Part shown: piece by piece, positions 1 through 64,000 of the stretch
Layout of the letters: the number at the start of each line of letters is the position of its first letter
Position numbering within the stretch: position 1 is the stretch's first letter
Assembly: GCF_021646545.1 (NCBI RefSeq)
Contig: NZ_JAKIRP010000009.1
Coordinates: 62,001 to 126,000 of the forward strand
DNA from: Chitinophaga filiformis
GTDB taxonomy: Bacteria; Bacteroidota; Bacteroidia; Chitinophagales; Chitinophagaceae
Direction: 5' to 3'
Length of the DNA stretch: 64,000 nt
Translations under genes and position numbers: made by a program
Notes under the pieces: generated by a model
Seen by the model: the letters and a program-made list of their open reading frames with translations, nothing else
What the model was told of the DNA's origin: nothing
Database searches by the model: none

Positions 1-427
1 CGCAATTGACAATAGCTCCTTTACCCTGGCGCAGCATGTGTGAAAGTTCGTGTTTCATACAGAGCCACACACCGGTGAGGTTCACTGCCAGTACCTTTTC
101 CCAGTTCTCCTGTGTACATTCATGAGTAGCGGCCAAAACACCTTCTATGCCCGCGTTGTTGAATGCAAAATCGAGCCTGCCATATGTAATGAATGTTTTA
201 TCGATCATGGAAGTAATATCGGCAGCTTTGGAAACATCACACTGTACAAAAACAGCATTGCCTCCCACGGCTGCTATTTCTTTCATCGTTATCTGTTCCG
301 CGTCCTCAATCAAGTCTGCTACAACTACGCTCGCGCCTCTTTTTGCGAAAGCAATGGCTGTAGCCCGGCCTATGCCGAAGCTGCCGCCTGTTACTAAAGC
401 TACCTGTCCATTGAAGATTTTTTCCAT
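1..427 (-). CDS. SDR-family NAD(P)-dependent oxidoreductase (C-terminus missing at window edge)
   Basis: This is a short-chain dehydrogenase/reductase of which only the N-terminal 142 residues lie in the window; the gene runs off the left edge. The start ATG is at 427 on the minus strand. The Rossmann glycine motif TGGSFGIGRA sits near residues 13-22, an acidic residue ends the second strand (VVVAD, an NAD-type hint), and the NNAG motif is present in FAFNNAGIEG. It begins 42 bases after the stop of the glycogen synthase/phosphorylase fusion and is probably the last gene of that leftward operon. The catalytic Ser-Tyr-Lys lies outside the window, so the substrate cannot be guessed. Confidence 0.9.
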   Translation of the reverse strand, partial: MEKIFNGQVALVTGGSFGIGRATAIAFAKRGASVVVADLIEDAEQITMKEIAAVGGNAVFVQCDVSKAADITSMIDKTFITYGRLDFAFNNAGIEGVLAATHECTQENWEKVLAVNLTGVWLCMKHELSHMLRQGKGAIVNC

Positions 428-469
428 AAGAGCTTATTTTATGTTGTTAAGGGAAAATGCTTCCAGCTG

Positions 470-3400
470 TCATGTCCACTTCACCAGTGGCATGTCTGTA
501 CGATGGTACAGAAAATGATTTTTCGGGTATACCCGGAACGTATAAGTGTATTCTCCGCTATGCTGCAAATTTATCTTTGCTGCATATACGATTTCATCTC
601 CCTGCTGATGGCAGAGTTGCAATTCATGTTTAAACGCCGGACTTTCTTTCCTGTATTTATCTGTAAAAATGATCTCTACACCAATATCGTCGGCAATCAG
701 TTTGCCTGCAGTGAGCGTTACCGCGACATCCAGTTGTTCTCCCGCAACCTTTGCAGACAGCAGGCTTTTGGCGGGAGTAACGGCTACGATCCCTATGTTG
801 TCCCAGCCAGCTTTTATTTTGTCTTTCCAGACCACCAGGTCACGAGCCAGTGCATAGTTGTTCTCACGAAGTGCTGCAGCGCGTTCAGACAGCTTGCTAT
901 AACAGGTATTATATTCACTCATCATCCTGTTCATGGAAATTGCCTGCCCGGAGAATATGATAGCCTTTTTAATCTTTGCGACCCATTCCACGGGAATATC
1001 CTGTTGATTTCTTCTGAAGTACATGGGGATTATTTCATGTTGTAGCATACTGTATACTTCGGCTGCATCCAGGGCATACTGTTTGTTTTCGTCAGAATAA
1101 AAATGCTGCGCTGTCAGCGCCCAGCCGCTTTCAGGATGATACTGTTCCGCCCACCAGCCATCCTGTGTACTGAAGTTAAGTACGCCATTGATAAGGGCCT
1201 TCATGCCGCTCGTGCCCGATGCCTCTCTTCCCCTTACGGGTAGGTTCAGCCAAAGGTCTACTCCCTGTACCAGCAGTCGGGCAATATCCGTATCGTAGTC
1301 TTCCAGAAAAATAATATGTGTATGATTGGTGCTGCCTGCCGCATTTCTGATTACCTGTTGCAGCATGCTGACGCCTTCCATGTCTGCAGGATGAGCTTTG
1401 CCGGAGAAGATAAAGATCACAGGTTGCTGCTCGTTAGTGATGATCTTTTTTAACTGCTCCGGATCATAGAACAGCAGGGTGCCCCTTTTATAAGGCGTAA
1501 ACCGCCGCGCAAATCCAACATACATCGCTTGTGGATGTAAGGTTGCCTGTAGGGCTGCGATCTGTTCCGGAGCACGATGGTGCCGGAGTTGCTGTTGGGT
1601 TAGCAGCTGTTGCAGCCGTTCAATCATGGTTCGTTTAAGCCGCTGCCTGATCTCCCATATGCGGGCCTCTGGTATTTCTGCGATATATTGCCAGGAACCT
1701 TTGCCAGATTGCAGATTAATGTCGCATTCCGCGTACAGTTCCTGCCACTCCGGCGCAACCCATGTCGGATAATGCACGCCATTGGTAATATACCGCAGAG
1801 GTAGTTCATCCGGCTCATAATCTTTCCATAGGGATTGCAGTAGTCCTGCAGATACATCCCGATGCATACGACTGACGGCATTGATTTCCTGTGCCGACTT
1901 TGCAGCCAGGTGGAACATGGAAAAATCCGTCTGCGTATTATATTCGTCTGCTTTTCCCAATGCCATCAGTTGCTGCCAGCTGACATAACAGTCTTCTGCG
2001 AGCCCCGAAAAATAAGCGCGTAACAAGGTTTCGCTGAAGGTATCCATAGCTGCCGGCATTGAGGTATGAGTAGTGAAAAGATGAGAGGCTCTTACTACTT
2101 CAAACGCATCTTCAAAAGAAAGGTGATCCCGGTAAATAAGCTGCCTTATTCTTTCGAAGACAAGAAAAGCGGCATGTCCTTCATTACAATGATATACGTC
2201 AATGGTCAGGTTGAGTGCCTGAAGCAACCTTATGCCTCCGATGCCTAACAGTATTTCCTGTTGCAGCCGGAGTTCTTTTTCTGCCGGATAAAGCCTGGAA
2301 GTTATTTTACGGTCTTCAGGATTGTTTTCGGCGATATCTGTATCAAGCAGATAGAGGTTCGTCCTGCCCACCTGCACTTTCCAAGCCCTGGCGAAGACAG
2401 TTCTTCCCGGGAAGGCGAGTGAGATCTGCAGGGGATCGCCATGGCAGTCCTTCACATCCTGGAAAGGCAGCATTGCCGGGTCCAGGTGCTCCGCCACGGC
2501 CACCTGCTTGCCGTCGTCGGAGAATTGTTGTCTGAAGTAGCCTTCCCTGTAAAAAAGGCCAACAGCCGTCAGGCTCACCTGCATATCACTTGCCGTTTTG
2601 AGGAAGTCGCCCGCCAGTACGCCCAGCCCGCCGGAGTAGATCCTGAAGGCAGGCAGCAACGCATATTCCATACAGAAGTACGCCACTGAAGGACCCGGCT
2701 CCATCGGGAGGTGGTTATATATGTCGAGTTGTTCTTCCAGCACGTGCAAACGCTGTATAAAATCCCTGTTGGTGGTCAGTGCATCCAGCTTTTCATAATT
2801 GAGGTAGCTGAGCATTCTGATGGCATCTTCGTGACAATCAGACCACAGCTGCGGGTCAATACTTCGGAACAACTCTCTGGCGGCGGGCATCCAACTCCAC
2901 CATACGTTCTGGCTGAGCTGCCTGAGCGCTTCCAGTCCTGGTGGAAACGAAGGCGTGATGTTTATCTCCCGCCATACAGGTTGCTGGCTCAGGACTACAG
3001 ATGCACCGGCAGGTAATACCTGCGGCTTGTCGCGAAAAAGTCCTTCCCGTTGCCAGCTTTTATGTAATGCAAAACTGTAGGCTTCGTAATATTTTCCGAT
3101 CAGTTTTTCCCATGTGAAGCGCAGGCTCAGTTCCCTGGCATTGCTGCGCATTTTAGTCACCACAGCAGGCATCAGTTGCAGGAAGGAACGGATGAACGCG
3201 GCAATTGCCTTCGGGGTCTCCTGCATGTCGCCGTCACGCCGGTCTATTATGTTTATACCGATCCGTTCATTTTCCGGCAGCGCTTTCGCCGCAATGCCGA
3301 AACCAGATAATGAGGTGGTGAGGGAGGGTATATGGAATGCCAGGCTTTCCATTGGCGTGTATCCCCACGGCTCATAATAGGAGGGAAATACAGCCAGGTC

Positions 3401-4687
3401 GAAACCCGTCAGCATATCGTAGTACGTGAGATTGAAAATGCCGTCCTGTCCGTTGAGATAGACGGGCGCATAAATCACTTTGACGCTGGCGCCGGGAGTA
3501 TTATTGAGTCCACGCTCTTTCATGCGCTGGATGATAGCATCTTTATCAGGCGCGTACAGGTTATGAGTCAGAATATTGTCCTCCGGCGTGCGCGAATATG
3601 GCGGATGTACATGTTCCAGCAATGCGTCCCTGGGGCCTGTATGCGCTGCGGGGATAAACAACACTGCTAATACTGTCCTGGGGAGTGCTTCTTTTTGCAA
3701 CTGTGATAATGCGTCGATAAAGACATCGATACCTTTATTATGGAATTCATGGCGGCCGCTTTTTATTATCAGCAGACTGTCTTCCGGAAGTTGCTCCTTG
3801 AATAATGTGCCAGCCACTTTCAATACAGCAGCCCTGGCCAGTTTTCTTTTATTCTCAAAATCCTCTTCGGGCGCTATGCCGGTGTCAAAACCATTTGGGG
3901 TGACGTAATCAGGATATTTTTCAAGAAAGATCCGGCACTCGCGGGCTGTTGTTTCACTAACACAGGTAAAACAATCTGCTGTGGCAGCAGCGGTTTTTTC
4001 CAGGGAGTATTTAGCAGTCACGTGGTAATCTGCAGCCCTTGCGGCAGCGTCGACCTTGTCGGCCATATTGTAGAATGGCAGTCCACTGCCTGCCAGTGTC
4101 CTGCCTAGCACAGTAGCATGCGTTGTAAAGACGGTTGCTACCTGTGGTACGTTTTTTTCGAGGTATAGGACGCCGGCGCCTGTCATCCATTCGTGGAACT
4201 GCGCAATGATCCTGTCGGTGGCATTAAGATGCAGGCGGTAAAAATCAGCAATCAGCATCCCTGCGGCATAACCGAACAGGGCGGGGTCAATGTAATCCCA
4301 CTGGCCTGTTAGCGAGTCGAGCCGGAACCGGCTCCACAGATCAGCGAAAATGTCGTTTTTACGGGTGTATAAGGGGCTGAAATCAACCAGAATAGCAATT
4401 GGATTGCCTGGTATATTCCAGCGTCCTGTTCTTATCCGTAAGCCCTCTTTTCCTGCCTGCTCCTGCCATAAAGGGAACAGGGACCTGTCTTCGTGGAACA
4501 CGGATAGCTGACTACCTGTTTTGGTGAGATCTGGCCCGATGAGAATGTAACGATCTTGCAGCTCCTTTTGCAGCGATGCTGCCTTTGTGCTTATTACAGT
4601 ATGGATACCACCTACTTTATTGCAGATCTCCCAGCTTATTTCAAATATATAATCAGGTCGTAGGAACTCATTGCCTGCAGGGATCAT
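470..4687 (-). CDS. Glycogen synthase (GT3-like) fused to alpha-glucan phosphorylase (GT35)
   Basis: This 1405-residue protein carries two opposing glycogen enzymes. Residues about 10-560 resemble the eukaryote-type GT3 glycogen synthase, with the N-terminal signature EISWEICNKVGGIHTV and a later FPSYYEPWGYTP donor-site motif. From about residue 575 a DUF3417-like segment leads into an alpha-glucan phosphorylase of the short bacterial/archaeal type. The pyridoxal-phosphate site is in EASGTSGMKALING, with the lysine near residue 1163, and the MEYALLPAFRIYSGGLG motif is conserved. About 100 C-terminal residues look like an added beta-rich domain. The start overlaps the debranching enzyme's stop by 4 bases, so the two are translationally coupled. 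Cytoplasmic synthesis and phosphorolysis of glycogen is the expected role. Which half is active cannot be decided from sequence. Confidence 0.93.
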   Translation of the reverse strand: MIPAGNEFLRPDYIFEISWEICNKVGGIHTVISTKAASLQKELQDRYILIGPDLTKTGSQLSVFHEDRSLFPLWQEQAGKEGLRIRTGRWNIPGNPIAILVDFSPLYTRKNDIFADLWSRFRLDSLTGQWDYIDPALFGYAAGMLIADFYRLHLNATDRIIAQFHEWMTGAGVLYLEKNVPQVATVFTTHATVLGRTLAGSGLPFYNMADKVDAAARAADYHVTAKYSLEKTAAATADCFTCVSETTARECRIFLEKYPDYVTPNGFDTGIAPEEDFENKRKLARAAVLKVAGTLFKEQLPEDSLLIIKSGRHEFHNKGIDVFIDALSQLQKEALPRTVLAVLFIPAAHTGPRDALLEHVHPPYSRTPEDNILTHNLYAPDKDAIIQRMKERGLNNTPGASVKVIYAPVYLNGQDGIFNLTYYDMLTGFDLAVFPSYYEPWGYTPMESLAFHIPSLTTSLSGFGIAAKALPENERIGINIIDRRDGDMQETPKAIAAFIRSFLQLMPAVVTKMRSNARELSLRFTWEKLIGKYYEAYSFALHKSWQREGLFRDKPQVLPAGASVVLSQQPVWREINITPSFPPGLEALRQLSQNVWWSWMPAARELFRSIDPQLWSDCHEDAIRMLSYLNYEKLDALTTNRDFIQRLHVLEEQLDIYNHLPMEPGPSVAYFCMEYALLPAFRIYSGGLGVLAGDFLKTASDMQVSLTAVGLFYREGYFRQQFSDDGKQVAVAEHLDPAMLPFQDVKDCHGDPLQISLAFPGRTVFARAWKVQVGRTNLYLLDTDIAENNPEDRKITSRLYPAEKELRLQQEILLGIGGIRLLQALNLTIDVYHCNEGHAAFLVFERIRQLIYRDHLSFEDAFEVVRASHLFTTHTSMPAAMDTFSETLLRAYFSGLAEDCYVSWQQLMALGKADEYNTQTDFSMFHLAAKSAQEINAVSRMHRDVSAGLLQSLWKDYEPDELPLRYITNGVHYPTWVAPEWQELYAECDINLQSGKGSWQYIAEIPEARIWEIRQRLKRTMIERLQQLLTQQQLRHHRAPEQIAALQATLHPQAMYVGFARRFTPYKRGTLLFYDPEQLKKIITNEQQPVIFIFSGKAHPADMEGVSMLQQVIRNAAGSTNHTHIIFLEDYDTDIARLLVQGVDLWLNLPVRGREASGTSGMKALINGVLNFSTQDGWWAEQYHPESGWALTAQHFYSDENKQYALDAAEVYSMLQHEIIPMYFRRNQQDIPVEWVAKIKKAIIFSGQAISMNRMMSEYNTCYSKLSERAAALRENNYALARDLVVWKDKIKAGWDNIGIVAVTPAKSLLSAKVAGEQLDVAVTLTAGKLIADDIGVEIIFTDKYRKESPAFKHELQLCHQQGDEIVYAAKINLQHSGEYTYTFRVYPKNHFLYHRTDMPLVKWT

Positions 4688-6654
4688 ACTTGCTCATTTA
4701 AAGTGTTGGTGGTGATGGATGTCTTGTGCTGTGCCCTGAATCCGGAGATGATATATTCCATTCTGATCAGTTCCGCTACACTCCATGCCTGGGCAACCGC
4801 TCCTCCCGGGTGATGCGGGAAGTCTCCGTTAAATAATTCCGGAATGTTATTGATACAGTATTCATCCAGCACATATTTAAATCCGTCATAGATCTTCTCC
4901 AGATAGGGTAGAGCCACAGGTCCTTCCGCTTTTAGCACCGCCTCGGTAAAGTGCCCGAGCAACCAGGGCCATACCGGTCCCTGGTGATATGCTTTATCGC
5001 GCGTTGCCTGATCGCCGGTATATACTGGCTGATACTGCGGGTCGAAAGGTGAGAGTGTTCTCAATCCTCTTGGGGTGAGAAGCTCGTTCCTGACTTTTTC
5101 CATAACTGCCCTTTGTTGTACCGGCAGCAATGGTGAAGAAGGCATTGATACAGCGAATATTTGGTTAGGCCTGACAGACCAGTCGCATGTATCGCCGTTT
5201 ACACAATCGGCCAGGTATTTTTTTTCATCGCTCCAGAAACAGGCGATAAAAGACTTTGCAATTTTTTCAGGGAATGTTTCCCAGCTTTCAATAAAAACCT
5301 GATCATTAGCTTCTGTCGCGGCATTCAGACAGAAGCATATCGCGTTGTACCAAAGGGCGTTCACTTCCACTGCTTTTCCGGTACGCGGGGTAACGGGTCC
5401 TTCAGGCGCTATCGCGTCCATCCAGGTCAGGGCCATTCCAGGCCCTCCTGCGTATATCAGGCCATCTGTTTCCATATGGATATTGAACAAGGTGCCGTCT
5501 CTGTAGGCTGTCAAAATATTTTTCAACGTTTTGCCGTAATCATGCCAGATCCCTTTCCACGAATGTGTTTTCTCTGCATACTGCTGTAAGGCCCATATTA
5601 ACCACAAAGAGGCATCTACTGTATTATACGCCGCACATGTACCTGTTCCGGTATTCGGAAGCAGGCCATTCTTTACCTGCTTCAGGAGCTGCCGTACAAT
5701 GCCCTTGAAAACGTTCACTTTTCCTGTCAGTAACGTCAAGCCAGGCAAAGAGATACAGGTATCCCGTCCCCAACTGCCAAACCAGTAGAAACCAGCTCTG
5801 ATACGGTCGGTCATCACGAACTGTTCTGCCGCCAGCAGCAGGTGATCCCGCAGTGTTTCGGGTTTCCGCACAGCCTCCCTGCATTTGCTGAACCTGTCTT
5901 CCAGGTTACTCATATTTGCAGGAGATAACCCTGCGTAGAAGATGACGGATTGTCCAGGCGCCAGTGATGTTTCAAAGTATCCGGGCGAATACAGGTCTTC
6001 CTGGTACTCATATCCCCGTTCTTTTTCCCAGCTGTATTCAAAATTGTAATACCAATATCCGTTAGCCTGAAATAAACCATCTTTCATCTGTAGAAAAAGG
6101 TCATTGTACCCCGGGTAAAGATTAATGCTGATGCCTTGTTTAATACTTCGGGTGACGGTATCTGCAACACTATTGGCCTTTGTAAGCGTATGCATGTTGC
6201 GGAATGCCACCAGCGGGCGCAACTGAAGTTTAACCGGCTTCCTGCCTGTCAACAGTGTATAGGCGACCATCACACTGCCGTGCCCATCCAGCACGATTTC
6301 TTTCAGCAGCAGGTTGTCATCCAGCTGATACCACCATCGTGGCAATGGATTAGCTGCAAATGCAAGAATATGCTGCAGGGATGATGGCATTTCTGATCCG
6401 GCATAGCGGTGAAGGGACAGTTGAACGGACCTGTCGCCGCAAATGAAAGTCTCATCCAGAGATGATAGTATGACATAATTATCGTCGCCCGGAAATGACT
6501 GAGGCGCTACCAGCAGCCCGTGGTATTTACGCGTATGACAGCCTGATATTGTACTGGCACTCCAGGAGCCTGATGGTCCGGCAACCAGGTATTCCCTGGA
6601 TGCCGAGAAGTTCAGGTCCTGCATGAGTGGGCTATGAAAGCAGTTGTAAAGCAT
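4684..6654 (-). CDS. Glycogen debranching enzyme (amylo-alpha-1,6-glucosidase, GH133)
   Basis: This 656-residue cytoplasmic protein is predicted to remove alpha-1,6 branch stubs from glycogen. The N-terminal half matches the GDE_N beta-sandwich (GPSGSWSASTISGCHTRKYH, residues 26-45). The C-terminal (alpha/alpha)6 barrel carries the family signature WFGSWGRDT at residues 291-299, whose Asp is the usual catalytic acid candidate. The segment AYHQGPVWPWLLG is also typical. Length fits single-function bacterial debranchers, which lack the 4-alpha-glucanotransferase half of eukaryotic enzymes. It lies 11 bases after the BON gene and overlaps the downstream phosphorylase fusion by 4 bases, so it is part of one glycogen operon. 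Confidence 0.94.
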   Translation of the reverse strand: MLYNCFHSPLMQDLNFSASREYLVAGPSGSWSASTISGCHTRKYHGLLVAPQSFPGDDNYVILSSLDETFICGDRSVQLSLHRYAGSEMPSSLQHILAFAANPLPRWWYQLDDNLLLKEIVLDGHGSVMVAYTLLTGRKPVKLQLRPLVAFRNMHTLTKANSVADTVTRSIKQGISINLYPGYNDLFLQMKDGLFQANGYWYYNFEYSWEKERGYEYQEDLYSPGYFETSLAPGQSVIFYAGLSPANMSNLEDRFSKCREAVRKPETLRDHLLLAAEQFVMTDRIRAGFYWFGSWGRDTCISLPGLTLLTGKVNVFKGIVRQLLKQVKNGLLPNTGTGTCAAYNTVDASLWLIWALQQYAEKTHSWKGIWHDYGKTLKNILTAYRDGTLFNIHMETDGLIYAGGPGMALTWMDAIAPEGPVTPRTGKAVEVNALWYNAICFCLNAATEANDQVFIESWETFPEKIAKSFIACFWSDEKKYLADCVNGDTCDWSVRPNQIFAVSMPSSPLLPVQQRAVMEKVRNELLTPRGLRTLSPFDPQYQPVYTGDQATRDKAYHQGPVWPWLLGHFTEAVLKAEGPVALPYLEKIYDGFKYVLDEYCINNIPELFNGDFPHHPGGAVAQAWSVAELIRMEYIISGFRAQHKTSITTNTLNEQV

Positions 6655-6665
6655 AGTTGCAGGAA

Positions 6666-7319
6666 TTAAGGAGCAATGATCAGTTCATCCTTTACATCTA
6701 CCACGCCAGGAGTAGCCCATACCGCTTTTTCGATCTCATTTCTTTCGCCCCATGAACGTACTTTTCCCCTGAGAATAATGTTGTGGCCCTCTGTTATAAT
6801 ACTAATCGCGTCCGCCTCCACATCTGCGCTGCGTTCCAGCGCTTTTTTGATATTATCCTTGACAATTGAACGGGTGAGTGCCGGTCTTAACCGGATCAGG
6901 TTAGTTACACCTTTTACACCCTGCAGATCCTTAACCAGGTTTTCTGCTGCCTGTTTCTGGTATTGCCATTCCACTTCTCCATCCAGTGTTATCCAACCGT
7001 CTTCCACTTTTAATGTCACGCTGTCTTTTGGTACTACCGTACTCCAGGAGAATGCATTCAGGCCGGCATGTGCAATGTCCGTATCTGACTTGCTTTCTCC
7101 ATTGAGGAAATGTACTTCAATGTCCATGGCCACAGCCTTTACGTCTTTTACTCTTTTGGCCGCTTTCTCTGCAGCTGTTTTTTTTGTGTAACTGTTTACA
7201 GTACCACTTAAGGTTACCACACCATCATGGACGGAAACGCCTACTTCGGCAGCTTCCAGGGAAGGGTCCCATACGAGTTCGTCCATGACGTCCTGTTGTA
7301 GTTGAAGGTCTGTTTTCAT
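6666..7319 (-). CDS. Triple BON-domain protein
   Basis: This 217-residue protein is made of three consecutive BON domains, at roughly residues 3-70, 76-145 and 148-216. Each shows the alpha-beta pattern with a conserved V-x-V-x-[DN]-G-V-V/I-T/I-L-x-G core (VSVHDGVVTLSGTV in the first, VTLKVEDGWITLDGEV in the second). There is no signal peptide, unlike OsmY, so it is probably cytoplasmic. BON proteins are tied to osmotic or envelope stress and can bind phospholipid. Here it is the first gene of the glycogen operon, 11 bases before the debranching enzyme, which suggests stress-linked control of storage carbon (inference). Confidence 0.9.
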   Translation of the reverse strand: MKTDLQLQQDVMDELVWDPSLEAAEVGVSVHDGVVTLSGTVNSYTKKTAAEKAAKRVKDVKAVAMDIEVHFLNGESKSDTDIAHAGLNAFSWSTVVPKDSVTLKVEDGWITLDGEVEWQYQKQAAENLVKDLQGVKGVTNLIRLRPALTRSIVKDNIKKALERSADVEADAISIITEGHNIILRGKVRSWGERNEIEKAVWATPGVVDVKDELIIAP

Positions 7320-7356
7320 AATTGAAGAATTGTTGAGTGAGGAAATTGACTCTTAC

Positions 7357-7387
7357 CGAAATTATTGCAAATCGCATGTCTGTTCAA
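7357..7387 (-). promoter_or_regulatory. Possible Bacteroidota-type promoter of the glycogen operon
   Basis: Read on the minus strand, TTG (7387-7385) is followed after 20 bases by TAATTTCG (7364-7357). This is close to the Bacteroidota -33 TTG / -7 TAnnTTTG pattern, with one mismatch in the -7 box. It leaves a leader of about 30 bases before the BON start at 7319. Confidence 0.35.
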
Positions 7388-7437
7388 TGATGGCCATTGC
7401 GTCTGATGATGATGTCTATCCATCTGTTTGTATGATA

Positions 7438-7452
7438 GCGATCATTGATCGC
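7438..7452. promoter_or_regulatory. Perfect palindrome before the M50 protease gene
   Basis: GCGATCA and TGATCGC form 7-base inverted arms around one central T. The site lies 41 bases before the chosen protease start, in the divergent gap with the BON gene, where an operator would be expected. The regulator is unknown. Confidence 0.4.
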
Positions 7453-7493
7453 AGTACATTGGTTTCGGAACTTCGATGTTCAAATCGATTCTC

Positions 7494-8597
7494 ATGAAAG
7501 CAACATTCAGCCTGTTTACGCTCAAGGGCGCCAAAATTGGGATACATTGGACATTTATCCTGCTGATCAGCTGGATATTGATCGCCGACGGGCTTACCGG
7601 TAAGACACCTGCACAATCGTTGTGGAAACTGGTTGCCGTCATGGCAGCTTTCACTTCTGTTGCGTTACATGAGCTGGGCCATATGTTTGCCGCCCGCTAC
7701 TATAGGATCCCGGTTAAAGAGATCCTTTTATTGCCTATCGGCGGTATGACACACCTGAAACGCCAGCCTGAAACACCCGGACAGGAAATAATGATCAGCC
7801 TGAGCGGTCCGGCAGTTAATCTTGTCATTGCGATGTTGCTGATACCATTCCTGCCCGGACAAACGCCGTTATGGAAATCCATTCCTTTTTTCCTTAGTAC
7901 AGACCGGCTGAATTTTATTTTCTTTTTACACGCTGTTAACGTGCTGCTGGGAGTGGTCAATCTTATACCTGCATTTCCCATGGACGGCGGCAGGATACTG
8001 AGAGGAATGATGGAGCTGTTCACCACACCGTTGAAAGCAACCAATATCGCGGTATGGGTCGGTCGTTTTGTGTCGCTGTTGTTTGTAGTCTCCGGCATAC
8101 TGAATATGAACCTGCTGCTTATCATTGCGGGAGTTGTGTTGCTGTTACAGGGAACGATTGAAAAGCACAATGCCATCGTGCGGGATGCCCTGAGGAATGT
8201 ATCGCTCAGGGATGTGCTGGTAACAGACTACCATACCATATCATCTTCACTGACGGTAAGAGAGGCCTTACCTTTCCTCGCCGATTGCCGGCAGCCCTAT
8301 TTTGTCATCACTACGGCGGGATCCCCGGTTGGCATACTTAGCAGGGGAACGCTTATAAAGAGCATTGATAAAAAGCATATCGACCGGGCTGTAAGTGAGC
8401 TGATCACAGAGGAACATCCCGCTTTTGATATCGGCATATCAGCGCTTGGCGCCTGGGAGAATCTGCCACCTGAAACAGATATGATCATTCCTGTGACAGG
8501 CAATGGGGACCTTGTTGGTGTCATCAGCCGCGATGCGATCATTGAATATCTGGCCGTGCACAGACATAGTGATGATATACAGGAGGTATTCAGCTAA
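7494..8597 (+). CDS. Site-2 protease (M50 family) with C-terminal CBS pair
   Basis: This membrane metalloprotease belongs to the S2P/M50 family, which cuts substrates inside the membrane. The zinc motif HELGH is at residues 59-63 and the second motif FPMDGGR at 161-167, giving all three metal ligands. About six hydrophobic segments fill residues 10-220. Two CBS-like repeats follow (about 235-365), containing VREALPFLADCRQPYFVIT and DMIIPVTGNGDLVGVISRDA; CBS domains usually sense adenine nucleotides. The start at 7494 gives MKATFSLFTLKGAKIGIHWTF, which fits the family N-terminus; an in-frame ATG at 7476 would add six residues. It is divergent from the BON gene and its stop overlaps a small convergent gene by 4 bases. 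Confidence 0.9.
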   Translation: MKATFSLFTLKGAKIGIHWTFILLISWILIADGLTGKTPAQSLWKLVAVMAAFTSVALHELGHMFAARYYRIPVKEILLLPIGGMTHLKRQPETPGQEIMISLSGPAVNLVIAMLLIPFLPGQTPLWKSIPFFLSTDRLNFIFFLHAVNVLLGVVNLIPAFPMDGGRILRGMMELFTTPLKATNIAVWVGRFVSLLFVVSGILNMNLLLIIAGVVLLLQGTIEKHNAIVRDALRNVSLRDVLVTDYHTISSSLTVREALPFLADCRQPYFVITTAGSPVGILSRGTLIKSIDKKHIDRAVSELITEEHPAFDIGISALGAWENLPPETDMIIPVTGNGDLVGVISRDAIIEYLAVHRHSDDIQEVFS

Positions 8598-8782
8598 TAA
8601 CGTTGCATGATCAGCACTTCATAAAGCTTTTCGAATACCAGCAACACAAGATTTTTCCATAATGGAAATGTCATTCCCGCAAGTAGTAATGCCGTCAGCC
8701 AGGCGAAGATCTTTTCAATCTGTGCATGCCATTGACCATGAATATTGCCTTTTACAGGAAGGGGAGTGATCTGCGTATACAT
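8594..8782 (-). CDS. Small membrane protein, unknown
   Basis: This 62-residue product has a hydrophobic stretch at residues 27-57 (IFAWLTALLLAGMTFPLW onward) and is otherwise unrecognised. It begins 11 bases after the stop of the upstream lipoprotein gene on the same strand, which suggests co-transcription. Its last bases overlap the end of the convergent protease gene. The spacing and the clear membrane segment support a real gene, but the short length leaves doubt. Confidence 0.5.
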   Translation of the reverse strand: MYTQITPLPVKGNIHGQWHAQIEKIFAWLTALLLAGMTFPLWKNLVLLVFEKLYEVLIMQRY

Positions 8783-8793
8783 AACAATGAAAT

Positions 8794-9831
8794 TTACTGA
8801 TACTGAATATAAACAGGACTCGGATGCAAAGCCAGTACTTCCTCCGGCGCCATCAGCCGCTTACCTGTTTGAGAATCTACTTTATAAAATATTTTGAAAC
8901 CGGTATACTGCACCGGTTCCCGCGCAACGAAGCCTGTGTAGCTATCTATCTTTTTGGCAGGTGAGCCAAAACCATCCATGTTTATGACTACCTGTACTTC
9001 AGGAACTTTCTTAATATCCTTATAGTTGGTCAGCATTCCCTGAGTAAAACGGTGTACTACCAGTATTTTGGGTGGCAGTTTGTATTTCTTCACGATGCCG
9101 GACAAAAACGTAATGGCATAGTTAATATCTGCGGCGTCAAAAGTGCCAATACGGGAGCTGGGTACCTGCTGATTTTTCATGGAATATTCGGGATCTATTC
9201 CCAGGTGTGCTTCCGGGAGGCGCAGATATGTTTCCAGTAAAGGTAATTCATCCTGCAGGGTACTTAGTCCTACCTGTACGTCCAGAAATAACAGCGTCTT
9301 TTCCTGATAAGCCAGTGCAACCACTTTTTCGAGTTGTTCGGGCGGCATACGCAGGCGGTATTTGCCGGAAGGTCCGGGGCTTTCCTGGGCTGTAACAGCA
9401 ATGTAATGCAGTGCAGGTAATGCCGGCAGCATCGTGTCGGCCTGTTGCCATCTGGCTGTTTCCTCTTTTAGTTTCGTCAACATTTCGCTTTCGGGCTGCA
9501 TGCCCAGTATTCCCATCGCCGGTGTATAAAAGTTGCCATAATAGGCGATGATCCTGTGATACGGAAGCAGTGCCCCTGCCGGGGGAACTGCTCCGTACAC
9601 AGGCCACTTTTCCGATGGATCGTTATGCACAAGATGAAGAAGGTAACGCTTATAGCGATTAGTATCCTTAGTTTCAGCCGATAATACAGTTGTAAACTCC
9701 GCGGTGGCCTGCTGCTGACTGTCCCGCGACGTAGCGCGGCGATCTTCCGCCGCTGGCCGGGTACAGGCAAACAGGAGTCCCGAAATGCACATGAGTGCTG
9801 CTGACCTGTAGAACAGTGATAGCATACACAA
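8794..9831 (-). CDS. Conserved lipoprotein of unknown function
   Basis: The 345-residue product starts with a lipoprotein-type signal (ALMCISGLLFAC, lipidation Cys near residue 23). The remainder resembles a conserved hypothetical family with motifs such as RIIAYYGN, PALHYIAV, FLDVQVGLS, HLGIDPEYSMK and VVHRFTQGM. The order of beta strands ending in acidic or His residues suggests a TIM-barrel, possibly glycoside-hydrolase-like, but no catalytic assignment can be made. An in-frame ATG two codons downstream is an alternative start. A palindrome sits 58 bases upstream of the gene, and a small membrane protein gene follows 11 bases downstream. Confidence 0.85.
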   Translation of the reverse strand: MCMLSLFYRSAALMCISGLLFACTRPAAEDRRATSRDSQQQATAEFTTVLSAETKDTNRYKRYLLHLVHNDPSEKWPVYGAVPPAGALLPYHRIIAYYGNFYTPAMGILGMQPESEMLTKLKEETARWQQADTMLPALPALHYIAVTAQESPGPSGKYRLRMPPEQLEKVVALAYQEKTLLFLDVQVGLSTLQDELPLLETYLRLPEAHLGIDPEYSMKNQQVPSSRIGTFDAADINYAITFLSGIVKKYKLPPKILVVHRFTQGMLTNYKDIKKVPEVQVVINMDGFGSPAKKIDSYTGFVAREPVQYTGFKIFYKVDSQTGKRLMAPEEVLALHPSPVYIQYQ

Positions 9832-9888
9832 TTGTTTTTCAGAAGTTAGGTGATGCTCTCCGTGGAAAAAGATACTATCCCGGTAGTC

Positions 9889-9906
9889 TGATGATACACA
9901 TCATCA
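9889..9906. promoter_or_regulatory. Palindrome upstream of the lipoprotein gene
   Basis: TGATGAT and ATCATCA form perfect 7-base arms around ACAC. The site is 58 bases before the lipoprotein start and fits an operator. No regulator can be assigned. Confidence 0.35.
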
Positions 9907-10007
9907 AACAAAAAGCAATAGCTGGCATATTGACCCGGCCCACGGAGCGTTGATACAAGTGATAACACTTACCGAAGCCTTAATGTTTGAATAAACGCTA
10001 TAAACTA

Positions 10008-11444
10008 TTACCTGAATTTGTTGTAAACGTCGTCGTAGAACCTGATATCGCCCCGCTGGTCCGGCCAGGCAACCTCATATAGTATAAATACTGGTGTTTT
10101 CTGCTTCACGGGAATGACAACAGGCCCTTTCTGAGGCGCAGCGGCCATTTTTACCAGGCTGTCTATACGTTGCGCTTCGGCCGGCAGGAGCAGCTTCGCC
10201 AGTGGGATTGCATCTTCCACCCGGATACACCCATGACTGAAATACCGTTTGTTGAACATAAAATAGCTTTTGCCTGGCGTATCATGCAGATAAGTGCTGT
10301 AAGGATTGAAGAAATTCAGCTTGATTATACCCAGTGAATTGTCACAACCATTCATCTGCCGGATAGTATAAGGAAAATTGGTCCTGCTGAGCGATTGCCA
10401 GTCGATGGTCGTTGGGTCCAGTATTTTGCCCGATCTGTCCAGGACCTGGTAATTACCTGCATCCAGGTATGCGACCGGATTACCCTTTATACCTGGCAGC
10501 AACTCTCTCGTGGCAATATTGTAGGGCACCGTCCAGTAAGGATACATGATGATCTCATCTATCCTGCTGGTGAGGGGAGAAGTAGGCGTGCGTTCCTTTC
10601 CTACAATAGTACGGGAATACAGGAGCAGACTGTCGCCCTGGTAAAGATAAAGGCCTGCAGCCGGAATGTTCACTACAATGACTGACTGATACTGGCGTAT
10701 ACAATTCAGCCAGCGGTACGTATTCAGCGCGTGTTTTAACTCAGATAATCTTTTCTCAAGCGGAATATTCAGCTCTTCAATCACTCCGCGTCTCAGGGCG
10801 CCATCTTCCATGAATTCAAACAGGCGCTGTGCGGCCCTGACCTTCATCCTTAAGCTATCCTCCTGGATGTTGTAGCTGACAGTATCAAGGTAGCCGAGCT
10901 GATACAGCTTATCTATCAGGGGATGGTTGGTACTATCCACTACGTTGCTGATAACGTTTACAGGATGGTATCCCGAATCTTGTAAGCGTTGTGTGTAGAT
11001 CGCGATCATGCGCTTGATGGATCGGTACTCCGGACACGTTGGCTCCAGTCTGTTGAGCAGTTGTGCGAAAGTATTTTCAGCAAGGGCCTGATGCAGGAGG
11101 GCGGAAATATCGTAACAAGTGGGTGTGTATTTCAATCCGTCATATCCTACTCTGGCAGCTTTGGTGCCGTATGTCACATCCGTAAAGAAAGCAATAGCAG
11201 CCAGCGATAGTTGTTTGTCTGTTTCTGCGGAATCTGCAGGCGCGATACCCGCGTTCAGTTGCTGCACCAGCGTATAGGCATAATCATGTGGGTCGAGTCC
11301 GAGCAGCTCCGACTGCGCGAAATAGTTAAAAAGCGTCTGTCTGTTTGCTGCACAGTCTGCGGGTAGCCAGTACATTTGTTGCCCGGCTGCAACAGTGAAA
11401 TACTGCACTAAGAGTAATAATAACAGGCAGGCTTTTTTCCGCAT
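10008..11444 (-). CDS. L,D-transpeptidase (YcbB/LdtD-like)
   Basis: This 478-residue exported enzyme is predicted to form 3-3 cross-links in peptidoglycan or to attach proteins to it. The start at 11444 (MRKKACLLLLLLVQYF) gives a clean signal peptide; a longer in-frame reading from 11495 does not. Residues about 30-230 match the L,D-transpeptidase scaffold domain. The YkuD catalytic domain ends with HGCIRVEDA, whose Cys is the nucleophile, and carries the upstream invariant region FMFNKRYFSHG. The insertion between scaffold and catalytic domain (VIVVNIPAAGLYLYQGD) is typical of the family. It stands alone on the minus strand, probably as its own unit. Confidence 0.93.
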   Translation of the reverse strand: MRKKACLLLLLLVQYFTVAAGQQMYWLPADCAANRQTLFNYFAQSELLGLDPHDYAYTLVQQLNAGIAPADSAETDKQLSLAAIAFFTDVTYGTKAARVGYDGLKYTPTCYDISALLHQALAENTFAQLLNRLEPTCPEYRSIKRMIAIYTQRLQDSGYHPVNVISNVVDSTNHPLIDKLYQLGYLDTVSYNIQEDSLRMKVRAAQRLFEFMEDGALRRGVIEELNIPLEKRLSELKHALNTYRWLNCIRQYQSVIVVNIPAAGLYLYQGDSLLLYSRTIVGKERTPTSPLTSRIDEIIMYPYWTVPYNIATRELLPGIKGNPVAYLDAGNYQVLDRSGKILDPTTIDWQSLSRTNFPYTIRQMNGCDNSLGIIKLNFFNPYSTYLHDTPGKSYFMFNKRYFSHGCIRVEDAIPLAKLLLPAEAQRIDSLVKMAAAPQKGPVVIPVKQKTPVFILYEVAWPDQRGDIRFYDDVYNKFR

Positions 11445-11531
11445 ACAGTTTTTGCCATAAATGTACCATAGCGGAGAGGGACGAAAAATGATCATGGTTG
11501 CCGTAACAACTGTTTCTGGTCAGCCCTGGTC

Positions 11532-12455
11532 TCAGCGGTTAATCCATTCATACAACCGGTATACATCTTCTTTTTTGAATAATTGTGTGCCTGTGTTCAT
11601 GGTAGCGGCAGTGCCACAGGCTACGCCAAATCTCGCCACAGCCTGTAAAGGCTCTCCCTTGTCCAGCATCCAGGCCATGCCGCCCACCATGCTGTCGCCG
11701 GCACCGACGGCGGTCCGCTTTTTTACAGCTGGCGCGCTGATCCTTTCACTCAGCTCTCTGGTAACGAGTAATGCACCTGCAGGCCCCATGGATATTACCA
11801 GCACTTCGCAATAGCCTTTGTCAATGATCTTCCTGGCTTCTTCTGTCACTTCGTCCAGTTCCAGGTACTCTTTACCCGCGAGGCTGCAAAGTTCAGACAT
11901 ATTGGGTTTTAACAGGTAGATGCCTTTCCTGGCTGCCTGTAGTAAGGGTTCTCCTGACGTGTCTACGATCAGCTTTGAGCCGGTACGTTTGCACAAATGA
12001 GCAAGGCGGGCAAGGAAATCGTTCGGTACGCCGGGAGGCAGACTGCCGCTGGCCACCACGATGTTGGGTACCGGTTGTACTGCTTCAACTGCTGCCAGGC
12101 ATCTTTGCAGGTCAGCCTCATCCAGTGCAGGACCCGGCATTACGAACCGGAACTGCTGGTTATGACTGAGCTCTGTAACGGTGATGTTCTCCCGCGTTTC
12201 TGCTTTCAATGGAACGACAATACTTTTAATGTCTGCTGCTGTCAGGAGTTCCCGTAGCCTGGCGCCGTTAGCACCGCCTGCGGGGTAAAGCGCCACGCTT
12301 TCTCCACCTAGCTTTTTGATGGCTTTACTGGCATTGATGCCGCCACCGCCGGCTTCTGTAACCGGTTGTTCGCAACGTAGTTTCTTCTCCGGGAACATTT
12401 TTTCTACTGTAGTGCTCTTGTCGAGTGCAGGGTTCATTGTTATTGTCAATATCAT
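11532..12455 (-). CDS. pfkB: PfkB-family phosphofructokinase (Pfk-2-like)
   Basis: This 307-residue sugar kinase of the ribokinase fold resembles E. coli Pfk-2 and would phosphorylate fructose 6-phosphate in glycolysis. The substrate motif TEAGGGGINASKAIKKLGG is near residues 34-52 and the ATP/anion-hole motif VGAGDSMVGG near 250-259, with the Asp as catalytic base. The N-terminal ILTITMNPALD is typical of the hexose-phosphate branch. Other PfkB members such as 1-phosphofructokinase or tagatose-6-phosphate kinase are possible; the GGGGINASKAI form favours Pfk-2. It is divergent from the YdcF gene, with about 235 bases between them. Confidence 0.88.
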   Translation of the reverse strand: MILTITMNPALDKSTTVEKMFPEKKLRCEQPVTEAGGGGINASKAIKKLGGESVALYPAGGANGARLRELLTAADIKSIVVPLKAETRENITVTELSHNQQFRFVMPGPALDEADLQRCLAAVEAVQPVPNIVVASGSLPPGVPNDFLARLAHLCKRTGSKLIVDTSGEPLLQAARKGIYLLKPNMSELCSLAGKEYLELDEVTEEARKIIDKGYCEVLVISMGPAGALLVTRELSERISAPAVKKRTAVGAGDSMVGGMAWMLDKGEPLQAVARFGVACGTAATMNTGTQLFKKEDVYRLYEWINR

Positions 12456-12690
12456 GGGGACTGGTTTTTCATTTCAAAGGTATTTCATTAAAAATGTTCC
12501 AACGCATGACAGTCATCAGTGTTTTTTAGGCTGCTCATTTTTTGAAAACTTAATATATGTACTCACTTTTACAAGCTTGCATATAAACGACATAATTAGT
12601 ATTATTACAAAATGCGCAGGGCGCTGCTATGAAACCTTGCCAGATAAACACAAATATTCGCAGAACTCAGTTTTCAATTGCAACAAATCT

Positions 12691-13338
12691 ATGCAGGACC
12701 AAAAAACGTTTCAGCTGGCTGAAAAATTATGGAATTATCTATGCCTCCACCAGGAGATCAAAGCATCCGATTGTATATTGGTATTGGGAAGTCATGACAC
12801 CAGCGTTGCTGAAAGGGCCGCGGATATTTTCCTGGAAGGATATGCTCCGCTGATCGTGTTTTCCGGCGGTTTCGGATATCTGACACAGGAAACCTGGAAA
12901 GTAAGTGAAGCCGAAACATTTGCGGCATTAGCCATTAAAAGAGGAGTGCCGGAGTCTGCTATCATCCTGGAAAATAAGTCGACCAATACCGGCGAAAATG
13001 TCATTTTCAGTATGCAATTATTAAAGGAACGGAACATTCATCCGTCGAGCTTTATACTTGTACACAAGCCCTATATGGAACGGCGTAGTTATGCCACTTT
13101 CAGGAATCATTTTAAGGAAGTGCCTATATCTGTTACATCTCCGCAAATATCAATGGCCGACTATTTCGCCCGTGGCAGTATTTCCTATGAGACCTTTCTC
13201 GATACGCTCGTAGGTGATCTGTACCGGATAAGAACATATAGCAGCAAAGGGTTCCAGATACCACAGGAAATACCGGAAGATGTATGGAGCGCCTATACTG
13301 AATTGGTAGATTTAGGATTTAATAAGCGTATTAACTAG
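12691..13338 (+). CDS. YdcF family protein (DUF218)
   Basis: This 215-residue protein has the DUF218/ElyC-SanA-YdcF fold. ILVLGSHDTSVAERAADIF and LIVFSGGFG give the first strand and the S-G-G motif; ENKSTNTGENVIFS is the conserved segment after it. The start at 12691 places the first strand about 30 residues in. The reading frame stays open upstream to 12316 but that extension overlaps the divergent kinase and lacks family similarity. YdcF-type proteins without a signal peptide are thought to bind nucleotides such as S-adenosylmethionine; function is not established. A set of degenerate tandem repeats follows the stop. Confidence 0.87.
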   Translation: MQDQKTFQLAEKLWNYLCLHQEIKASDCILVLGSHDTSVAERAADIFLEGYAPLIVFSGGFGYLTQETWKVSEAETFAALAIKRGVPESAIILENKSTNTGENVIFSMQLLKERNIHPSSFILVHKPYMERRSYATFRNHFKEVPISVTSPQISMADYFARGSISYETFLDTLVGDLYRIRTYSSKGFQIPQEIPEDVWSAYTELVDLGFNKRIN

Positions 13339-13340
13339 TC

Positions 13341-13546
13341 TTTATAACGTCATATTTATTTTCGTCTGTAAACTGACATATCCTTGAAGGTATATTTTCA
13401 TTTCCCATGCCCCACATTTGTGTTAACCCGGTATGTTCTGGAGGGGAGAGTCTCCCTTTCTCATGTTCCCGACCTTCGTGTTTAAGCCGATATGTCCTGA
13501 ATGGCTAAATCCTGCTTTCTTGTACCCCGACCTTGAAAAATACCGG
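13341..13546. repeat. Degenerate ~58-bp tandem repeat, about 3.5 copies
   Basis: Copies begin at about 13341, 13401, 13457 and 13516, giving periods of 60, 56 and 59. Recurrent pieces are TTTCNCATG at the copy start, CCCGACCTT, TTCGTGTTTAAGCCG and ATATGTCCTGAATGG. Copies have drifted, with roughly 55-70 percent match by eye. They fill most of the 380-base gap between the YdcF gene and the oxidoreductase gene. No open frame runs through all copies. Confidence 0.6.
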
Positions 13547-13720
13547 TCTTACCCAAATAAATACTCTTCCGTGGGAATACTTTACCGCAATTTTGATGTG
13601 TCAACGTAAGTAGACAGCCGGCAGACGACTTGATTGTCACCGGCAGTAATTAAAAACATTTTGATGTGCAGGCGCTTTATTATAACGCAGCCTGCTATTA
13701 AACAGATAAATACAAAGGAA

Positions 13721-14662
13721 ATGAAAACGATTATCATCAACGAATTTGGCGGAACAGATAAATTGGAATACATCGAGCTGCCTGAACCCCTTATTAAAGA
13801 AAATGAAGTACTGATAAAGGTGCATGCCATTGCCATCAATCCGGTAGACGTAAAGACAAGAGCTGGAAAAGGTATGGCAGGGCGGATGAAAAATGAAATG
13901 CCGCTTACCTTAGGTTGGGATATTTCGGGCGTGATAACAGCCGTAGGCAGCAATGTGACGGAGTTTGCGGTGGGGGATGAAGTATTTGGTATGGTGAACT
14001 TCCCTGGTCATGGCAAGGCCTATGCAGAATATGTAGCCGCTCCGGCTTCCCATCTGGCAAAAAAGCCGTCCAATATTACTCACCAGCAGGCAGCAGCCAC
14101 GACACTGGCAGCGCTGACTGCTTACCAGGGACTGTTCCGGCAGGCCGGCCTGAAAAAGGGACAGCGGGTACTGGTGCATGCTGCCGCCGGTGGAGTGGGG
14201 CATTTTGTGGTACAGCTGGCTAAACACGCGGGTGCATATGTAATAGGGACATCTTCGGCAGCCAACAAGGACTTTGTACTCGGATTAGGCGCTGATGAGC
14301 ATGTGGATTACAGGAGCCAGCTGTTTGAGGAAGTAGTAAAAGATGTTGACCTGGTATTTGACGGCGTTGGCGGTGAACTGATCAGGAGGTCTATCGCGGT
14401 GGTGAAGCCAGGAGGAATGATTATCAGTATTCCCTCTGGCGTTCCTGCAGAGATTGCCGAAGCTGCGAAGGAAAGTGGTGTAAACGCGTTTTTCTTCCTG
14501 GTGGAGTCGAGCGGACCCGATATGGAAGTGTTGGCAGACATGCTGGAAAAGGGAATTATCCGACCTTATGTAAACCATTTTGATTTCTCCCAGATGGATA
14601 TTGCCCATCAGCAGCAGGAAACAGGGAATACCCGGGGAAGGATTGTGCTCACCATTCTCTGA
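13721..14662 (+). CDS. NADP-dependent oxidoreductase (quinone oxidoreductase / MDR type)
   Basis: This 313-residue protein is a zinc-independent medium-chain dehydrogenase. The N-terminal GroES-like domain carries NPVDVKTRAGKG and LGWDISGVI, and the Rossmann motif is HAAAGGVGHFVVQLAKHAGA near residues 149-168. The AAAGGVG form is typical of zeta-crystallin-like NADPH quinone reductases, and no zinc-ligand cysteines are seen. The start at 13721 directly follows an AAAGGA stretch and gives the family N-terminus (MKTIIINEFGG). An upstream in-frame extension to 13634 is rejected. The neighbouring AraC regulator gene begins 100 bases downstream and could control it. Confidence 0.92.
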   Translation: MKTIIINEFGGTDKLEYIELPEPLIKENEVLIKVHAIAINPVDVKTRAGKGMAGRMKNEMPLTLGWDISGVITAVGSNVTEFAVGDEVFGMVNFPGHGKAYAEYVAAPASHLAKKPSNITHQQAAATTLAALTAYQGLFRQAGLKKGQRVLVHAAAGGVGHFVVQLAKHAGAYVIGTSSAANKDFVLGLGADEHVDYRSQLFEEVVKDVDLVFDGVGGELIRRSIAVVKPGGMIISIPSGVPAEIAEAAKESGVNAFFFLVESSGPDMEVLADMLEKGIIRPYVNHFDFSQMDIAHQQQETGNTRGRIVLTIL

Positions 14663-14762
14663 TACCTGCCGGACGATACATAAAGACATTGGTTTTTGCA
14701 TTAACTTGATGGCTGATTCAGGATAAATTTTTGACGACTTCAAAGTAAATCAGCAGTATAAA

Positions 14763-15608
14763 ATGCGAGTAGAAAATTCAGCTCAGCCTTTTTTCATTAC
14801 CCGGGAGGAATTACAGGAATGGAACCAGCGTCCGCATAAGCACAACTTTTTTGAACTTGTTTATATAGAAGCCGGTAGCGGGAAGCAATGTATCAATCAC
14901 AGTCTGATCCCATATCAGCAGGATAACATCTTCCTGTTGCCTCCTTATGACTGTCATTCGTTTGAAATAGCGGAGCCGACTACTTTCATTTTTATCCGGT
15001 TCAACGGTCTGTTCTTTAAAAAGGACAGTATGCAGATGATGGATTATACAGAATGGTTCCAGAATCTGCACTACATATTGAGCAGTTATAACAGGCAACC
15101 AGGAGATATTATACACAGTGCTTCCGATAAAAATATGCTTGTTCACCTTATCAAAGGTGTTTACGAGGAGTATACCAATAAACGCGGGCAGTCAGACTCT
15201 ATCATTCGTGGTCATATGTTTGCGTTGCTGAATATCCTCCGGCGCAATTTTGAACAAACCTTCAAAAACGATCATCCGGTTGCGGAAAAACAGATCAGTG
15301 ATATCCTGCAGTACATACAGTTCAATTTGTTCGACAATGAGAAGTTGCGCATAGAGGCAATTGCCAGCGAATTTCATTTGTCGGCCACTTATGTAAGCGA
15401 ATATTTCAAAAAGAAGACGGGAGAGACGCTGAAGGAATATGTGCTGAAATCGAGAGTAAATGTTGCTCATAGCCGGCTTAAGCATTCCGACCAGACAGCG
15501 AAGGAGATCGCCTATGAATTAGGATTTACAGATGCCAGTCACATGGCCAAGGTGATCAAAAAATATTATCCTGCAGGAGCGGATTCCTGCACAACTTTGG
15601 GTGTATAA
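14763..15608 (+). CDS. AraC family transcriptional regulator
   Basis: This 281-residue regulator has a cupin-like sensor at residues about 15-90 (RPHKHNFFELVYIEAGSG and LLPPYDCHSFEI) and a C-terminal pair of helix-turn-helix motifs from about 180 (IEAIASEFHLSATYVSEYFK; AKEIAYELGFTDASHMAKV). The ligand is unknown. It lies downstream of the quinone oxidoreductase gene on the same strand, which it may regulate. A hairpin shared with the convergent dodecin gene ends the unit. Confidence 0.92.
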   Translation: MRVENSAQPFFITREELQEWNQRPHKHNFFELVYIEAGSGKQCINHSLIPYQQDNIFLLPPYDCHSFEIAEPTTFIFIRFNGLFFKKDSMQMMDYTEWFQNLHYILSSYNRQPGDIIHSASDKNMLVHLIKGVYEEYTNKRGQSDSIIRGHMFALLNILRRNFEQTFKNDHPVAEKQISDILQYIQFNLFDNEKLRIEAIASEFHLSATYVSEYFKKKTGETLKEYVLKSRVNVAHSRLKHSDQTAKEIAYELGFTDASHMAKVIKKYYPAGADSCTTLGV

Positions 15609-15614
15609 CATTTA

Positions 15615-15644
15615 AGCGGCAGCGGTACATTACCGGCTGCCGCT
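15615..15644. terminator. Convergent terminator hairpin (AraC gene / dodecin)
   Basis: AGCGGCAGC (15615-15623) pairs with GCTGCCGCT (15636-15644), and GGT/ACC extends the stem inward. The hairpin sits between two convergent genes. The T tract is weak on either side. Confidence 0.6.
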
Positions 15645-15660
15645 AATGCTTTCTCAACGT

Positions 15661-15888
15661 TTAAGCGTGTTCGTGTTCCTTCACTTTTTCATCAATTCTG
15701 AAAGATACTTTACAGATCAGTCCATAAGTGGTGATTTTCCCGTCCTGAACATGTACCTTAATATCTTTTACGAACACGGAGTCTATATTGTGTATGGTCT
15801 TTGACGCTTCTGTCACTGCGTTTTGAATAGCGTCTTCTATACTCTTTTCAGAAGATGCGATGATCTCAATAACTTTTACAATGGCCAT
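15661..15888 (-). CDS. Dodecin family protein
   Basis: This 75-residue protein matches dodecin, a dodecameric flavin- or CoA-binding storage protein of the beta-alpha-beta-beta fold. MAIVKVIEIIASSEKSIEDA and the segment GKITTYGLICKVSFRID are typical. The start at 15888 gives the canonical dodecin length; a longer reading to 15960 adds a sequence foreign to the family. The His-rich tail (KEHEHA) is short and of unknown importance. It is divergent from the erythromycin-esterase-like gene. Confidence 0.9.
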   Translation of the reverse strand: MAIVKVIEIIASSEKSIEDAIQNAVTEASKTIHNIDSVFVKDIKVHVQDGKITTYGLICKVSFRIDEKVKEHEHA

Positions 15889-16030
15889 AACGAAATTTTT
15901 ATAGTGAAACAATATTATGCAGGTCACAATTACCATACCTGCTTCCACCAGGCAGATCATAAGAACGAAGTGGACCGGAGGGTATAATTATTGTGGCAGG
16001 TCAATTCAGGACAGCTTTAAAACCCGCGTT

Positions 16031-17287
16031 ATGCATCTTTTAACAGATATGAAGAGCCTGGATCCATTGTTGAAGGACATTGATGAAAGACGTATTGTAA
16101 TGCTTGGGGAAGCATCGCATGGTACCCATGAATACTATACCTGGCGTACTGCCATTTCAAAAAGACTGATACAGGAAAAGGGATTCCGGTTTATTGCCGT
16201 TGAGGGCGACTGGCCTGACTGCTATCGCATTAACCGGTATGTAAAAGGATATGAGGATGCAGGTGCCGATATCAGCAGCATATTGCAGACGTTTGACCGC
16301 TGGCCTACCTGGATGTGGGCGAATTGGGAAGTAGCTGCGCTGGCCGATTGGCTGAAGGAATATAACCGCAAGCTTCCCCTGGAAAGAAGAGTAGGCTTTT
16401 ATGGCCTGGATGTGTATAGTTTATGGGATTCTATGAGTACTATCATGCACTATCTGGAGAAAGAAGATCAACAGACTGCCGCATCAGTGAAGAAGGCAAT
16501 AGCATGCTTTGAGCCATTTAATGAAGATGAGCATCTGTATGCCCGTTCTTCACTGGCGGACCATAACTGCAGAGACGAAGTGCTGAATATGTTGCGGGAG
16601 GTCAGGTTAAAGGCGCAGTTCCTGGATGGAGACATGGAAGCGGGTTTTAATACAGAGCAGAATGCCCTGATAGCTGTCAATGCGGAAAGATATTACAGGA
16701 GCATGATCGGGTTCAGTAATGAGAGCTGGAATATACGGGACGGACACATGATGGAAACGCTTGAGCGCTTGCTGGAGTTTCATGGTATCCTGTCAAAGGG
16801 AATTATATGGGAACATAATACGCATATCGGTGATGCACGGGCAACCGATATGACTGGAGCAGGCATGGTGAATATAGGGCAGCTGGCAAGAGAAGAGTAT
16901 GGCAAAGAGCATGTCTATCTCGCTGGTTTTGCCAGTTATAAAGGAACTGTAATAGCTGGCAGTGAATGGGGCGCGCCCATGCAGAAGATGGTGGTTCCTG
17001 AAGCGAGAGCCGAGAGTATCGAAGCTGTTTTGCATGATGAATACGGCACAAACTGTTACAAGCTTTTCAGTGATAAACGCGAAGAGGTATTTGCAACACG
17101 TATTGGTCATAGGGCCATTGGCGTTGTATACCATCCGGGGGCGGAGAGAAGAGGCAATTATGTGCCCTCTGTACTGCCTGAACGTTACGATGCTTTGATA
17201 TTCCTGGATGAGACCCAGGCGCTGCATCCGTTGCACATGAAACCACATGATCAGAAGATGCCGGAAACATATCCCTTCGGTATATAA
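16031..17287 (+). CDS. Erythromycin esterase family protein
   Basis: This 418-residue hydrolase belongs to the erythromycin-esterase (Ere) superfamily. LGEASHGTHEYY carries the conserved Glu and His near residues 20-31; later AVEGDWPDCYRIN and WEHNTHIGDA supply the remaining family motifs. Most chromosomal members are of unknown substrate and are not resistance genes. The start at 16031 (MHLLTDMKSLDPLL) is chosen because family members begin shortly before the LGEASHG strand; ATG 16049 is an alternative and the frame is open to 15917. In Bacteroidota such genes often lie with stress genes such as dodecin, as here. Confidence 0.87.
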   Translation: MHLLTDMKSLDPLLKDIDERRIVMLGEASHGTHEYYTWRTAISKRLIQEKGFRFIAVEGDWPDCYRINRYVKGYEDAGADISSILQTFDRWPTWMWANWEVAALADWLKEYNRKLPLERRVGFYGLDVYSLWDSMSTIMHYLEKEDQQTAASVKKAIACFEPFNEDEHLYARSSLADHNCRDEVLNMLREVRLKAQFLDGDMEAGFNTEQNALIAVNAERYYRSMIGFSNESWNIRDGHMMETLERLLEFHGILSKGIIWEHNTHIGDARATDMTGAGMVNIGQLAREEYGKEHVYLAGFASYKGTVIAGSEWGAPMQKMVVPEARAESIEAVLHDEYGTNCYKLFSDKREEVFATRIGHRAIGVVYHPGAERRGNYVPSVLPERYDALIFLDETQALHPLHMKPHDQKMPETYPFGI

Positions 17288-17372
17288 TATTTATAGCTCT
17301 GTAATATAAATGACTGCGATAGTGGTGGTGCGCTGTGGCATGCATTTTGAGCCGGTTTACAGAAAAAAGACC

Positions 17373-17996
17373 ATGAAAAATTTCATCAAATTATATTCGG
17401 GTCTTATAGTTATTTCCTTCCTTCTCAGCTGCAACAGCAGAAATCCCGATAGTGTAAAAAGTGCTAAAGAAGTAAATGCCAAAAGGATTGATACGGAGAG
17501 TCGTCCGGACGATTCAGCGGCTATTGTATTGACAAAGGATGATGCTAATTTCCTTGTGAATACAGCCAGTGGGGTAATGCTGGAAGCGCAGATGGGTCAG
17601 ATGGCCATGGATAGATCCGGTAATCAGCGGGTAAAAGATCTGGGTGCAATGATCGCCCGCGATCACAAGGAAGCGGAAGCTAAGTTGAAGGAACTGGCGG
17701 CCGCCAAAAATGTGACGCTTCCTACGGATATATCGAACCAACAGCAGAAGCAGAAGGAAAATCTGCTTAAAAAGAGCGGCGTTGAGTTCGACAGGTCATA
17801 TGTGGACATCACAGTGAATGACTATAACAAAGACATTAAGGATTTCGGAAGGGCGGCTAAATATGCCACAGATCCCGAAGTGAAATCTTTTGCCAGCAAT
17901 AGTCTGCCACTGCTGTACACGCATCTTGACTCTGCCAGAAGCCTGCAGAAAGTGATGAAAAAAAGGATTGATATTAATACACCGATGCCGAGATAA
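17373..17996 (+). CDS. DUF4142 lipoprotein
   Basis: This 207-residue exported protein begins with a lipoprotein signal (IVISFLLSC, Cys about residue 20). The body is a ferritin-like four-helix DUF4142 domain with MLEAQMGQMAMDRSGNQRVKDLGAMI and the HKEAEAKLKELA helix. The role of the family is unknown; members are common in Bacteroidota and Proteobacteria envelopes and are often stress-induced. The start at 17373 is preceded by a weak purine run. The gene stands between the esterase-like gene and the tailspike-like gene. Confidence 0.88.
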   Translation: MKNFIKLYSGLIVISFLLSCNSRNPDSVKSAKEVNAKRIDTESRPDDSAAIVLTKDDANFLVNTASGVMLEAQMGQMAMDRSGNQRVKDLGAMIARDHKEAEAKLKELAAAKNVTLPTDISNQQQKQKENLLKKSGVEFDRSYVDITVNDYNKDIKDFGRAAKYATDPEVKSFASNSLPLLYTHLDSARSLQKVMKKRIDINTPMPR

Positions 17997-18022
17997 CTTG
18001 CGAAATAGTAACCCCAAAAATC

Positions 18023-18064
18023 TACTTTAATAAGTACCCCGTTACGCATGTCCCTTGCGTAACG
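18023..18064 (+). promoter_or_regulatory. Two inverted repeats in the leader of the tailspike-like gene
   Basis: TACTT-TAAT-AAGTA occupies 18023-18036. CGTTACGCA (18040-18048) pairs with TGCGTAACG (18056-18064). They lie 55-96 bases before the start at 18119. They could be operators, or the second could end transcription from the DUF4142 gene. Confidence 0.45.
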
Positions 18065-18118
18065 CGAAGTGATCTTTGTACTGAAACCATATCACAGTTA
18101 ACCCTAAAAAATGTAACC

Positions 18119-20500
18119 ATGGCATTTGCATCAATTGCAGCGATGAGAGGGAACCCCAGCACTACCCCTCCCGCTACAGAAACCCTCCTCGGTTATTATG
18201 CTGCCAGCGACGGTGGCGGCGGAGAATTTTACTGGGACAGCACCTCCCAGGAAACGGATAATGGCGGTACCATTATCAAGCAGGCCAACCTGGTAACAGG
18301 CAGATGGAAAAGAATTATCACGGATACCATCAACGTCAGATGGTTCGGCGCTAAAGGTGATGACAGTACGGATGATACGGCCGCTATTGCTGCCTGCGCC
18401 GACTTTTGTCGTGTGACGGACGTTAACCCAGCCACTCAGGTGCGGAAGAACATGTACTTCCCCGAAGGCATGTATTACACCGACACGATCAACATTACGG
18501 GTATCTACAATGTGTCAGGCGCCAACATGAATACCCGCTTGCGGGGTAAACCAGGGAAGGACATCCTCTACTGGAAATCCCAGACGGAAGAAGATTTTGT
18601 GGAGGCACTCGACATCCAGATCACGAATTTCCAGCTGAAGCTGGACAGAAGTACCGACGTACGTTCTGCCAATGGCCGTACCAGGATAGGTCTGGGAGGC
18701 GAAAGAGTGGGCAATGCAGCGATCTGCCTGCCCGGACAGGTAGGTGGCACTGCGAGAAATACCGGCCACTATTTTGATAACCTCAGTATTCAGCGTTTAG
18801 GTAATGACGTAGACGGATACGGCGATTGCGGTATATTCTATGCCGGCCCCGCCTATCGTATCAACTTTGGTAGCATTGTGGAGATCCGCGGACTGGACTA
18901 CGGCATTGTAGTTGGTACATCCGAGCTGGTAGCAGGCATGAAGCCGCTGCAGGTATCGCCTCCCGGCACTGGTAGTACGACTGTCCTTAACTGTGCTAAT
19001 ACCGGCCTTATATTCGCCAACGGTGAACAGGTAGCGCTGATCTTTGATCCTGCAGATGGCGCAGTGACCGGCCTTACACCACGTACCCGGTATTTCATTG
19101 TAAACGCTACCACTACCAGTGTTAGTCTGGCAGCAACTTCCGGTGGTACTGCTATCAGCTTCTCTACTTCCAATCCGCAGCTGTTCCTGGTGCCTGCAGG
19201 CGCCAATTGTATCGAGTATGCCTGTGACGAATGGGCGGCAGAACACCTGATCACTGCACTTAGCAGAAGGGTAGGACTGAGCGTGCCTAACCTGGCACAG
19301 AGTGTTTTCAACACCTTTGGCTGCCAGTCTTACAAAGTGGCCGTAAGAGTAATGGCTTTTCCCTCTGCTATCAGGTATGAACCACGTAGTGTGGAGTTCA
19401 GTGAAATGTATACGGAAGGTCCGTTGAACAGCGCCGTGGTAAATCAGGAATATGCCCTGATAGAAGGTACACAGATCCGTGTAGCTAATGGTCCTAAGTG
19501 TCAGAATGGTGGCAATGGTCGTAATAACTTCATCACCATCAACACCAACTACTCTGATTTTGGTCTGATCGAAGTAGACGATGGCAACAGTGTAACCATC
19601 AACGGTGATGGCAACACGATCCGTGCCGGTGTACAAAGCAAGGAGAATTTCATCAATGATCTGGGCGTAAACAACAGTATTCTGTTCATCAAGTCCTTCA
19701 ACGGACTGGATGCGCCGCGCGACATCACCTATCTGGCTAAATACTCTGTAAATAAACCGCTGGGAGGTTACTGGCCGGATCATGTATTGCAGGGTACACC
19801 TGAAATTCCTTTCCAGAGTGAGAACGTATTGTTCCACCTGGCAGTGAACCAGCTTTTCTACAATAACCCTGCGCTTACTTACAAAACAGATGCTGCGCTG
19901 GATGTGAATGCCTATGTCAGCACAAGCACTCCGGTGCAGCTGGCTATCAGGAATCCACTGGGTAGTGTTTCCAATACATTCTCCATTAACAGATTCTTCC
20001 CGAAGTCAAGGTGGATATTGTATGCTAAGGTGAAAAGCCCTGATACAACAAAGAGTGTGACGATCGCATTTCAGCGGCTGGATGTTGCCGGAAGCTTTGG
20101 TGCGTCACGAGTAGTAACCAATGTAGGAACAAGCTGGCAGACTATCAGCCTGGTGGTCGATCATAGCGGCGCTCCTGATGGTATGACAGGCCAGATCTAC
20201 GTGACTCCTGCCAGCGGCGGTCTTGACCTGGCGTATTTTGTGGTAGTACCGGCAGCAATGCAAAGCATACGTACGGGCAGCTTCACCGCCAGTGGTAATG
20301 GTACGGCAAGTACGTTTACTATTCCGCATGGTATTGCCGGACTGGCAGCAGCTCCGTCTTATTTCCAGGTGAATGCTGCATCAGCAGATGCAAAAGGCAT
20401 CAGTTATGTAACGGCAGATGCATCAGGTATTATTGTGCACTATGACACTGCGCCTGCAAACGGAACAAGTCTTGTGTTTACGTGGTCGGCGAGGGTATAG
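18119..20500 (+). CDS. Pectate-lyase-fold (beta-helix) protein, tailspike-like
   Basis: This 793-residue protein has an N-terminal segment followed by the Pectate_lyase_3 entry motif VRWFGAKGDDSTDDTAAI near residues 75-92, which begins right-handed beta-helices in phage tailspikes and GH28-related proteins. Residues about 290-350 contain a tail-fibre-like segment (TRYFIVNATTTSVSLAATSG). The C-terminal 80 residues form a repeat-poor beta region ending in FTWSARV. There is no signal peptide, no lipobox and no CHU_C sorting domain, so export is unexplained. It has its own leader and a strong terminator, no phage genes flank it, and its Gly/Ala/Thr-rich composition differs from its neighbours. 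The substrate is unknown. Confidence 0.8.
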   Translation: MAFASIAAMRGNPSTTPPATETLLGYYAASDGGGGEFYWDSTSQETDNGGTIIKQANLVTGRWKRIITDTINVRWFGAKGDDSTDDTAAIAACADFCRVTDVNPATQVRKNMYFPEGMYYTDTINITGIYNVSGANMNTRLRGKPGKDILYWKSQTEEDFVEALDIQITNFQLKLDRSTDVRSANGRTRIGLGGERVGNAAICLPGQVGGTARNTGHYFDNLSIQRLGNDVDGYGDCGIFYAGPAYRINFGSIVEIRGLDYGIVVGTSELVAGMKPLQVSPPGTGSTTVLNCANTGLIFANGEQVALIFDPADGAVTGLTPRTRYFIVNATTTSVSLAATSGGTAISFSTSNPQLFLVPAGANCIEYACDEWAAEHLITALSRRVGLSVPNLAQSVFNTFGCQSYKVAVRVMAFPSAIRYEPRSVEFSEMYTEGPLNSAVVNQEYALIEGTQIRVANGPKCQNGGNGRNNFITINTNYSDFGLIEVDDGNSVTINGDGNTIRAGVQSKENFINDLGVNNSILFIKSFNGLDAPRDITYLAKYSVNKPLGGYWPDHVLQGTPEIPFQSENVLFHLAVNQLFYNNPALTYKTDAALDVNAYVSTSTPVQLAIRNPLGSVSNTFSINRFFPKSRWILYAKVKSPDTTKSVTIAFQRLDVAGSFGASRVVTNVGTSWQTISLVVDHSGAPDGMTGQIYVTPASGGLDLAYFVVVPAAMQSIRTGSFTASGNGTASTFTIPHGIAGLAAAPSYFQVNAASADAKGISYVTADASGIIVHYDTAPANGTSLVFTWSARV

Positions 20501-20524
20501 TAGCGCCTGTCTTCTATAGCTGTT

Positions 20525-20565
20525 AAAAGGGCTGACCGGTTTTTCGGTCAGCCCTTTTTATCATC
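20525..20565 (+). terminator. Rho-independent terminator of the tailspike-like gene
   Basis: AAAAGGGCTGACCG (20525-20538) and its exact complement (20545-20558) form a 14-base stem with a six-base loop, followed by a short T run. It is the strongest hairpin in this part of the window. Confidence 0.9.
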
Positions 20566-20683
20566 AAAGGGTAGTATTCCAATGACATCGGCTTCCTTAT
20601 TCGAATTCGTTAACCCGGCATAGGCAATACTGCCCGCCATTTCAAGCATTTTGCAGATTATCATTGAAGGGTAAACGATGTAC

Positions 20684-20893
20684 TCAAAGCAAATAAACCT
20701 TCGTGTATCTTTTGGGTACGTTCTCTAATGAATTTTCGAATTTTTCGAGAGCCCTGTTCAATCTTTCTTCTTTGCTCAGATGTTCATCAGGTTCTTCCTC
20801 TGTTTCATCTTCTGAAGATGTTTTGTGTACTCTAAAAAAGCCATCCGGATCCATAGCTTGTTTTAATTTTTCAATTAATTCTTGTCTATCCAT
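20684..20893 (-). CDS. Small acidic helical protein, unknown
   Basis: This 69-residue product is highly charged, with a run of acidic residues (SSEDETEEEPDEH) between two predicted helices. No family is recognised. It lies 55 bases downstream of the GAF-like membrane protein on the same strand, so co-transcription is possible. Confidence 0.55.
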   Translation of the reverse strand: MDRQELIEKLKQAMDPDGFFRVHKTSSEDETEEEPDEHLSKEERLNRALEKFENSLENVPKRYTKVYLL

Positions 20894-20948
20894 AAGACCT
20901 GCTTTTAAAAATTGTAGTTAGATTTATTGATGGTTGGATTGTATGCTG

Positions 20949-21749
20949 TTAATGTAAATTAAGGTATATGTTGGCAACGTTCGTTATTTTCTGAAAAAAA
21001 ATTTTTCTTGCATTCTCGTCAAGAAGTAATCGTGCCGAATCAAAAGATCTGCTTTCCACATTTAGTACGCCTATCACTTCTTTTCGTTGTCTGTCTACGC
21101 CTTTATCTTTTATCACCAATGGACATGAGGCCACAATAACAATTCCCTGAACGCTCTTTTTCTGCATTTCGTTTAATTTAAAGTTATGTCCTTTCAATAG
21201 TTCTGCTAACAATGTAACACCGACGATATTATGAGTGTTAGTTTCTTTTCCTTCCTGAAAGGCCTTACCACATATCCCCTGATTTAGAGTCATTCGATAG
21301 TTAGGCGGAATTCCATTACTGCCATGATCCCAGACGACTTTAAGGACTTTTCCGAAAAAAGAGAAACGTCGCCCTTTCCACACAAATTGCATATCCAGCG
21401 AGTTTGCCTCTGCCGGTTCGAGGCAATGAAAAATGCTGGTCTTAATCAACATTACACTGAAGCTGAAATCAAAGTTAGAATCATATTCCTCGTTGAATTT
21501 GATAGCCAGCTCTTTCATGATATCCCACTTTTTCCTGGCTTGCTTCTCAAATAACTTTAACGGCGACCAGAGGGTGTAATAGTATATAAAAACAGTAGCC
21601 AGAATGACAAAATAGTCAAGCCACGTCGTAATCTGAGGATATATTAATGTAATCCTGGCACAGAAATTAGGAACTTTCATGAGCGTTAGCAACATTGTGA
21701 CTAACGGCGCTAAGAGATACACTACGAATCTTCTCATGGAATGCTTCAT
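20949..21749 (-). CDS. Membrane protein with C-terminal GAF-like domain
   Basis: This 266-residue protein has two predicted membrane helices near residues 7-24 and 40-60 with a basic cytoplasmic stretch after them. Residues about 90-266 look like a GAF-type sensor: a conserved GICGKAFQEGKE motif, a middle strand pattern, and the end IGVLNVESRSFDSARLLL. There is no attached kinase or cyclase, so the output must pass to another protein. The gene is divergent from the chromate-resistance set. The GAF assignment rests on motif order by eye. Confidence 0.7.
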   Translation of the reverse strand: MKHSMRRFVVYLLAPLVTMLLTLMKVPNFCARITLIYPQITTWLDYFVILATVFIYYYTLWSPLKLFEKQARKKWDIMKELAIKFNEEYDSNFDFSFSVMLIKTSIFHCLEPAEANSLDMQFVWKGRRFSFFGKVLKVVWDHGSNGIPPNYRMTLNQGICGKAFQEGKETNTHNIVGVTLLAELLKGHNFKLNEMQKKSVQGIVIVASCPLVIKDKGVDRQRKEVIGVLNVESRSFDSARLLLDENARKIFFQKITNVANIYLNLH

Positions 21750-22013
21750 TGTCGTCTTAATGGCAAATAATTATCAATGGTTATAAATAAAAAAATCTAC
21801 AACAGACAGAAGTACCTCTTGTCTTATTGCAGATTGATAAAAAGATGTATAGTCAGATTAATTGCGTTGTTATTCGGATACAAGAGGTATGCGGTTAACA
21901 GTATAGGTATTTACCACATCTTGCACAACAATTTACAAAATAACAAAATACTTTTTGGTTTATACGTTAATCCCATGTTAACAACCAGGTATTTAGCGTA
22001 TTTTGTCCTCATC

Positions 22014-22850
22014 ATGAAATGGATCACACGTGAACGACCTAAGATCGATCGCCTTGCCTGTCCCTGGCTGATTAAGAGATTCATCGATAAAGACGCAGAG
22101 ATCATCTACGTTCCTTTCGACCAGGTAACAGAGAAGGCAAAACAATTAGATGCAACTCCTTTTGACGTACCTGGAGTTGAATTTACCCATTACGGTGACT
22201 ACTGCACCTTCGACTACTTTATACAGAAGTATCAGATAGAAGATCCTGCTGTACATACACTTGCCGTCATCGTACGTGGCGCAGATACAGATCATCATGA
22301 ACTGGCAGCACAATCGTCCGGACTATGGGCCATTTCCGCCGGGCTTGCGTTTAACTATCCGGACGATCAGGACCTGCTGGAAAAGGGTATGATCATATAT
22401 GACGGTTTGTATAGCTGGGCAAAGCATCTGCAAAAAGAAAAACATACGCAACAGCCATTTGAAAATCTGTTGCTGAATGTGTTCAACACGTACCTGAAAC
22501 AAAAACCAGGCGCTAAGAAGATCCCTGCCTGGGCAAAGGAACTGAAAGAGATCATACAGGACCATATTGATACCAATTTAAGCCTGAAAGAGATTTCCAA
22601 AGGGCTGGAGATAAGTCCGTCCTATCTCTCACGGGAGTTCTCAAAGTACTTCGAAGACCTGTCCTTCGGTGAATACATCCGCAAACAGCGTATTGAGAAA
22701 GCCATTTCATTGATGCAGTCGTCCGCTTATTCACTAACGGAGATCGCCTATCTGACCGGGTTTTCAGATCAAAGTCATTTCACACGCATCTTCAAAAAAC
22801 ACACCGGTAAAAATCCTTCCGATTACAGGAAAAAAAACGGTAAAAAGTAA
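22014..22850 (+). CDS. ChrB C-terminal domain fused to AraC-type helix-turn-helix
   Basis: The first 150 or so residues of this 278-residue protein match the C-terminal domain of chromate-resistance protein ChrB (RPKIDRLACPWLIKRFID, VEFTHYGDYCTFDYF, IVRGADTDHHELA). Residues about 175-278 form an AraC-type HTH pair (LKEISKGLEISPSYLSREFS; SLTEIAYLTGFSDQSHFTRI). In proteobacteria ChrB is a chromate-responsive repressor with a different N-terminal DNA-binding part, so here the sensor seems to have gained an AraC output domain. The start at 22014 fits the domain; an upstream in-frame extension to 21777 is unsupported. chrA follows 108 bases downstream. Confidence 0.9.
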   Translation: MKWITRERPKIDRLACPWLIKRFIDKDAEIIYVPFDQVTEKAKQLDATPFDVPGVEFTHYGDYCTFDYFIQKYQIEDPAVHTLAVIVRGADTDHHELAAQSSGLWAISAGLAFNYPDDQDLLEKGMIIYDGLYSWAKHLQKEKHTQQPFENLLLNVFNTYLKQKPGAKKIPAWAKELKEIIQDHIDTNLSLKEISKGLEISPSYLSREFSKYFEDLSFGEYIRKQRIEKAISLMQSSAYSLTEIAYLTGFSDQSHFTRIFKKHTGKNPSDYRKKNGKK

Positions 22851-22885
22851 TTTCCATACAAATACATCATTTCCGTTCTATTTTT

Positions 22886-22900
22886 TGCCTGCATCAGGCA
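22886..22900. promoter_or_regulatory. Palindrome between the chrB fusion and chrA
   Basis: TGCCTG-CAT-CAGGCA is a perfect inverted repeat 59 bases before chrA. It could be an operator for the ChrB-AraC protein or a weak hairpin. Confidence 0.4.
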
Positions 22901-22958
22901 GTAGCATTGCATTAGTCTGCGCCGCAATAAGATCCGGCGTAGCTTATAAATTACTTGT

Positions 22959-24116
22959 ATGAGTGAAAAGCAATCCTACACCCTGGCAGGGCTGGTAAAG
23001 TATTTTTTAAAGTTGGGGACCATTGGCTTCGGTGGTCCGGTAGCACTGGTGGGTTATATGAACCGCGATCTGGTAGAGCAACGCCGTTGGATTACGGAAG
23101 AGGACTATAAAGAAGGCCTGGCGCTGGCGCAATTAGCACCGGGGCCATTGGCCGCTCAGCTAGCCATTTACATCGGGTATGTGGATTATAAGATCCTGGG
23201 GGCCACTTTAGTGGGGCTGGCCTTTGTACTGCCGTCATTTTTAATGGTGGTAGGCCTGGGCATTGCTTATGTGCAATTCGGTGGGCTGCCCTGGATGCAG
23301 GCACTGTTTTACGGTATAGGAGCAGCGGTTATAGGCATTATAGCTGTCAGCAGTTATAAACTCACAAAAAAAAGCCTGGGAAAGGATTGGTTGCTGTGGA
23401 GCATTTTCGGGGTTTTGACCATATCTACCTTTATTTATGAAAAAGAACTGATATGGCTGATCCTGCTGGGAGGCATCGCCGTCTGGTTGTGGAGAACCCG
23501 TCCGCGTTTGCTGAATACAACACAGTCAGTGTTGTATGCTCCCGTGCTCCTGCAAATAACCGGTCAATTGTCGGCAGATGAGAAACTGGTACAGACAGGC
23601 TGGTTCTTTCTGAAGGCCGGCGCTTTTGTCTTTGGCAGCGGACTGGCTATTGTTCCCTTTTTGTATGGCGGTGTCGTAAAAGAATATCAATGGCTAAATG
23701 AACAGCAGTTCCTGGATGCGGTGGCTGTCGCTATGATCACACCTGGACCGGTAGTAATCACCGTTGGTTTCATAGGCTACCTGGTAGCAGGATTACCCGG
23801 CGCCTGTGTGGCCGCGCTGGCAACTTTTCTGCCCTGTTATCTGTTTACAGTATTACCAGCGCCTTACTTTAAAAAATACGGTAAACATGTCGCTATCAAG
23901 GCATTCATTGATGGTGTAACGGCTGCGGCTATTGGCGCCATCTCGGGGGCGGTACTCGTACTTGCGAAACGACAGTTTACCGATATCACTTCTGTCGTGA
24001 TAGCACTGGGAACAATACTCATCCTGCTCAACTTTAAAAAAGTGTCTGAACTGCTCATTATCGTGCTGGCCGCTGCCATCGGACTATTGATCAAATTCAT
24101 TCCTGAGCTGATTTAA
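22959..24116 (+). CDS. chrA: Chromate efflux transporter ChrA
   Basis: This 385-residue inner-membrane protein has two CHR domains, each of about five or six helices. The first half shows FLKLGTIGFGGPVALVGYM and LAQLAPGPLAAQLAIYIGY; the second repeats the pattern with FFLKAGAFVFGSGLAIVPF and ITPGPVVITVGFIGYLVAG. The long-chain type pumps chromate out using the proton gradient. It follows the ChrB-AraC gene, and the superoxide dismutase gene begins 21 bases downstream, so all three likely share one transcript. Confidence 0.94.
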   Translation: MSEKQSYTLAGLVKYFLKLGTIGFGGPVALVGYMNRDLVEQRRWITEEDYKEGLALAQLAPGPLAAQLAIYIGYVDYKILGATLVGLAFVLPSFLMVVGLGIAYVQFGGLPWMQALFYGIGAAVIGIIAVSSYKLTKKSLGKDWLLWSIFGVLTISTFIYEKELIWLILLGGIAVWLWRTRPRLLNTTQSVLYAPVLLQITGQLSADEKLVQTGWFFLKAGAFVFGSGLAIVPFLYGGVVKEYQWLNEQQFLDAVAVAMITPGPVVITVGFIGYLVAGLPGACVAALATFLPCYLFTVLPAPYFKKYGKHVAIKAFIDGVTAAAIGAISGAVLVLAKRQFTDITSVVIALGTILILLNFKKVSELLIIVLAAAIGLLIKFIPELI

Positions 24117-24137
24117 TTAACATCTAAAGCAACATAA

Positions 24138-24860
24138 ATGGACCGTAAGGATTTTCTTTCTGCGACTGGTATTCTCTCTTTAACGGCGCTGCTACCCGCC
24201 AATTCCGTGTTAGCAGAAAATTACAACAATAATGGACTGGACAAGCTAACGGATGCAGCGGGAAATTTTCAGCATCTGCCCTTACCCTACAATAAGAATT
24301 TTCTGGAACCATACATGGACGAGGAGACTGTCTACCTTCATCATACATTTCATCATGGTGGTGCTGTAAAAGCGGCTAATACTGATCTGCAAAAGATCAG
24401 GAAAGCCCTGGACGATAACAGCCTTGAAACCGTTGATTACTGGACGAAGAAATTATCTTATCATTTCTCTTCCCATGTGCTTCACACGATTTTCTGGACA
24501 AATCTGACCAATAAGAAGACAGAGCCGAAAGGCGAACTTCTAAAACGCATCGAGAAAGATTTTGGTAGCTATGATAAGCTGAAGAGCTACCTTTCTAAAA
24601 CATCCAAAGATGTGGATGGTAACGGCTGGGGCATTCTGGGCTATCAGCCATATAGCGACAAACTCACGATCCTGCAATGTGAGAATCACGAGAAACTAAC
24701 CCAATGGGGTGTTATACCATTGCTGGTAGTTGATGTATGGGAACACGCCTATTATCTGAAGTATAAAAATAAAAGAACTGATTTCGTAGACAATATGCTG
24801 CAGATCATCAACTGGGATGATGTTGCAGACAGGTTGAACACCGCCACGAAGCTGGTATAG
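24138..24860 (+). CDS. Exported Fe/Mn superoxide dismutase (ChrC-like context)
   Basis: This 240-residue enzyme converts superoxide to peroxide and oxygen. Metal ligands are seen at His68 (YLHHTFHH), His116 (LHTIFW), Asp199 and His203 (DVWEHAYYLKY). A Tat-like signal (DRKDFLSATG, likely cut after residue 26) implies export, unusual for this enzyme. At the position where many Mn enzymes have Gln in an N-Q-D motif, this protein has E-N-H, placing His184 near the active-site water, so Fe versus Mn use is open. It sits 21 bases after chrA; some chr operons (chrBAC) carry a superoxide dismutase called ChrC, matching this arrangement. Confidence 0.93.
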   Translation: MDRKDFLSATGILSLTALLPANSVLAENYNNNGLDKLTDAAGNFQHLPLPYNKNFLEPYMDEETVYLHHTFHHGGAVKAANTDLQKIRKALDDNSLETVDYWTKKLSYHFSSHVLHTIFWTNLTNKKTEPKGELLKRIEKDFGSYDKLKSYLSKTSKDVDGNGWGILGYQPYSDKLTILQCENHEKLTQWGVIPLLVVDVWEHAYYLKYKNKRTDFVDNMLQIINWDDVADRLNTATKLV

Positions 24861-24900
24861 CTATTGAGGGAAGATAAACAGCTCATCTGCTTTAGAATGA

Positions 24901-24930
24901 CAAAGGCACCTTCAACAGAAGATGCCTTTG
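24901..24930. terminator. Convergent terminator hairpin (superoxide dismutase / DoxX)
   Basis: CAAAGGCA (24901-24908) pairs with TGCCTTTG (24923-24930), and CTTC/GAAG extends the stem inside. It lies between convergent genes. Confidence 0.65.
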
Positions 24931-24984
24931 TCCAGCTACTTTGTTTGTCTTGAATGGCTCTGTAGCAATGATGGTATGCTATTC

Positions 24985-25362
24985 TTATCTTATCATCGGG
25001 AGATATTTTTCCCTGTTCTCTATGATCACCCAGATGTTTATCAGGAATAACGGAAGCGCAATAGCTAAGCCTGAAGGCGCCACGGTAATAGTGGTCAGCA
25101 TAACCCCTACCATTACCGGCAAAATGATAAGTGCACCAAGCGCTCTGGTTTTTGGAAAAATGAAGAGTATGCCGCCCACGATTTCTGCAATTCCGACAAG
25201 CGGCATCAGCCAGGTGATCTGCATGATAGCGCCCATTACCTTCATCATATTTTCAGGCATATCTTTCGGAGGAGGCATGTAATTGAGGAACTTGTTCAGG
25301 CCTGCATTAATGAACATCAGTCCGAACAGCAGGCTGACAACAAATAGAATTTTTTTCTTCAT
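24985..25362 (-). CDS. DoxX family membrane protein
   Basis: This 125-residue protein has four predicted membrane helices (FVVSLLFGLMFINAGLNKF; LMPLVGIAEIVGGILFIF; GALIILPVMVGVMLTT; ALPLFLINIWVII), the DoxX/DUF417 pattern. Function is uncertain; some members act with thiol or redox partners. It follows the ArsR and SRPBCC genes on the minus strand with a 62-base gap and probably belongs to the same operon, an arrangement common in Bacteroidota. Confidence 0.85.
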   Translation of the reverse strand: MKKKILFVVSLLFGLMFINAGLNKFLNYMPPPKDMPENMMKVMGAIMQITWLMPLVGIAEIVGGILFIFPKTRALGALIILPVMVGVMLTTITVAPSGLAIALPLFLINIWVIIENREKYLPMIR

Positions 25363-25424
25363 AGTGTTCTGTTTTCCTGAATATAGTTTTTCGTGTTTAC
25401 GTGGTGAGGTGATCTAAATTTAAT

Positions 25425-25928
25425 CTATTTTTTTAATGAAGGCAATAATTCGTCCAGTCCTTCCATTGCCATTGCCAGTCCTTCCTTGAAGCCCATCTGA
25501 ATAGTAGTTTCCAGTTGAGCCAGGTCGTCGTAGGAAATGTGTATCTGCACAAGGGTGATTTGTCCTTTATCAGTAAAGGAAACCTCCCATTTGGACTGTG
25601 GCATTTGAGGGTTCACATTACCATCTGCATCTGCAAAGGCATCGAGTCCGGTAAATGCTTTTTGCGGCTGGATCTTTTTGTAGTTGGCCAGTGCCCAGTG
25701 TTCTTCACCTTCTGGTCCGACCATGGCATAGTGCCAGTATCCGCCTTCTCTGAAGTCCATGGTTTTGGTCCTTGCTCTCCATGGTTTTGGGGCCCACCAC
25801 TGGTCAAGAAGCTCGCTTTTGGTATAGGCGTCCCATACCAGCGCTACTTCTGCATCAAATTCCCTTTTTACGGTGATTGTCTTGTTTTCCTTATCAACGG
25901 AAAAATCAAAGGCTAAGTTGACGTTCAT
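25425..25928 (-). CDS. SRPBCC (AHSA1-type) domain protein
   Basis: This 167-residue protein has the START-like ligand-binding fold. ITVKREFDAEVALVWDAYTK and LLDQWWAPKPWRARTKTMDF at the N-terminus and the C-terminal helix MGFKEGLAMAMEGLDELL are typical of AHSA1-like members. The ligand is unknown. It overlaps the upstream ArsR gene by 4 bases, a standard regulator-SRPBCC pair. Confidence 0.92.
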   Translation of the reverse strand: MNVNLAFDFSVDKENKTITVKREFDAEVALVWDAYTKSELLDQWWAPKPWRARTKTMDFREGGYWHYAMVGPEGEEHWALANYKKIQPQKAFTGLDAFADADGNVNPQMPQSKWEVSFTDKGQITLVQIHISYDDLAQLETTIQMGFKEGLAMAMEGLDELLPSLKK

Positions 25929-26245
25929 TTTTTATTGTTTTTAAGCGTTAATAATATTTTATCGAGCTCGTTAAAACGGCTCTCCCATATTTTTCTGAAT
26001 TGGTCGAGCCATTTGTCGATCTCTTTCATTTTGTCACCATTAAGCTGATAAAAAATCTCCCTGCCAGACTGCTCCTGTGTTACCAGCTGGCATTCCGCCA
26101 ATATGCGCAGATGCTTGGACACCGCTTGCCGGGTGGTGTTAAAATGCTCTGCTATGGCGTTGGGTGTCATCGCCTGTGATGCGATCAATAATATAATTGC
26201 CCGCCTGGTCGGATCTGCGATGGCCTGAAAAACATCCCTTCTCAT
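25925..26245 (-). CDS. ArsR-type winged-helix regulator
   Basis: This 106-residue regulator has a winged helix at residues about 3-75 (AIADPTRRAIILLIASQ; ITERAs replaced by AIAEHFNTTRQAVSKHLRIL). No cysteine metal site is visible, so it is the non-metal subtype that pairs with SRPBCC proteins. It heads the operon that continues with SRPBCC and DoxX genes and is likely autoregulated. A T-rich gap of about 260 bases separates it from the GntR gene. Confidence 0.92.
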   Translation of the reverse strand: MRRDVFQAIADPTRRAIILLIASQAMTPNAIAEHFNTTRQAVSKHLRILAECQLVTQEQSGREIFYQLNGDKMKEIDKWLDQFRKIWESRFNELDKILLTLKNNKK

Positions 26246-26507
26246 TGGTCAAATAATTAGTTATTGAAACCGTTCGGTTGCAAATATATGCAAATAATCG
26301 GTTGCGGATACCTTGCTCACTGTTTTTTTTACAGCTTGGAAAGTTCAGAGAATTGGCGGACTTTTTAAGGTGTTGATTTACTGTTAGTTGTTGCACATCA
26401 AATCCGCGGAACCCGCAATTGATAATTCTCTAATTCGATCTGAAAACTATGGCATGAATAAATAATCGTTTATGGGAGGAGTGGAAGGAAAATCACTGAT
26501 GCCTTTG

Positions 26508-27524
26508 TTACAAAGAATTTCTTAAAATTAATTTAAAGGGATTCTTTATCCGCTCCTGTTTCTTTTCAATGATCATTCGTGCAGCAGCCACGCCCATCTG
26601 CTCATGATCTGTAGAAATAACTGTTATCCCATCCAGTAGAATTTCCTTTAACAGGGTTTCATTATAGGATACGATACCTACATCTTTTCCAATGATAAGT
26701 TGTTCGTTCCTGCATATTTTGACAAGATTAACCAGATCTGTTTCTTCTATGATAACGTATGCCTGGCCTTTGGTAACGGGTGTATTCATCTCTATCCCCT
26801 CGATGATTGAAAAGTTGAAGTCCTGCATACGGCAGAAATACCGGAATCCCTTTTCAATTTCCATCGGGTAGGGGGTAATGCCCGGATTCACGAAAACAAG
26901 ATTGTCATACTTCTTTAGCGCAGGCAGTGCTTCATGCAGTGCTTCATATATATCCTTCTCAAAGTTTTGGTATACCGTACCATAGTTACCCGTTAGTTCC
27001 TGTAAATCTTTATCAAGCAGAATTAATTGTTCCGCAGGTATTTTCCGCAATATTTCCAGTACTTTTCCTGGTTGTTCGTAAAAATGTGGCATGATAACGT
27101 AATAGTCATAGTCACCAAGATGATTGTTGATAAGGTTTTCGAACAAAGGAACACTATGGTGATGAATATGAAGATCGACAAATACATTATCTCCCAATGC
27201 CTTTACAAACGCATTGTAGACCTGCTTTTTATAGTTACTGATCTTGTTGAAGATGAGTAATATCCGAAGAGGGATGACGACGTCCGTCCGGTTAATGAAA
27301 TATCCCTTACCTTTTACTGATATAATCACCTTTTTATCCCGCAGTTCTTTGTAAGCCTTCTCCACCGTGCCACGCGAAAGCAAATATTGCTCGCTCAGTT
27401 CATTAATGGAAGGAATCTGCTGATCACGGGTTAGAATGCCATCGCGGACTGCTGCCATAATGGAATCCGCGATTTGCATGTAAACGGGAATTTTGCTGCT
27501 GGTATCTATTTGCAAGCCTTTCAT
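26508..27524 (-). CDS. GntR family regulator with LacI-type sensor domain
   Basis: This 338-residue regulator has an N-terminal GntR winged helix (SKIPVYMQIADSIMAAVRDG; LLSRGTVEKAYKELRDKKVI) and a C-terminal periplasmic-binding-protein fold, as in sugar-responsive regulators. The start at 27524 (MKGLQIDTSSK) fits the family; 13 extra in-frame residues upstream are hydrophobic and unlikely. No sugar-use genes are adjacent, so the target must lie elsewhere. Confidence 0.88.
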   Translation of the reverse strand: MKGLQIDTSSKIPVYMQIADSIMAAVRDGILTRDQQIPSINELSEQYLLSRGTVEKAYKELRDKKVIISVKGKGYFINRTDVVIPLRILLIFNKISNYKKQVYNAFVKALGDNVFVDLHIHHHSVPLFENLINNHLGDYDYYVIMPHFYEQPGKVLEILRKIPAEQLILLDKDLQELTGNYGTVYQNFEKDIYEALHEALPALKKYDNLVFVNPGITPYPMEIEKGFRYFCRMQDFNFSIIEGIEMNTPVTKGQAYVIIEETDLVNLVKICRNEQLIIGKDVGIVSYNETLLKEILLDGITVISTDHEQMGVAAARMIIEKKQERIKNPFKLILRNSL

Positions 27525-27701
27525 TACGGTAAAATAACAAAGAAATCGGAATTGTGAACGCAAGGCTACGCCTACCCGCTTTTAAGCAGGGTACAACACA
27601 TGTCAAATAATGCTCACTGGCTGGCAAATTGGAAAATATTCCAGATATGCAGGCAACACTCGCCGGCCAGAAAGAAGCCATTCGTAAACAGTGAAGACGT
27701 T

Positions 27702-28241
27702 TTATGTAAGCAGCAATTCCTTCACCGTATACTTCCCTGGCAAATTTTCCGCTTCCACAATGACCTTACCGCCTGCAGGCAGCGCTGTGGCTTTATAATG
27801 CCAATCAACGCCGTTCCAGCCTAAAACTGCCCGCCCACTCTCAGTAACAACACCGTCAGCGTCTACTACCTTTACCTCTACTTCTGCTACGCGGAACTCA
27901 TTTTTCGCAGTCACTACCACTTCCTCCTTTTCTAATCTGATACTTTGGATCTCAGGACTGCGGTAAGCATCCTTGACTGCCATATTATAGGCATTTTGTC
28001 CTGGTCCTGCCAGCGACGCATAGTAGGCTTTTACCTCCGGATCGGCCATCATTCGCTGCGCTCGTGCCGAAGCAATGGTCATCCTCTCCCTTGCTTCTAA
28101 CTGCTTTTGGGTAGGCTTTTTCCTTGAAGGGCCGCGTTTCGTCGCCATAATGATCTGCCCATTCCGTTCATAGATCGTGAGTTGTTTGCCGAGGGGTCCC
28201 CGTACAAATTGCAGGAGGATATTGTCTTTAACAATGGCCAT
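27702..28241 (-). CDS. Hypothetical protein with a basic N-terminal region
   Basis: This 179-residue product is not recognised. Residues about 30-70 are basic and helical (KRGPSRKKPTQKQLEARERM), followed by a stretch of short helices (YYASLAGPGQNAYNMAVKDA), while the C-terminal 80 residues look like a beta-sandwich (ESGRAVLGWNGVDWHYKATA). No signal peptide is visible. Similar proteins seem to occur in other Bacteroidota, often several per genome, but I cannot name the family. A notable inverted repeat and an 11-base periodic repeat lie 87-172 bases upstream. Confidence 0.75.
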   Translation of the reverse strand: MAIVKDNILLQFVRGPLGKQLTIYERNGQIIMATKRGPSRKKPTQKQLEARERMTIASARAQRMMADPEVKAYYASLAGPGQNAYNMAVKDAYRSPEIQSIRLEKEEVVVTAKNEFRVAEVEVKVVDADGVVTESGRAVLGWNGVDWHYKATALPAGGKVIVEAENLPGKYTVKELLLT

Positions 28242-28327
28242 AAAAAGGTTTTTTGAGGTTCTTAATTACAAGGTTACTGTTTCGTTTATCTAAGGTACCG
28301 ATAAACTATTATAATCGGCGCTAAAAT

Positions 28328-28413
28328 GATATTTAAAGGTCACTTAAATATCGAATAGATATATAGATACCCTTTTGATGTCCTTTTAATGCACTTTTAA
28401 AGCCCTTTTAGTA
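28328..28413. promoter_or_regulatory. Inverted repeat followed by four 11-bp direct repeats
   Basis: GATATTTAA (28328-28336) and TTAAATATC (28344-28352) are a perfect inverted pair. After 17 bases come four exact-period units: CCCTTTTGATG (28370), TCCTTTTAATG (28381), CACTTTTAAAG (28392) and CCCTTTTAGTA (28403). CTTTT is invariant at the same place in each. An 11-base period places the sites on one helix face. It is upstream of the hypothetical gene at 28241. Confidence 0.6.
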
Positions 28414-28768
28414 AGCTCATTCAAAGCCGATAGGTAGCACTTCGGACGCCGGTGAAAAGATTAACTATGTGCCTGGGTGATTTTGATGTGTGAGATTTTC
28501 AATTGTTAAAGCCATTCAGTTCGGGATTGCAATGCGAGGGATACAAGGCATCGGCGCCTATGCCCTTGCACCGAAAGACGCCTGCTTCTTGTTCCCGTAT
28601 CCTAAAATGTTCATATTCATTCCTTTAAAAAATACCCCAATGCTGTCGCCCTAATAGGAGGGATTCCCCCGGAAAGTATAATTGACAATGGCAACTGATT
28701 TCTAACTTTATGTATATAAAGTACTTCTCAAAGTAAAAATTAAATTAATGCAATAATAATATTATTTG

Positions 28769-28776
28769 TACTTTTG
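28769..28776 (+). promoter_or_regulatory. Promoter -7 box of the zinc-ribbon gene
   Basis: TACTTTTG matches the Bacteroidota -7 consensus TAnnTTTG exactly and lies 53 bases before the start at 28830. The -33 element is not clear. Confidence 0.45.
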
Positions 28777-28829
28777 TAGAGTAGTTCGTGAACAAAACTA
28801 CGATCCCTTACCAGACTAATTAATTACCT

Positions 28830-29102
28830 ATGAGTTACATTTTGCTACAGGGCTCATCTTCCAATCTGGAGCGTATTGAATTGCATGATTGCCCTAAATG
28901 TAAACACGGTGTTCTTGAAGACAGGGTACCCCGTGGTTTCTTCGTTAAATATGTGTTAGGTGTATTCCCTATTCGCAGATATATCTGCTACTCCTGTCTG
29001 AAGAGAAGTTATGTATGGCATAAACCACAGCGCAAACAGATCATGGCAGAGGAATCGATGCCAGCGATCAGAACAAAACCTGTGGCTATACCGGCACACT
29101 AA
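28830..29102 (+). CDS. Small zinc-ribbon-like protein, unknown
   Basis: This 90-residue protein has two Cys pairs, CPKC near residue 21 and CYSC near residue 54, separated by about 30 residues, a zinc-ribbon spacing. The central part VKYVLGVFPIRRYIC is hydrophobic/basic. It has its own promoter-like box and a strong terminator, so it is an independent transcript directly before the exopolysaccharide cluster. Function is unknown. Confidence 0.7.
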   Translation: MSYILLQGSSSNLERIELHDCPKCKHGVLEDRVPRGFFVKYVLGVFPIRRYICYSCLKRSYVWHKPQRKQIMAEESMPAIRTKPVAIPAH

Positions 29103-29144
29103 CTGTGGAATAACGTTAAGACATATATTTTTTTGTAGTAAACT

Positions 29145-29181
29145 TTACCCGGTGCATTTTATGCTCCGGGTAATTTTTTTT
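29145..29181 (+). terminator. Strong rho-independent terminator after the zinc-ribbon gene
   Basis: TTACCCGG (29145-29152) pairs with CCGGGTAA (29166-29173), with GCAT/ATGC inside the stem, and eight T residues follow. Confidence 0.93.
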
Positions 29182-29930
29182 CGGATAGCCCCTAATGTTT
29201 ATACAAGCAATATTTTGAATTTGTTTATTTTTCTATTTGTTAATCCTTTTTGTTTAAAGACAACGGATGAGCTAAAGATTTTAAAATCCCCAAAACAAAC
29301 GCTCGTCAATAGTTGTTATCAAGTGTAGCCTTGAGAAAGAATTGGCATAGCTGCTTTTTGGTATAGTGTTTGTTTCAACTGTCTCACCAAATCACTTGAT
29401 AGTAAACACTACTTTAAAGTCTGCTTGATAACGCCTTTAGAGTGCAAAGTACATAACCGAGTAGTCAACTTTAACTTGCATGCCATGGAAAACTCATTGC
29501 TTCACACTAATACCATATTCTTAAGGGTAATGGCCTATGTAAGACGGCATACGTCGTCCGGTTATTGTTGTGCCTCTGGTGATATGTGATTCGTTTGATG
29601 ATGCCGGTTAATGGTACGTAGAAATACGGAATGTTAAATTAGGCGTAATTGTTATTTCCGAAAGATTGAAAAGCCATACTGTAGATTAAGGCCCGGTGGC
29701 AAGTTGTATAGAAGAATTGTATGAATCGATGTGTTTTTAATATGATGGATTATAAATATTAGAGATAAAAACATGTGGTTAAACTCATCTATAAACTGGA
29801 CAAAATTTCACATTATGTATTTATTTTGCACACAGGTTAAAACATAAAAAGCTGATAAAGACACTGTTTTAAGAGATTCCGAGTTATTGAAAAAGTACTG
29901 ATACAGTTTTAACCTTATCTAATTAAACCG
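29182..29930 (+). promoter_or_regulatory. Long AT-rich leader before the exopolysaccharide cluster
   Basis: No open frame in these 749 bases looks coding. TATCAAGTG (29317-29325) and CACTTGATA (29393-29401) are perfect inverses, and GCTTGATA recurs at 29423-29430, giving three CTTGATA sites. A palindrome ACTTTAAAGT lies at 29411-29420. No exact TAnnTTTG box was found close to the first gene. The size suggests transcriptional control of the cluster. Confidence 0.4.
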
Positions 29931-31862
29931 ATGACTAAGAGATCATGGATTACCCCATCCTGGCTGATTTTGTTATTAGACCTCGGGTGTTCGATTGTTG
30001 CAATGAGCTTGTCTTTTTTACTCAGGCTTAACTTTAACCTCGAAGACTTTGGTCGATACCCCATGCAGGATATTGTACTGGTTGTTGTGAGTGTGAATTT
30101 ATTATTGTCGTTATTGTTTCGTACTTACACAGGCATTGTGAGGTATACAAGTATGGCTGATATAGGACGCATATCATGTGTAAGTCTTATCAGTGCTGTT
30201 ATCTATTACTATATCAATGTTGCCGCTGTTACATACACAGCGGAAAACATGATACCCTTATCCGTTATCACTATCAATTTCTTCATCAATACCTTCTTCC
30301 TGTTATCTTACAGACTCTTTGTAAAATGGGCTTTCCACTATTACAGCAGGTATGGCGCCATCAACAAAACAAAGGCTGTTATTTATAACGCAGGTCATTC
30401 CGGACTGATGGTGCGAAAGGCCATCAGTGAAGATCAGACCGGTAGTATACGCGTTACCGGTTTCCTGGACGACAAACTCACCCGTGCGGGTAAACGACTG
30501 GACGGATTACCCATCTTCGGCACTTCCAGGGCTGCGCTTGAAAGACTGATGAAACAGGAAAAGGTGAGGCTGCTCATCGTGGCAGAAGAGGCACCCGATG
30601 CACAGGTGCTCAACGACCTTGTAGATAACTGCATTGCGCTGAACATTAAAGTACAAAAAGTGTTACCCGTACATAAATGGATCAATGCTGAATGGAGCCC
30701 TGCGAAATTGCAGGACATCAGGATTGAAGACCTGCTCGACAGAACTGTTATCAGTATCAATAACGAACAGGTCAGCCGTGAAGCAAGAGGCAAAGCGATC
30801 CTCGTTACAGGCGCTGCCGGTTCTATCGGTAGTGAGCTGGTGAGACAACTCGTAAAACTGGAGCCCGCTGTTGTCGTGATGTGCGATAAAGCTGAATCAC
30901 CTTTACATGAACTAGAACTGGAAATGGCAGAGGCGGCGCCTAATACACCAGTAGTGCCGTACATCGCCAACATCTGTGACCGTGTTCGCATGCAGCAGTT
31001 ATTCGAAGTATATGAGCCCTCTGTCGTGTATCACGCTGCTGCCTATAAACACGTGCCTATGATGGAAAAGAATCCCTCTGTGGCCGTGCTGAACAATGTA
31101 ATGGGCACAAAGATGCTGGCAGAATTGTCAGTGGAATTTGGTGTGGAGAAGTTTGTGATGGTCTCTACAGATAAAGCCGTGAACCCTACCAACGTCATGG
31201 GCGCTTCAAAGAGGATAGCCGAGATATTTACACAGTCATACAATAACCATGTTAACCGCCAATATAAAAAGTCGGGCCCTGTGTATAGTATGCCGCCTAC
31301 GCGGTTTATTACAACGAGGTTTGGCAACGTATTAGGATCAAACGGATCAGTTATTCCGCGATTTAAACAACAACTGGAAAAGGGAGGTCCGCTGACTGTT
31401 ACACATCCGGATATCACCCGTTACTTTATGACGATCCCTGAAGCTTGCCAGCTGGTGCTGGAAGCAGGGGCAATGGGACAAGGTGGCGAGATATTTGTGT
31501 TTGACATGGGACAGCCGGTGAAAATAGCAGACCTGGCTAATAAGATGATCCGCATGAGCGGAAGAGAACCTGGTAAAGATGTACAGGTAGTGTTTACAGG
31601 ATTACGCCCGGGGGAAAAACTATATGAAGAACTGTTGAACAATGCAGAAAATACACTCAGTACTTATCATGAAAAGATCATGATAGCCCGCGTTCGTGAA
31701 TATGATTTTGTTGAAGTGAATGAGCACGTCGAAAAGTTAATCGCTTCTGCCCAGAAGCATTACATCACCCCTACAGTAGTTCTCATGAAGCAACTGGTAC
31801 CTGAATTTATCAGTAAGAATTCTGCATTCGAACAACTGGATAAGGACAAAATAAAGCTATAG
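29931..31862 (+). CDS. Membrane-bound UDP-GlcNAc 4,6-dehydratase (FlaA1/CapD/PglF type)
   Basis: This 643-residue protein has four predicted N-terminal membrane helices (residues about 10-130), a CoA-binding-like Rossmann region (VIYNAGHSGLMVRKA), and a C-terminal SDR domain starting at KAILVTGAAGSIGSELV near residue 287. The active-site segment is STDKAVNPTNVMGASKR, with Met in place of the SDR Tyr, as in FlaA1/PglF/WbpM. It should convert UDP-GlcNAc to a 4-keto-6-deoxy sugar, the first step to bacillosamine or quinovosamine. It opens the exopolysaccharide cluster. The PglE-like aminotransferase at 52829 is a natural partner. Confidence 0.92.
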   Translation: MTKRSWITPSWLILLLDLGCSIVAMSLSFLLRLNFNLEDFGRYPMQDIVLVVVSVNLLLSLLFRTYTGIVRYTSMADIGRISCVSLISAVIYYYINVAAVTYTAENMIPLSVITINFFINTFFLLSYRLFVKWAFHYYSRYGAINKTKAVIYNAGHSGLMVRKAISEDQTGSIRVTGFLDDKLTRAGKRLDGLPIFGTSRAALERLMKQEKVRLLIVAEEAPDAQVLNDLVDNCIALNIKVQKVLPVHKWINAEWSPAKLQDIRIEDLLDRTVISINNEQVSREARGKAILVTGAAGSIGSELVRQLVKLEPAVVVMCDKAESPLHELELEMAEAAPNTPVVPYIANICDRVRMQQLFEVYEPSVVYHAAAYKHVPMMEKNPSVAVLNNVMGTKMLAELSVEFGVEKFVMVSTDKAVNPTNVMGASKRIAEIFTQSYNNHVNRQYKKSGPVYSMPPTRFITTRFGNVLGSNGSVIPRFKQQLEKGGPLTVTHPDITRYFMTIPEACQLVLEAGAMGQGGEIFVFDMGQPVKIADLANKMIRMSGREPGKDVQVVFTGLRPGEKLYEELLNNAENTLSTYHEKIMIARVREYDFVEVNEHVEKLIASAQKHYITPTVVLMKQLVPEFISKNSAFEQLDKDKIKL

Positions 31863-31940
31863 TAACCAATCAATAAATGAATCATCCGCATATCCGATGG
31901 TATGCCGGAAGTAGACCTTTTTTAAACAGTTAATTTTATA

Positions 31941-32792
31941 ATGAGGATCATTAATCGCCGGAGTCGCACTACAAAACCTGGAGTTTACCTGCTTCTGCTC
32001 ATGGCAGGCGCTATGTCTCTCTATTTTACATCTTGTTCCAGTCCTAAGAATATAGCCTATTTCAAAGATATTCCTGACTCCGTAAGAAGGACGGCCATCG
32101 AGCAGGCTACCTTTTATACACCACCCATACAACCCGATGATATTTTACAGGTAAGTATACAAACACTCGATCCATCTGCAACAGCTATGCTGAACCAGCA
32201 GAATACTGCTACCTGGCCTATAGACGGAAATCCGCTAGGGACAGGCAGTTCACCGTCTGCGCCTGGCTCTTCCTCTACCAGCGGATACCTGGTTGACAAA
32301 GACGGGAATGTCGTGCTGCCCCTCATAGGGAAAGTATTTGTAAAAGGAAAGACCACAGACGTGGTACGCGATGAGATCAGGGCCAAAGCTGCCGAATACT
32401 ATAAGGATCCTGTCGTAAACGTTCGCTTTGTCAATTTCAAGATCACCGTATTGGGAGAGGTGACGAAACCGTCCTCTTATATCATGCCCAATGAAAAAGT
32501 CACGCTGCTCGATGCGCTTGGTATGGCCGGTGATCTCACCATTTATGGAAAGAGAGAGAACATTTTGCTCATAAGAGATGCAGGCGCCAAAAAAGAATTC
32601 ATACGATTTAATATCAACGATAGTAAAATGTTTACTTCTCCTTATTTCTATTTACGTCAGGGAGATGTTATATACGTAGAGCCGAACAAGGCTAAAATTG
32701 CGTCTACAGATGTTGCAAAAACAAGGAATTTCACCATTGCAGTATCTCTGTTGTCTTTATTAGTTGTGCTTGCAACCAGAGTTAAATTATAA
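31941..32792 (+). CDS. Polysaccharide export lipoprotein (Wza-like)
   Basis: This 283-residue outer-membrane protein begins with a signal ending in LYFTSC, lipidated at about residue 31. The Poly_export domain (YTPPIQPDDILQVSIQTLDP) is followed by an SLBB domain (KITVLGEVTKPSSYIMP; LLDALGMAGDLTIYGKR) and a C-terminal hydrophobic helix near residue 265. It would form the outer-membrane exit channel working with the Wzc-like kinase encoded 13 bases downstream. An insertion rich in Ser/Gly/Pro (residues about 93-112) is unusual for Wza. Confidence 0.92.
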   Translation: MRIINRRSRTTKPGVYLLLLMAGAMSLYFTSCSSPKNIAYFKDIPDSVRRTAIEQATFYTPPIQPDDILQVSIQTLDPSATAMLNQQNTATWPIDGNPLGTGSSPSAPGSSSTSGYLVDKDGNVVLPLIGKVFVKGKTTDVVRDEIRAKAAEYYKDPVVNVRFVNFKITVLGEVTKPSSYIMPNEKVTLLDALGMAGDLTIYGKRENILLIRDAGAKKEFIRFNINDSKMFTSPYFYLRQGDVIYVEPNKAKIASTDVAKTRNFTIAVSLLSLLVVLATRVKL

Positions 32793-32805
32793 TTAATCCC
32801 ATAAT

Positions 32806-35199
32806 ATGAGTGGTACGAATCACATTAACGGTGCTGTAAATAACAAGATAGAAGCTGAGCTTTTACCAGACAATACACTTGATGTACAGAACATCATAGA
32901 AAAGCTCCGCAACAGGTGGTATTGGTTTGTAATATGCCTGTTACTGACTGGTACGCTTGCCTGGGTGTATCTGCGATATTCTACTGCACGGTACAATATC
33001 AGTGCAAAGATCCTCGTGAAGGACGACAAAAAGGGCGGCGACATACAGGGCCAGGAGATCCTGGATCAGTTGGGCATGTTCAGCACAAAAAGTAATGTCG
33101 ATAATGAAGTGGAGATCCTGAAATCAAGGTCTATCATTGAGAAAGTAGTAAGAGATCTGAAACTGAATGTGACCTACATAGTAGAAGGCCATTTGAAAAA
33201 AGCGGAGGTGCTGGACGTACCTTTTACCGCCAACTGGTTGTACCTGAAAGATACCCTGAAAAATGTACAGTATGTACTAAAACCAGTCGATGAAAGTAAA
33301 TTCCTGTTCAGGAACGGTGATACTGAAAAGTCCCTGAGCTGGGGTGATACGGTCCACCTCACCGAAGGCATCCTGCGTATCACAAGAAACAAGCAGTTCG
33401 ACCTGGTAGGGGAGGAATATCTCATCAACGTTACGTCTTTTGATAACGCAGTGGCCGCCTATCAGAAAAAGATTAACGTAGAGATACCGAATAAGCAGGT
33501 AAGCGTGATCAACCTCGGTATAGAGTCCACCATTCCGAGGAAAGGGGAGATTATCCTCAACAAGCTGATCGAGAAATATCTGCAGGCCAGCGTAGAAGAT
33601 AAAAACAGGATAGTGGACAGCACCATTGCTTTCGTGGATAACCGCCTGGTGCTGGTAAGCAGTGAACTGTCGGGCGTCGAAAAACAGATACAGCAGTTCA
33701 AACAGGCGAATGACCTGGCCGACCTAGAGGAACAGGCGAAGGTGCTGGTATCTGGTACGGAAGACCTCAACAAGCAGTTGACGGAGCAGGAAGTAAGACT
33801 AAGCATAGTGGAATCTATCGAGCAATATATCAAAGACCAGAACAATAATAAACGCATCGTACCCTCTTCCCTGGTAGTACAGGACCCAACCTTCCTGGCC
33901 CTTGTAGAGAAGTATAATGCGATGCAACTCGACAGGCAGCGCAGCCTGATGACCACCACAGAATCCAATCCTTTCATAAAGAATATAGATGAGCAACTGG
34001 CTTCCCTGAGGGCAGATCTGAGTGCTAATATTGCTTCCCTGAAAAGTGGTGTTGTGATCGCCATTAATCAGCTGAAGACCCGTATGGGAGGAATCAGCAG
34101 TCAGATCAAGCAGGTACCTGGCAAGGAAAGGGTATTCCTGGACTTCTCAAGACAACAGGCTGTAAAACAGGAATTGTACCTGTTCCTGTTGAAGAAACGG
34201 GAAGAGTCAGCCATCTCCAAATCGTCCAACCTGGCTATCGCAAGGATCATAGATCCGGCTAAGAGTGATTCCGCTCCATTTGCGCCTAAAAGGACCATGA
34301 TCTACCTGTTTGCCCTGGTGGCAGGCCTGGCAATTCCTGCCGTTGCATTATACCTGAAAGACCTCTTCAATCGCAGAGTAGGAAGCAGGGAAGATATTAT
34401 GCACAATACACCTGTGCCTATCCTTGCTGAGGTAGGACACTCAGATCATAAAGAACTCGTAGTGGTGCGGAAAGGTTCCGTTGCCCCTGTAGTGGAACAG
34501 TTCAGAGCTATCAGGACGAATCTGCAGTTTATACTGGGCGACAAAGGACAGGTGATCCTGCTTACTTCCAGTATGAGTGGTGAGGGAAAATCTTTTGTGG
34601 CGACTAATATCGCGTCGGTACTGGCACTTTCCGGAAAGTCGGTCGTACTCATGGAAATGGACCTCCGTAAACCCAAGATCTCAGAACAGCTGGGATTGGT
34701 GAACCAGTTCGGGTTCAGCACCTATGTGATCGGCAAGTCAACGATAGACGATCTGATCAAACCTTCCGGTTTTCATGAGAACTGTTACATCGTTTCTTCT
34801 GGTCCTATTCCTCCTAATCCGGCTGAATTGCTGTTACTGCCTTCTACAGAGAAATTGTTCCGTGAGCTGAAACAGCGTTTCGATTACATCATTGTAGACA
34901 CTGCACCTGTGGGACTTGTCACGGATGCGCAACTGCTGGGGCGTTTTGCAGATGCAACACTTTACCTGGTAAGGCAGGGATATACCTTCAAGCAACAATT
35001 ATTGCTCTCCAGAGATCTTCACCTCAATGGCAAACTGCCTAAAATGAACATCATAGTGAATGATGTCAAGATCGGCAGTGGCTATGGTTATGGATATGGT
35101 TACGGATATGGTTATGGTTACGGATATGGGTATTCGGATACACCAAGGCCAACCAATGGGCTGATATCAAAGGTAAAACGCTCACTGGCAAAGAAATAA
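32806..35199 (+). CDS. Wzc-like chain-length regulator and BY-tyrosine kinase
   Basis: This 797-residue inner-membrane protein has a Wzz domain with helices near residues 33-52 and 500-520 around a long coiled-coil periplasmic part. The cytoplasmic BY-kinase carries Walker A ([14 protein letters not shown], about residue 588), Walker A' ([11 protein letters not shown]) and Walker B ([10 protein letters not shown]). The usual tyrosine cluster is here nine Gly-Tyr dipeptides, followed by a basic tail (KVKRSLAKK). Autophosphorylation there would control polymer length and export. No Wzb-type phosphatase gene is in the window. Confidence 0.94.
35080..35133 (+). repeat. Hexanucleotide repeat encoding nine Gly-Tyr units
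   Basis: Nine copies of GGN-TAY run without a break inside the tyrosine-kinase gene. Third positions vary (GGC, GGT, GGA, GGG; TAT, TAC), so the DNA is not a perfect repeat. Six-base units keep the frame if copy number changes. Confidence 0.95.
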
Positions 35200-35249
35200 A
35201 CCCGTTTATTAACTGCAATTTTTCTAAAATCTTTAATAATCTGTTTTTT

Positions 35250-36605
35250 ATGAACAATGTGGTCGAAGAAATAAATCAGCTTCAGATTGCTGCAGAGACA
35301 GAAACCAGCGTAGCACAACGCAGCATTGCCATAATAGGGTTAGGATACGTTGGACTGCCCCTGGCAATTGAATTTGGAAAACATTACAATGTAATGGGAT
35401 TTGATATCAACCAGGAACGTATTGCAGAGTTGAGTGAAGGCCATGACCGCACGAAAGAAGCGGATATGGAAGAGTTGCTGGAAGCAATGAGGTTGAAGCA
35501 GAAAAGCGGCAAATCCGGGAAAGGGTTAAGTTTTTCTTTTAACAGAGAAGAACTGAAAGACTATGATACGTTCATCGTTACGGTGCCTACGCCTATAGAC
35601 CAGTTTAAGGCGCCAGACCTGAAGCCCTTGCTGAAGGCATCAGAAATGATCGGGGCGGCCCTGAAACCCGGCGATATCGTGATCTATGAATCCACAGTAT
35701 ACCCCGGCTGTACGGAGGAAGATTGTGTGCCCGTACTGGAAAGGGTGTCGGGTCTGAAGCTTAATAAAGATTTCTTCGTTGGTTATTCTCCCGAGAGGAT
35801 CAACCCCGGCGATAAGATCAATACATTGACTAAAATAAAGAAAGTTACCAGCGGCTCTACACCGGAGATCGCTACTGTCGTGGATGATCTTTATAGCTCC
35901 ATTATCAAGGCGGGTACGCATAAGGCACCAAGCATCAAGGTTGCTGAAGCATCCAAGGCTATTGAGAACGCACAGCGTGACGTGAATATCTCATTCGTCA
36001 ATGAACTGGCGCTGATCTTTGACAAAATAGGCATTGATACCAATGATGTCATCGAGGCCGCAGGCACTAAATGGAATTTTCTGAAGTATAAACCAGGATT
36101 GGTAGGTGGTCACTGTATTGGTGTAGACCCTTACTACCTGGCCCATAAGGCGGAATCATTAGGATATCATCCGCAGGTGATCCTTTCCGGAAGAAGAGTA
36201 AACGATACCATGGGACAGTTTGTAGCCAACAAAGTAGTGAAACTGATGATCGAAAAGGATCATAAAATCAAAGGCTCTAAAGCCCTGATACTGGGCATCA
36301 CCTTCAAAGAGAATTGTCCTGATGTGAGGAATACGAGAGTGGTGGATATCTACCATGAACTGGAACAGTTCGGGCTGGATGTAGACATATATGATCCATG
36401 GGCGAATGAAGAAGCGGTGTATCATGAATATGGCGTGGATATCATCAAGCAGTTAAGCAATTCTGTTGTTTATGACGCCATCATTGTGGCGGTTGCCCAC
36501 CAGGAGTTTCTGGAACTGGATTATAAGAAGATCATCAGGAATAACGGTGTCATTTTCGACACCAAAGCCTGTCTTAACAGGGATCTTGTAGACGCAAGGT
36601 TGTAA
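35250..36605 (+). CDS. UDP-N-acetyl-hexosamine 6-dehydrogenase (WbpO/TviB-like)
   Basis: This 451-residue protein oxidises C6 of a UDP-amino sugar to a uronic acid using NAD. The NAD motif [18 protein letters not shown] is near residue 27 and the catalytic Cys is in [15 protein letters not shown]. Features such as [17 protein letters not shown] and [14 protein letters not shown] match the TviB/WbpO/WbpA subgroup rather than UDP-glucose dehydrogenase. The epimerase gene begins 12 bases later; together they could supply UDP-ManNAcA or a related uronic acid. The N-terminus carries about 20 extra residues before the Rossmann fold. Confidence 0.92.
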
Positions 36606-36617
36606 AGTAAAGCATGT

Positions 36618-37808
36618 ATGAGGAAAAAAAAAGTATTGGTTGTTTTTGGTACGAGACCCGAAGCCATAAAAATGGCGCCACTGGTAAAAAGACTGATGAG
36701 CCATCCTGAGAAGTTTGAAGCCATCGTTTGTGTAACAGGGCAGCATCGCGAGATGCTTGATCAGGTGCTGCGGATATTTGATATCACACCGGATTATGAC
36801 CTGAATATCATGAAGCAGGGGCAGGACCTGACAGATGTGACAGTGAGGGTGCTTGAAGGAATGAGAGAGGTGTTGAGCGAGGTGACGCCCGATATTGTGC
36901 TGGTACACGGCGATACAACAACGTCGACCGCTGCCGCACTGGCCGCCTTTTACAAGCAGATACCCGTGGCACATGTGGAGGCGGGGCTAAGAACGCATAA
37001 TATCTACAGTCCATGGCCTGAAGAAATGAACCGGAACCTCACAGGACGGCTCGCCACTTGTCATTTCGCACCGACGGAGACTGCAAGGCAGAATCTCCTG
37101 AGGGAAGGCATATCCGACGATAGGATATACGTGACCGGTAATACCGTGATCGATGCACTTTACCTGGTGCTGAACAGAGTGCTGACCGACGATCAGCTGA
37201 AACAGGAGACGGAGTGTGAGCTGACAAAGATGGGCATCTCCCGGGAGCTGATCAACGAATGGCAGCACAAGAATGGTCATGCAGGCAGACGGATGATCCT
37301 GATAACGGGGCACCGCCGGGAGAATTTCGGTGATGGCTTCCTCAACATCTGTAGCGCTATCAAAGAGCTGGCACAGAAGCACAAGAACGTTGACTTTATC
37401 TATCCCGTGCATCTCAATCCGAATGTAAGAAAGCCGGTGGCAGATGTATTGATGAACGAGCAGTTGCCGAATGTGTTTATTATCGAACCACTGGAATACC
37501 TGCCTTTTATCTACCTCATGAATCGCAGTTATCTAATCCTTACGGATAGCGGAGGTATCCAGGAAGAGGCGCCGGGACTGGGAAAACCGGTGCTTGTGAT
37601 GAGGCATACTACCGAACGGCCGGAAGCTGTGGCGGCAGGAACGGTATCGTTGGTAGGCACAGACAAAGCAAAAATATACGAGTACGTAGATAGTCTTCTT
37701 ACTAACCGCGAAGCATACGAGAGTATGTCAAATGCTGTAAATCCTTATGGGGATGGAAGATCGTGCGAGAGGATAGTAGCGCATATAAATGAACTGGAAA
37801 CAATATGA
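36618..37808 (+). CDS. wecB: UDP-N-acetylglucosamine 2-epimerase (first copy)
   Basis: This 396-residue non-hydrolysing epimerase interconverts UDP-GlcNAc and UDP-ManNAc. [53 protein letters not shown] and the C-terminal [18 protein letters not shown] are all canonical WecB motifs. It overlaps the flippase gene by 4 bases and follows the dehydrogenase by 12. A second paralog lies at 47840. Confidence 0.94.
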
Positions 37809-39319
37809 GTCGCGTACTGATTTCAAGAGTGGCTGCCATTTTACCTGAGAAGGCGACCGGCTTCATAAAAGGCAACCTGAGCTCAGACCTTGCCAAAAAG
37901 GTGTCTTCGGGCATCATCTGGAGTTTTATCGGGACTATCGGATCAAGACTGCTGATCTTTCTGACATATGTGGCAATAGCAAGGATACTGAAGAAACAGG
38001 GCTTTGGAGAGCTGGGTATGATCCGGTCTACGGTGGATATGTTCTCTACATTCGCAGGGCTGGGGCTTGGTGTGACTGCAACGAAGTTTGTTTCTGAATT
38101 CAGTATAAAAGACAAGATCAAGGCAGGACGTATCATCAGAATGTCGTACCTGATCTCGTGGGTGACCGGAGTAGTGGTAGCAGGACTGATATTTATTTAT
38201 GCCGAACCACTGGCAGCTGTTTCGTTGAAATCGAAAGAGCTGATCAGGGATCTGCAGCTGGGTGGACTTGCCATCCTGTTCTACTCTGTAAACGGGGTGC
38301 AGAACGGTATACTGTTGGGATTGGAAAAGTTTAAGAGTATCTCCAGGATTAACCTGATAGGCGGTTTGATCAACATCCCGGTTGCTATTTTGCTGTGCTG
38401 GTTCTTTGGCGTAGCGGGTGCTGTAATTGCGTTGGCCAGCAATGCCGTTGTAATCTGCGCGATCGGTTTTTTTGAAGTGAGAAAGGCGGCCAAAGCATAT
38501 GGCATCAATGTCAACGAGGCCGGTTTTACAAAAGAACTGAATGTGCTGTTCTCGTATAGTCTGCCGGCAGTATTAAGCGGAGGACTGGTATTGCCGGTGA
38601 ACTGGTTCTGCAACGCGTTCCTGGTAGAGCTGCCCAATGGCTATCAGCAACTGGGTATCTATAATGCGGCCTTAAATATCATGCTGGTTGTAACAGTGAT
38701 CAATGGTATGATAGGGCAGGCCTTTTTACCTTATGTGGTCAAGAACCTGGAGAATACGAACAAGAAGTTTGAGATGGCCAATAACTATCTGCCCTGGATC
38801 GTTGGCATTTTCATATCACTTCCTTTTATGTATGTGCCCGAATTGGGTAACCTGCTATTCGGTCGTGATTATGCCGGAGAGATGCTGAAAAGCTCTATCG
38901 TACTGGTCATGTTCACCACCGTCATTGTAGCACACCGCCAGGGTATAGCGCGGAACTTTACCGCGAGAGGATACATGTGGTGGAGCCTGATCACAAATGT
39001 TGTGTGGGGCATAACAGCATTGGTGAGCATGGAATTTTTAAAACACTATGGCGCTATCGGACGATCCGGCGCCTATGCAATCGCCTATTTTCTGAACACA
39101 CTCGTGTTCATCCCATTTTATACCTCAAGAAAGCTGTGCGAGAAAGACTATGTCTGGTCGTTCGAAAGTATATCAATATGGCTGCTGATCCTGTTTTCAG
39201 CAGCGCTGATGATCTTTACTGAGATCGCGATCGCACTACGAATATTCATATTACTATCTGTGCTGGGAGCAATTGTTTTTTTACTGATCAGGACATTTAA
39301 ACGTCTTACTGGTCAGTGA
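37805..39319 (+). CDS. Oligosaccharide flippase (Wzx-like, MATE/MOP superfamily)
   Basis: This 504-residue protein has about 12 to 14 predicted membrane helices in the Polysacc_synt pattern, beginning with a cytoplasmic segment and [21 protein letters not shown]. The motif [17 protein letters not shown] is typical of Wzx. It would flip the lipid-linked repeat unit to the periplasm. It starts within the stop of wecB (4-base overlap). A 155-base gap follows it, the first large gap in the cluster, so a new transcript may start there. Confidence 0.92.
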
Positions 39320-39348
39320 TTAAACGTGTCGTGAGGAGTAACATCAAT

Positions 39349-39434
39349 CACCAATCGGAAGATCTATAGCGAACTATTTTTTGAAGACAAACTGTGTTTG
39401 GTGCAAACCTGTATTCGCGGATACCTGATTGGTG
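39349..39434. other. Widely spaced inverted repeat between flippase and pyruvyltransferase genes
   Basis: CACCAATC (39349-39356) and GATTGGTG (39427-39434) are exact complements 70 bases apart in the 155-base gap. Whether they form a structure or an operator pair is open. Confidence 0.25.
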
Positions 39435-39474
39435 GGATACCGTTTACTGAACATAGTTTGTTAATTATAATATC

Positions 39475-40617
39475 ATGAGAAAAAACGTAGTAGTAAAAGG
39501 AGCATACGGAGAAGCAAATTTTGGAGATGACGCTTTGATGTGTACCATTGAGAACTTTTTTTTAACGAATGACCTGAGGCTGAATGTTGATTTTTGTGGC
39601 AGTTCGAGTGATTACTGTAAGCGGTTATTGAGGAAATCGGGATATGTGGATCTGAATGATAATAAAAAAACGACAGCTGATGTATTGATCTACGGAGGGG
39701 GCACACAGTTCTTTTTATTTAACTCCAATAAAGGCGGATTTTATCTGAAACTTTTTTGGAAGTTACTGACGGCTAACCCCGGGATGCTGATAAAGAAGAT
39801 CAAAAGTAAATTTTTCGGGAAGACCCTGGTATCCGCAAAGAAATCGGTAGGGCTTGGTTTAGGGCTTGGCCCGTTCAACCCGGAGAATAACAAGATAGAG
39901 GATGTTAAAAACCTTGTAGGGCAGATGGATATGTTATATGTGAGGGATGCTACATCGCTGTCTTATTGTAAGGATTGGGGATATGAAGATGTAAATGAGG
40001 GCGCGGATATATGTTATTCGAGCTTTCTGAATTATGATAAATCTATTCGCAGTAACGGAACGGGCAATCATAACGGACAAAAACGTAAGAAGATAGGGGT
40101 CATCGTAAGGGACTGGAACTATGAGAATGGAGGTAATGCCTATCAGGATACTTTGCTGAGAATGATTGATACGAACAATGATCCTCAGTATGAGTTCACG
40201 TTCATTATTTTCTCCAGTTTGCGTGACGTGGAATGGAAAAAGATCATCAGTGCAAGAAGATATCCGTGCCTGGAATGGGATCCTTTCCAGCATGGTATAG
40301 AGCATTTCATGGACAAACTGAATGCGTTTGATGGTTTTATTACGGCACGTTACCATGGAGGAGTAATGGCCTCCGTGCTGAACAAGCCGGTGGTATGCAT
40401 AGGCATAGAACCGAAGCTGGGCATACTATCGAGACAGGTCAAAGGCTTCCGGCTTTGGGATATGCCTTTCAGGGCGGACGATCTGAAGCAGGCAATGAAA
40501 GTCTTTGACGACAATAATTTTGACTGTACCGCTTCCGTGAATTCACTGAGAAAAAAGGCAGACGCGATGTTTGATTCATTGCACCAGTATTTATGCGAGC
40601 TCGAAAACCGGCAGTAA
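39475..40617 (+). CDS. Polysaccharide pyruvyl transferase family protein
   Basis: This 380-residue cytoplasmic protein should add pyruvate ketals to a sugar of the repeat unit using phosphoenolpyruvate. The start motif GEANFGDDALMCTIE and C-terminal ARYHGGVMASVLNKPVV are hallmarks of the PS_pyruv_trans/CsaB family, as is VLIYGGGTQFFLF. It begins after the gap that follows the flippase gene and is the first of a run of tightly spaced transferase genes. Confidence 0.92.
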   Translation: MRKNVVVKGAYGEANFGDDALMCTIENFFLTNDLRLNVDFCGSSSDYCKRLLRKSGYVDLNDNKKTTADVLIYGGGTQFFLFNSNKGGFYLKLFWKLLTANPGMLIKKIKSKFFGKTLVSAKKSVGLGLGLGPFNPENNKIEDVKNLVGQMDMLYVRDATSLSYCKDWGYEDVNEGADICYSSFLNYDKSIRSNGTGNHNGQKRKKIGVIVRDWNYENGGNAYQDTLLRMIDTNNDPQYEFTFIIFSSLRDVEWKKIISARRYPCLEWDPFQHGIEHFMDKLNAFDGFITARYHGGVMASVLNKPVVCIGIEPKLGILSRQVKGFRLWDMPFRADDLKQAMKVFDDNNFDCTASVNSLRKKADAMFDSLHQYLCELENRQ

Positions 40618-40644
40618 TAAAATGATAAAAACTAACCATAATAA

Positions 40645-41751
40645 ATGAAAGTTGAGACGTCATACAAGTCGGCTGTTATAGTATGCAAGGGTAATCCATC
40701 GTTTATTGCACCCGTTCTGAATGTGGTGCTGGGGCTCTCTAAACTGTATGAAAGCGTAAAACTGATCTGCGGCGATATCAGTAAAGAAAGCGAGGCTTTT
40801 CTTTTGGGGGAATGTAAAAATCTTTCCATAGAAAACCTCCGGCTGCAGGGCAGGGGTACATCCAAGATATTATCTGTTTATTACTTCAGGAAGAAGGTCT
40901 TTCAGCTCATAAATGACACTCCGCACGATCTTTTATGGATCGCTACGGGAGACACTGCTGTCAGCCTTGGTAACAAACTGAAAGGTTATCGGTTTGTGAT
41001 GTGCCTGCTGGAGTTGTATGATGCGGTGCCTGTTTATAACTTTTTGCTGAGGCGTCTTTCTCAGTATGCACATAAGATCGTAACAGCAGAGTATAACAGG
41101 TCTGCCATCCTGCGTGTGCGATGGAAACTGAAGCATACGCCTTATGTATTGCCCAATAAACCATACTTCAAACCGGTGGTACAGGGTAGTATTAATGGCA
41201 GTAACGGTCCGCTGGTGCAGAAGGTAAAAGACGAGATCAGTAAAGGGAAGAAAGTAATTCTTTACCAGGGGATCATCACACATTACAGGAGGCTGGATAC
41301 CATCGCCAAAGCCACATTTGAAGACGATTCGAAGTTCGTGTTCCTGATCGTGGGAAAGGATTTTGATTACATAGATACATTAAAGGGGATCAATCCCAAT
41401 ATCATCCATATTCCTTTCATCGATGCGCCGCTACACCTTGAGATCACCAAGCTGGCGGATATCGGTATAGTAGTATATGACTTCATTGACCTGAACAATA
41501 TCTACTGCGCGCCTAATAAGATATGGGAATATGCAATGTTTTCAAAGCCCATGTTGTGCAATGACATACCTGGACTAAAGTATACAGTGGAACATTACAG
41601 GGCAGGGCTCTGTACAGATTTCAATTGTGTGGAGTCTGTGAAGGATACAATGGGCAAGATCTTTTCTGACTACCGGGAGTATGCTTCTAATGCAGCCACC
41701 TTTTATAACAGTGTAGACCTGGATTCAATCATAAAAAATATTGTAAGATGA
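40645..41751 (+). CDS. Glycosyltransferase (GT4-like)
   Basis: This 368-residue protein looks like a GT-B glycosyltransferase. The N-terminal half carries LLWIATGDTAVSLGNKL, and the donor half has KVILYQGIITHYRRLDTI, VFLIVGKDFDYIDTL and the late CAPNKIWEYAMFSKPMLC motif. It overlaps the acyltransferase gene by 4 bases. Similarity to named families is weaker than for the other transferases, so donor and linkage are unknown. Confidence 0.82.
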   Translation: MKVETSYKSAVIVCKGNPSFIAPVLNVVLGLSKLYESVKLICGDISKESEAFLLGECKNLSIENLRLQGRGTSKILSVYYFRKKVFQLINDTPHDLLWIATGDTAVSLGNKLKGYRFVMCLLELYDAVPVYNFLLRRLSQYAHKIVTAEYNRSAILRVRWKLKHTPYVLPNKPYFKPVVQGSINGSNGPLVQKVKDEISKGKKVILYQGIITHYRRLDTIAKATFEDDSKFVFLIVGKDFDYIDTLKGINPNIIHIPFIDAPLHLEITKLADIGIVVYDFIDLNNIYCAPNKIWEYAMFSKPMLCNDIPGLKYTVEHYRAGLCTDFNCVESVKDTMGKIFSDYREYASNAATFYNSVDLDSIIKNIVR

Positions 41752-42281
41752 GCCTGAGACCTGGGAGATTGTTTCTTGTCAATAAGTTGATCCGCGCTTT
41801 ACCCGGTACAAGGATGTTCGGCCTGAAACGGAGCTTGCTGGCCTTTGCCGGAGCCAGGCTGGGCATGAATGTAAGGGTCATGGGGCTGAAAGTATCCGGG
41901 CCCTTTGAACTACAGGTAGGCGACAACACTTTCATTGGTGACGATACTTTCCTGGTGGGAGCTGTTGATAGCCGTATAAAGATCGGAAGGGACTGTGATA
42001 TTTCGTCCAGAGTAACGATCGTAACCGGCACGCATGAGTTAAGTCCTGATGGCGATAAAATGGCAGGAGAAGGTTATGGAAAAGACATCGTAATTGGCAA
42101 TGGTGTGTGGGTGGGTATCGGCTCTATCATACTTGGAGGCGTCACTATCGGTAACCGGGTCATTATTGGCGCCGGTTCTGTAGTAACAAAGGACGTTCCG
42201 GACTATTGCGTAGTAGCGGGTAATCCTGCAAAGATTATTAAGAAATATGATAACGTTCTGAAGATATGGGAAAAGACATGA
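41748..42281 (+). CDS. Hexapeptide-repeat acyltransferase
   Basis: This 177-residue protein has the left-handed beta-helix of O-acetyltransferases. Hexapeptide turns run from about residue 60 (LQVGDNTFIGDDTFLVGAVD), with VTGTHELSPDG carrying the likely catalytic His, and end with IIGAGSVVTKDVPDYCVVAG. It would acetylate a sugar of the repeat unit or a precursor. It is coupled by 4-base overlaps to the glycosyltransferase before it and to the polymerase after it. Confidence 0.92.
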   Translation: MSLRPGRLFLVNKLIRALPGTRMFGLKRSLLAFAGARLGMNVRVMGLKVSGPFELQVGDNTFIGDDTFLVGAVDSRIKIGRDCDISSRVTIVTGTHELSPDGDKMAGEGYGKDIVIGNGVWVGIGSIILGGVTIGNRVIIGAGSVVTKDVPDYCVVAGNPAKIIKKYDNVLKIWEKT

Positions 42282-43492
42282 GTATACGAGGCTTTGTCAA
42301 GAAAGGGTTGAACGTTGTTTTCATCATGTTCATCATTTTCAACTTCGGGTTAAAGTACGCCCATCTCAGTTTTCTGAACGGGGATGTACTTATTGTACCC
42401 GTGATGGTCGGATTTGTCCTGTTCCTGTCCTTTCTGAAAAGAGAGAAGGTATTCTCGCTGTTTATTCAGTTCCGGCTGTTTACAGCGCTGACATTACTTT
42501 TTATCGTTTACTATATTTTCCTGGATCCGCTGAAGGATGAATCATTGGTGTACCTGGTATCCAAAACGCTGTTGTTCCTGATGTTTACGTTGTTTATGTC
42601 GCTTAACACAGATGAATATAAACAGAAGTGTTTGAAGGGGCTGGCAATATTGATCCTCATTGGCCTGGTCTATGGCTCGTTTTCGCAGACGGTCGATTCT
42701 GAGACTTTCAGGCTGAGTTTTGGATTTATGAATGCAAACAGCGCCGGTACGCTTGCGGCCATTGCGTTCGGTATCATATTGCAGAACAAGTTCTTCAAAA
42801 AGATCATTGCTATACCATTGATGATCTATCTGACCTACGTTGTGCTCATGACGGGATCAAGGGCAGCGCTTGTTGTTTATATCGTAGCCTGGTTCTTTTC
42901 TGATATCAGGAAAATGCCCGCGTATAAATATCTGTTGCTGCTGTTGCCATTGCTGCTGTTATTACCCTATTTCATCTCCTATGTGGGCGATATGGACGCC
43001 AACAACGCCCTCAGCAGGTTGATGGACAGTCTTAGCGGAAAGGAGAGCATTTTCCGGAACAGGGAATATGCATATGGATGGGGACTGAAAACCTTCGAGG
43101 ACGAACTGATGAGGGGCCACGGCCTGGCAAGATATGGCTGGACAGACCCTAAGTTCAGTACCAACAACTTTGCCAGTAATCCTCATAATGGTTACCTGGG
43201 ATTGGGTATTATGATAGGAATAGTATTCGGGGCCATATTTATTCTCATACTGTTCTGGAATTGTGCAGTGTACACAATAGACTTCTTCAGGAACAAAAAA
43301 GAGGAACTACGTACCTATCTGTTTATTGTTATCAGCATTCTGATAACAGCGTTCGTGGAATCATATCTGATTGGGATCAATGAATTGATGACAAGTTTGT
43401 TTTGGTGTTGTGTGGCCCATATCCAGTTTGAATATTATATAAAGTCACGGGTTGAATTGCGTACCGGACAAAATAGTTATGCGCATGGCTAA
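42278..43492 (+). CDS. O-antigen polymerase-like membrane protein (Wzy)
   Basis: This 404-residue protein has about ten membrane helices and a large loop between residues about 235 and 300 (MDSLSGKESIFRNREYAYGW; LMRGHGLARYGW; NPHNGYLGLG), the Wzy_C/O-antigen-ligase pattern in which the H-N-G-Y loop is conserved. It would polymerise repeat units at the periplasmic face. The start at 42278 gives the 4-base overlap used elsewhere in this operon; ATG 42266 would add four residues. Confidence 0.9.
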   Translation: MSIRGFVKKGLNVVFIMFIIFNFGLKYAHLSFLNGDVLIVPVMVGFVLFLSFLKREKVFSLFIQFRLFTALTLLFIVYYIFLDPLKDESLVYLVSKTLLFLMFTLFMSLNTDEYKQKCLKGLAILILIGLVYGSFSQTVDSETFRLSFGFMNANSAGTLAAIAFGIILQNKFFKKIIAIPLMIYLTYVVLMTGSRAALVVYIVAWFFSDIRKMPAYKYLLLLLPLLLLLPYFISYVGDMDANNALSRLMDSLSGKESIFRNREYAYGWGLKTFEDELMRGHGLARYGWTDPKFSTNNFASNPHNGYLGLGIMIGIVFGAIFILILFWNCAVYTIDFFRNKKEELRTYLFIVISILITAFVESYLIGINELMTSLFWCCVAHIQFEYYIKSRVELRTGQNSYAHG

Positions 43493-44627
43493 GAATAGAA
43501 AGTTTGTTTTCTGGCAGAATATGGTGAGCGTACACCAGTCATGTTTCCTGCATTGCCTTTCGCTGAAAGAGCATGTGGAGGTGGTACTGGTAACGGTTGT
43601 TGCTATAGAAGAAAAGCGGAAAAGAATGGGCTGGACTATTCCCGATATGGGCCGCGTGAAACTGATCGTAGGGCCGGACCAGGCAGTGATCAATGATATT
43701 GTAACATCCTCAGACGAGAATACCTATCATATTTTCAGTGGTTTCGACAGTGAGCCTTTGTTCAGAAATGCCTTTGCTTATCTGACTGCTCACAGGCATC
43801 ACCTGGGTATTATGGCAGAGCCATATAGCTGGCTGGGTATTAAAGGACAACTCAGGTATCTGCGCAGTGTCTATCACAGGATGCGGTATGGAAAAATGTT
43901 TGATTTCATTCTTGCCATCGGCAGCAAGGGGATGGAAGTGTATAACAGGGCCGGATACAAAAAGGATAAGCTCTTTGAATGGGGGTACTTTGTACAGCCT
44001 GCCCCACCGGTAAGGGCAGAAGAAAGCGGGCCTTTCCGGGTGATGTATGCGGGAGGACTTGTACCCAACAAGGGCGTGCATACCCTTATAAGGGCATGGT
44101 CGAACGTGAAGAACAGCAATGGTGAATTGAACATTATAGGAGACGGCCCGGAAGCGCCTATGTTAAAAAGCCTGGTGAATGAGCTGACTTTGCCGAACGT
44201 AAAGTTCTCCGGTTTCCAGGACAACGAGACTGTCACAAAACTTATGGGTCAGCATGACCTGCTTGTGCTGCCCAGTATACTGAAAGAAGGCTGGGGTGCT
44301 GTGATCAATGAGGCACTGCAACAGGGCACGCCTGTTATCTGTACCGACCATTGTGGAGCCTCTGTATTACTGGGCGACCACAATTTCAGTACGGTCATCA
44401 GGGCGGGCGATATCAGCCGCCTGTCGGAAGAGATGAATAAGCGGATGAAGGCCGGGAAAGTGCCAGCAGGCGCCCGGGAAAAGATCAGGCGCTGGTCTGA
44501 ATGCCTGTCGGGCGCACGGGCAGCAGAATATTTCCTGGATATCATGCATTGTGTATATGAGGATGGGCCTGCTCCACAGGCGCCCTGGCGGAAAGGAAAG
44601 AGAAGGGAAACGCTTGTTGAGGGTTAA
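43479..44627 (+). CDS. Glycosyltransferase family 4 protein
   Basis: This roughly 382-residue GT-B enzyme has the donor-binding half well preserved: VMYAGGLVPNKGVHTLIRAW, LNIIGDGPEAPML and the E-x7-E segment VLPSILKEGWGAVINEAL followed by GTPVICTD. The N-terminal half includes GLDSEPLFRNAF-like acceptor elements and is less conserved. The start at 43479 overlaps the polymerase stop by 14 bases; ATG 43485 is also possible. The last 15 residues are basic (WRKGKRRET) and may touch the membrane. Confidence 0.9.
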   Translation: MRMAKNRKFVFWQNMVSVHQSCFLHCLSLKEHVEVVLVTVVAIEEKRKRMGWTIPDMGRVKLIVGPDQAVINDIVTSSDENTYHIFSGFDSEPLFRNAFAYLTAHRHHLGIMAEPYSWLGIKGQLRYLRSVYHRMRYGKMFDFILAIGSKGMEVYNRAGYKKDKLFEWGYFVQPAPPVRAEESGPFRVMYAGGLVPNKGVHTLIRAWSNVKNSNGELNIIGDGPEAPMLKSLVNELTLPNVKFSGFQDNETVTKLMGQHDLLVLPSILKEGWGAVINEALQQGTPVICTDHCGASVLLGDHNFSTVIRAGDISRLSEEMNKRMKAGKVPAGAREKIRRWSECLSGARAAEYFLDIMHCVYEDGPAPQAPWRKGKRRETLVEG

Positions 44628-44642
44628 AAATAAAAGACACAA

Positions 44643-45635
44643 ATGATACTATTGGACGCGGTGTATATTAATAATAGCGGAGGAAAGGTCTTACTGGACT
44701 ATCTCGTATCGGAGATCAGTAGTGCAGGGTTGGACTGTTATTATCTCTTCGATGCCAGGTGCAGGGGAGATTATCAGTTTATCCCGGACGACCGTAAAAC
44801 TTTTATGAAAGCTTCACTGTTAGAAAGACACCGGTTTTACAGGCAGCGCGGCAAGCAATTCGATAAGGTGTTGTGCTTTGGTAACCTGCCACCCACTATG
44901 CGTTTGAGAGCAAAGGTCTTTACTTATTTCCATAATGTTTCGCTTCTCAGCTACCCGGCAACTTATGGCCTGAAAGAGAAAACGCTGAAGAAGATCAAAG
45001 GAAGGCTGATCACTTTTTTAAGTGGGAATACAGATTATTTCCTCGTTCAGACGAATGAGGTAAAAACCTTACTCGCACAAAAAGGTGTGAAGGCAGAAAA
45101 AGTGATCGTAGCCCCATTCTATCATGTAGCATCGTGTAATGGCAATAGCAGCAGAAAAGATTCTTTTGTATTTATTAGTAATGGTAACACGCACAAGAAC
45201 CATAAGAACCTGCTGCAGGCCTGGCGTATGCTGGCAGAGAGGAGTATGTTCCCCGAACTGCATTTAACCGTGACAGGCAATTACAGTGAGTTGATCAACA
45301 CCATTGAGGAGTACAGAACAAAGGGATTGAAGGTGGTCAACCATGGGTTTGTAAATGCCTACGATCTGTATAGCCAGCATAAGTACCTGGTGTATCCTTC
45401 GCTTTGCGAAAGCTTCGGATTAGGATTGATCGAAGCCGTGAAATGCGGTTGTGACGTTGTGGCATCTGATTTGCCGTACGTTTTCGAAGTAGTTAATCCG
45501 ACGCTCGTATTTGATCCGATGGAACCCCGTTCAATAGCCGATAGCATAGAACAGATACTGAAAGGCAATAAGCTTAAATCAACAACACTCGTAGTAGAAA
45601 ATAAGATCAAAGAAATTGTAGACTATTTAAAATAA
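44643..45635 (+). CDS. Glycosyltransferase family 4 protein
   Basis: This 330-residue enzyme has a short N-terminal domain (DAVYINNSGGKVLLDYLV) and a clear GT4 donor domain (FVFISNGNTHKNHKNLLQAW, LTVTGNYSELI, VYPSLCESFGLGLIEAVKCG with the E-x7-E motif, DVVASDLPYV). The first segment resembles transferases that add to dTDP- or UDP-deoxy-sugar acceptors. It starts 15 bases after the previous gene and ends 3 bases before the next. Confidence 0.9.
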   Translation: MILLDAVYINNSGGKVLLDYLVSEISSAGLDCYYLFDARCRGDYQFIPDDRKTFMKASLLERHRFYRQRGKQFDKVLCFGNLPPTMRLRAKVFTYFHNVSLLSYPATYGLKEKTLKKIKGRLITFLSGNTDYFLVQTNEVKTLLAQKGVKAEKVIVAPFYHVASCNGNSSRKDSFVFISNGNTHKNHKNLLQAWRMLAERSMFPELHLTVTGNYSELINTIEEYRTKGLKVVNHGFVNAYDLYSQHKYLVYPSLCESFGLGLIEAVKCGCDVVASDLPYVFEVVNPTLVFDPMEPRSIADSIEQILKGNKLKSTTLVVENKIKEIVDYLK

Positions 45636-45638
45636 CGT

Positions 45639-47804
45639 ATGAAACAACTGATTCAATCCTTCAAGACAGGTGACACCATCCTGGAAGAAGTCCCTGCACC
45701 GCAGGTGTCGAGAGGACAGGTATTGATAAGGACAACAAGAAGTCTTGTTTCACTTGGTACGGAAAGAATGCTGGTGGAATTTGGAAAGGCGAACCTTGTC
45801 CAGAAAGCCAGGCAACAACCTGATAAGGTAAAGCAGGTGCTGGACAAGATCAGAACAGAAGGACTGATGCCAACGCTGGAGGCGGTATTTAACAAACTGG
45901 CGCAACCGCTTCCGCTGGGATATTGTAATGTGGGGAAAGTGATTGCTGTAGGAGAAGGCGTCAGCGAATTTAAAGTAGGCGACAGGGTAGCATCCAATGG
46001 TCCGCACGCGGAGATCGTATGTGTGCCACAGAACCTGGTGGCTGCTATACCTGCAAATGTGTCTGACGATGAAGCAGCATTTACTGTTATCGGCTCCATC
46101 GGGCTGCAGGGCATCCGGCTCTGTAACCCTACACTGGGAGAGACTATCGTAGTAACAGGCTTAGGACTGATAGGCATGATCACTGCTGAACTCCTGCTGG
46201 CTAACGGCTGCCGGGTAATAGGTATTGATCTCGACGCGGAGAAGATTGCATTGGCGAGGAAAAAAGGTATAATAGGTATTAATCCTGCAGAGGGCGCAGA
46301 TGTTGTGAAATCTGTGCTGGACGAAACGCAGGGACGCGGTGCTGATGGTGTGATCATCACAGCATCTGCAAAGACGGACGAGATCATATCACAGGCGGCC
46401 AGGATGAGCCGCAAAAGGGGAAGAATAATCTTAGTAGGCGTCATAGGTCTGAACATCAGCAGGGCCGAGTTCTATGAGAAGGAGCTCACATTCCAGGTAT
46501 CCTGTTCTTATGGGCCGGGACGATATGACGAAGAGTACGAACAGCGGGGAATAGATTATCCGCTGCCATTTGTGAGGTGGACGGAGAAGAGGAACTTTGA
46601 AGCCATCTTACAGGCTATTTCATCCCGTAAACTGGATGTGGCCTCACTGATCTCTGAAAGAGTGCCACTGGATGAATATAACAGGGTATATGGCAGCATT
46701 GGTAAAAGCCGGTCTATAGCCTCGCTGCTTGTGTACAAAGAGAATGCAGTTCCGCTGCCTACTGTACATGTGCTGCCTGCTATTTCCTTTGCAGGAAAGA
46801 AAGGTGTATGGGGTATTATCGGCGCAGGCAACTTTACCAAAATGACTATGCTGCCGGCCCTGGAAAAAGCAAAAGCAGATATTAAGTATATCGCCAGTGC
46901 GGGCGGCATTACAGGAACAGCGCTGGCGAAGAAATATAAAATAGCGCTCAGTACAACGGACTACCAGGAAATACTGAGAGACAGGGAAACAGATGGCGTG
47001 ATGATCACAACACGTCATAATACACATGCCTCCATGGTGCTGAAAGCACTGGCCGCAGGAAAACATGTGTTTGTAGAGAAACCCCTGGCATTGAACGAAG
47101 ACGAACTCGATCAGATCATTGATGCATATGATGGCACAGTGACACTTACAGTCGGCTTTAACCGCAGGTTTTCACCGCATGTGCAGAAAGTAAAACAACT
47201 GGTGGGGAATACTCCCATGAATATCATTGCCACGATGAATGCAGGGGCTATTCCTTCTAATGTGTGGGTGCATGATATGAAAGTGGGTGGTGGTCGTATT
47301 ATAGGGGAGGCCTGCCATTTCATTGATCTTATTACTTACCTGACAGGCAGTAAGATAACAGCCGTTTGTATGAATGCGATGGGCTTACATCCTGCTGAGA
47401 ATACAGATAACGCCTCCATACTATTGCAATATGAGAACGGGTCTACCGGCGTGATCAACTATTTCTCTAACGGGTCAAAATCTTATCCGAAGGAAAGGAT
47501 CGAAGTCTACTCACAGGAAAGGACCGCCATCATCGACAATTATAAACAGACGACCGGCTACGGCTTCAAAGGATTCTCAAAACTTAAGACGACCCTGGAC
47601 AAAGGGCATAAGGCGCAGTTCGAGGCTTTGATCAGCCGTATCAAAAACGGCGGCGCACCTCTGATCCCCTTCGATGAGATCGTCAATACGACAAGAGCCA
47701 GTTTTGCGGCTGTCAGAAGCCTGCAACAGAACGGATGGGTGAGACTGGACCAGGTGAGGGTAGCGGCGCCGGTTGTTGCAGAGCCGGCAGAAGCGCTTCA
47801 ATAA
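45639..47804 (+). CDS. Bi-domain oxidoreductase: medium-chain dehydrogenase plus Gfo/Idh/MocA
   Basis: The first half of this 721-residue protein is a medium-chain dehydrogenase (GYCNVGKVIAVGEGVSEFKVGDRVA; Rossmann VVTGLGLIGMITAELLLANG near residue 172). From about residue 385 a second Rossmann domain begins (GVWGIIGAGNFTKMTMLPAL), followed by the Gfo/Idh/MocA motif HVFVEKPLALNEDEL, with the EKP lysine. Such fusions recur in polysaccharide loci beside heparinase-like genes. A role in oxidising, reducing or epimerising a uronic acid or its nucleotide precursor is likely but unproven. The gene lies 35 bases before the second epimerase gene. Confidence 0.93.
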   Translation: MKQLIQSFKTGDTILEEVPAPQVSRGQVLIRTTRSLVSLGTERMLVEFGKANLVQKARQQPDKVKQVLDKIRTEGLMPTLEAVFNKLAQPLPLGYCNVGKVIAVGEGVSEFKVGDRVASNGPHAEIVCVPQNLVAAIPANVSDDEAAFTVIGSIGLQGIRLCNPTLGETIVVTGLGLIGMITAELLLANGCRVIGIDLDAEKIALARKKGIIGINPAEGADVVKSVLDETQGRGADGVIITASAKTDEIISQAARMSRKRGRIILVGVIGLNISRAEFYEKELTFQVSCSYGPGRYDEEYEQRGIDYPLPFVRWTEKRNFEAILQAISSRKLDVASLISERVPLDEYNRVYGSIGKSRSIASLLVYKENAVPLPTVHVLPAISFAGKKGVWGIIGAGNFTKMTMLPALEKAKADIKYIASAGGITGTALAKKYKIALSTTDYQEILRDRETDGVMITTRHNTHASMVLKALAAGKHVFVEKPLALNEDELDQIIDAYDGTVTLTVGFNRRFSPHVQKVKQLVGNTPMNIIATMNAGAIPSNVWVHDMKVGGGRIIGEACHFIDLITYLTGSKITAVCMNAMGLHPAENTDNASILLQYENGSTGVINYFSNGSKSYPKERIEVYSQERTAIIDNYKQTTGYGFKGFSKLKTTLDKGHKAQFEALISRIKNGGAPLIPFDEIVNTTRASFAAVRSLQQNGWVRLDQVRVAAPVVAEPAEALQ

Positions 47805-47839
47805 ATAGTACGTTGTTAATCTGTCAATAAATATTACTG

Positions 47840-48958
47840 ATGAAAATAACTCTTATAGCCGGAGCCAGGCCAAACTTCATGAAGATAGCCCCCATTATCG
47901 CCGCCATCAGAGACAGGCAGCAACAGGGCGAGGATATCAGTTACCGGCTGGTACATACAGGTCAACATTACGATAAGAACATGAGTCAGTCTTTCTTTGA
48001 ACAGCTCAACATACCCGAGCCGCACGTGAACCTGGAAGCAGGCGGCGGTTCTCAGGCAGAGCAGACGGCCAATATCATGGTGCGTTTTGAAAAAGAACTG
48101 ACAGAACATCGCCCTGAGCTCGTGCTTGTGGTAGGCGATGTTACCTCAACATTGGCATGCTCCATTGTTGCCAAAAAGCTGATGGTAAAGGTGGCCCATG
48201 TGGAAGCCGGTATAAGATCCGGAGATATCACCATGCCGGAAGAGATCAACCGTATGGTCACAGATTCCATCACGGATTATTTCTTTACCACTTCCGACAT
48301 CGCAAACGCCAACCTGCGAAAGGAAGGCAAGCTGGAAGAGCAGATCATTTTTGTCGGTAATACGATGATCGATACGCTGCTGAAACAACGTAGCCGTTTT
48401 ACGGCTCCGGCGATCTTTGAAACAGCAGGGTTAAAGCCGCAGGGCTACCTGGTGATGACCCTGCACCGTCCTGCCAATGTAGACGTGCAGGAAAACCTCT
48501 CACTACTGATCAGCGAGATAATGAACAATAGTAACGGATTGCCCGTGGTCTTCCCTGTGCATCCGCGTACGGCAAAGAACCTGGAAAGCAGCAGGCTGTC
48601 CTATCCTAATCTTCACCTGGTGGAACCTTTGGGATACCTGGAGTTTAACTACCTCGTGGAAAATGCCAAAGCGGTTATTACCGACTCCGGTGGCATTACA
48701 GAAGAGACAACGGTGATGGGTGTACCCTGTATGACACTGAGAGATACCACCGAGCGGCCGGAAACATGTACGCTGGGTACAAATGAATTGTTGGGTACAG
48801 ATCCCCGTGCTATAAAGCCGGCGATGGAAAGATTATTCCGGGGCGAGTGGAAAAAGGGCAGTATACCTCCTTTATGGGACGGCCATGCCGCTGAGCGGAT
48901 TGTCGAAAGCCTGGTAGAAATATTTGCAGTTACTGAAAAATACAGCCGCGCGATATGA
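47840..48958 (+). CDS. UDP-GlcNAc 2-epimerase family protein (second copy, WbpI-like)
   Basis: This 372-residue non-hydrolysing epimerase has LIAGARPNFMKIAPIIAAI, VVGDVTSTLACSIVAKKL, HVEAGIRSGDITMPEEINR and ITDSGGITEETTVMGVPCM. It differs clearly from the copy at 36618, with VVGDVTST in place of HGDTTTST and MPEEINRMVTD in place of [11 protein letters not shown]. This resembles enzymes acting on modified UDP-amino sugars such as WbpI, though UDP-GlcNAc cannot be excluded. It overlaps the heparinase-fold gene by 4 bases. Confidence 0.92.
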   Translation: MKITLIAGARPNFMKIAPIIAAIRDRQQQGEDISYRLVHTGQHYDKNMSQSFFEQLNIPEPHVNLEAGGGSQAEQTANIMVRFEKELTEHRPELVLVVGDVTSTLACSIVAKKLMVKVAHVEAGIRSGDITMPEEINRMVTDSITDYFFTTSDIANANLRKEGKLEEQIIFVGNTMIDTLLKQRSRFTAPAIFETAGLKPQGYLVMTLHRPANVDVQENLSLLISEIMNNSNGLPVVFPVHPRTAKNLESSRLSYPNLHLVEPLGYLEFNYLVENAKAVITDSGGITEETTVMGVPCMTLRDTTERPETCTLGTNELLGTDPRAIKPAMERLFRGEWKKGSIPPLWDGHAAERIVESLVEIFAVTEKYSRAI

Positions 48959-50850
48959 GTAGTTGGAAGACGCTGCAGAAAGGCATGAGGGTGATGCATA
49001 ACATGGGCTGGAGATACGTTGCATTCCGGTCGGTTTATGAACTTAACAGGAGAACAGGAAGGCTTAAAAAGCGCTTTCCCGGTACGCCTGCCAAGGTGAG
49101 ATACCTGACCCTGGACAGCTGGAAAAAACAGACCGTACAATTCTTTTTCAGCAGCAGGGAAGATCTGGTCATTCCCCGTAATCCGGAGCCGGAACTGGCT
49201 GCCCGTTACCGGGAGATAAAAGCTGGTAAATTGCCTTTCTTCAACGGGAAGGTGATAGACCTGGGCATTGACAGTGACTGGATGAGAAACCCTGACAGTG
49301 GCTTCGTGTATAAACGTGATCAGCACTGGACAGAGATAGAGGATTATTCAAAGGAGGCCGGCGATATCAAATTTGTATGGGAAAAGGCGAGGTTCGCTTA
49401 CCTGTATGATATTATCCGGTATGACTATCATTTTAAGGAGGATTGCGCCGCTTTTGTACTGCAGAATATCCTGTCCTGGATAAAGGCAAATAAGGTGAAC
49501 TGCGGGCCTCATTATAAGTGCAGCCAGGAGATCAGCCTGCGGGTGTTGAACTGGACCTTTGCATTGTATTATTACCGCAATTCACCGCACCTCACAGAAG
49601 AAGTGTTTGACGAGATCCAGCACGCCATTTACTGGCAGCTGCATCATGTATATGAGAATATCAATTTCTCAAGGATCGCTGTAAGAAATAATCATGCGAT
49701 CACGGAAACGCTTGCCCTTTATCTGGGAGGGTTGTTATATGCTGCATTCCCCGGCTCTGCCACCTGGAAAGAAAAGGGACGGAAATGGTTGATACAGGAA
49801 ATAGAATACCAGATCTATCCTGATGGCAGCTACCTGCAGTTTTCAATGAACTATCACCGGGTGGTGGTACAGCTGTTAACGTGGGCCATCCGCCTGGCAG
49901 GGTTAAATGGTGAGAGTTTTCCTCCTGTTGTAGCAGAAAGGGCAGGGCAGTCCCTCCGGTTCCTGCGCTCGTGTATGAACGACAGCAATGGCTGGCTGCC
50001 CAACTATGGCGCTAATGACGGTGCACTTTTCTTCCGGCTGAATAACCGGCATTACCGCGATTACCGGCCGCAGTTGCAGGCACTGGCAGTATTGCTGGAT
50101 GCTGATGCAGCATTCCCGGAGGTCTATGAGGATGCATACTGGTATGGTAAAGTCCCTGCTGAAAAAGACCTTTCCGGGAAGGAATATCATGGTTTATTCA
50201 GCTATCCGGAGGGTGGTTTTTATGTGTGCCGCGAGCCGGACACTATCACGTTTATGCGTTGTGGTAATCATCGTGACAGACCTTCACAGGCCGATAATCT
50301 GCACCTTGACATCTGGTATAAGGGAGAGAACATCCTGATGGATGCAGGTAGCTATAAATACAATACCAATGAACAGACGCTCCGGTATTTCATGGGGACG
50401 GCTTCACACAATACAGTGATGCTGGACGACTATGACCAGATGGAGAAGGGCCCGCGGTTTATCTGGTATAACTGGACGCAGCGCAAAAGTGCGGTGTTGT
50501 ATGAAACAAAGGATGAATATATCTGGGAAGGGACCATATCTGCCTTTCAGCATGCAGGACCGGATATAACTCACAGGCGTGTTGTAAAGAAGAAAAAAGG
50601 TGAACCCTTCTGGCGGGTGGAAGACTACATCATGAATAAGCCGGCGCAGTTGAATATGCGTCAGCTATGGCATACGATCTTGCCGAAAGCGGTCACCTTC
50701 AATGCCAGTGACCTGCAGGGAAATAAACTGAAGGCAGAGGAAAGGACAGGGGCTTATTCTTCCTTGTATGGCGTAAGAGAGGACAGCCGTGAGTTCATTT
50801 TTACCACCAACCAGCATGCAATCATCACAGAGATAAGTTTAAACAGATAG
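48955..50850 (+). CDS. Heparinase II/III-family (alginate-lyase-fold) protein without signal peptide
   Basis: This 631-residue protein has an alpha/alpha toroid (residues about 90-390) with the conserved RNNHAITETLALYLGG and FSMNYHRVVVQLLTW motifs, and a C-terminal beta-sandwich (DNLHLDIWYKGENILMDAGS; HNTVMLDDYDQM) typical of PL12/PL15-type heparinase_II_III proteins. The N-terminus (MSSWKTLQKGMRVMHNMGWRY) is amphipathic and lacks a signal peptide. Inside a biosynthesis operon and next to the bi-domain oxidoreductase, a cytoplasmic modifying or epimerising role is possible; polymer trimming would need export. Confidence 0.9.
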   Translation: MSSWKTLQKGMRVMHNMGWRYVAFRSVYELNRRTGRLKKRFPGTPAKVRYLTLDSWKKQTVQFFFSSREDLVIPRNPEPELAARYREIKAGKLPFFNGKVIDLGIDSDWMRNPDSGFVYKRDQHWTEIEDYSKEAGDIKFVWEKARFAYLYDIIRYDYHFKEDCAAFVLQNILSWIKANKVNCGPHYKCSQEISLRVLNWTFALYYYRNSPHLTEEVFDEIQHAIYWQLHHVYENINFSRIAVRNNHAITETLALYLGGLLYAAFPGSATWKEKGRKWLIQEIEYQIYPDGSYLQFSMNYHRVVVQLLTWAIRLAGLNGESFPPVVAERAGQSLRFLRSCMNDSNGWLPNYGANDGALFFRLNNRHYRDYRPQLQALAVLLDADAAFPEVYEDAYWYGKVPAEKDLSGKEYHGLFSYPEGGFYVCREPDTITFMRCGNHRDRPSQADNLHLDIWYKGENILMDAGSYKYNTNEQTLRYFMGTASHNTVMLDDYDQMEKGPRFIWYNWTQRKSAVLYETKDEYIWEGTISAFQHAGPDITHRRVVKKKKGEPFWRVEDYIMNKPAQLNMRQLWHTILPKAVTFNASDLQGNKLKAEERTGAYSSLYGVREDSREFIFTTNQHAIITEISLNR

Positions 50851-50852
50851 TT

Positions 50853-52118
50853 ATGAAAGTCTTACTGATTCACCAGTATTTTTTAGAAGAAGACGATCCG
50901 GGGGGCTCCCGCTGGAATGAAATAACGAAGACCTGGACGGAGCAGGGCCATAGTGTAACAGTGCTGGCAGGCATGATGCATGCAAACGGATCGGAGAAAC
51001 GTGCTGAGTACAAGAAGAAATATTTCGTGAAGAAGCAGCAGGGAGAGGTGACGGTGTGGAGATGTCATGTATCTGAGTCTTACAACCGCAACTTCCTGGG
51101 GCGTTTATGGGGTTATTTCTGTTTTATGTTTTCTTCATTGTGGGGTGGGCTGTTTAAAGTGAAGGGAGATTTCGATGTGGCGATCGTTACTTCACCACCT
51201 TTGTTTGTGGGGTTCTCCGGGTATGTGCTGTCGAGGGTAAAGCGGGTACCTTTCCTGTTTGAGGTAAGAGACCTGTGGCCCGAATCAGCTATTGATTCCG
51301 GGGTGCTCAAAAACAAAATGATCATAAAGCTGGCCTGTTGGTTTGAAGGTTTCATCTACAGGAAGGCATCACTGATCAACGTGCTGACACCTGCGTTTTT
51401 CAATACGTTAAGAGATAAGAAGAATGTACCGGAAGACAAGCTGATCTTTATTCCCAACGCGGCCGACTTTACACTGTCAGACAATCTACTGGATACGTTT
51501 GACAGAGATGCCTTCAGGAAAGAGCACGGTTTGAATGGTCATTTTGTTATTACTTATGTAGGCGCTCACGGTGTAGCCAATGATCTGGAACAGGTGCTGA
51601 AAGCCGGCAAGCAGCTGGAAGATACGCCGGTATTATTTCTGCTGATAGGACAGGGAATGGATAAGAAACGCCTGCAGCAGGTAGCAGATGATATGAAGGT
51701 AACGAACGTACGTTTTCTCGATCCCGTGCCTAAACGGGAAGTGTTCAAGTATATACTGGCATCGGAGATGGGGGCATCTGTTTTAAAAAAAGCGGATACT
51801 TTCAAAACAGTTTACTCGAATAAAACGTTTGATTATATGGCATGTAAGAAACCGATCCTGATGGCTATTGATGGCGTATCCCGGGAACTGGTGGAAACAG
51901 CGGAAGCAGGCGCTTATGTAGAGCCTGAAAATATTGCTGAGTACAACCGCATTATCCGGGAATACCTGTTAGAGCCCGACAGGATCATAAGGGAAGGTGA
52001 GAACGGCTTTGCTTATGCGAAACAGAATTTTGACAGACAGGTATTGGCATTACGGTATATAGATTTTATTCAACAAAAAATTTTAAAAACCGGAAGTTTA
52101 AGCAATGCAGTTGTATAG
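50853..52118 (+). CDS. Glycosyltransferase family 4 protein (WbuB-like)
   Basis: This 421-residue enzyme starts with LIHQYFLEEDDPGGSRWNEI, the N-terminus typical of the WbuB/WcaL-like group, and has FEVRDLWPESAIDSG in the acceptor domain. The donor half has FVITYVGAHGVANDLEQVL, FLLIGQGMDKKRLQQV and SNKTFDYMACKKPILMAI. WbuB-like enzymes often add a fucosamine-type sugar as the second residue of O-units. It is 2 bases after the heparinase-fold gene and its end overlaps the initiating transferase gene by 14 bases, so the first two assembly steps may be encoded together. Confidence 0.92.
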   Translation: MKVLLIHQYFLEEDDPGGSRWNEITKTWTEQGHSVTVLAGMMHANGSEKRAEYKKKYFVKKQQGEVTVWRCHVSESYNRNFLGRLWGYFCFMFSSLWGGLFKVKGDFDVAIVTSPPLFVGFSGYVLSRVKRVPFLFEVRDLWPESAIDSGVLKNKMIIKLACWFEGFIYRKASLINVLTPAFFNTLRDKKNVPEDKLIFIPNAADFTLSDNLLDTFDRDAFRKEHGLNGHFVITYVGAHGVANDLEQVLKAGKQLEDTPVLFLLIGQGMDKKRLQQVADDMKVTNVRFLDPVPKREVFKYILASEMGASVLKKADTFKTVYSNKTFDYMACKKPILMAIDGVSRELVETAEAGAYVEPENIAEYNRIIREYLLEPDRIIREGENGFAYAKQNFDRQVLALRYIDFIQQKILKTGSLSNAVV

Positions 52119-52788
52119 TAAGATCATAAAGCCGTTGATGGATGGCATAATCGCGTTTGTTGGGCTGGTAGCACTTTCACCGTTGCTTGTTTTGCTTACA
52201 GTGTTCCTCTATGTGGCCAACAAGGGAAAACCATTCTTCCTTCAGCCCAGGCCCGGCACGCACGGACGGATCTTCAGGGTTGTCAAGTTCAAAACAATGA
52301 ATGATAAGCGGGCAGCGGACGGACAGCTGTTGCCTGATGAAGCAAGGCTGACCCCGGTAGGAAAATTTATAAGAAAAACCTCTCTCGATGAACTTCCACA
52401 GTTAATAAACGTTTTAAAGGGAGATATGAGTTTGGTAGGCCCCCGCCCCTTATTAGTTGAATATCTGCCATTGTATAATGACCTGCAATGGAAAAGACAT
52501 AGAGTTAAACCGGGTATTACAGGCTGGGCACAGGTAAATGGCAGAAATGCCATCAGCTGGCCTCAACGGTTTGCCTATGACGCATGGTACGTAGATAATA
52601 TCAGCTTCGCGCTGGATGTAAAGATCATGCTGATGACGGTACTGAAGGTGATACAATCCGAAGGTATAAGTTCCTCCTCATCAGCCACCATGGAGAAATT
52701 TGCCGGCAACGGGGTACCGCAACCCGAAGGTATAGGTTCCTCCTCATCAGTTACCATAGAAAAACTTACCAGAAACGAGGTACAATAA
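52105..52788 (+). CDS. Initiating sugar-phosphate transferase (PglC/WcaJ-type) with duplicated tail
   Basis: This 227-residue protein is a monotopic phosphoglycosyl transferase of the small PglC size. A reentrant hydrophobic helix (residues about 12-32) is followed by FLQPRPGTHGRIFRVVKFKTM, TSLDELPQLINVLKGDMSLVGPRP (with the catalytic Asp-Glu) and VKPGITGWAQVNGRN. It would load the first sugar phosphate on undecaprenyl phosphate. After residue about 184 come two copies of a 21-22-residue Ser-rich unit that no known family member explains. The PglE-like aminotransferase gene follows. Confidence 0.93.
   Translation: MQLYSKIIKPLMDGIIAFVGLVALSPLLVLLTVFLYVANKGKPFFLQPRPGTHGRIFRVVKFKTMNDKRAADGQLLPDEARLTPVGKFIRKTSLDELPQLINVLKGDMSLVGPRPLLVEYLPLYNDLQWKRHRVKPGITGWAQVNGRNAISWPQRFAYDAWYVDNISFALDVKIMLMTVLKVIQSEGISSSSSATMEKFAGNGVPQPEGIGSSSSVTIEKLTRNEVQ
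52657..52785 (+). repeat. In-frame tandem duplication in the sugar transferase tail
   Basis: Copies at 52657-52722 (66 bases) and 52723-52785 (63 bases) share CCGAAGGTATA, TTCCTCCTCATCAG and ACCAT at matching places. Both encode the pattern EGIxSSSSxTxEKxxxNxV and the second ends directly at the stop. Confidence 0.93.
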
Positions 52789-52828
52789 GTTATGAAAAAA
52801 TGATACAAAACCTTTAAACCTTACGCGT

Positions 52829-53971
52829 GTGAATACAAAAATCTGGCTCTCATCACCCCATATGGGACACAAGGAACTTGAATACGTACACGAGGCCTTT
52901 AAAACCAACTGGATAGCCCCTTTAGGACCTCATGTGGACGGATTTGAACGTGACGTTGCTGCTTACACCGGCGCAGGTCATGCCGCTGCATTATCATCAG
53001 GAACAGCAGCTTTGCATATGGCGCTCATTTTACTGGGCGTGGGAAAAGGAGATGAAGTGATCTGTCAGAGTATGACATTTGCTGCTTCTGCCAATCCCGT
53101 TATGTATCAGGGAGCCACACCCATTTTTGTGGACAGCGAGGAAGAAACCTGGGGAATGGACCCCGACCTGCTGGAAGAAGCCATTAAGGACAGGATTGCC
53201 AACGGTAAAAAGCCTAAGGCGATCATTCCGGTGCACTTGTACGGTATGCCCGTAAAAATAGATGAAATAATGACCGTAGCGGCAGCATACGACATCCCGG
53301 TGGTGGAAGATGCTGCGGAGGCGCTGGGCTCTACCTTTCAGGATAAGGCGTGTGGCACATTCGGAAAGCTGGGGGTACTCAGTTTTAACGGTAATAAGAT
53401 CATTACCACCAGCGGTGGCGGCGCCCTGGTAGGAAATGATGAAGACCTTATTAAAAAGGCCCGCTTCCTGGCCACACAGGCCAAAGATGCTGCACCACAT
53501 TACCAGCACAGCCAGCTGGGCTACAACTACCGGATGAGTAATGTATGCGCAGGCATAGGCCGGGGCCAGATGGAAGTGCTTAACGACCGTGTGGCACAGC
53601 GAAGGGCAAATCATGACTACTACTTAAATCAGCTGGGCGATCTTCCGGGCATTACTTTTGTTATGGAACCGGAGGGATTTTATTCCAACAGGTGGTTGAC
53701 AACCATACTGGTGAATCCCGCCGAAAGTAACGGTGTTACCAGGGAAGAGATCAGAATTGCGCTGGAAAAAGAAAATATAGAGTCAAGGGCTGTATGGAAG
53801 CCAATGCATATACAGCCGGTATTTGAAGGCGCTCCTGCTTATGTGAATGGTACGTCCGAAAAATTGTTTGACCAGGGACTTTGTTTGCCCAGCGGATCGA
53901 ACCTTACCCACAAAGAACTGGACAGAGTAATTAATATATTCAATGAAGTAATGCAGCCGCAAAAGGTATAG
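52829..53971 (+). CDS. DegT/DnrJ/EryC1-type aminotransferase (PglE-like), GTG start
   Basis: This 380-residue PLP enzyme matches the PglE/nucleotide-sugar aminotransferase group. The start is GTG at 52829, since the family N-terminus (KIWLSSPHMGHKELEYVHEA) begins there and no nearby ATG keeps it. TNWIAPLGPHVDGFE, AALSSGTAALHMAL and the lysine motif SFNGNKIITTSGGGALVGND are typical of enzymes acting on UDP-4-keto-6-deoxy-GlcNAc. Its substrate would come from the dehydratase at 29931 and the amino sugar would go to the PglD-like acetyltransferase at 60508. Confidence 0.93.
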   Translation: MNTKIWLSSPHMGHKELEYVHEAFKTNWIAPLGPHVDGFERDVAAYTGAGHAAALSSGTAALHMALILLGVGKGDEVICQSMTFAASANPVMYQGATPIFVDSEEETWGMDPDLLEEAIKDRIANGKKPKAIIPVHLYGMPVKIDEIMTVAAAYDIPVVEDAAEALGSTFQDKACGTFGKLGVLSFNGNKIITTSGGGALVGNDEDLIKKARFLATQAKDAAPHYQHSQLGYNYRMSNVCAGIGRGQMEVLNDRVAQRRANHDYYLNQLGDLPGITFVMEPEGFYSNRWLTTILVNPAESNGVTREEIRIALEKENIESRAVWKPMHIQPVFEGAPAYVNGTSEKLFDQGLCLPSGSNLTHKELDRVINIFNEVMQPQKV

Positions 53972-54025
53972 GGCGACTGATACCGGCATAATAAAAATGC
54001 GGTTGCGTAAAAAAAGGACGTGAAC

Positions 54026-55783
54026 ATGAAAATAGCATTTTTATTACTGGCGGTATTATCGGGCGCTTTTACCAGCTGCGCACAGGGCATTGTTCTTGTA
54101 AAAAACAATGCGGCCGTATCAGGGATCGTTGTGGCAAAAGACGCCAGCGACCAGGTGCAGACTGCAGCGAAGACGCTACAGCAGTATCTGCAAAAAAGTA
54201 CCGGCGCTACCCTGCCTATCAGAAACACCGGGCAGGGTACATCCAACCTGTATGTCGGTAAGGGCGCTTATTCCCGTATAGGTAATGTTGACCTGGATGA
54301 AGATGGCTTTCTCCTGCAGGCAGTTGATGCGAATAACTTTGTTATTCTCGGCGGCAGCGACTGGGGAACTGAATTTGGGGTATATGATTTCCTTGAAAGG
54401 TTCGTAGGCGTAAGATGGCTAATGCCGACGGATGTAGGAACGGTGATCCCTAAACTGAGTACACTCAGGATTCCCGCAGTTAAGATTGTCGAAAACCCCG
54501 TCTTTTTATCGCGCGCAATATCTCCTATCTGGATCGATAAAAATACCACTCCGCTGAATCAATGGGGTAGGTTCAACAGGCTGAGAGGCAGAGTAGAGGC
54601 TTCCCATAACCTGAAGAACCTGTTCCCACCGGAGAAGTTCTCCAAGGCCCATCCCGAATTCTATCCGATGGTAAAGGGAAAGAAAGTGTTACCTACAACC
54701 AATACTGATCAATCCTGGCAACCTGATTTTGGTGCGTCCGGTATTGCGGATGCTGCATCAAAGGAGATCATCAGCTGGTTCGACCAGCATAAGGACGCGA
54801 CAAATTTCTCATTAGGCATCAACGATTCCGGCAACTTCAATGAGTCGGACAATACCCGGAGCATGGGCCGTAAGAATACACTGGGATTTCTCAGTTATTC
54901 CGATCAGTATTATGCCTGGGCAAATGATGTGGTAAGTAAGGTGAGAAAAGTATATCCGGGAAAGAAATATCCCGTGCTTGCCTATACTTTTGTAGCAGAC
55001 CCTCCCACAGATAGAAAAGTCGATAAGGATATCATTCCTTTTATTGCTTATGAAAGGGCGCGCTGGGGCGCTAAAGCATTAAAACAGACAGATCAGGACT
55101 TAACCCTGCGATGGGGACAGGCTGCACAATCATTGGGCTGGTACGATTATATCTATGGTCTTACCTATCTGCTGCCGAGGGTTTTCTTTCATGCCATGAA
55201 AGATTATCTCGTATGGGGAAGTACACATAAGGTAAAATATTATTATGCAGAGCTATATCCTAACTGGGGCGAAGGCCCCAAAGGATGGGTGCTGGGAAAA
55301 CTATTATGGAATCCCAACCAGGACGTGGATGCCCTGCTGGATGATTGGTACAGGAACGCTGCCGGCAAGCAGGGAGGGCCTAAACTGAAGGCTTATTATG
55401 CGATATGGGAAAAGTTCTGGACGCAGGACGTATTTGCCAATGGCGGCAATTCAGACACGAAAAGCAGAATTCTCTTTTACGATCCCTCTTACTTACAATC
55501 AGTACCAGATAATTACCTGACCCAATCCGATAAACTGCTCAGCGACGCTTATAAACTGGCCGAAACAGATCAGCAAAGACAGCTGGTGACCAGGTTGACC
55601 CAGATGTGGACCGTTTACAGATTATCCGTAGTAGCATACAAGAAATACAAACAGGGGAGAGGAAACTCGCCCGAAGGCAAACAAAGACTTCAATTGCTGC
55701 AATCATTAAAGACCGACCAGCTCTATTCACTACCAGCTAATTCTATTCTTTCCAGGTCTACCGTAACAGGTAATGACTGGTAA
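54026..55783 (+). CDS. DUF4838-domain exported protein
   Basis: This 585-residue product starts with a signal (IAFLLLAVLSGAFTSC), probably a lipoprotein. The N-terminal part resembles the alpha-glucuronidase N-terminal domain (ASDQVQTAAKTLQQYLQKST; FVILGGSDWGTEFGVYDFLE; VGVRWLMPTDVG) and the remainder is DUF4838 (FSLGINDSGNFNESDN; YYYAELYPNWGEGPKGW). Members are often found with carbohydrate loci and may be glycosidases; the substrate is unknown. The ATG at 54026 sits after an AAGGA run, so it is preferred over an in-frame GTG at 54020. It may belong to the exopolysaccharide transcript (54-base gap). Confidence 0.88.
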   Translation: MKIAFLLLAVLSGAFTSCAQGIVLVKNNAAVSGIVVAKDASDQVQTAAKTLQQYLQKSTGATLPIRNTGQGTSNLYVGKGAYSRIGNVDLDEDGFLLQAVDANNFVILGGSDWGTEFGVYDFLERFVGVRWLMPTDVGTVIPKLSTLRIPAVKIVENPVFLSRAISPIWIDKNTTPLNQWGRFNRLRGRVEASHNLKNLFPPEKFSKAHPEFYPMVKGKKVLPTTNTDQSWQPDFGASGIADAASKEIISWFDQHKDATNFSLGINDSGNFNESDNTRSMGRKNTLGFLSYSDQYYAWANDVVSKVRKVYPGKKYPVLAYTFVADPPTDRKVDKDIIPFIAYERARWGAKALKQTDQDLTLRWGQAAQSLGWYDYIYGLTYLLPRVFFHAMKDYLVWGSTHKVKYYYAELYPNWGEGPKGWVLGKLLWNPNQDVDALLDDWYRNAAGKQGGPKLKAYYAIWEKFWTQDVFANGGNSDTKSRILFYDPSYLQSVPDNYLTQSDKLLSDAYKLAETDQQRQLVTRLTQMWTVYRLSVVAYKKYKQGRGNSPEGKQRLQLLQSLKTDQLYSLPANSILSRSTVTGNDW

Positions 55784-55874
55784 TACCCCGCAAAACGATT
55801 GAGATTCCAATGTTCATGTATTGTAAAATATGAAATATTTGATGTCGGAAGTAATAGTTATATAATAACTTTTG

Positions 55875-55882
55875 TATATTTG
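55875..55882 (+). promoter_or_regulatory. Promoter -7 box of the SprB/CHU_C gene
   Basis: TATATTTG matches the TAnnTTTG consensus exactly, 77 bases before the chosen start. No -33 TTG at 19-21 bases upstream was found. Confidence 0.4.
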
Positions 55883-55959
55883 ATTCAGACTATTGTTCCA
55901 GACTAATTAATCATCCTTGCTACACATTGTAAGTAGTGAGAGACCTATCCTATGAACCT

Positions 55960-57594
55960 ATGAAAATCATTGTCCGTCTGTTCCGGCAACGGAATGCCAT
56001 GCCCAGACGCCACTCATTCTCCATTGGAGAAAAACGAATAACCTGTACCGGCCTGAAGTTACTCTGTTGCTTATTTATTGCAACGCTGTCTGTCTGTTCT
56101 GTTGCAGCGCAGGACATACCATTGGTCAATCCCTCACTTGAAGATAAGCCCAAGGATAATAAAGCGCCTGCAGGCTGGGTAATTGCAGCACAGACGCCCG
56201 ATGTACAACCGGGTATGTACAAGGTGTATGTGCCACCTACCGATGGTAAGTCTTATGTAGGCATGCACAGTGGGCCCGGATACCTGGAAGGTTTTGCACA
56301 GGAGCTGACAAGTGTTATGCGGGGAGGACGATCTTATACGATGTCTTTTGATCTTGCTTTTTACGTCGCTTATGTATACCGGGGATGTTATGGGAATGTA
56401 TCCGTTTACGGAGGAAATACGCCCAGCGATACCGCTGAGCTGTTGTGGAACTCCGGAGATTTCTATCATACTGACTGGCAACGTTATGCTGTTACGCTGA
56501 GCCCTTCGGCGGATTATAAATATCTGGCTATTTACGCCACCGTATCTGCTGCTGCATGTAATAGTAAGTATGGGGTGGTGACGCTCATCGATAATCTGTC
56601 GCCACAGCTGAGGGAAGCGCCGCAGATCAGTATTGCGGCAACAAATACCTGCAAGGGCGGCAATACAGGAAATATATCCGTGAATGTAATTGCCGGAACA
56701 GGCCCCTTTACATATGAGTGGTTGCCGGGTGGAGAAACAACCAGTCATCTGTCGCATCTTGCTGCCGGTGATTACCAGGTAATGGTAACAGCAACAAATG
56801 GTCTGAAGGTAACAGGTAAAGTACACATAGGAGAGTCAGATCTGTCAAGTTCTGTTACCGCAACACACGCCTTATGCAATGGAGATGATCAGAACCGTTT
56901 GCAGATCCGGACAACAGGCGGACAGCCGCCATATCGTTATTACCTGAACAACGCTGAGTATGGTGTGAGCACACCTGAATTTGATCATTTGCCTGCTGGC
57001 AGATATAGTGTGAAAGTGGAAGATGAGAACGGCTGTTCCAACAGGATAGAAGACATTCGAATCACTGAGCCACCTGCACTTACGCTGCGACACATTGCCG
57101 TGAAGAATACGAGCTGCAGCAGCGTACACGATGGCCGGATCACGTTAACTCCTGAAGGAGGAACACCTCCTTACGCTTATAGTATTTCTGCACGGAATAT
57201 TGTACAAACTGACAGCACACTGCAACAACTTGAAGCGGGCTGGTACAGCTTTAAAGTATCTGATAGTCATGGCTGCATGGTAGAAGGGCAGGCCGGTGTT
57301 GATATGGAGACGCGGGATTGTGCCGTGTATACTCCCACTGCATTTAGTCCAAACGGAGACGGGGTTAATGATGTATTCAGGGTGAAGGTAAATGATGAGG
57401 TAACAGGATTCAGACTCGCTGTTTATGGAAGATGGGGTAACCTCATATTTGAAACAAACGATCCGGAGATAGGCTGGGATGGTGCGCAGAAAGGGAGTTT
57501 TTTACCAGCAGGCAGTTATGTGTGGGCGCTGACATATACAGACAGTAAGAAGCAGCCGGTAAAACAGCAGGGTACTCTTGTACTGGTCCGCTAA
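55960..57594 (+). CDS. Surface protein with SprB repeats and type IX sorting domain
   Basis: This 544-residue secreted protein begins with a long basic segment and a hydrophobic signal (LLCCLFIATLSVCSVAAQ). A jelly-roll-like N-terminal domain (residues about 60-210) is followed by three SprB-type repeats with the motif TGGQPPYRYYLN / LPAGRYSVKVEDENGCSN and an EGGTPPYAYSIS copy. The C-terminal 85 residues are the CHU_C/gliding-motility domain (TAFSPNGDGVNDVFRV, YGRWGNLIFETND, GSYVWALTYTD), recognised by the type IX secretion system. It likely reaches the cell surface or medium. The ATG at 55960 is chosen; the GTG at 55936 is possible. Confidence 0.9.
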   Translation: MKIIVRLFRQRNAMPRRHSFSIGEKRITCTGLKLLCCLFIATLSVCSVAAQDIPLVNPSLEDKPKDNKAPAGWVIAAQTPDVQPGMYKVYVPPTDGKSYVGMHSGPGYLEGFAQELTSVMRGGRSYTMSFDLAFYVAYVYRGCYGNVSVYGGNTPSDTAELLWNSGDFYHTDWQRYAVTLSPSADYKYLAIYATVSAAACNSKYGVVTLIDNLSPQLREAPQISIAATNTCKGGNTGNISVNVIAGTGPFTYEWLPGGETTSHLSHLAAGDYQVMVTATNGLKVTGKVHIGESDLSSSVTATHALCNGDDQNRLQIRTTGGQPPYRYYLNNAEYGVSTPEFDHLPAGRYSVKVEDENGCSNRIEDIRITEPPALTLRHIAVKNTSCSSVHDGRITLTPEGGTPPYAYSISARNIVQTDSTLQQLEAGWYSFKVSDSHGCMVEGQAGVDMETRDCAVYTPTAFSPNGDGVNDVFRVKVNDEVTGFRLAVYGRWGNLIFETNDPEIGWDGAQKGSFLPAGSYVWALTYTDSKKQPVKQQGTLVLVR

Positions 57595-57777
57595 TGGCTA
57601 AAGGATTGTTACTGAGGCGGAAAAAAGTTTTCCGGTTCGGAAATTTATCGTAGTTTGAAGTAGGAATGCAAGTTTTTTTTCTAAGAGATTAAGGATAATC
57701 CTGATAAACTAACTACAGGAAAGGATTGTTATATTTTGTCTTTACCCCGTTTAAATTCCATATTAGAAACCAATCCC

Positions 57778-58659
57778 ATGAGTCTTCTTACTACTTTGAA
57801 GTTTCTGGCCAACCATCCGTTGAGCTCAGACCGCAAGTTCCGGACCATCTGCCGTTTTATTGGCTGGCAAATCTCCTCCAGGCTGACGCCGTATCCCGTC
57901 ATTTATCCTTTCACTGTAAAATCAAAATTGATTGTACAAAAGGGAATGTCCGGAGCTACAGGCAACTTATATTGTGGTCTTCATGAATTCCATGACATGG
58001 CCTTTTTACTGCATTTACTGAGGGCAGGAGATCTATTTGTAGATGTGGGTGCAAATGTAGGCGGATATACGGTATTAGCTTCCGCCCATGTAGAAGCAGA
58101 CACCATAGCTATAGAGCCTGCTCCGTCGACGTATGCAAAGTTACTGGCGAATATCCGCATTAATGATATGGCGGACAGGGTGCATCCGTTAAATATAGCA
58201 TTGGGGTCGAGTGCCGGAGTCGTGAATTTCACAACATCCCTCGATACTACCAATCACGTAGTAGTGGAGAATGAGGTGGCGGACACCGTAGAGATCAATA
58301 TAGATATGCTTGACAACGTGCTGGAAAAACAGTCTCCCATACTATTAAAAATTGATGTGGAAGGATTTGAAACCGAGGTGTTGAAAGGCGCAAAAAAGAC
58401 ATTGCAGAAAGAAAGCCTGAAAGCCATTATAATTGAACTAAACGGCCTGAGCGAGCGCTATGGTGTGGAAAACAAAAAGAACCATGAAGCGCTGCTGGGA
58501 TATGGATTCCTTGCTTATACTTATGATCCGTTTAAGAAAGCGCTTCAGAAATGTGAGACCTTTGGTGATTTTAATACCATCTACATCAGAGATATAGATT
58601 TTGTAAAGAACAGATTAACGACTGCCGATAAGGTATATCTCAGGAATCAGGCCATCTGA
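57778..58659 (+). CDS. FkbM family methyltransferase
   Basis: This 293-residue enzyme has the FkbM SAM-binding fold with DLFVDVGANVGGYTVLAS near residues 95-112, AIEPAPSTYAKLLANIRIN, and ILLKIDVEGFETEVLKGAK. Members O-methylate sugars in polysaccharides or antibiotics. A TTG at 57736 extends the frame by 14 residues, but the ATG at 57778 is the simpler start. Lying in the flank of the exopolysaccharide cluster, it could decorate the polymer. Confidence 0.9.
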   Translation: MSLLTTLKFLANHPLSSDRKFRTICRFIGWQISSRLTPYPVIYPFTVKSKLIVQKGMSGATGNLYCGLHEFHDMAFLLHLLRAGDLFVDVGANVGGYTVLASAHVEADTIAIEPAPSTYAKLLANIRINDMADRVHPLNIALGSSAGVVNFTTSLDTTNHVVVENEVADTVEINIDMLDNVLEKQSPILLKIDVEGFETEVLKGAKKTLQKESLKAIIIELNGLSERYGVENKKNHEALLGYGFLAYTYDPFKKALQKCETFGDFNTIYIRDIDFVKNRLTTADKVYLRNQAI

Positions 58660-58680
58660 GACGCTGAGGCAAATAGCATT

Positions 58681-58712
58681 AAATCCCGCGCGGTTATTAC
58701 TGCGCGGGATTT
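58681..58712. terminator. Convergent terminator (FkbM / methyltransferase genes)
   Basis: AAATCCCGCGC (58681-58691) pairs exactly with GCGCGGGATTT (58702-58712) around a 10-base loop. It serves two converging genes. Confidence 0.85.
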
Positions 58713-58728
58713 ATAATTAATGAAGATT

Positions 58729-59361
58729 TTATTTTTTCCTGGCCACGGTGACCCAGCCTCCGCTGGCAGGTATTATATCAAGACTTTTAATGTTACAGCT
58801 GGCGTGAAGCTCCCGTATGGTTTTTTCACTGTAATGATAAACGGAACAGGTATAACGATAGCGTCGGAGCACCATTCTGATCCCATTACTGGGCCAGGAT
58901 GCAACAAACGCTTTATTGGTAACAGCGGCCATTTTTTTAATAAATGAGCGTGCATCTTCAATGTAATCAAATACGCCTGCCGCTACTGATACATCAAAAG
59001 TCTGGTGGTCCAGATCATGCTTCATGAAATCTCCCTCTATGAATTTACAACGATGGGCGACCCCTTCTGCAACTGCATATTTTTCCGCATACTCAATCAT
59101 TGAAGCAGCAAAATCAATTCCCAGCAGGAATGACGCATCTGAGTTCTTCAACCAGGTTACACTGTTTACGCCCGGTCCTGAGCCTATATCTAACACAGTA
59201 GGCCGGTCGTATTCCTGTATTGTTTTAAGCGCTACAGCCGTACGAGTGTAAACCGCCTGCCTGAAAAGTTTGTCGAAGAATGAGGGTTTCTTATAATAAT
59301 TGGCGAACAGCTCACTGCGGACATCCCAGTACTGTTGGGCTGTGTGTATGTGTTTTGACAT
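58729..59361 (-). CDS. Class I SAM-dependent methyltransferase
   Basis: This 210-residue protein has the SAM motif PTVLDIGSGPGVNSVTWLK near residues 54-72, followed by FLLGIDFAASMIEYAE and a post-motif VSVAAGVFDYIEDA. The acceptor is unknown. It overlaps the end of the polysaccharide deacetylase gene by 50 bases, which is long for a real overlap but both frames look coding. The pair probably modifies a cell-surface glycan. Confidence 0.9.
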   Translation of the reverse strand: MSKHIHTAQQYWDVRSELFANYYKKPSFFDKLFRQAVYTRTAVALKTIQEYDRPTVLDIGSGPGVNSVTWLKNSDASFLLGIDFAASMIEYAEKYAVAEGVAHRCKFIEGDFMKHDLDHQTFDVSVAAGVFDYIEDARSFIKKMAAVTNKAFVASWPSNGIRMVLRRYRYTCSVYHYSEKTIRELHASCNIKSLDIIPASGGWVTVARKK

Positions 59362-60229
59362 TCTCAGCTTTTTTTAAACAGGTAATGAAATTATAACTTT
59401 GAAGTAAGGAGCCTATTTTCGGCCGGATAGAGTTTCGGAACAGGTTCCACCGTACATTCGCAATGAAAGTTTTGGTTTTGGAGTAATTGGTACCTGGCGG
59501 ATAGTTTTCGCTGCAATTGATATACCGCGTGTCAAATTCGTAGGGATGCAGATATAACATTACATTCTGTTGCCTGTCGTTCAGGTCCCTGAAAATACGG
59601 TCTAAATAGAACTTTGGAAGGAGTCTCATATACCCGCCGCCGGCTACCGGTATTCTCTTCTGTTTCCAATCTATCACTGTCAAAGGAAGTTCAACAATTG
59701 ATCTGCCATTAGGCAATTCATACAACATATCGCTTGTGTTAAAATTGGCTATCCCATACCGCCGAAGTTTCATTGGAAAGATACTGCTGTCATATACGAG
59801 TCCCATTTCAGACAACATTTCCAATACATACAGATTACTTTCATCAATAGAAAAATAGGGGGCTCTGTATCCATAGACAGGAGCTCCTATAATATCTGTT
59901 ATCAGGTTATAGGAATCTGACAGGTCTTTATACGCCTCTTTTTTACTGAGACGGCGCATGTTTACATGATGCTGACCATGCATAGCAATTTCATGTCCCT
60001 GACTGGCGATCTTCATTACCAGGTCGGGACGGTACTGTGCAAGCATGCCGAGTATAAAGAATGTAGCCTTTTGATTTGTTTGAGATAAGATGTCAAGAAT
60101 GATGTTGGTTTGTCTCTCTATTGTTTTAAGCGGCCGTGTGATAAGGGAACAATAATCTCTGCATAATATCTGACCAAAATCTTCCCAGTCGATGGAAAGT
60201 GTAAATGTGGGCGTACAGCTGTTTTTCAT
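59312..60229 (-). CDS. Polysaccharide deacetylase family protein
   Basis: This 305-residue protein has the NodB fold of the group linked to exosortase loci. FTLSIDWEDF carries the metal-binding Asp, GHEIAMHGQHHVNM the two His ligands, and YGYRAPYFSI the catalytic arginine. A DUF3473-like C-terminal part follows (about 200-305). There is no signal peptide, so it may act on lipid-linked or nucleotide-linked N-acetyl sugars inside the cell. It precedes the methyltransferase gene with a 50-base overlap. Confidence 0.9.
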   Translation of the reverse strand: MKNSCTPTFTLSIDWEDFGQILCRDYCSLITRPLKTIERQTNIILDILSQTNQKATFFILGMLAQYRPDLVMKIASQGHEIAMHGQHHVNMRRLSKKEAYKDLSDSYNLITDIIGAPVYGYRAPYFSIDESNLYVLEMLSEMGLVYDSSIFPMKLRRYGIANFNTSDMLYELPNGRSIVELPLTVIDWKQKRIPVAGGGYMRLLPKFYLDRIFRDLNDRQQNVMLYLHPYEFDTRYINCSENYPPGTNYSKTKTFIANVRWNLFRNSIRPKIGSLLQSYNFITCLKKAENVKTHTHSPTVLGCPQ

Positions 60230-60507
60230 AATATTTTGAGGTTGTGTGGGACTATAAATATTTCTGCTGATTCAGGATAAGGTCAATAATGATGCTGATA
60301 GCTTTTGATGTTTCGGTTGTATTGTTTGGATACGGTAGCGATAATTCACGGAAAGGTTATGCCTACAAAGGAAGATTTTTTTTCTTAGAAATTAGTTAAT
60401 GCCATGTTAATCACTAAAACAAGAAAGTGCAATTTTTTGGAAATGGTTTTATTCAATATATTTAAACATGCTGCCTTTATAGCGAGCAGCAGACGTCTAA
60501 AACAGTG

Positions 60508-61131
60508 ATGAGCATGCATAACCCAAAAATTTTTATTCGAGGAGCCGGTAGCCAGGCGAAAGTGATCCTGGAGATACTGGAAGTACTAAAACAAGATTGT
60601 GCCGGCATTTTTGATGATAACCCCGACATTAAAGAAGTACTGGGCTATCCGGTATTAGGCAGGTGGGATCCTTCATTGATAAGTAAAGATGCTAAAATGA
60701 TCTTAGCCATCGGCACTAATGCAATCCGGAAAAAAATGGCGGACACAATGGACTGCCAGTGGATGAGTGCCATTCATCCTTCTGCTAATATTTCAACACG
60801 TTGTTCCATTGATCCCGGGACCGTGATAATGGCTGGCGTCAGTATCAATACCTGTGCAGTCATTGGCAGTCACGCTATTATTAATACCAATGCCTCTGTT
60901 GACCACGACTGCAAAGTAGGCGACTTTGTGCATATATCTCCCAATGCTGCTCTGGCCGGTCATGTTACTGTGGGAGAGGGAACGCATATTGGTATAGGCT
61001 CATCCATAAAACAGGGAGTAAAGATCGGTAAATGGTCTGTAATAGGCGCGGGGACAGTTGTGATACGCGATGTTCCCGACAATGTAGTTGTAGTAGGTAA
61101 CCCGGGCCGGATCTTAAAGATCAATGTATAA
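60508..61131 (+). CDS. NeuD/PglD-type sugar N- or O-acetyltransferase
   Basis: This 207-residue enzyme has an N-terminal Rossmann-like PglD_N domain (KIFIRGAGSQAKVILEIL; CAGIFDDNPDI) and a C-terminal left-handed beta-helix with NTNASVDHDCKVGDFVHISP, in which the DHD histidine is the expected base, ending in VVVVGNPGRI. It matches enzymes that acetylate UDP-4-amino sugars (PglD) or sialic acid (NeuD). It is 6.5 kb from the PglE-like gene. The start may be 60508 or 60514. An exact hairpin follows the gene. Confidence 0.9.
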   Translation: MSMHNPKIFIRGAGSQAKVILEILEVLKQDCAGIFDDNPDIKEVLGYPVLGRWDPSLISKDAKMILAIGTNAIRKKMADTMDCQWMSAIHPSANISTRCSIDPGTVIMAGVSINTCAVIGSHAIINTNASVDHDCKVGDFVHISPNAALAGHVTVGEGTHIGIGSSIKQGVKIGKWSVIGAGTVVIRDVPDNVVVVGNPGRILKINV

Positions 61132-61160
61132 AGCAGGGCACAGATACAAACAACACATCA

Positions 61161-61206
61161 TTGATGGGTTGTTACCTGCGCTTGCGTGTAAGTAACAACC
61201 CATCAA
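61161..61206. terminator. Convergent terminator (acetyltransferase / SWIB genes)
   Basis: TTGATGGGTTGTTAC (61161-61175) pairs exactly over 15 bases with 61192-61206. Confidence 0.9.
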
Positions 61207-61249
61207 CAAAACAAGGAACCCTCGTATTAATCAGATAAGGGGTTGACAA

Positions 61250-61597
61250 TTATTTCACGTGTTGATTCATTTCTTTGGCCAGTTCAAACATAGAGATCTG
61301 GCTCTTACCATTGAATACTTTTTTCAGTTTGTCATCAGCATTGATCATGCGTTTGTTCTTGCTGTCCTGCAAATTATGCTCCTTAATATAATCCCAGATC
61401 TTTTTCGTCATTTCAGTTCTGGGCAGCGGATTGCTGCCAATAACAGCTGCTAACTCCGGACTGGGCGTCAAGGGTGCTTTGAGCCCTTTTCCACCTGCGT
61501 CTTTGGCCGGTTTCTTAGCCGCAGACTCCTTAGCCGGAGCTGTTTTTGTAGTGCTTTTTGCTGCTTGCTTTGCTGTCGTTTGTTTTGAAGTAGGCAT
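61250..61597 (-). CDS. SWIB/MDM2-domain protein with histone-H1-like N-terminus
   Basis: This 115-residue protein has a Lys/Ala/Thr-rich N-terminal tail (TTKTAPAKESAAKKPAKD) and a C-terminal SWIB fold, about residues 38-112 (LAAVIGSNPLPRTEMTKKIW; NADDKLKKVFNGKSQISMFE). SWIB domains occur in eukaryotic chromatin remodelers, in Chlamydia and in some Bacteroidota, with an unclear role, perhaps in nucleoid organisation. The start at 61597 gives this length; a longer frame to 61705 adds unlikely residues. Confidence 0.92.
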   Translation of the reverse strand: MPTSKQTTAKQAAKSTTKTAPAKESAAKKPAKDAGGKGLKAPLTPSPELAAVIGSNPLPRTEMTKKIWDYIKEHNLQDSKNKRMINADDKLKKVFNGKSQISMFELAKEMNQHVK

Positions 61598-61780
61598 TTG
61601 TAAACCTTTTTTATGATTGTAATAATCAAGGCAACCCCAAATACTATGCCCCAATTGCACGGATACAGGATATATACCGGTGAATGATGGCGGGAAACAG
61701 CACATATGGTTCGCTGTACAGATCTAGCATTATTGGGCGGGATGTGTTATTTTGTAAAGATCACAATCATCACAATAACC

Positions 61781-62557
61781 ATGTTTCAACGTATTTTCCG
61801 GAAGATCATCCTCTTTATTCCCGTTATGGCCGGCCTGTGTTCCTTACTGGCCATGCAGCCTGTTAAACCCCGTTTCCGCGTACTGGCACTGGCGGAGAAC
61901 GGTGGGCATCATATTGCCTATTCAAAAACTGCAAAGGTCTGGCTGGACAAGCTGGCCGCCGACAGCGGTTTTGCTATTGATTACGTTCAGAACACTGATC
62001 AGATAGACAGCGCTTTTCTGGCGCAATACCAGTTGTTCATCCAGCTGGACTATCCTCCATATGCCTGGAAGCCGGCAGCAGTGAAAGCATTTGAACAGTA
62101 TATATCTGAGGGAAAAGGTGGCTGGATCGGGTTCCATCATGCTTCATTACTGGGAGAGTTTGATGGTTATGGTTTATGGCCCTGGTTTTACGATTTTATG
62201 GGAAAGATCCGCTTCAAAGATTATATCGGCGATTTTGCCGCTGGCGATGTACATGTGGAAGATGCTGCGCATCCTGTGCTGAAAGGCGTGCCGGCAGTAT
62301 TTAATGTAAAGACGGAGGAATGGTACACCTACGACAGAAGTCCGCGTCCTGACGTACATGTACTGGCCAGCGTGGACGAAAGCTCTTATAAACCTGCTTC
62401 TGAAAAGAAAATGGGTGATCACCCTGTTATATGGACAAATAGCGCATATAAGACCCGGAACGTCTATATATTTATGGGGCATTCGCCTGACCTGTTTGAA
62501 AACAGGGCATACCTTCTTTTGTTCCGTAATGCCATTTTCTGGGCAGCGGGGAAGTAA
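61781..62557 (+). CDS. ThuA-like domain protein, exported
   Basis: This 258-residue protein begins with a membrane/signal segment (IILFIPVMAGLCSLLAM) and carries a ThuA-type fold: FRVLALAENGGHHIAYSK, LFIQLDYPPYAW, GGWIGFHHASL and VYIFMGHSPDLFENR. ThuA proteins are glutamine-amidotransferase-like and often lie with sugar catabolism genes; the cysteine nucleophile is absent here, as in the family. The start at 61781 is preferred over frames that begin at 61706. Substrate unknown. Confidence 0.88.
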   Translation: MFQRIFRKIILFIPVMAGLCSLLAMQPVKPRFRVLALAENGGHHIAYSKTAKVWLDKLAADSGFAIDYVQNTDQIDSAFLAQYQLFIQLDYPPYAWKPAAVKAFEQYISEGKGGWIGFHHASLLGEFDGYGLWPWFYDFMGKIRFKDYIGDFAAGDVHVEDAAHPVLKGVPAVFNVKTEEWYTYDRSPRPDVHVLASVDESSYKPASEKKMGDHPVIWTNSAYKTRNVYIFMGHSPDLFENRAYLLLFRNAIFWAAGK

Positions 62558-62940
62558 TAAGGGACGGGGAAAATGATTGACCAGGACCTGGAGAGAGCGG
62601 CGGAAAGGCAATATGGTTGCAGTATAGCAGATATGTAACAATTCATAAGTCCCGGATTTGCCCCTAGTTCTGTCAGCGTATTGTCAGTTTTTACGTTTTT
62701 CCGGATATTATTTACGCAAAAGCGATGATTTCCCCGGACCGAAAAATCAAACTAAGAATGTATTGACGAATGCGGGAACCGTTAGACCTTATGACAGCTG
62801 AATGAGAAAAAATGCTGTGAATGTGGCAAAAAACTATCATGCATATTCACGCAGTCGGTTGCCAGATATTTCCACCATCCAACAAACGTGTCACCTCGTA
62901 TTACAAAGATGATGCAAGAATAAATTTTCGTTAACCAAGG

Positions 62941-62985
62941 ATTAACAACTTTCTAATTAACAAAGTCTTAATATTGCATTAACAA
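62941..62985. promoter_or_regulatory. Three ATTAACAA boxes
   Basis: ATTAACAA starts at 62941, 62956 and 62978, with a related GTTAACCAA just before (62930-62938). They lie directly upstream of a stretch that could encode a small RNA. The spacings (15 and 22) are unequal, so the case for an operator is weak. Confidence 0.35.
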
Positions 62986-62995
62986 TCCTTGTGAG

Positions 62996-63098
62996 GGTAG
63001 CCCCAGTTACCAGATACCAAATAGGATTCGATAACTGGGGTTAACAAACAATGGATGAAAGACCGGCTTTCCATTCATGGTTGGCCGTTTTTTTTTGT
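62996..63098 (+). ncRNA. Possible small structured RNA with 3' T tract
   Basis: CCCCAGTTA (63001-63009) pairs with TAACTGGGG (63032-63040). A second hairpin forms around GAAAG-ACCGG-CTTTC, about 63050-63066, and a run of nine T residues follows near 63088. Two hairpins, a T tract and a nearby set of upstream boxes suggest a transcript, but no known RNA family was recognised and the orientation is inferred from the T tract. Confidence 0.3.
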
Positions 63099-63185
63099 GT
63101 TTACCTCTGGTTGAAACCGGGGTTATAAACACACCGGGGGAGATACCACCGGAACAAACAAAACCGGGGTGATATTGCGGGTTAC

Positions 63186-63245
63186 AAACGCAGCCCCGGG
63201 GTTGAACCCCGCGCTACAAACACAGCAACCCCTAAAGGGGTTGAT
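63186..63245 (-). repeat. Palindromic repeat, copy A (inverted)
   Basis: On the minus strand this reads as two hairpins: CAACCCC-TTTA-GGGGTTG then, after TGTGTTTGTAGCG, CGGGGTT-CAACCCCG. It matches copies B and C with few changes. A degenerate relative may lie at about 63106-63180. Confidence 0.85.
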
Positions 63246-63281
63246 CTACGCGACCGTTGTTAATAATTTCCTCTGCATAAA

Positions 63282-63309
63282 AAAAGAGCGTTCAATTGAG
63301 CGCTCTTTT
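63282..63309. terminator. Terminator-like hairpin
   Basis: AAAAGAGCG (63282-63290) pairs with CGCTCTTTT (63301-63309), with a CAATTG palindrome in the loop. It can work on either strand and may end transcription from the LuxR gene to its right. Confidence 0.6.
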
Positions 63310-63401
63310 ACTTTTAAAGCCATGTAATACCTTGTTTCCAGACATAGAGGCGCCTGGCAGCATTCCCGTTGTTTATTGGATCAAATTCACAACAAACCAC
63401 C

Positions 63402-63470
63402 AATCAACCCCGTCAGGGGTTGCCGTGTTTGTAGCGCGGGGTTTTCAACCCCGGGTATCAAATGTATGCG
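63402..63470 (+). repeat. Palindromic repeat, copy B
   Basis: Same two-hairpin element on the plus strand: CAACCCC-GTCA-GGGGTTG, GTGTTTGTAGCG, CGGGGTTTTCAACCCCG, then GTATCAAATGTATGCG. Confidence 0.9.
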
Positions 63471-63545
63471 CGACATTCACAATCCCCGGGGTCTTCGATG
63501 CAGCGGTGACATTCGCAACGCCGGCATCGGATACAACAAACCATC

Positions 63546-63614
63546 AATCAACCCCTTTAGCGGTTGCGTGTTTGTAGCGCGGGGTTTTCAACCCCGGGGT
63601 ATCAAATGCATGCG
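63546..63614 (+). repeat. Palindromic repeat, copy C
   Basis: Same element as copy B, with CAACCCC-TTTAG-CGGTTG first and an unaltered GTGTTTGTAGCG / CGGGGTTTTCAACCCCG core, ending GGTATCAAATGCATGCG. Further fragments (TATCAAATGCTATGCG at 63634, TATTAAATGCATAC at 63668) follow. Confidence 0.9.
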
Positions 63615-63711
63615 TGAGGTCCCCGGCATCCGATATCAAATGCTATGCGTGGCATTGGTAACCCTGGGTATTAAATGCATACCGCGTGAATCAAATATCA
63701 TCTCGGGAAAT

Positions 63712-64000
63712 TTACCGGGCATGCGTTCCCCCGTAACCGATCGCAAATTTGACGAGGGCATTGGGTCCTGAGAGCTGTAGTTTCTTGGTGATATTATGCC
63801 GGTGATTATCTACTGTGCGTACACTGATACATTTAAAAGACGCGATGTCCCTGCTGCTCATACCCCGGGCTATCATATCCAGGATTTTAGCTTCTGTTTT
63901 GCTCAATCGTTCATTGATCACAGTGCCCCTGCCATCAGCATGAATAGGAGGTATTATCGTCTCTTTAACAGGTCCGAGGGTCTCCCTGATATGATGGTAT
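63712..64000 (-). CDS. LuxR-type helix-turn-helix regulator (N-terminus outside window)
   Basis: The frame is open to the right window edge, so this is the C-terminal part of a larger protein. The last 70 residues form a LuxR/FixJ HTH (LSKTEAKILDMIARGMSSRD; ISVRTVDNHRHNITKKLQL). Upstream residues (HHIRETLGPVKETI) look like a linker after a receiver or sensor domain. A start at GTG 63921 would leave only the HTH and is less likely. Its target is unknown. Confidence 0.85.
   Translation of the reverse strand, partial: YHHIRETLGPVKETIIPPIHADGRGTVINERLSKTEAKILDMIARGMSSRDIASFKCISVRTVDNHRHNITKKLQLSGPNALVKFAIGYGGTHAR

Follow-up and report, generated by a model that had tools for sequence, protein, structure and literature searches.

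Genes at the locus

Three genes follow one another on the forward strand of the window (the whole 64-kb stretch of DNA that was analysed). The first (22014..22850, +; ATG at 22014, stop at 22850) encodes a fusion regulator of 278 aa with a ChrF-type sensor and an AraC-type output. Its residues 3-135 (22020..22418, +) matched the ChrB_C family (PF09828) at 167.7 bits with a cut-off of 25, and residues 196-273 (22599..22832, +) formed an AraC-type double helix-turn-helix, with 79.2 bits for HTH_18 and 62.9 bits for HTH_AraC, the latter in two stretches and above the Pfam cut-off. The sequence-only reading had described a ChrB_C domain joined to an AraC helix-turn-helix, a chromate-family sensor fold with an AraC output, and this was borne out, both domains scoring above cut-off in a single open reading frame. 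The ChrB_N domain (PF20229), which holds the DNA-contacting R18 and R23, was absent from the fusion protein at E 0.001 and was found in both ChrB controls. The reading frame is open upstream as far as 21777. However, no in-frame start precedes the equivalent of 22014 in 61 of 82 related loci, and the upstream extension in the remaining 21 is at most 50 codons; 22014 is therefore the likely start, and a coding start at 21777 was rejected. Alignment A1, whose rows were trimmed at the matched start, is uninformative on upstream extension. The host is a soil bacterium.

The second gene, chrA (22959..24116, +; 385 aa), encodes a chromate efflux transporter with a full-length match to TIGR00937 (412.3 bits, cut-off 171.7) and two Chromate_transp stretches. 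The third (24138..24860, +; 240 aa) encodes an Fe/Mn superoxide dismutase (SOD) in which both domains scored over cut-off (PF02777, 118 bits; PF00081, 55 bits). Judged by eye, its N-terminus resembles an export signal, and so does the N-terminus of every one of the 15 SODs from related loci. The pump and the SOD described behind the regulator were both recovered, and the chrBAC-like arrangement proposed from the sequence agrees with pMOL28, where the order is chrB-chrA-SOD-chrE-ChrF with DUF1259 nearby. A stretch of an Aminobacter plasmid holds ChrB, ChrA, ChrF (ChrB and ChrF being distinguished by length), DUF1259, SOD and a Tn3 transposase; among the plasmid records there was a third one with 80% coverage, and only two were left at E 1e-70.

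The sensor domain and its likely signal

The sensor half of the fusion was 53-59% identical to three ChrF-type proteins and 32% identical to ChrB. A tree of 145 columns, with 64 of its 129 inner branches open and only two ChrB rows, placed the domain with ChrF, and two fusions (L111 and L115) grouped with the ChrF clade. The earlier assignment of the sensor as a re-used ChrB domain was rejected in favour of the ChrF type on these identities and this placement. Residues R6 (22029-22031, +), R13 (22050-22052, +) and H59 (22188-22190, +) are the equivalents of ChrB R180, R187 and H229. Together with D12, D51 and D91, they were kept in 82/82 related loci and were invariant in 15/15 rows of an alignment of ChrB, ChrF and fusion proteins. 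Ochrobactrum tritici ChrB is reported to repress its promoter; the substitutions R180A, R187A and H229A abolish chromate induction, and chromate failed to release the protein from DNA in vitro (PMC3817168). O. tritici ChrF is reported to have been purified with 1.0 Mn and with SOD activity (PMC4779226). From the conserved residues, chromate is the putative ligand of the fusion's sensor domain, and the domain is predicted to bind metal.

The structure model of the sensor domain was confident, with a mean pLDDT of 95.6, and the model of the whole protein was of low quality across the linker. Foldseek with the sensor-domain model returned nothing below E 0.98. In a second structure comparison, DHH/RecJ-type phosphoesterases appeared within the top 15 rows, presumably filling all of them, with a best Z of 8.1, which is the background level of the tool and common without kinship. 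Alignment of the sensor with 11 NrnA-like proteins in hhalign gave a probability of 0.3%, lending no support to DHH kinship, and no solved structural relative of the sensor half was found by sequence among the matches listed. A DHH/RecJ phosphoesterase fold is a lead only.

Among the 82 loci, the commonest neighbour of the fusion was chrA (47), followed by DUF1259 (17), SOD (15) and ChrF (15), a set that resembles the classical chr toolkit of pMOL28 and the Aminobacter plasmid. A survey of ChrB-AraC fusions had been suggested as a check; the fusion did recur in many Bacteroidota, but its partnership with the pump held in part, chrA being missing from the collinear run in 38/82 loci (three of these runs end within 3 kb, and three have chrA beyond an opposite-strand frame). 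Chromate therefore need not be the sole or original signal. It is possible, at rather less than even odds, that the sensor responds to superoxide, to the redox state of bound Mn or to another oxyanion (sulfate, molybdate or vanadate), with chrA as one among several envelope targets. The chrA-less loci are in keeping with such a cue, as are the Mn and SOD activity of purified ChrF, the 14/82 loci in which HYP171, a gene for a conserved protein that looks exported and belongs to no Pfam family, stands alone in the collinear run, and the 5/82 in which an OEP-RND-MFP efflux operon lies directly 3' of the fusion. However, the fusions show no variation at the residues on which chromate induction by ChrB depends, chrA is still the most frequent partner, and DUF1259, ChrF and SOD belong to chr elements in Proteobacteria. 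A broader proposal, which we hold equally tentatively, is that the fusions make up a large group of activators in Bacteroidota, so far undescribed, with a ChrF-type metal-binding sensor. Stand-alone ChrF would then be at root a chromate- or oxyanion-binding protein (perhaps with mononuclear Mn and DHH-like) and not mainly a SOD. At its core, the group would drive an envelope response made up of an exported SOD, efflux operons and a small exported protein of outer-membrane-like type, with ChrA joined to it in roughly half of the loci.

A predicted operator and promoter behind the regulator gene

A composite promoter sits right behind the stop codon of the fusion gene, in the gap 22851-22958. 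Aligned loci and a site matrix delimited Box1 of the predicted operator, ATACAAATACATCA (22856..22869, +; consensus ATACAAAAGGTAA), and Box2, GTTCTATTT (22875..22883, +), in the -33 region. The alignment also revealed a -7 box of the Bacteroidota type, TAGCATTG (22902..22909, +), for which PMC9723704 and PMC7366714 give the consensus TAnnTTTG and its position. The transcription start is expected near 22914. The motif TTCTAT occurred within 160 nt after the fusion stop in 69/83 loci versus 9/83 in the 200 nt before the start; it was missing from those 160 nt in 14/83, several of which carry a variant. In the promoter alignment (66 rows, with 17/83 loci outside it), the -7 box followed at constant spacing (T 55, A 59, T 65, T 58 and G 52 of 66).

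The site matrix was built from 39 sites out of 53 loci tried, after 14 that lack TTCTAT at this position had been excluded; no family is stated for two of the training loci, L063 and L067. Trained on other loci, it ranked the window site first in 64 kb at 25.3 bits, with the next site at 9.5 and 40 shuffles reaching at most 10.8. When each of 29 held-out loci was scanned in full, its top-scoring site lay at the equivalent place in 26 cases; that place scored at least 10 bits in 22 loci and had no 10-bit site in 7. The window Box1 is partly degenerate compared with two close relatives: its Box1 part scored 0.4 bits versus 17.0 at the unlinked HYP171 site, a one-base spacing shift contributing.

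This composite element, overlooked in the sequence-only reading, is far stronger than the palindrome TGCCTG-CAT-CAGGCA (22886..22900, +) that had been put forward as the operator. A repeat with 6-bp arms arose in 218/1000 Markov resamplings of the 108-nt gap, near chance level, and the spacer holding the palindrome carries little information in the alignment. One close relative (G354, L169) retains the palindrome intact around a different loop, and in Chitinophaga ginsengisoli it is reduced to 4-bp arms. Any 6-bp-arm repeat at this place was confined, among the 66 aligned loci, to the window, L077 and L100, with unrelated letters. The palindrome was rejected as the operator on these grounds (218/1000 resamplings, 3/66 loci, a low-information spacer). 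It may have a role within a small group with G354, where both arms are kept.

Class II AraC activators typically bind upstream of the -7 box and across the -33 region, and the conserved predicted site lies where AraC/XylS binding upstream of a promoter would fit. The activator-type output proposed earlier gains from this placement upstream of chrA, and the fusion would bind and activate at Box1-Box2. We consider it unlikely that the fusion represses in the manner of Ochrobactrum ChrB, seated on Box1-Box2 and leaving or reshaping upon chromate. O. tritici ChrB does repress, and the three residues whose substitution abolishes its induction are kept in the fusion; however, the DNA-binding domain of ChrB is missing, the site stops upstream of the -7 box while covering the -33 region, and nothing else between Box2 and the -7 box was conserved in the 66 aligned promoters.

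The same predicted site precedes the unlinked envelope-protein gene HYP171 in the same genome, which was found by a pattern search using neither Box1 nor HYP171. Before HYP171, the site scored at least 14 bits in 25/29 copies where the genome encodes ChrB_C and in 0/17 where it does not. Scoring left out the G379 and G351 copies and the second one of G000, and L225-L227, which repeat L198-L200, were counted once. This co-occurrence is not fully independent of the fusion locus, because the copies from ChrB_C-less genomes are more distant (35-58% identity versus 55-100% for site-bearing copies) and most site-bearing copies adjoin the fusion. The pattern TTCTAT-N20-TAnnnTTG gave 14 genome sites, and its reversed control gave 8. 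Of the 14, none scored above 10 bits except the HYP171 site (two identical contig copies) and the window site. A further site (L131), behind a DUF6597-AraC gene of the same genome, scored 9.0 bits with the same Box2 and -7 pair and another Box1, so the Box2 and -7 pair is unspecific. That the element is merely the general promoter layout of AraC-regulated genes, uninformative on the fusion, would suit the 14 versus 8 sites and the one behind another AraC-type gene, but it is highly improbable given that Box1 discriminates among these sites and that the site tracks ChrB_C presence in the genome, with confounding by distance and adjacency. HYP171 is a likely member of the response.

The proposed switch and known systems

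The reading that we favour, with a probability of about 0.6, is that the locus represents the chromate determinant chrB-chrA-chrC in a Bacteroidota form, with the ChrF-type/AraC fusion acting as a one-component chromate activator of chrA, SOD and HYP171. The ChrF-type domain would bind chromate or a chromate-derived product at a site around R6, R13 and H59, and a metal held by D12, D51, H59 and D91 may lie beside it. The AraC domain would occupy Box1-Box2 at about -58 to -31, replacing the -33 element of a promoter beginning immediately after the stop codon of the regulator gene itself, and bring polymerase to the TAGCATTG box. Activation would then yield chrA and SOD, plus the unlinked HYP171. 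With chromate as the presumed signal, the switch would probably induce the pump that exports chromate, the enzyme that removes superoxide and the unlinked envelope protein. As far as gene sequences can tell, such one-component AraC-type activators, probably chromate-responsive, are common in Bacteroidota. No description of a ChrB_C-AraC fusion was found among the literature matches listed (titles and abstract openings), nor was experimental work on any fusion member found in the literature searched.

Bacteroidota use a promoter type of their own, and the fusion provides this phylum with a testable one-component switch whose signal is probably chromate and whose operator, transcription start and regulon are predicted. 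Because the ChrF domain is here the likely sensor of a transcription factor, its function becomes directly testable. A conserved protein without a Pfam family, HYP171, is named as a likely response member, and the switch is a candidate part for a chromate biosensor based on activation instead of ChrB repression.

Among known systems, the AraC/XylS one-component activators share the C-terminal double helix-turn-helix and a site directly upstream of the promoter core, as predicted here; to our knowledge, a ChrF-type sensor half is not among the N-terminal domains usual in that family. Stand-alone ChrF has, besides the 53-59% domain identity, the same start MKWITRERPKIDR and the same invariant residues. 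However, it is a protein of about 150 aa, whereas the fusion is a regulator of 278 aa with a linker to an AraC domain. ChrB (TnOtChr, pMOL28; ChrB_N plus ChrB_C) shares the ChrB_C family and the three chromate-response residues and likewise heads a chrA-SOD operon. In contrast to ChrB, with which its sensor is only 32% identical, the fusion lacks ChrB_N and has its DNA-binding domain, which is from a different family, at the opposite end, its predicted site lies behind and not before the regulator gene, and activation rather than repression is expected.

Sensor and gene content of the fusion

The ChrB_C-AraC fusion gene (22014-22850, forward strand) was an ORF of 278 residues, in which domain searches assigned residues 3-135 to ChrB_C and residues 196-273 to a double helix-turn-helix of the AraC type. 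Downstream on the same strand came chrA (22959-24116), a TIGR00937 match of 412 bits, and then an Fe/Mn superoxide dismutase (SOD) gene (24138-24860); these matches bore out the gene content proposed in the sequence-only reading. An export-signal-like N-terminus was seen by eye in the window SOD and in 15 of 15 SODs from related loci. ChrB_C had only one match in the window genome (9.07 Mb). A second, longer ChrA was present on contig C11 (1104241-1105398, 444-aa frame), and the fusion's operator was not found within 1.5 kb of it. A 266-aa protein without a Pfam or NCBIfam match (20949-21749, reverse strand) adjoined the fusion and gave no sign of membership in its unit. DoxX-like, AHSA1-like and ArsR-type HTH genes (24985-26245, reverse strand) faced the SOD gene; genes matching the first two in length occupied the same position in C. 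ginsengisoli (L036).

The sensor had been read as a ChrB domain, a view that the comparison did not uphold. In an alignment with reference proteins from annotated plasmids, the sensor shared 57, 53 and 59% identity with three of ChrF type and 32% with each of two ChrB domains. In a tree of 136 domain rows, too shallow for the order of origin of fusion and ChrF, the fusions grouped with ChrF, separate from ChrB. By sequence, the fusion sensor is ChrF-type.

In a study of Ochrobactrum tritici ChrB (PMC3817168), the chromate response required R180, R187 and H229, and DNA binding appeared to depend on R18 and R23. A Pseudomonas ChrB (P0004) carried the named residue at 14 of 14 positions mutated in that study, so the numbering could be transferred. 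R180, R187 and H229 aligned with R6, R13 and H59 of the fusion; these residues, together with D12, D51 and D91, showed no variation across 15 aligned rows of ChrB, ChrF and fusion proteins and were conserved in 82/82 related loci (the best 80 of at least 554 relatives in a one-genome-per-species scan, plus two plasmids). ChrB_N, the domain bearing R18 and R23, was not found in the window fusion. Serine replaced C16 in 3/82 loci and C64 in 7/82, making a switch that requires either cysteine unlikely as a general mechanism. A redox or metal signal rather than chromate is a real alternative for the fusion, since in O. tritici chromate had no effect in vitro on the DNA complex of ChrB, a repressor (PMC3817168), and ChrF of that species reportedly contains Mn and has SOD activity (PMC4779226).

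Two genomes of the window's genus (G303 and G376) each carried an ordinary fusion and a second, divergent ChrB_C-AraC fusion (L164:1555-2442 and L165:1094-1981). In the divergent protein, aligned by eye, R6, H59 and D91 were replaced together by Cys, Leu and Val, and D12, R13, D51 and the helix-turn-helix were retained. Within its 4-kb stretch, neither the fusion operator nor, among the larger frames, chrA was found. It looks like a sensor-altered paralogue, and the joint loss of R6, H59 and D91 is consistent with a single common site.

Predicted operator and promoter

A conserved element lay immediately 3' of the fusion stop codon regardless of the next gene, and in some species it started within the last codons of the regulator. 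TTCTAT occurred within 160 nt past the stop codon in 69 of 83 loci (window counted) and in the 200 nt upstream of the fusion start in 9 of 83. The TTCTAT-anchored alignment of 66 loci gave Box1 as ATACAAAAGGTAA and Box2 as GTTCTATTT (window positions 22856-22869 and 22875-22883). Starting 26 nt past the TTCTAT start was a TAGnATTG box (T 55, A 59, T 65, T 58 and G 52 of 66; 22902-22909 in the window), consistent with the Bacteroidota -7 consensus TAnnTTTG at positions -12 to -5 described in excerpts of PMC9723704 and PMC7366714. From this position, transcription in the window should start near 22914; Box2 should then lie in the -33 region and Box1 farther 5', arranged as for a class II AraC activator.

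For an operator matrix, 53 loci whose titles gave a different family or no family were tried; 39 supplied a site and 14 did not. When both strands of the 64 kb were scanned, the window site (22856-22909) ranked best at 25.3 bits, the runner-up reached 9.5 bits and 40 shuffles gave at most 10.8. The top site of the whole locus was at the expected place in 26 of 29 held-out loci (22 at 10 bits or more, 4 below 10); the other three (L050, L065 and L073) had a higher-scoring site elsewhere. Box1 was ATACAAATACATCA in the window and ATACAAACAGGTCA in two close relatives, and the window may have a weaker site.

On contig C4 of the window genome, a DUF6597-AraC regulator gene stood ahead of an NAD(P)H-binding gene (L131:670-2194). 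Box2 and the -7 box recurred behind this regulator with a different Box1, suggesting that the pair may be common to AraC-activated promoters of this genome and that Box1 is likely the part giving specificity.

The palindrome at 22886, suggested earlier as the operator, sat between Box2 and the -7 box in a low-information region of the alignment. An equally good repeat arose in 218 of 1000 resamplings. G354 retained an intact palindrome with a different loop, C. ginsengisoli had a degenerate version, and the remaining aligned loci offered no counterpart except for two unrelated repeats. Recurrence near chance level and poor conservation thus ruled it out as a conserved operator, and the Box1-Box2 element is the conserved predicted one.

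An unlinked site and the predicted regulon

The window genome was searched with TTCTAT-N20-TAnnnTTG, a pattern using neither Box1 nor HYP171. It gave 14 sites (reversed control, 8). Scores above 10 bits were confined to the window site and a second site that occurred in two identical contig copies. The second site lay on another contig, 15 nt 5' of a gene for HYP171, which at related loci is a 171-aa exported-looking protein. The window-genome copy (L138:1550-2044; contigs C22 and C23) encodes an exported-looking protein of 164 aa, and neither it nor the representative had a Pfam match. It is a predicted unlinked regulon member. The site and gene neighbourhoods of C22 and C23 were identical and in opposite orientation, perhaps a duplicated piece of the assembly (contamination estimate, 6.2%).

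Of 394 genomes, 46 encoded HYP171, and 30 of these belonged to the 69 ChrB_C carriers (Fisher p = 6e-15, kinship ignored). Among the 29 copies in ChrB_C genomes (29/30 genomes covered), 25 were preceded by a site of at least 14 bits, two had a variant in the right place, and two were siteless distant paralogues (44 and 35% identity). In ChrB_C-less genomes (17 copies, 15/16 genomes), which held more distant copies (35-58% identity), the site reached at most 1.5 bits. Most of the 29 copies adjoin the fusion, so separate evidence came from five on other contigs or far off: three had the site (window genome, G153 and G377, linkage being uncertain in G153, a draft of 420 contigs) and two paralogues did not. 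The predicted regulon is wider than the window chrA and SOD.

Distribution and neighbourhood

ChrB_C was present in 69 of 394 Chitinophagaceae genomes; its 91 match rows included 63 frames of at least 270 aa and 23 of 140-180 aa, frame length by itself being no proof of fusion, and 22 frames were verified as full fusions. The fusion profile matched 17 of 395 genomes of the phylum, 15 over almost its full length. Every one of the best 80 of at least 554 relatives was from Bacteroidota by title, and no fusion from outside the phylum was found among these and the two plasmid records. The closest named relative among the matches listed was the Chitinophaga ginsengisoli fusion (93%). Plasmid records with any match to the fusion protein numbered 1966, AraC matches counted in; two (Pedobacter and Spirosoma) carried the fusion at E 1e-70. 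Viral contigs held two almost full-length relatives. The Pedobacter plasmid pA27BH1 (L117, 1-11439) appears to carry a mobile chr element of Bacteroidota, in which the fusion, adjoined by Tn3-family transposase and recombinase genes, is accompanied by a HYP171-like gene, chrA, ChrF and DUF1259.

Genes 3' of the fusion in the 82 loci included chrA (47), HYP171 (35), DUF1259 (17), SOD (15) and stand-alone ChrF (15). An OEP/RND efflux run was found in 7/82, immediately 3' of the fusion in five (representatives checked); in L056, L097, L100, L108 and L112 an OEP/RND/membrane-fusion run follows the fusion directly, replacing chrA. The collinear run lacked chrA in 38 of 82 loci, a count limited by three loci that end within 3 kb; HYP171 was the sole member in 14, and in three of the 38 (L040, L073 and L110) chrA lay beyond an opposite-strand frame. 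DUF1259, ChrF and SOD are common to classical chr elements and the fusion loci. Together with these counts, this indicates by gene content that the neighbourhood is a chromate-resistance toolkit in which chrA is optional, and the analogy with chrBAC drawn earlier is a good one. No description of a ChrB_C-AraC fusion was found in the literature searched.
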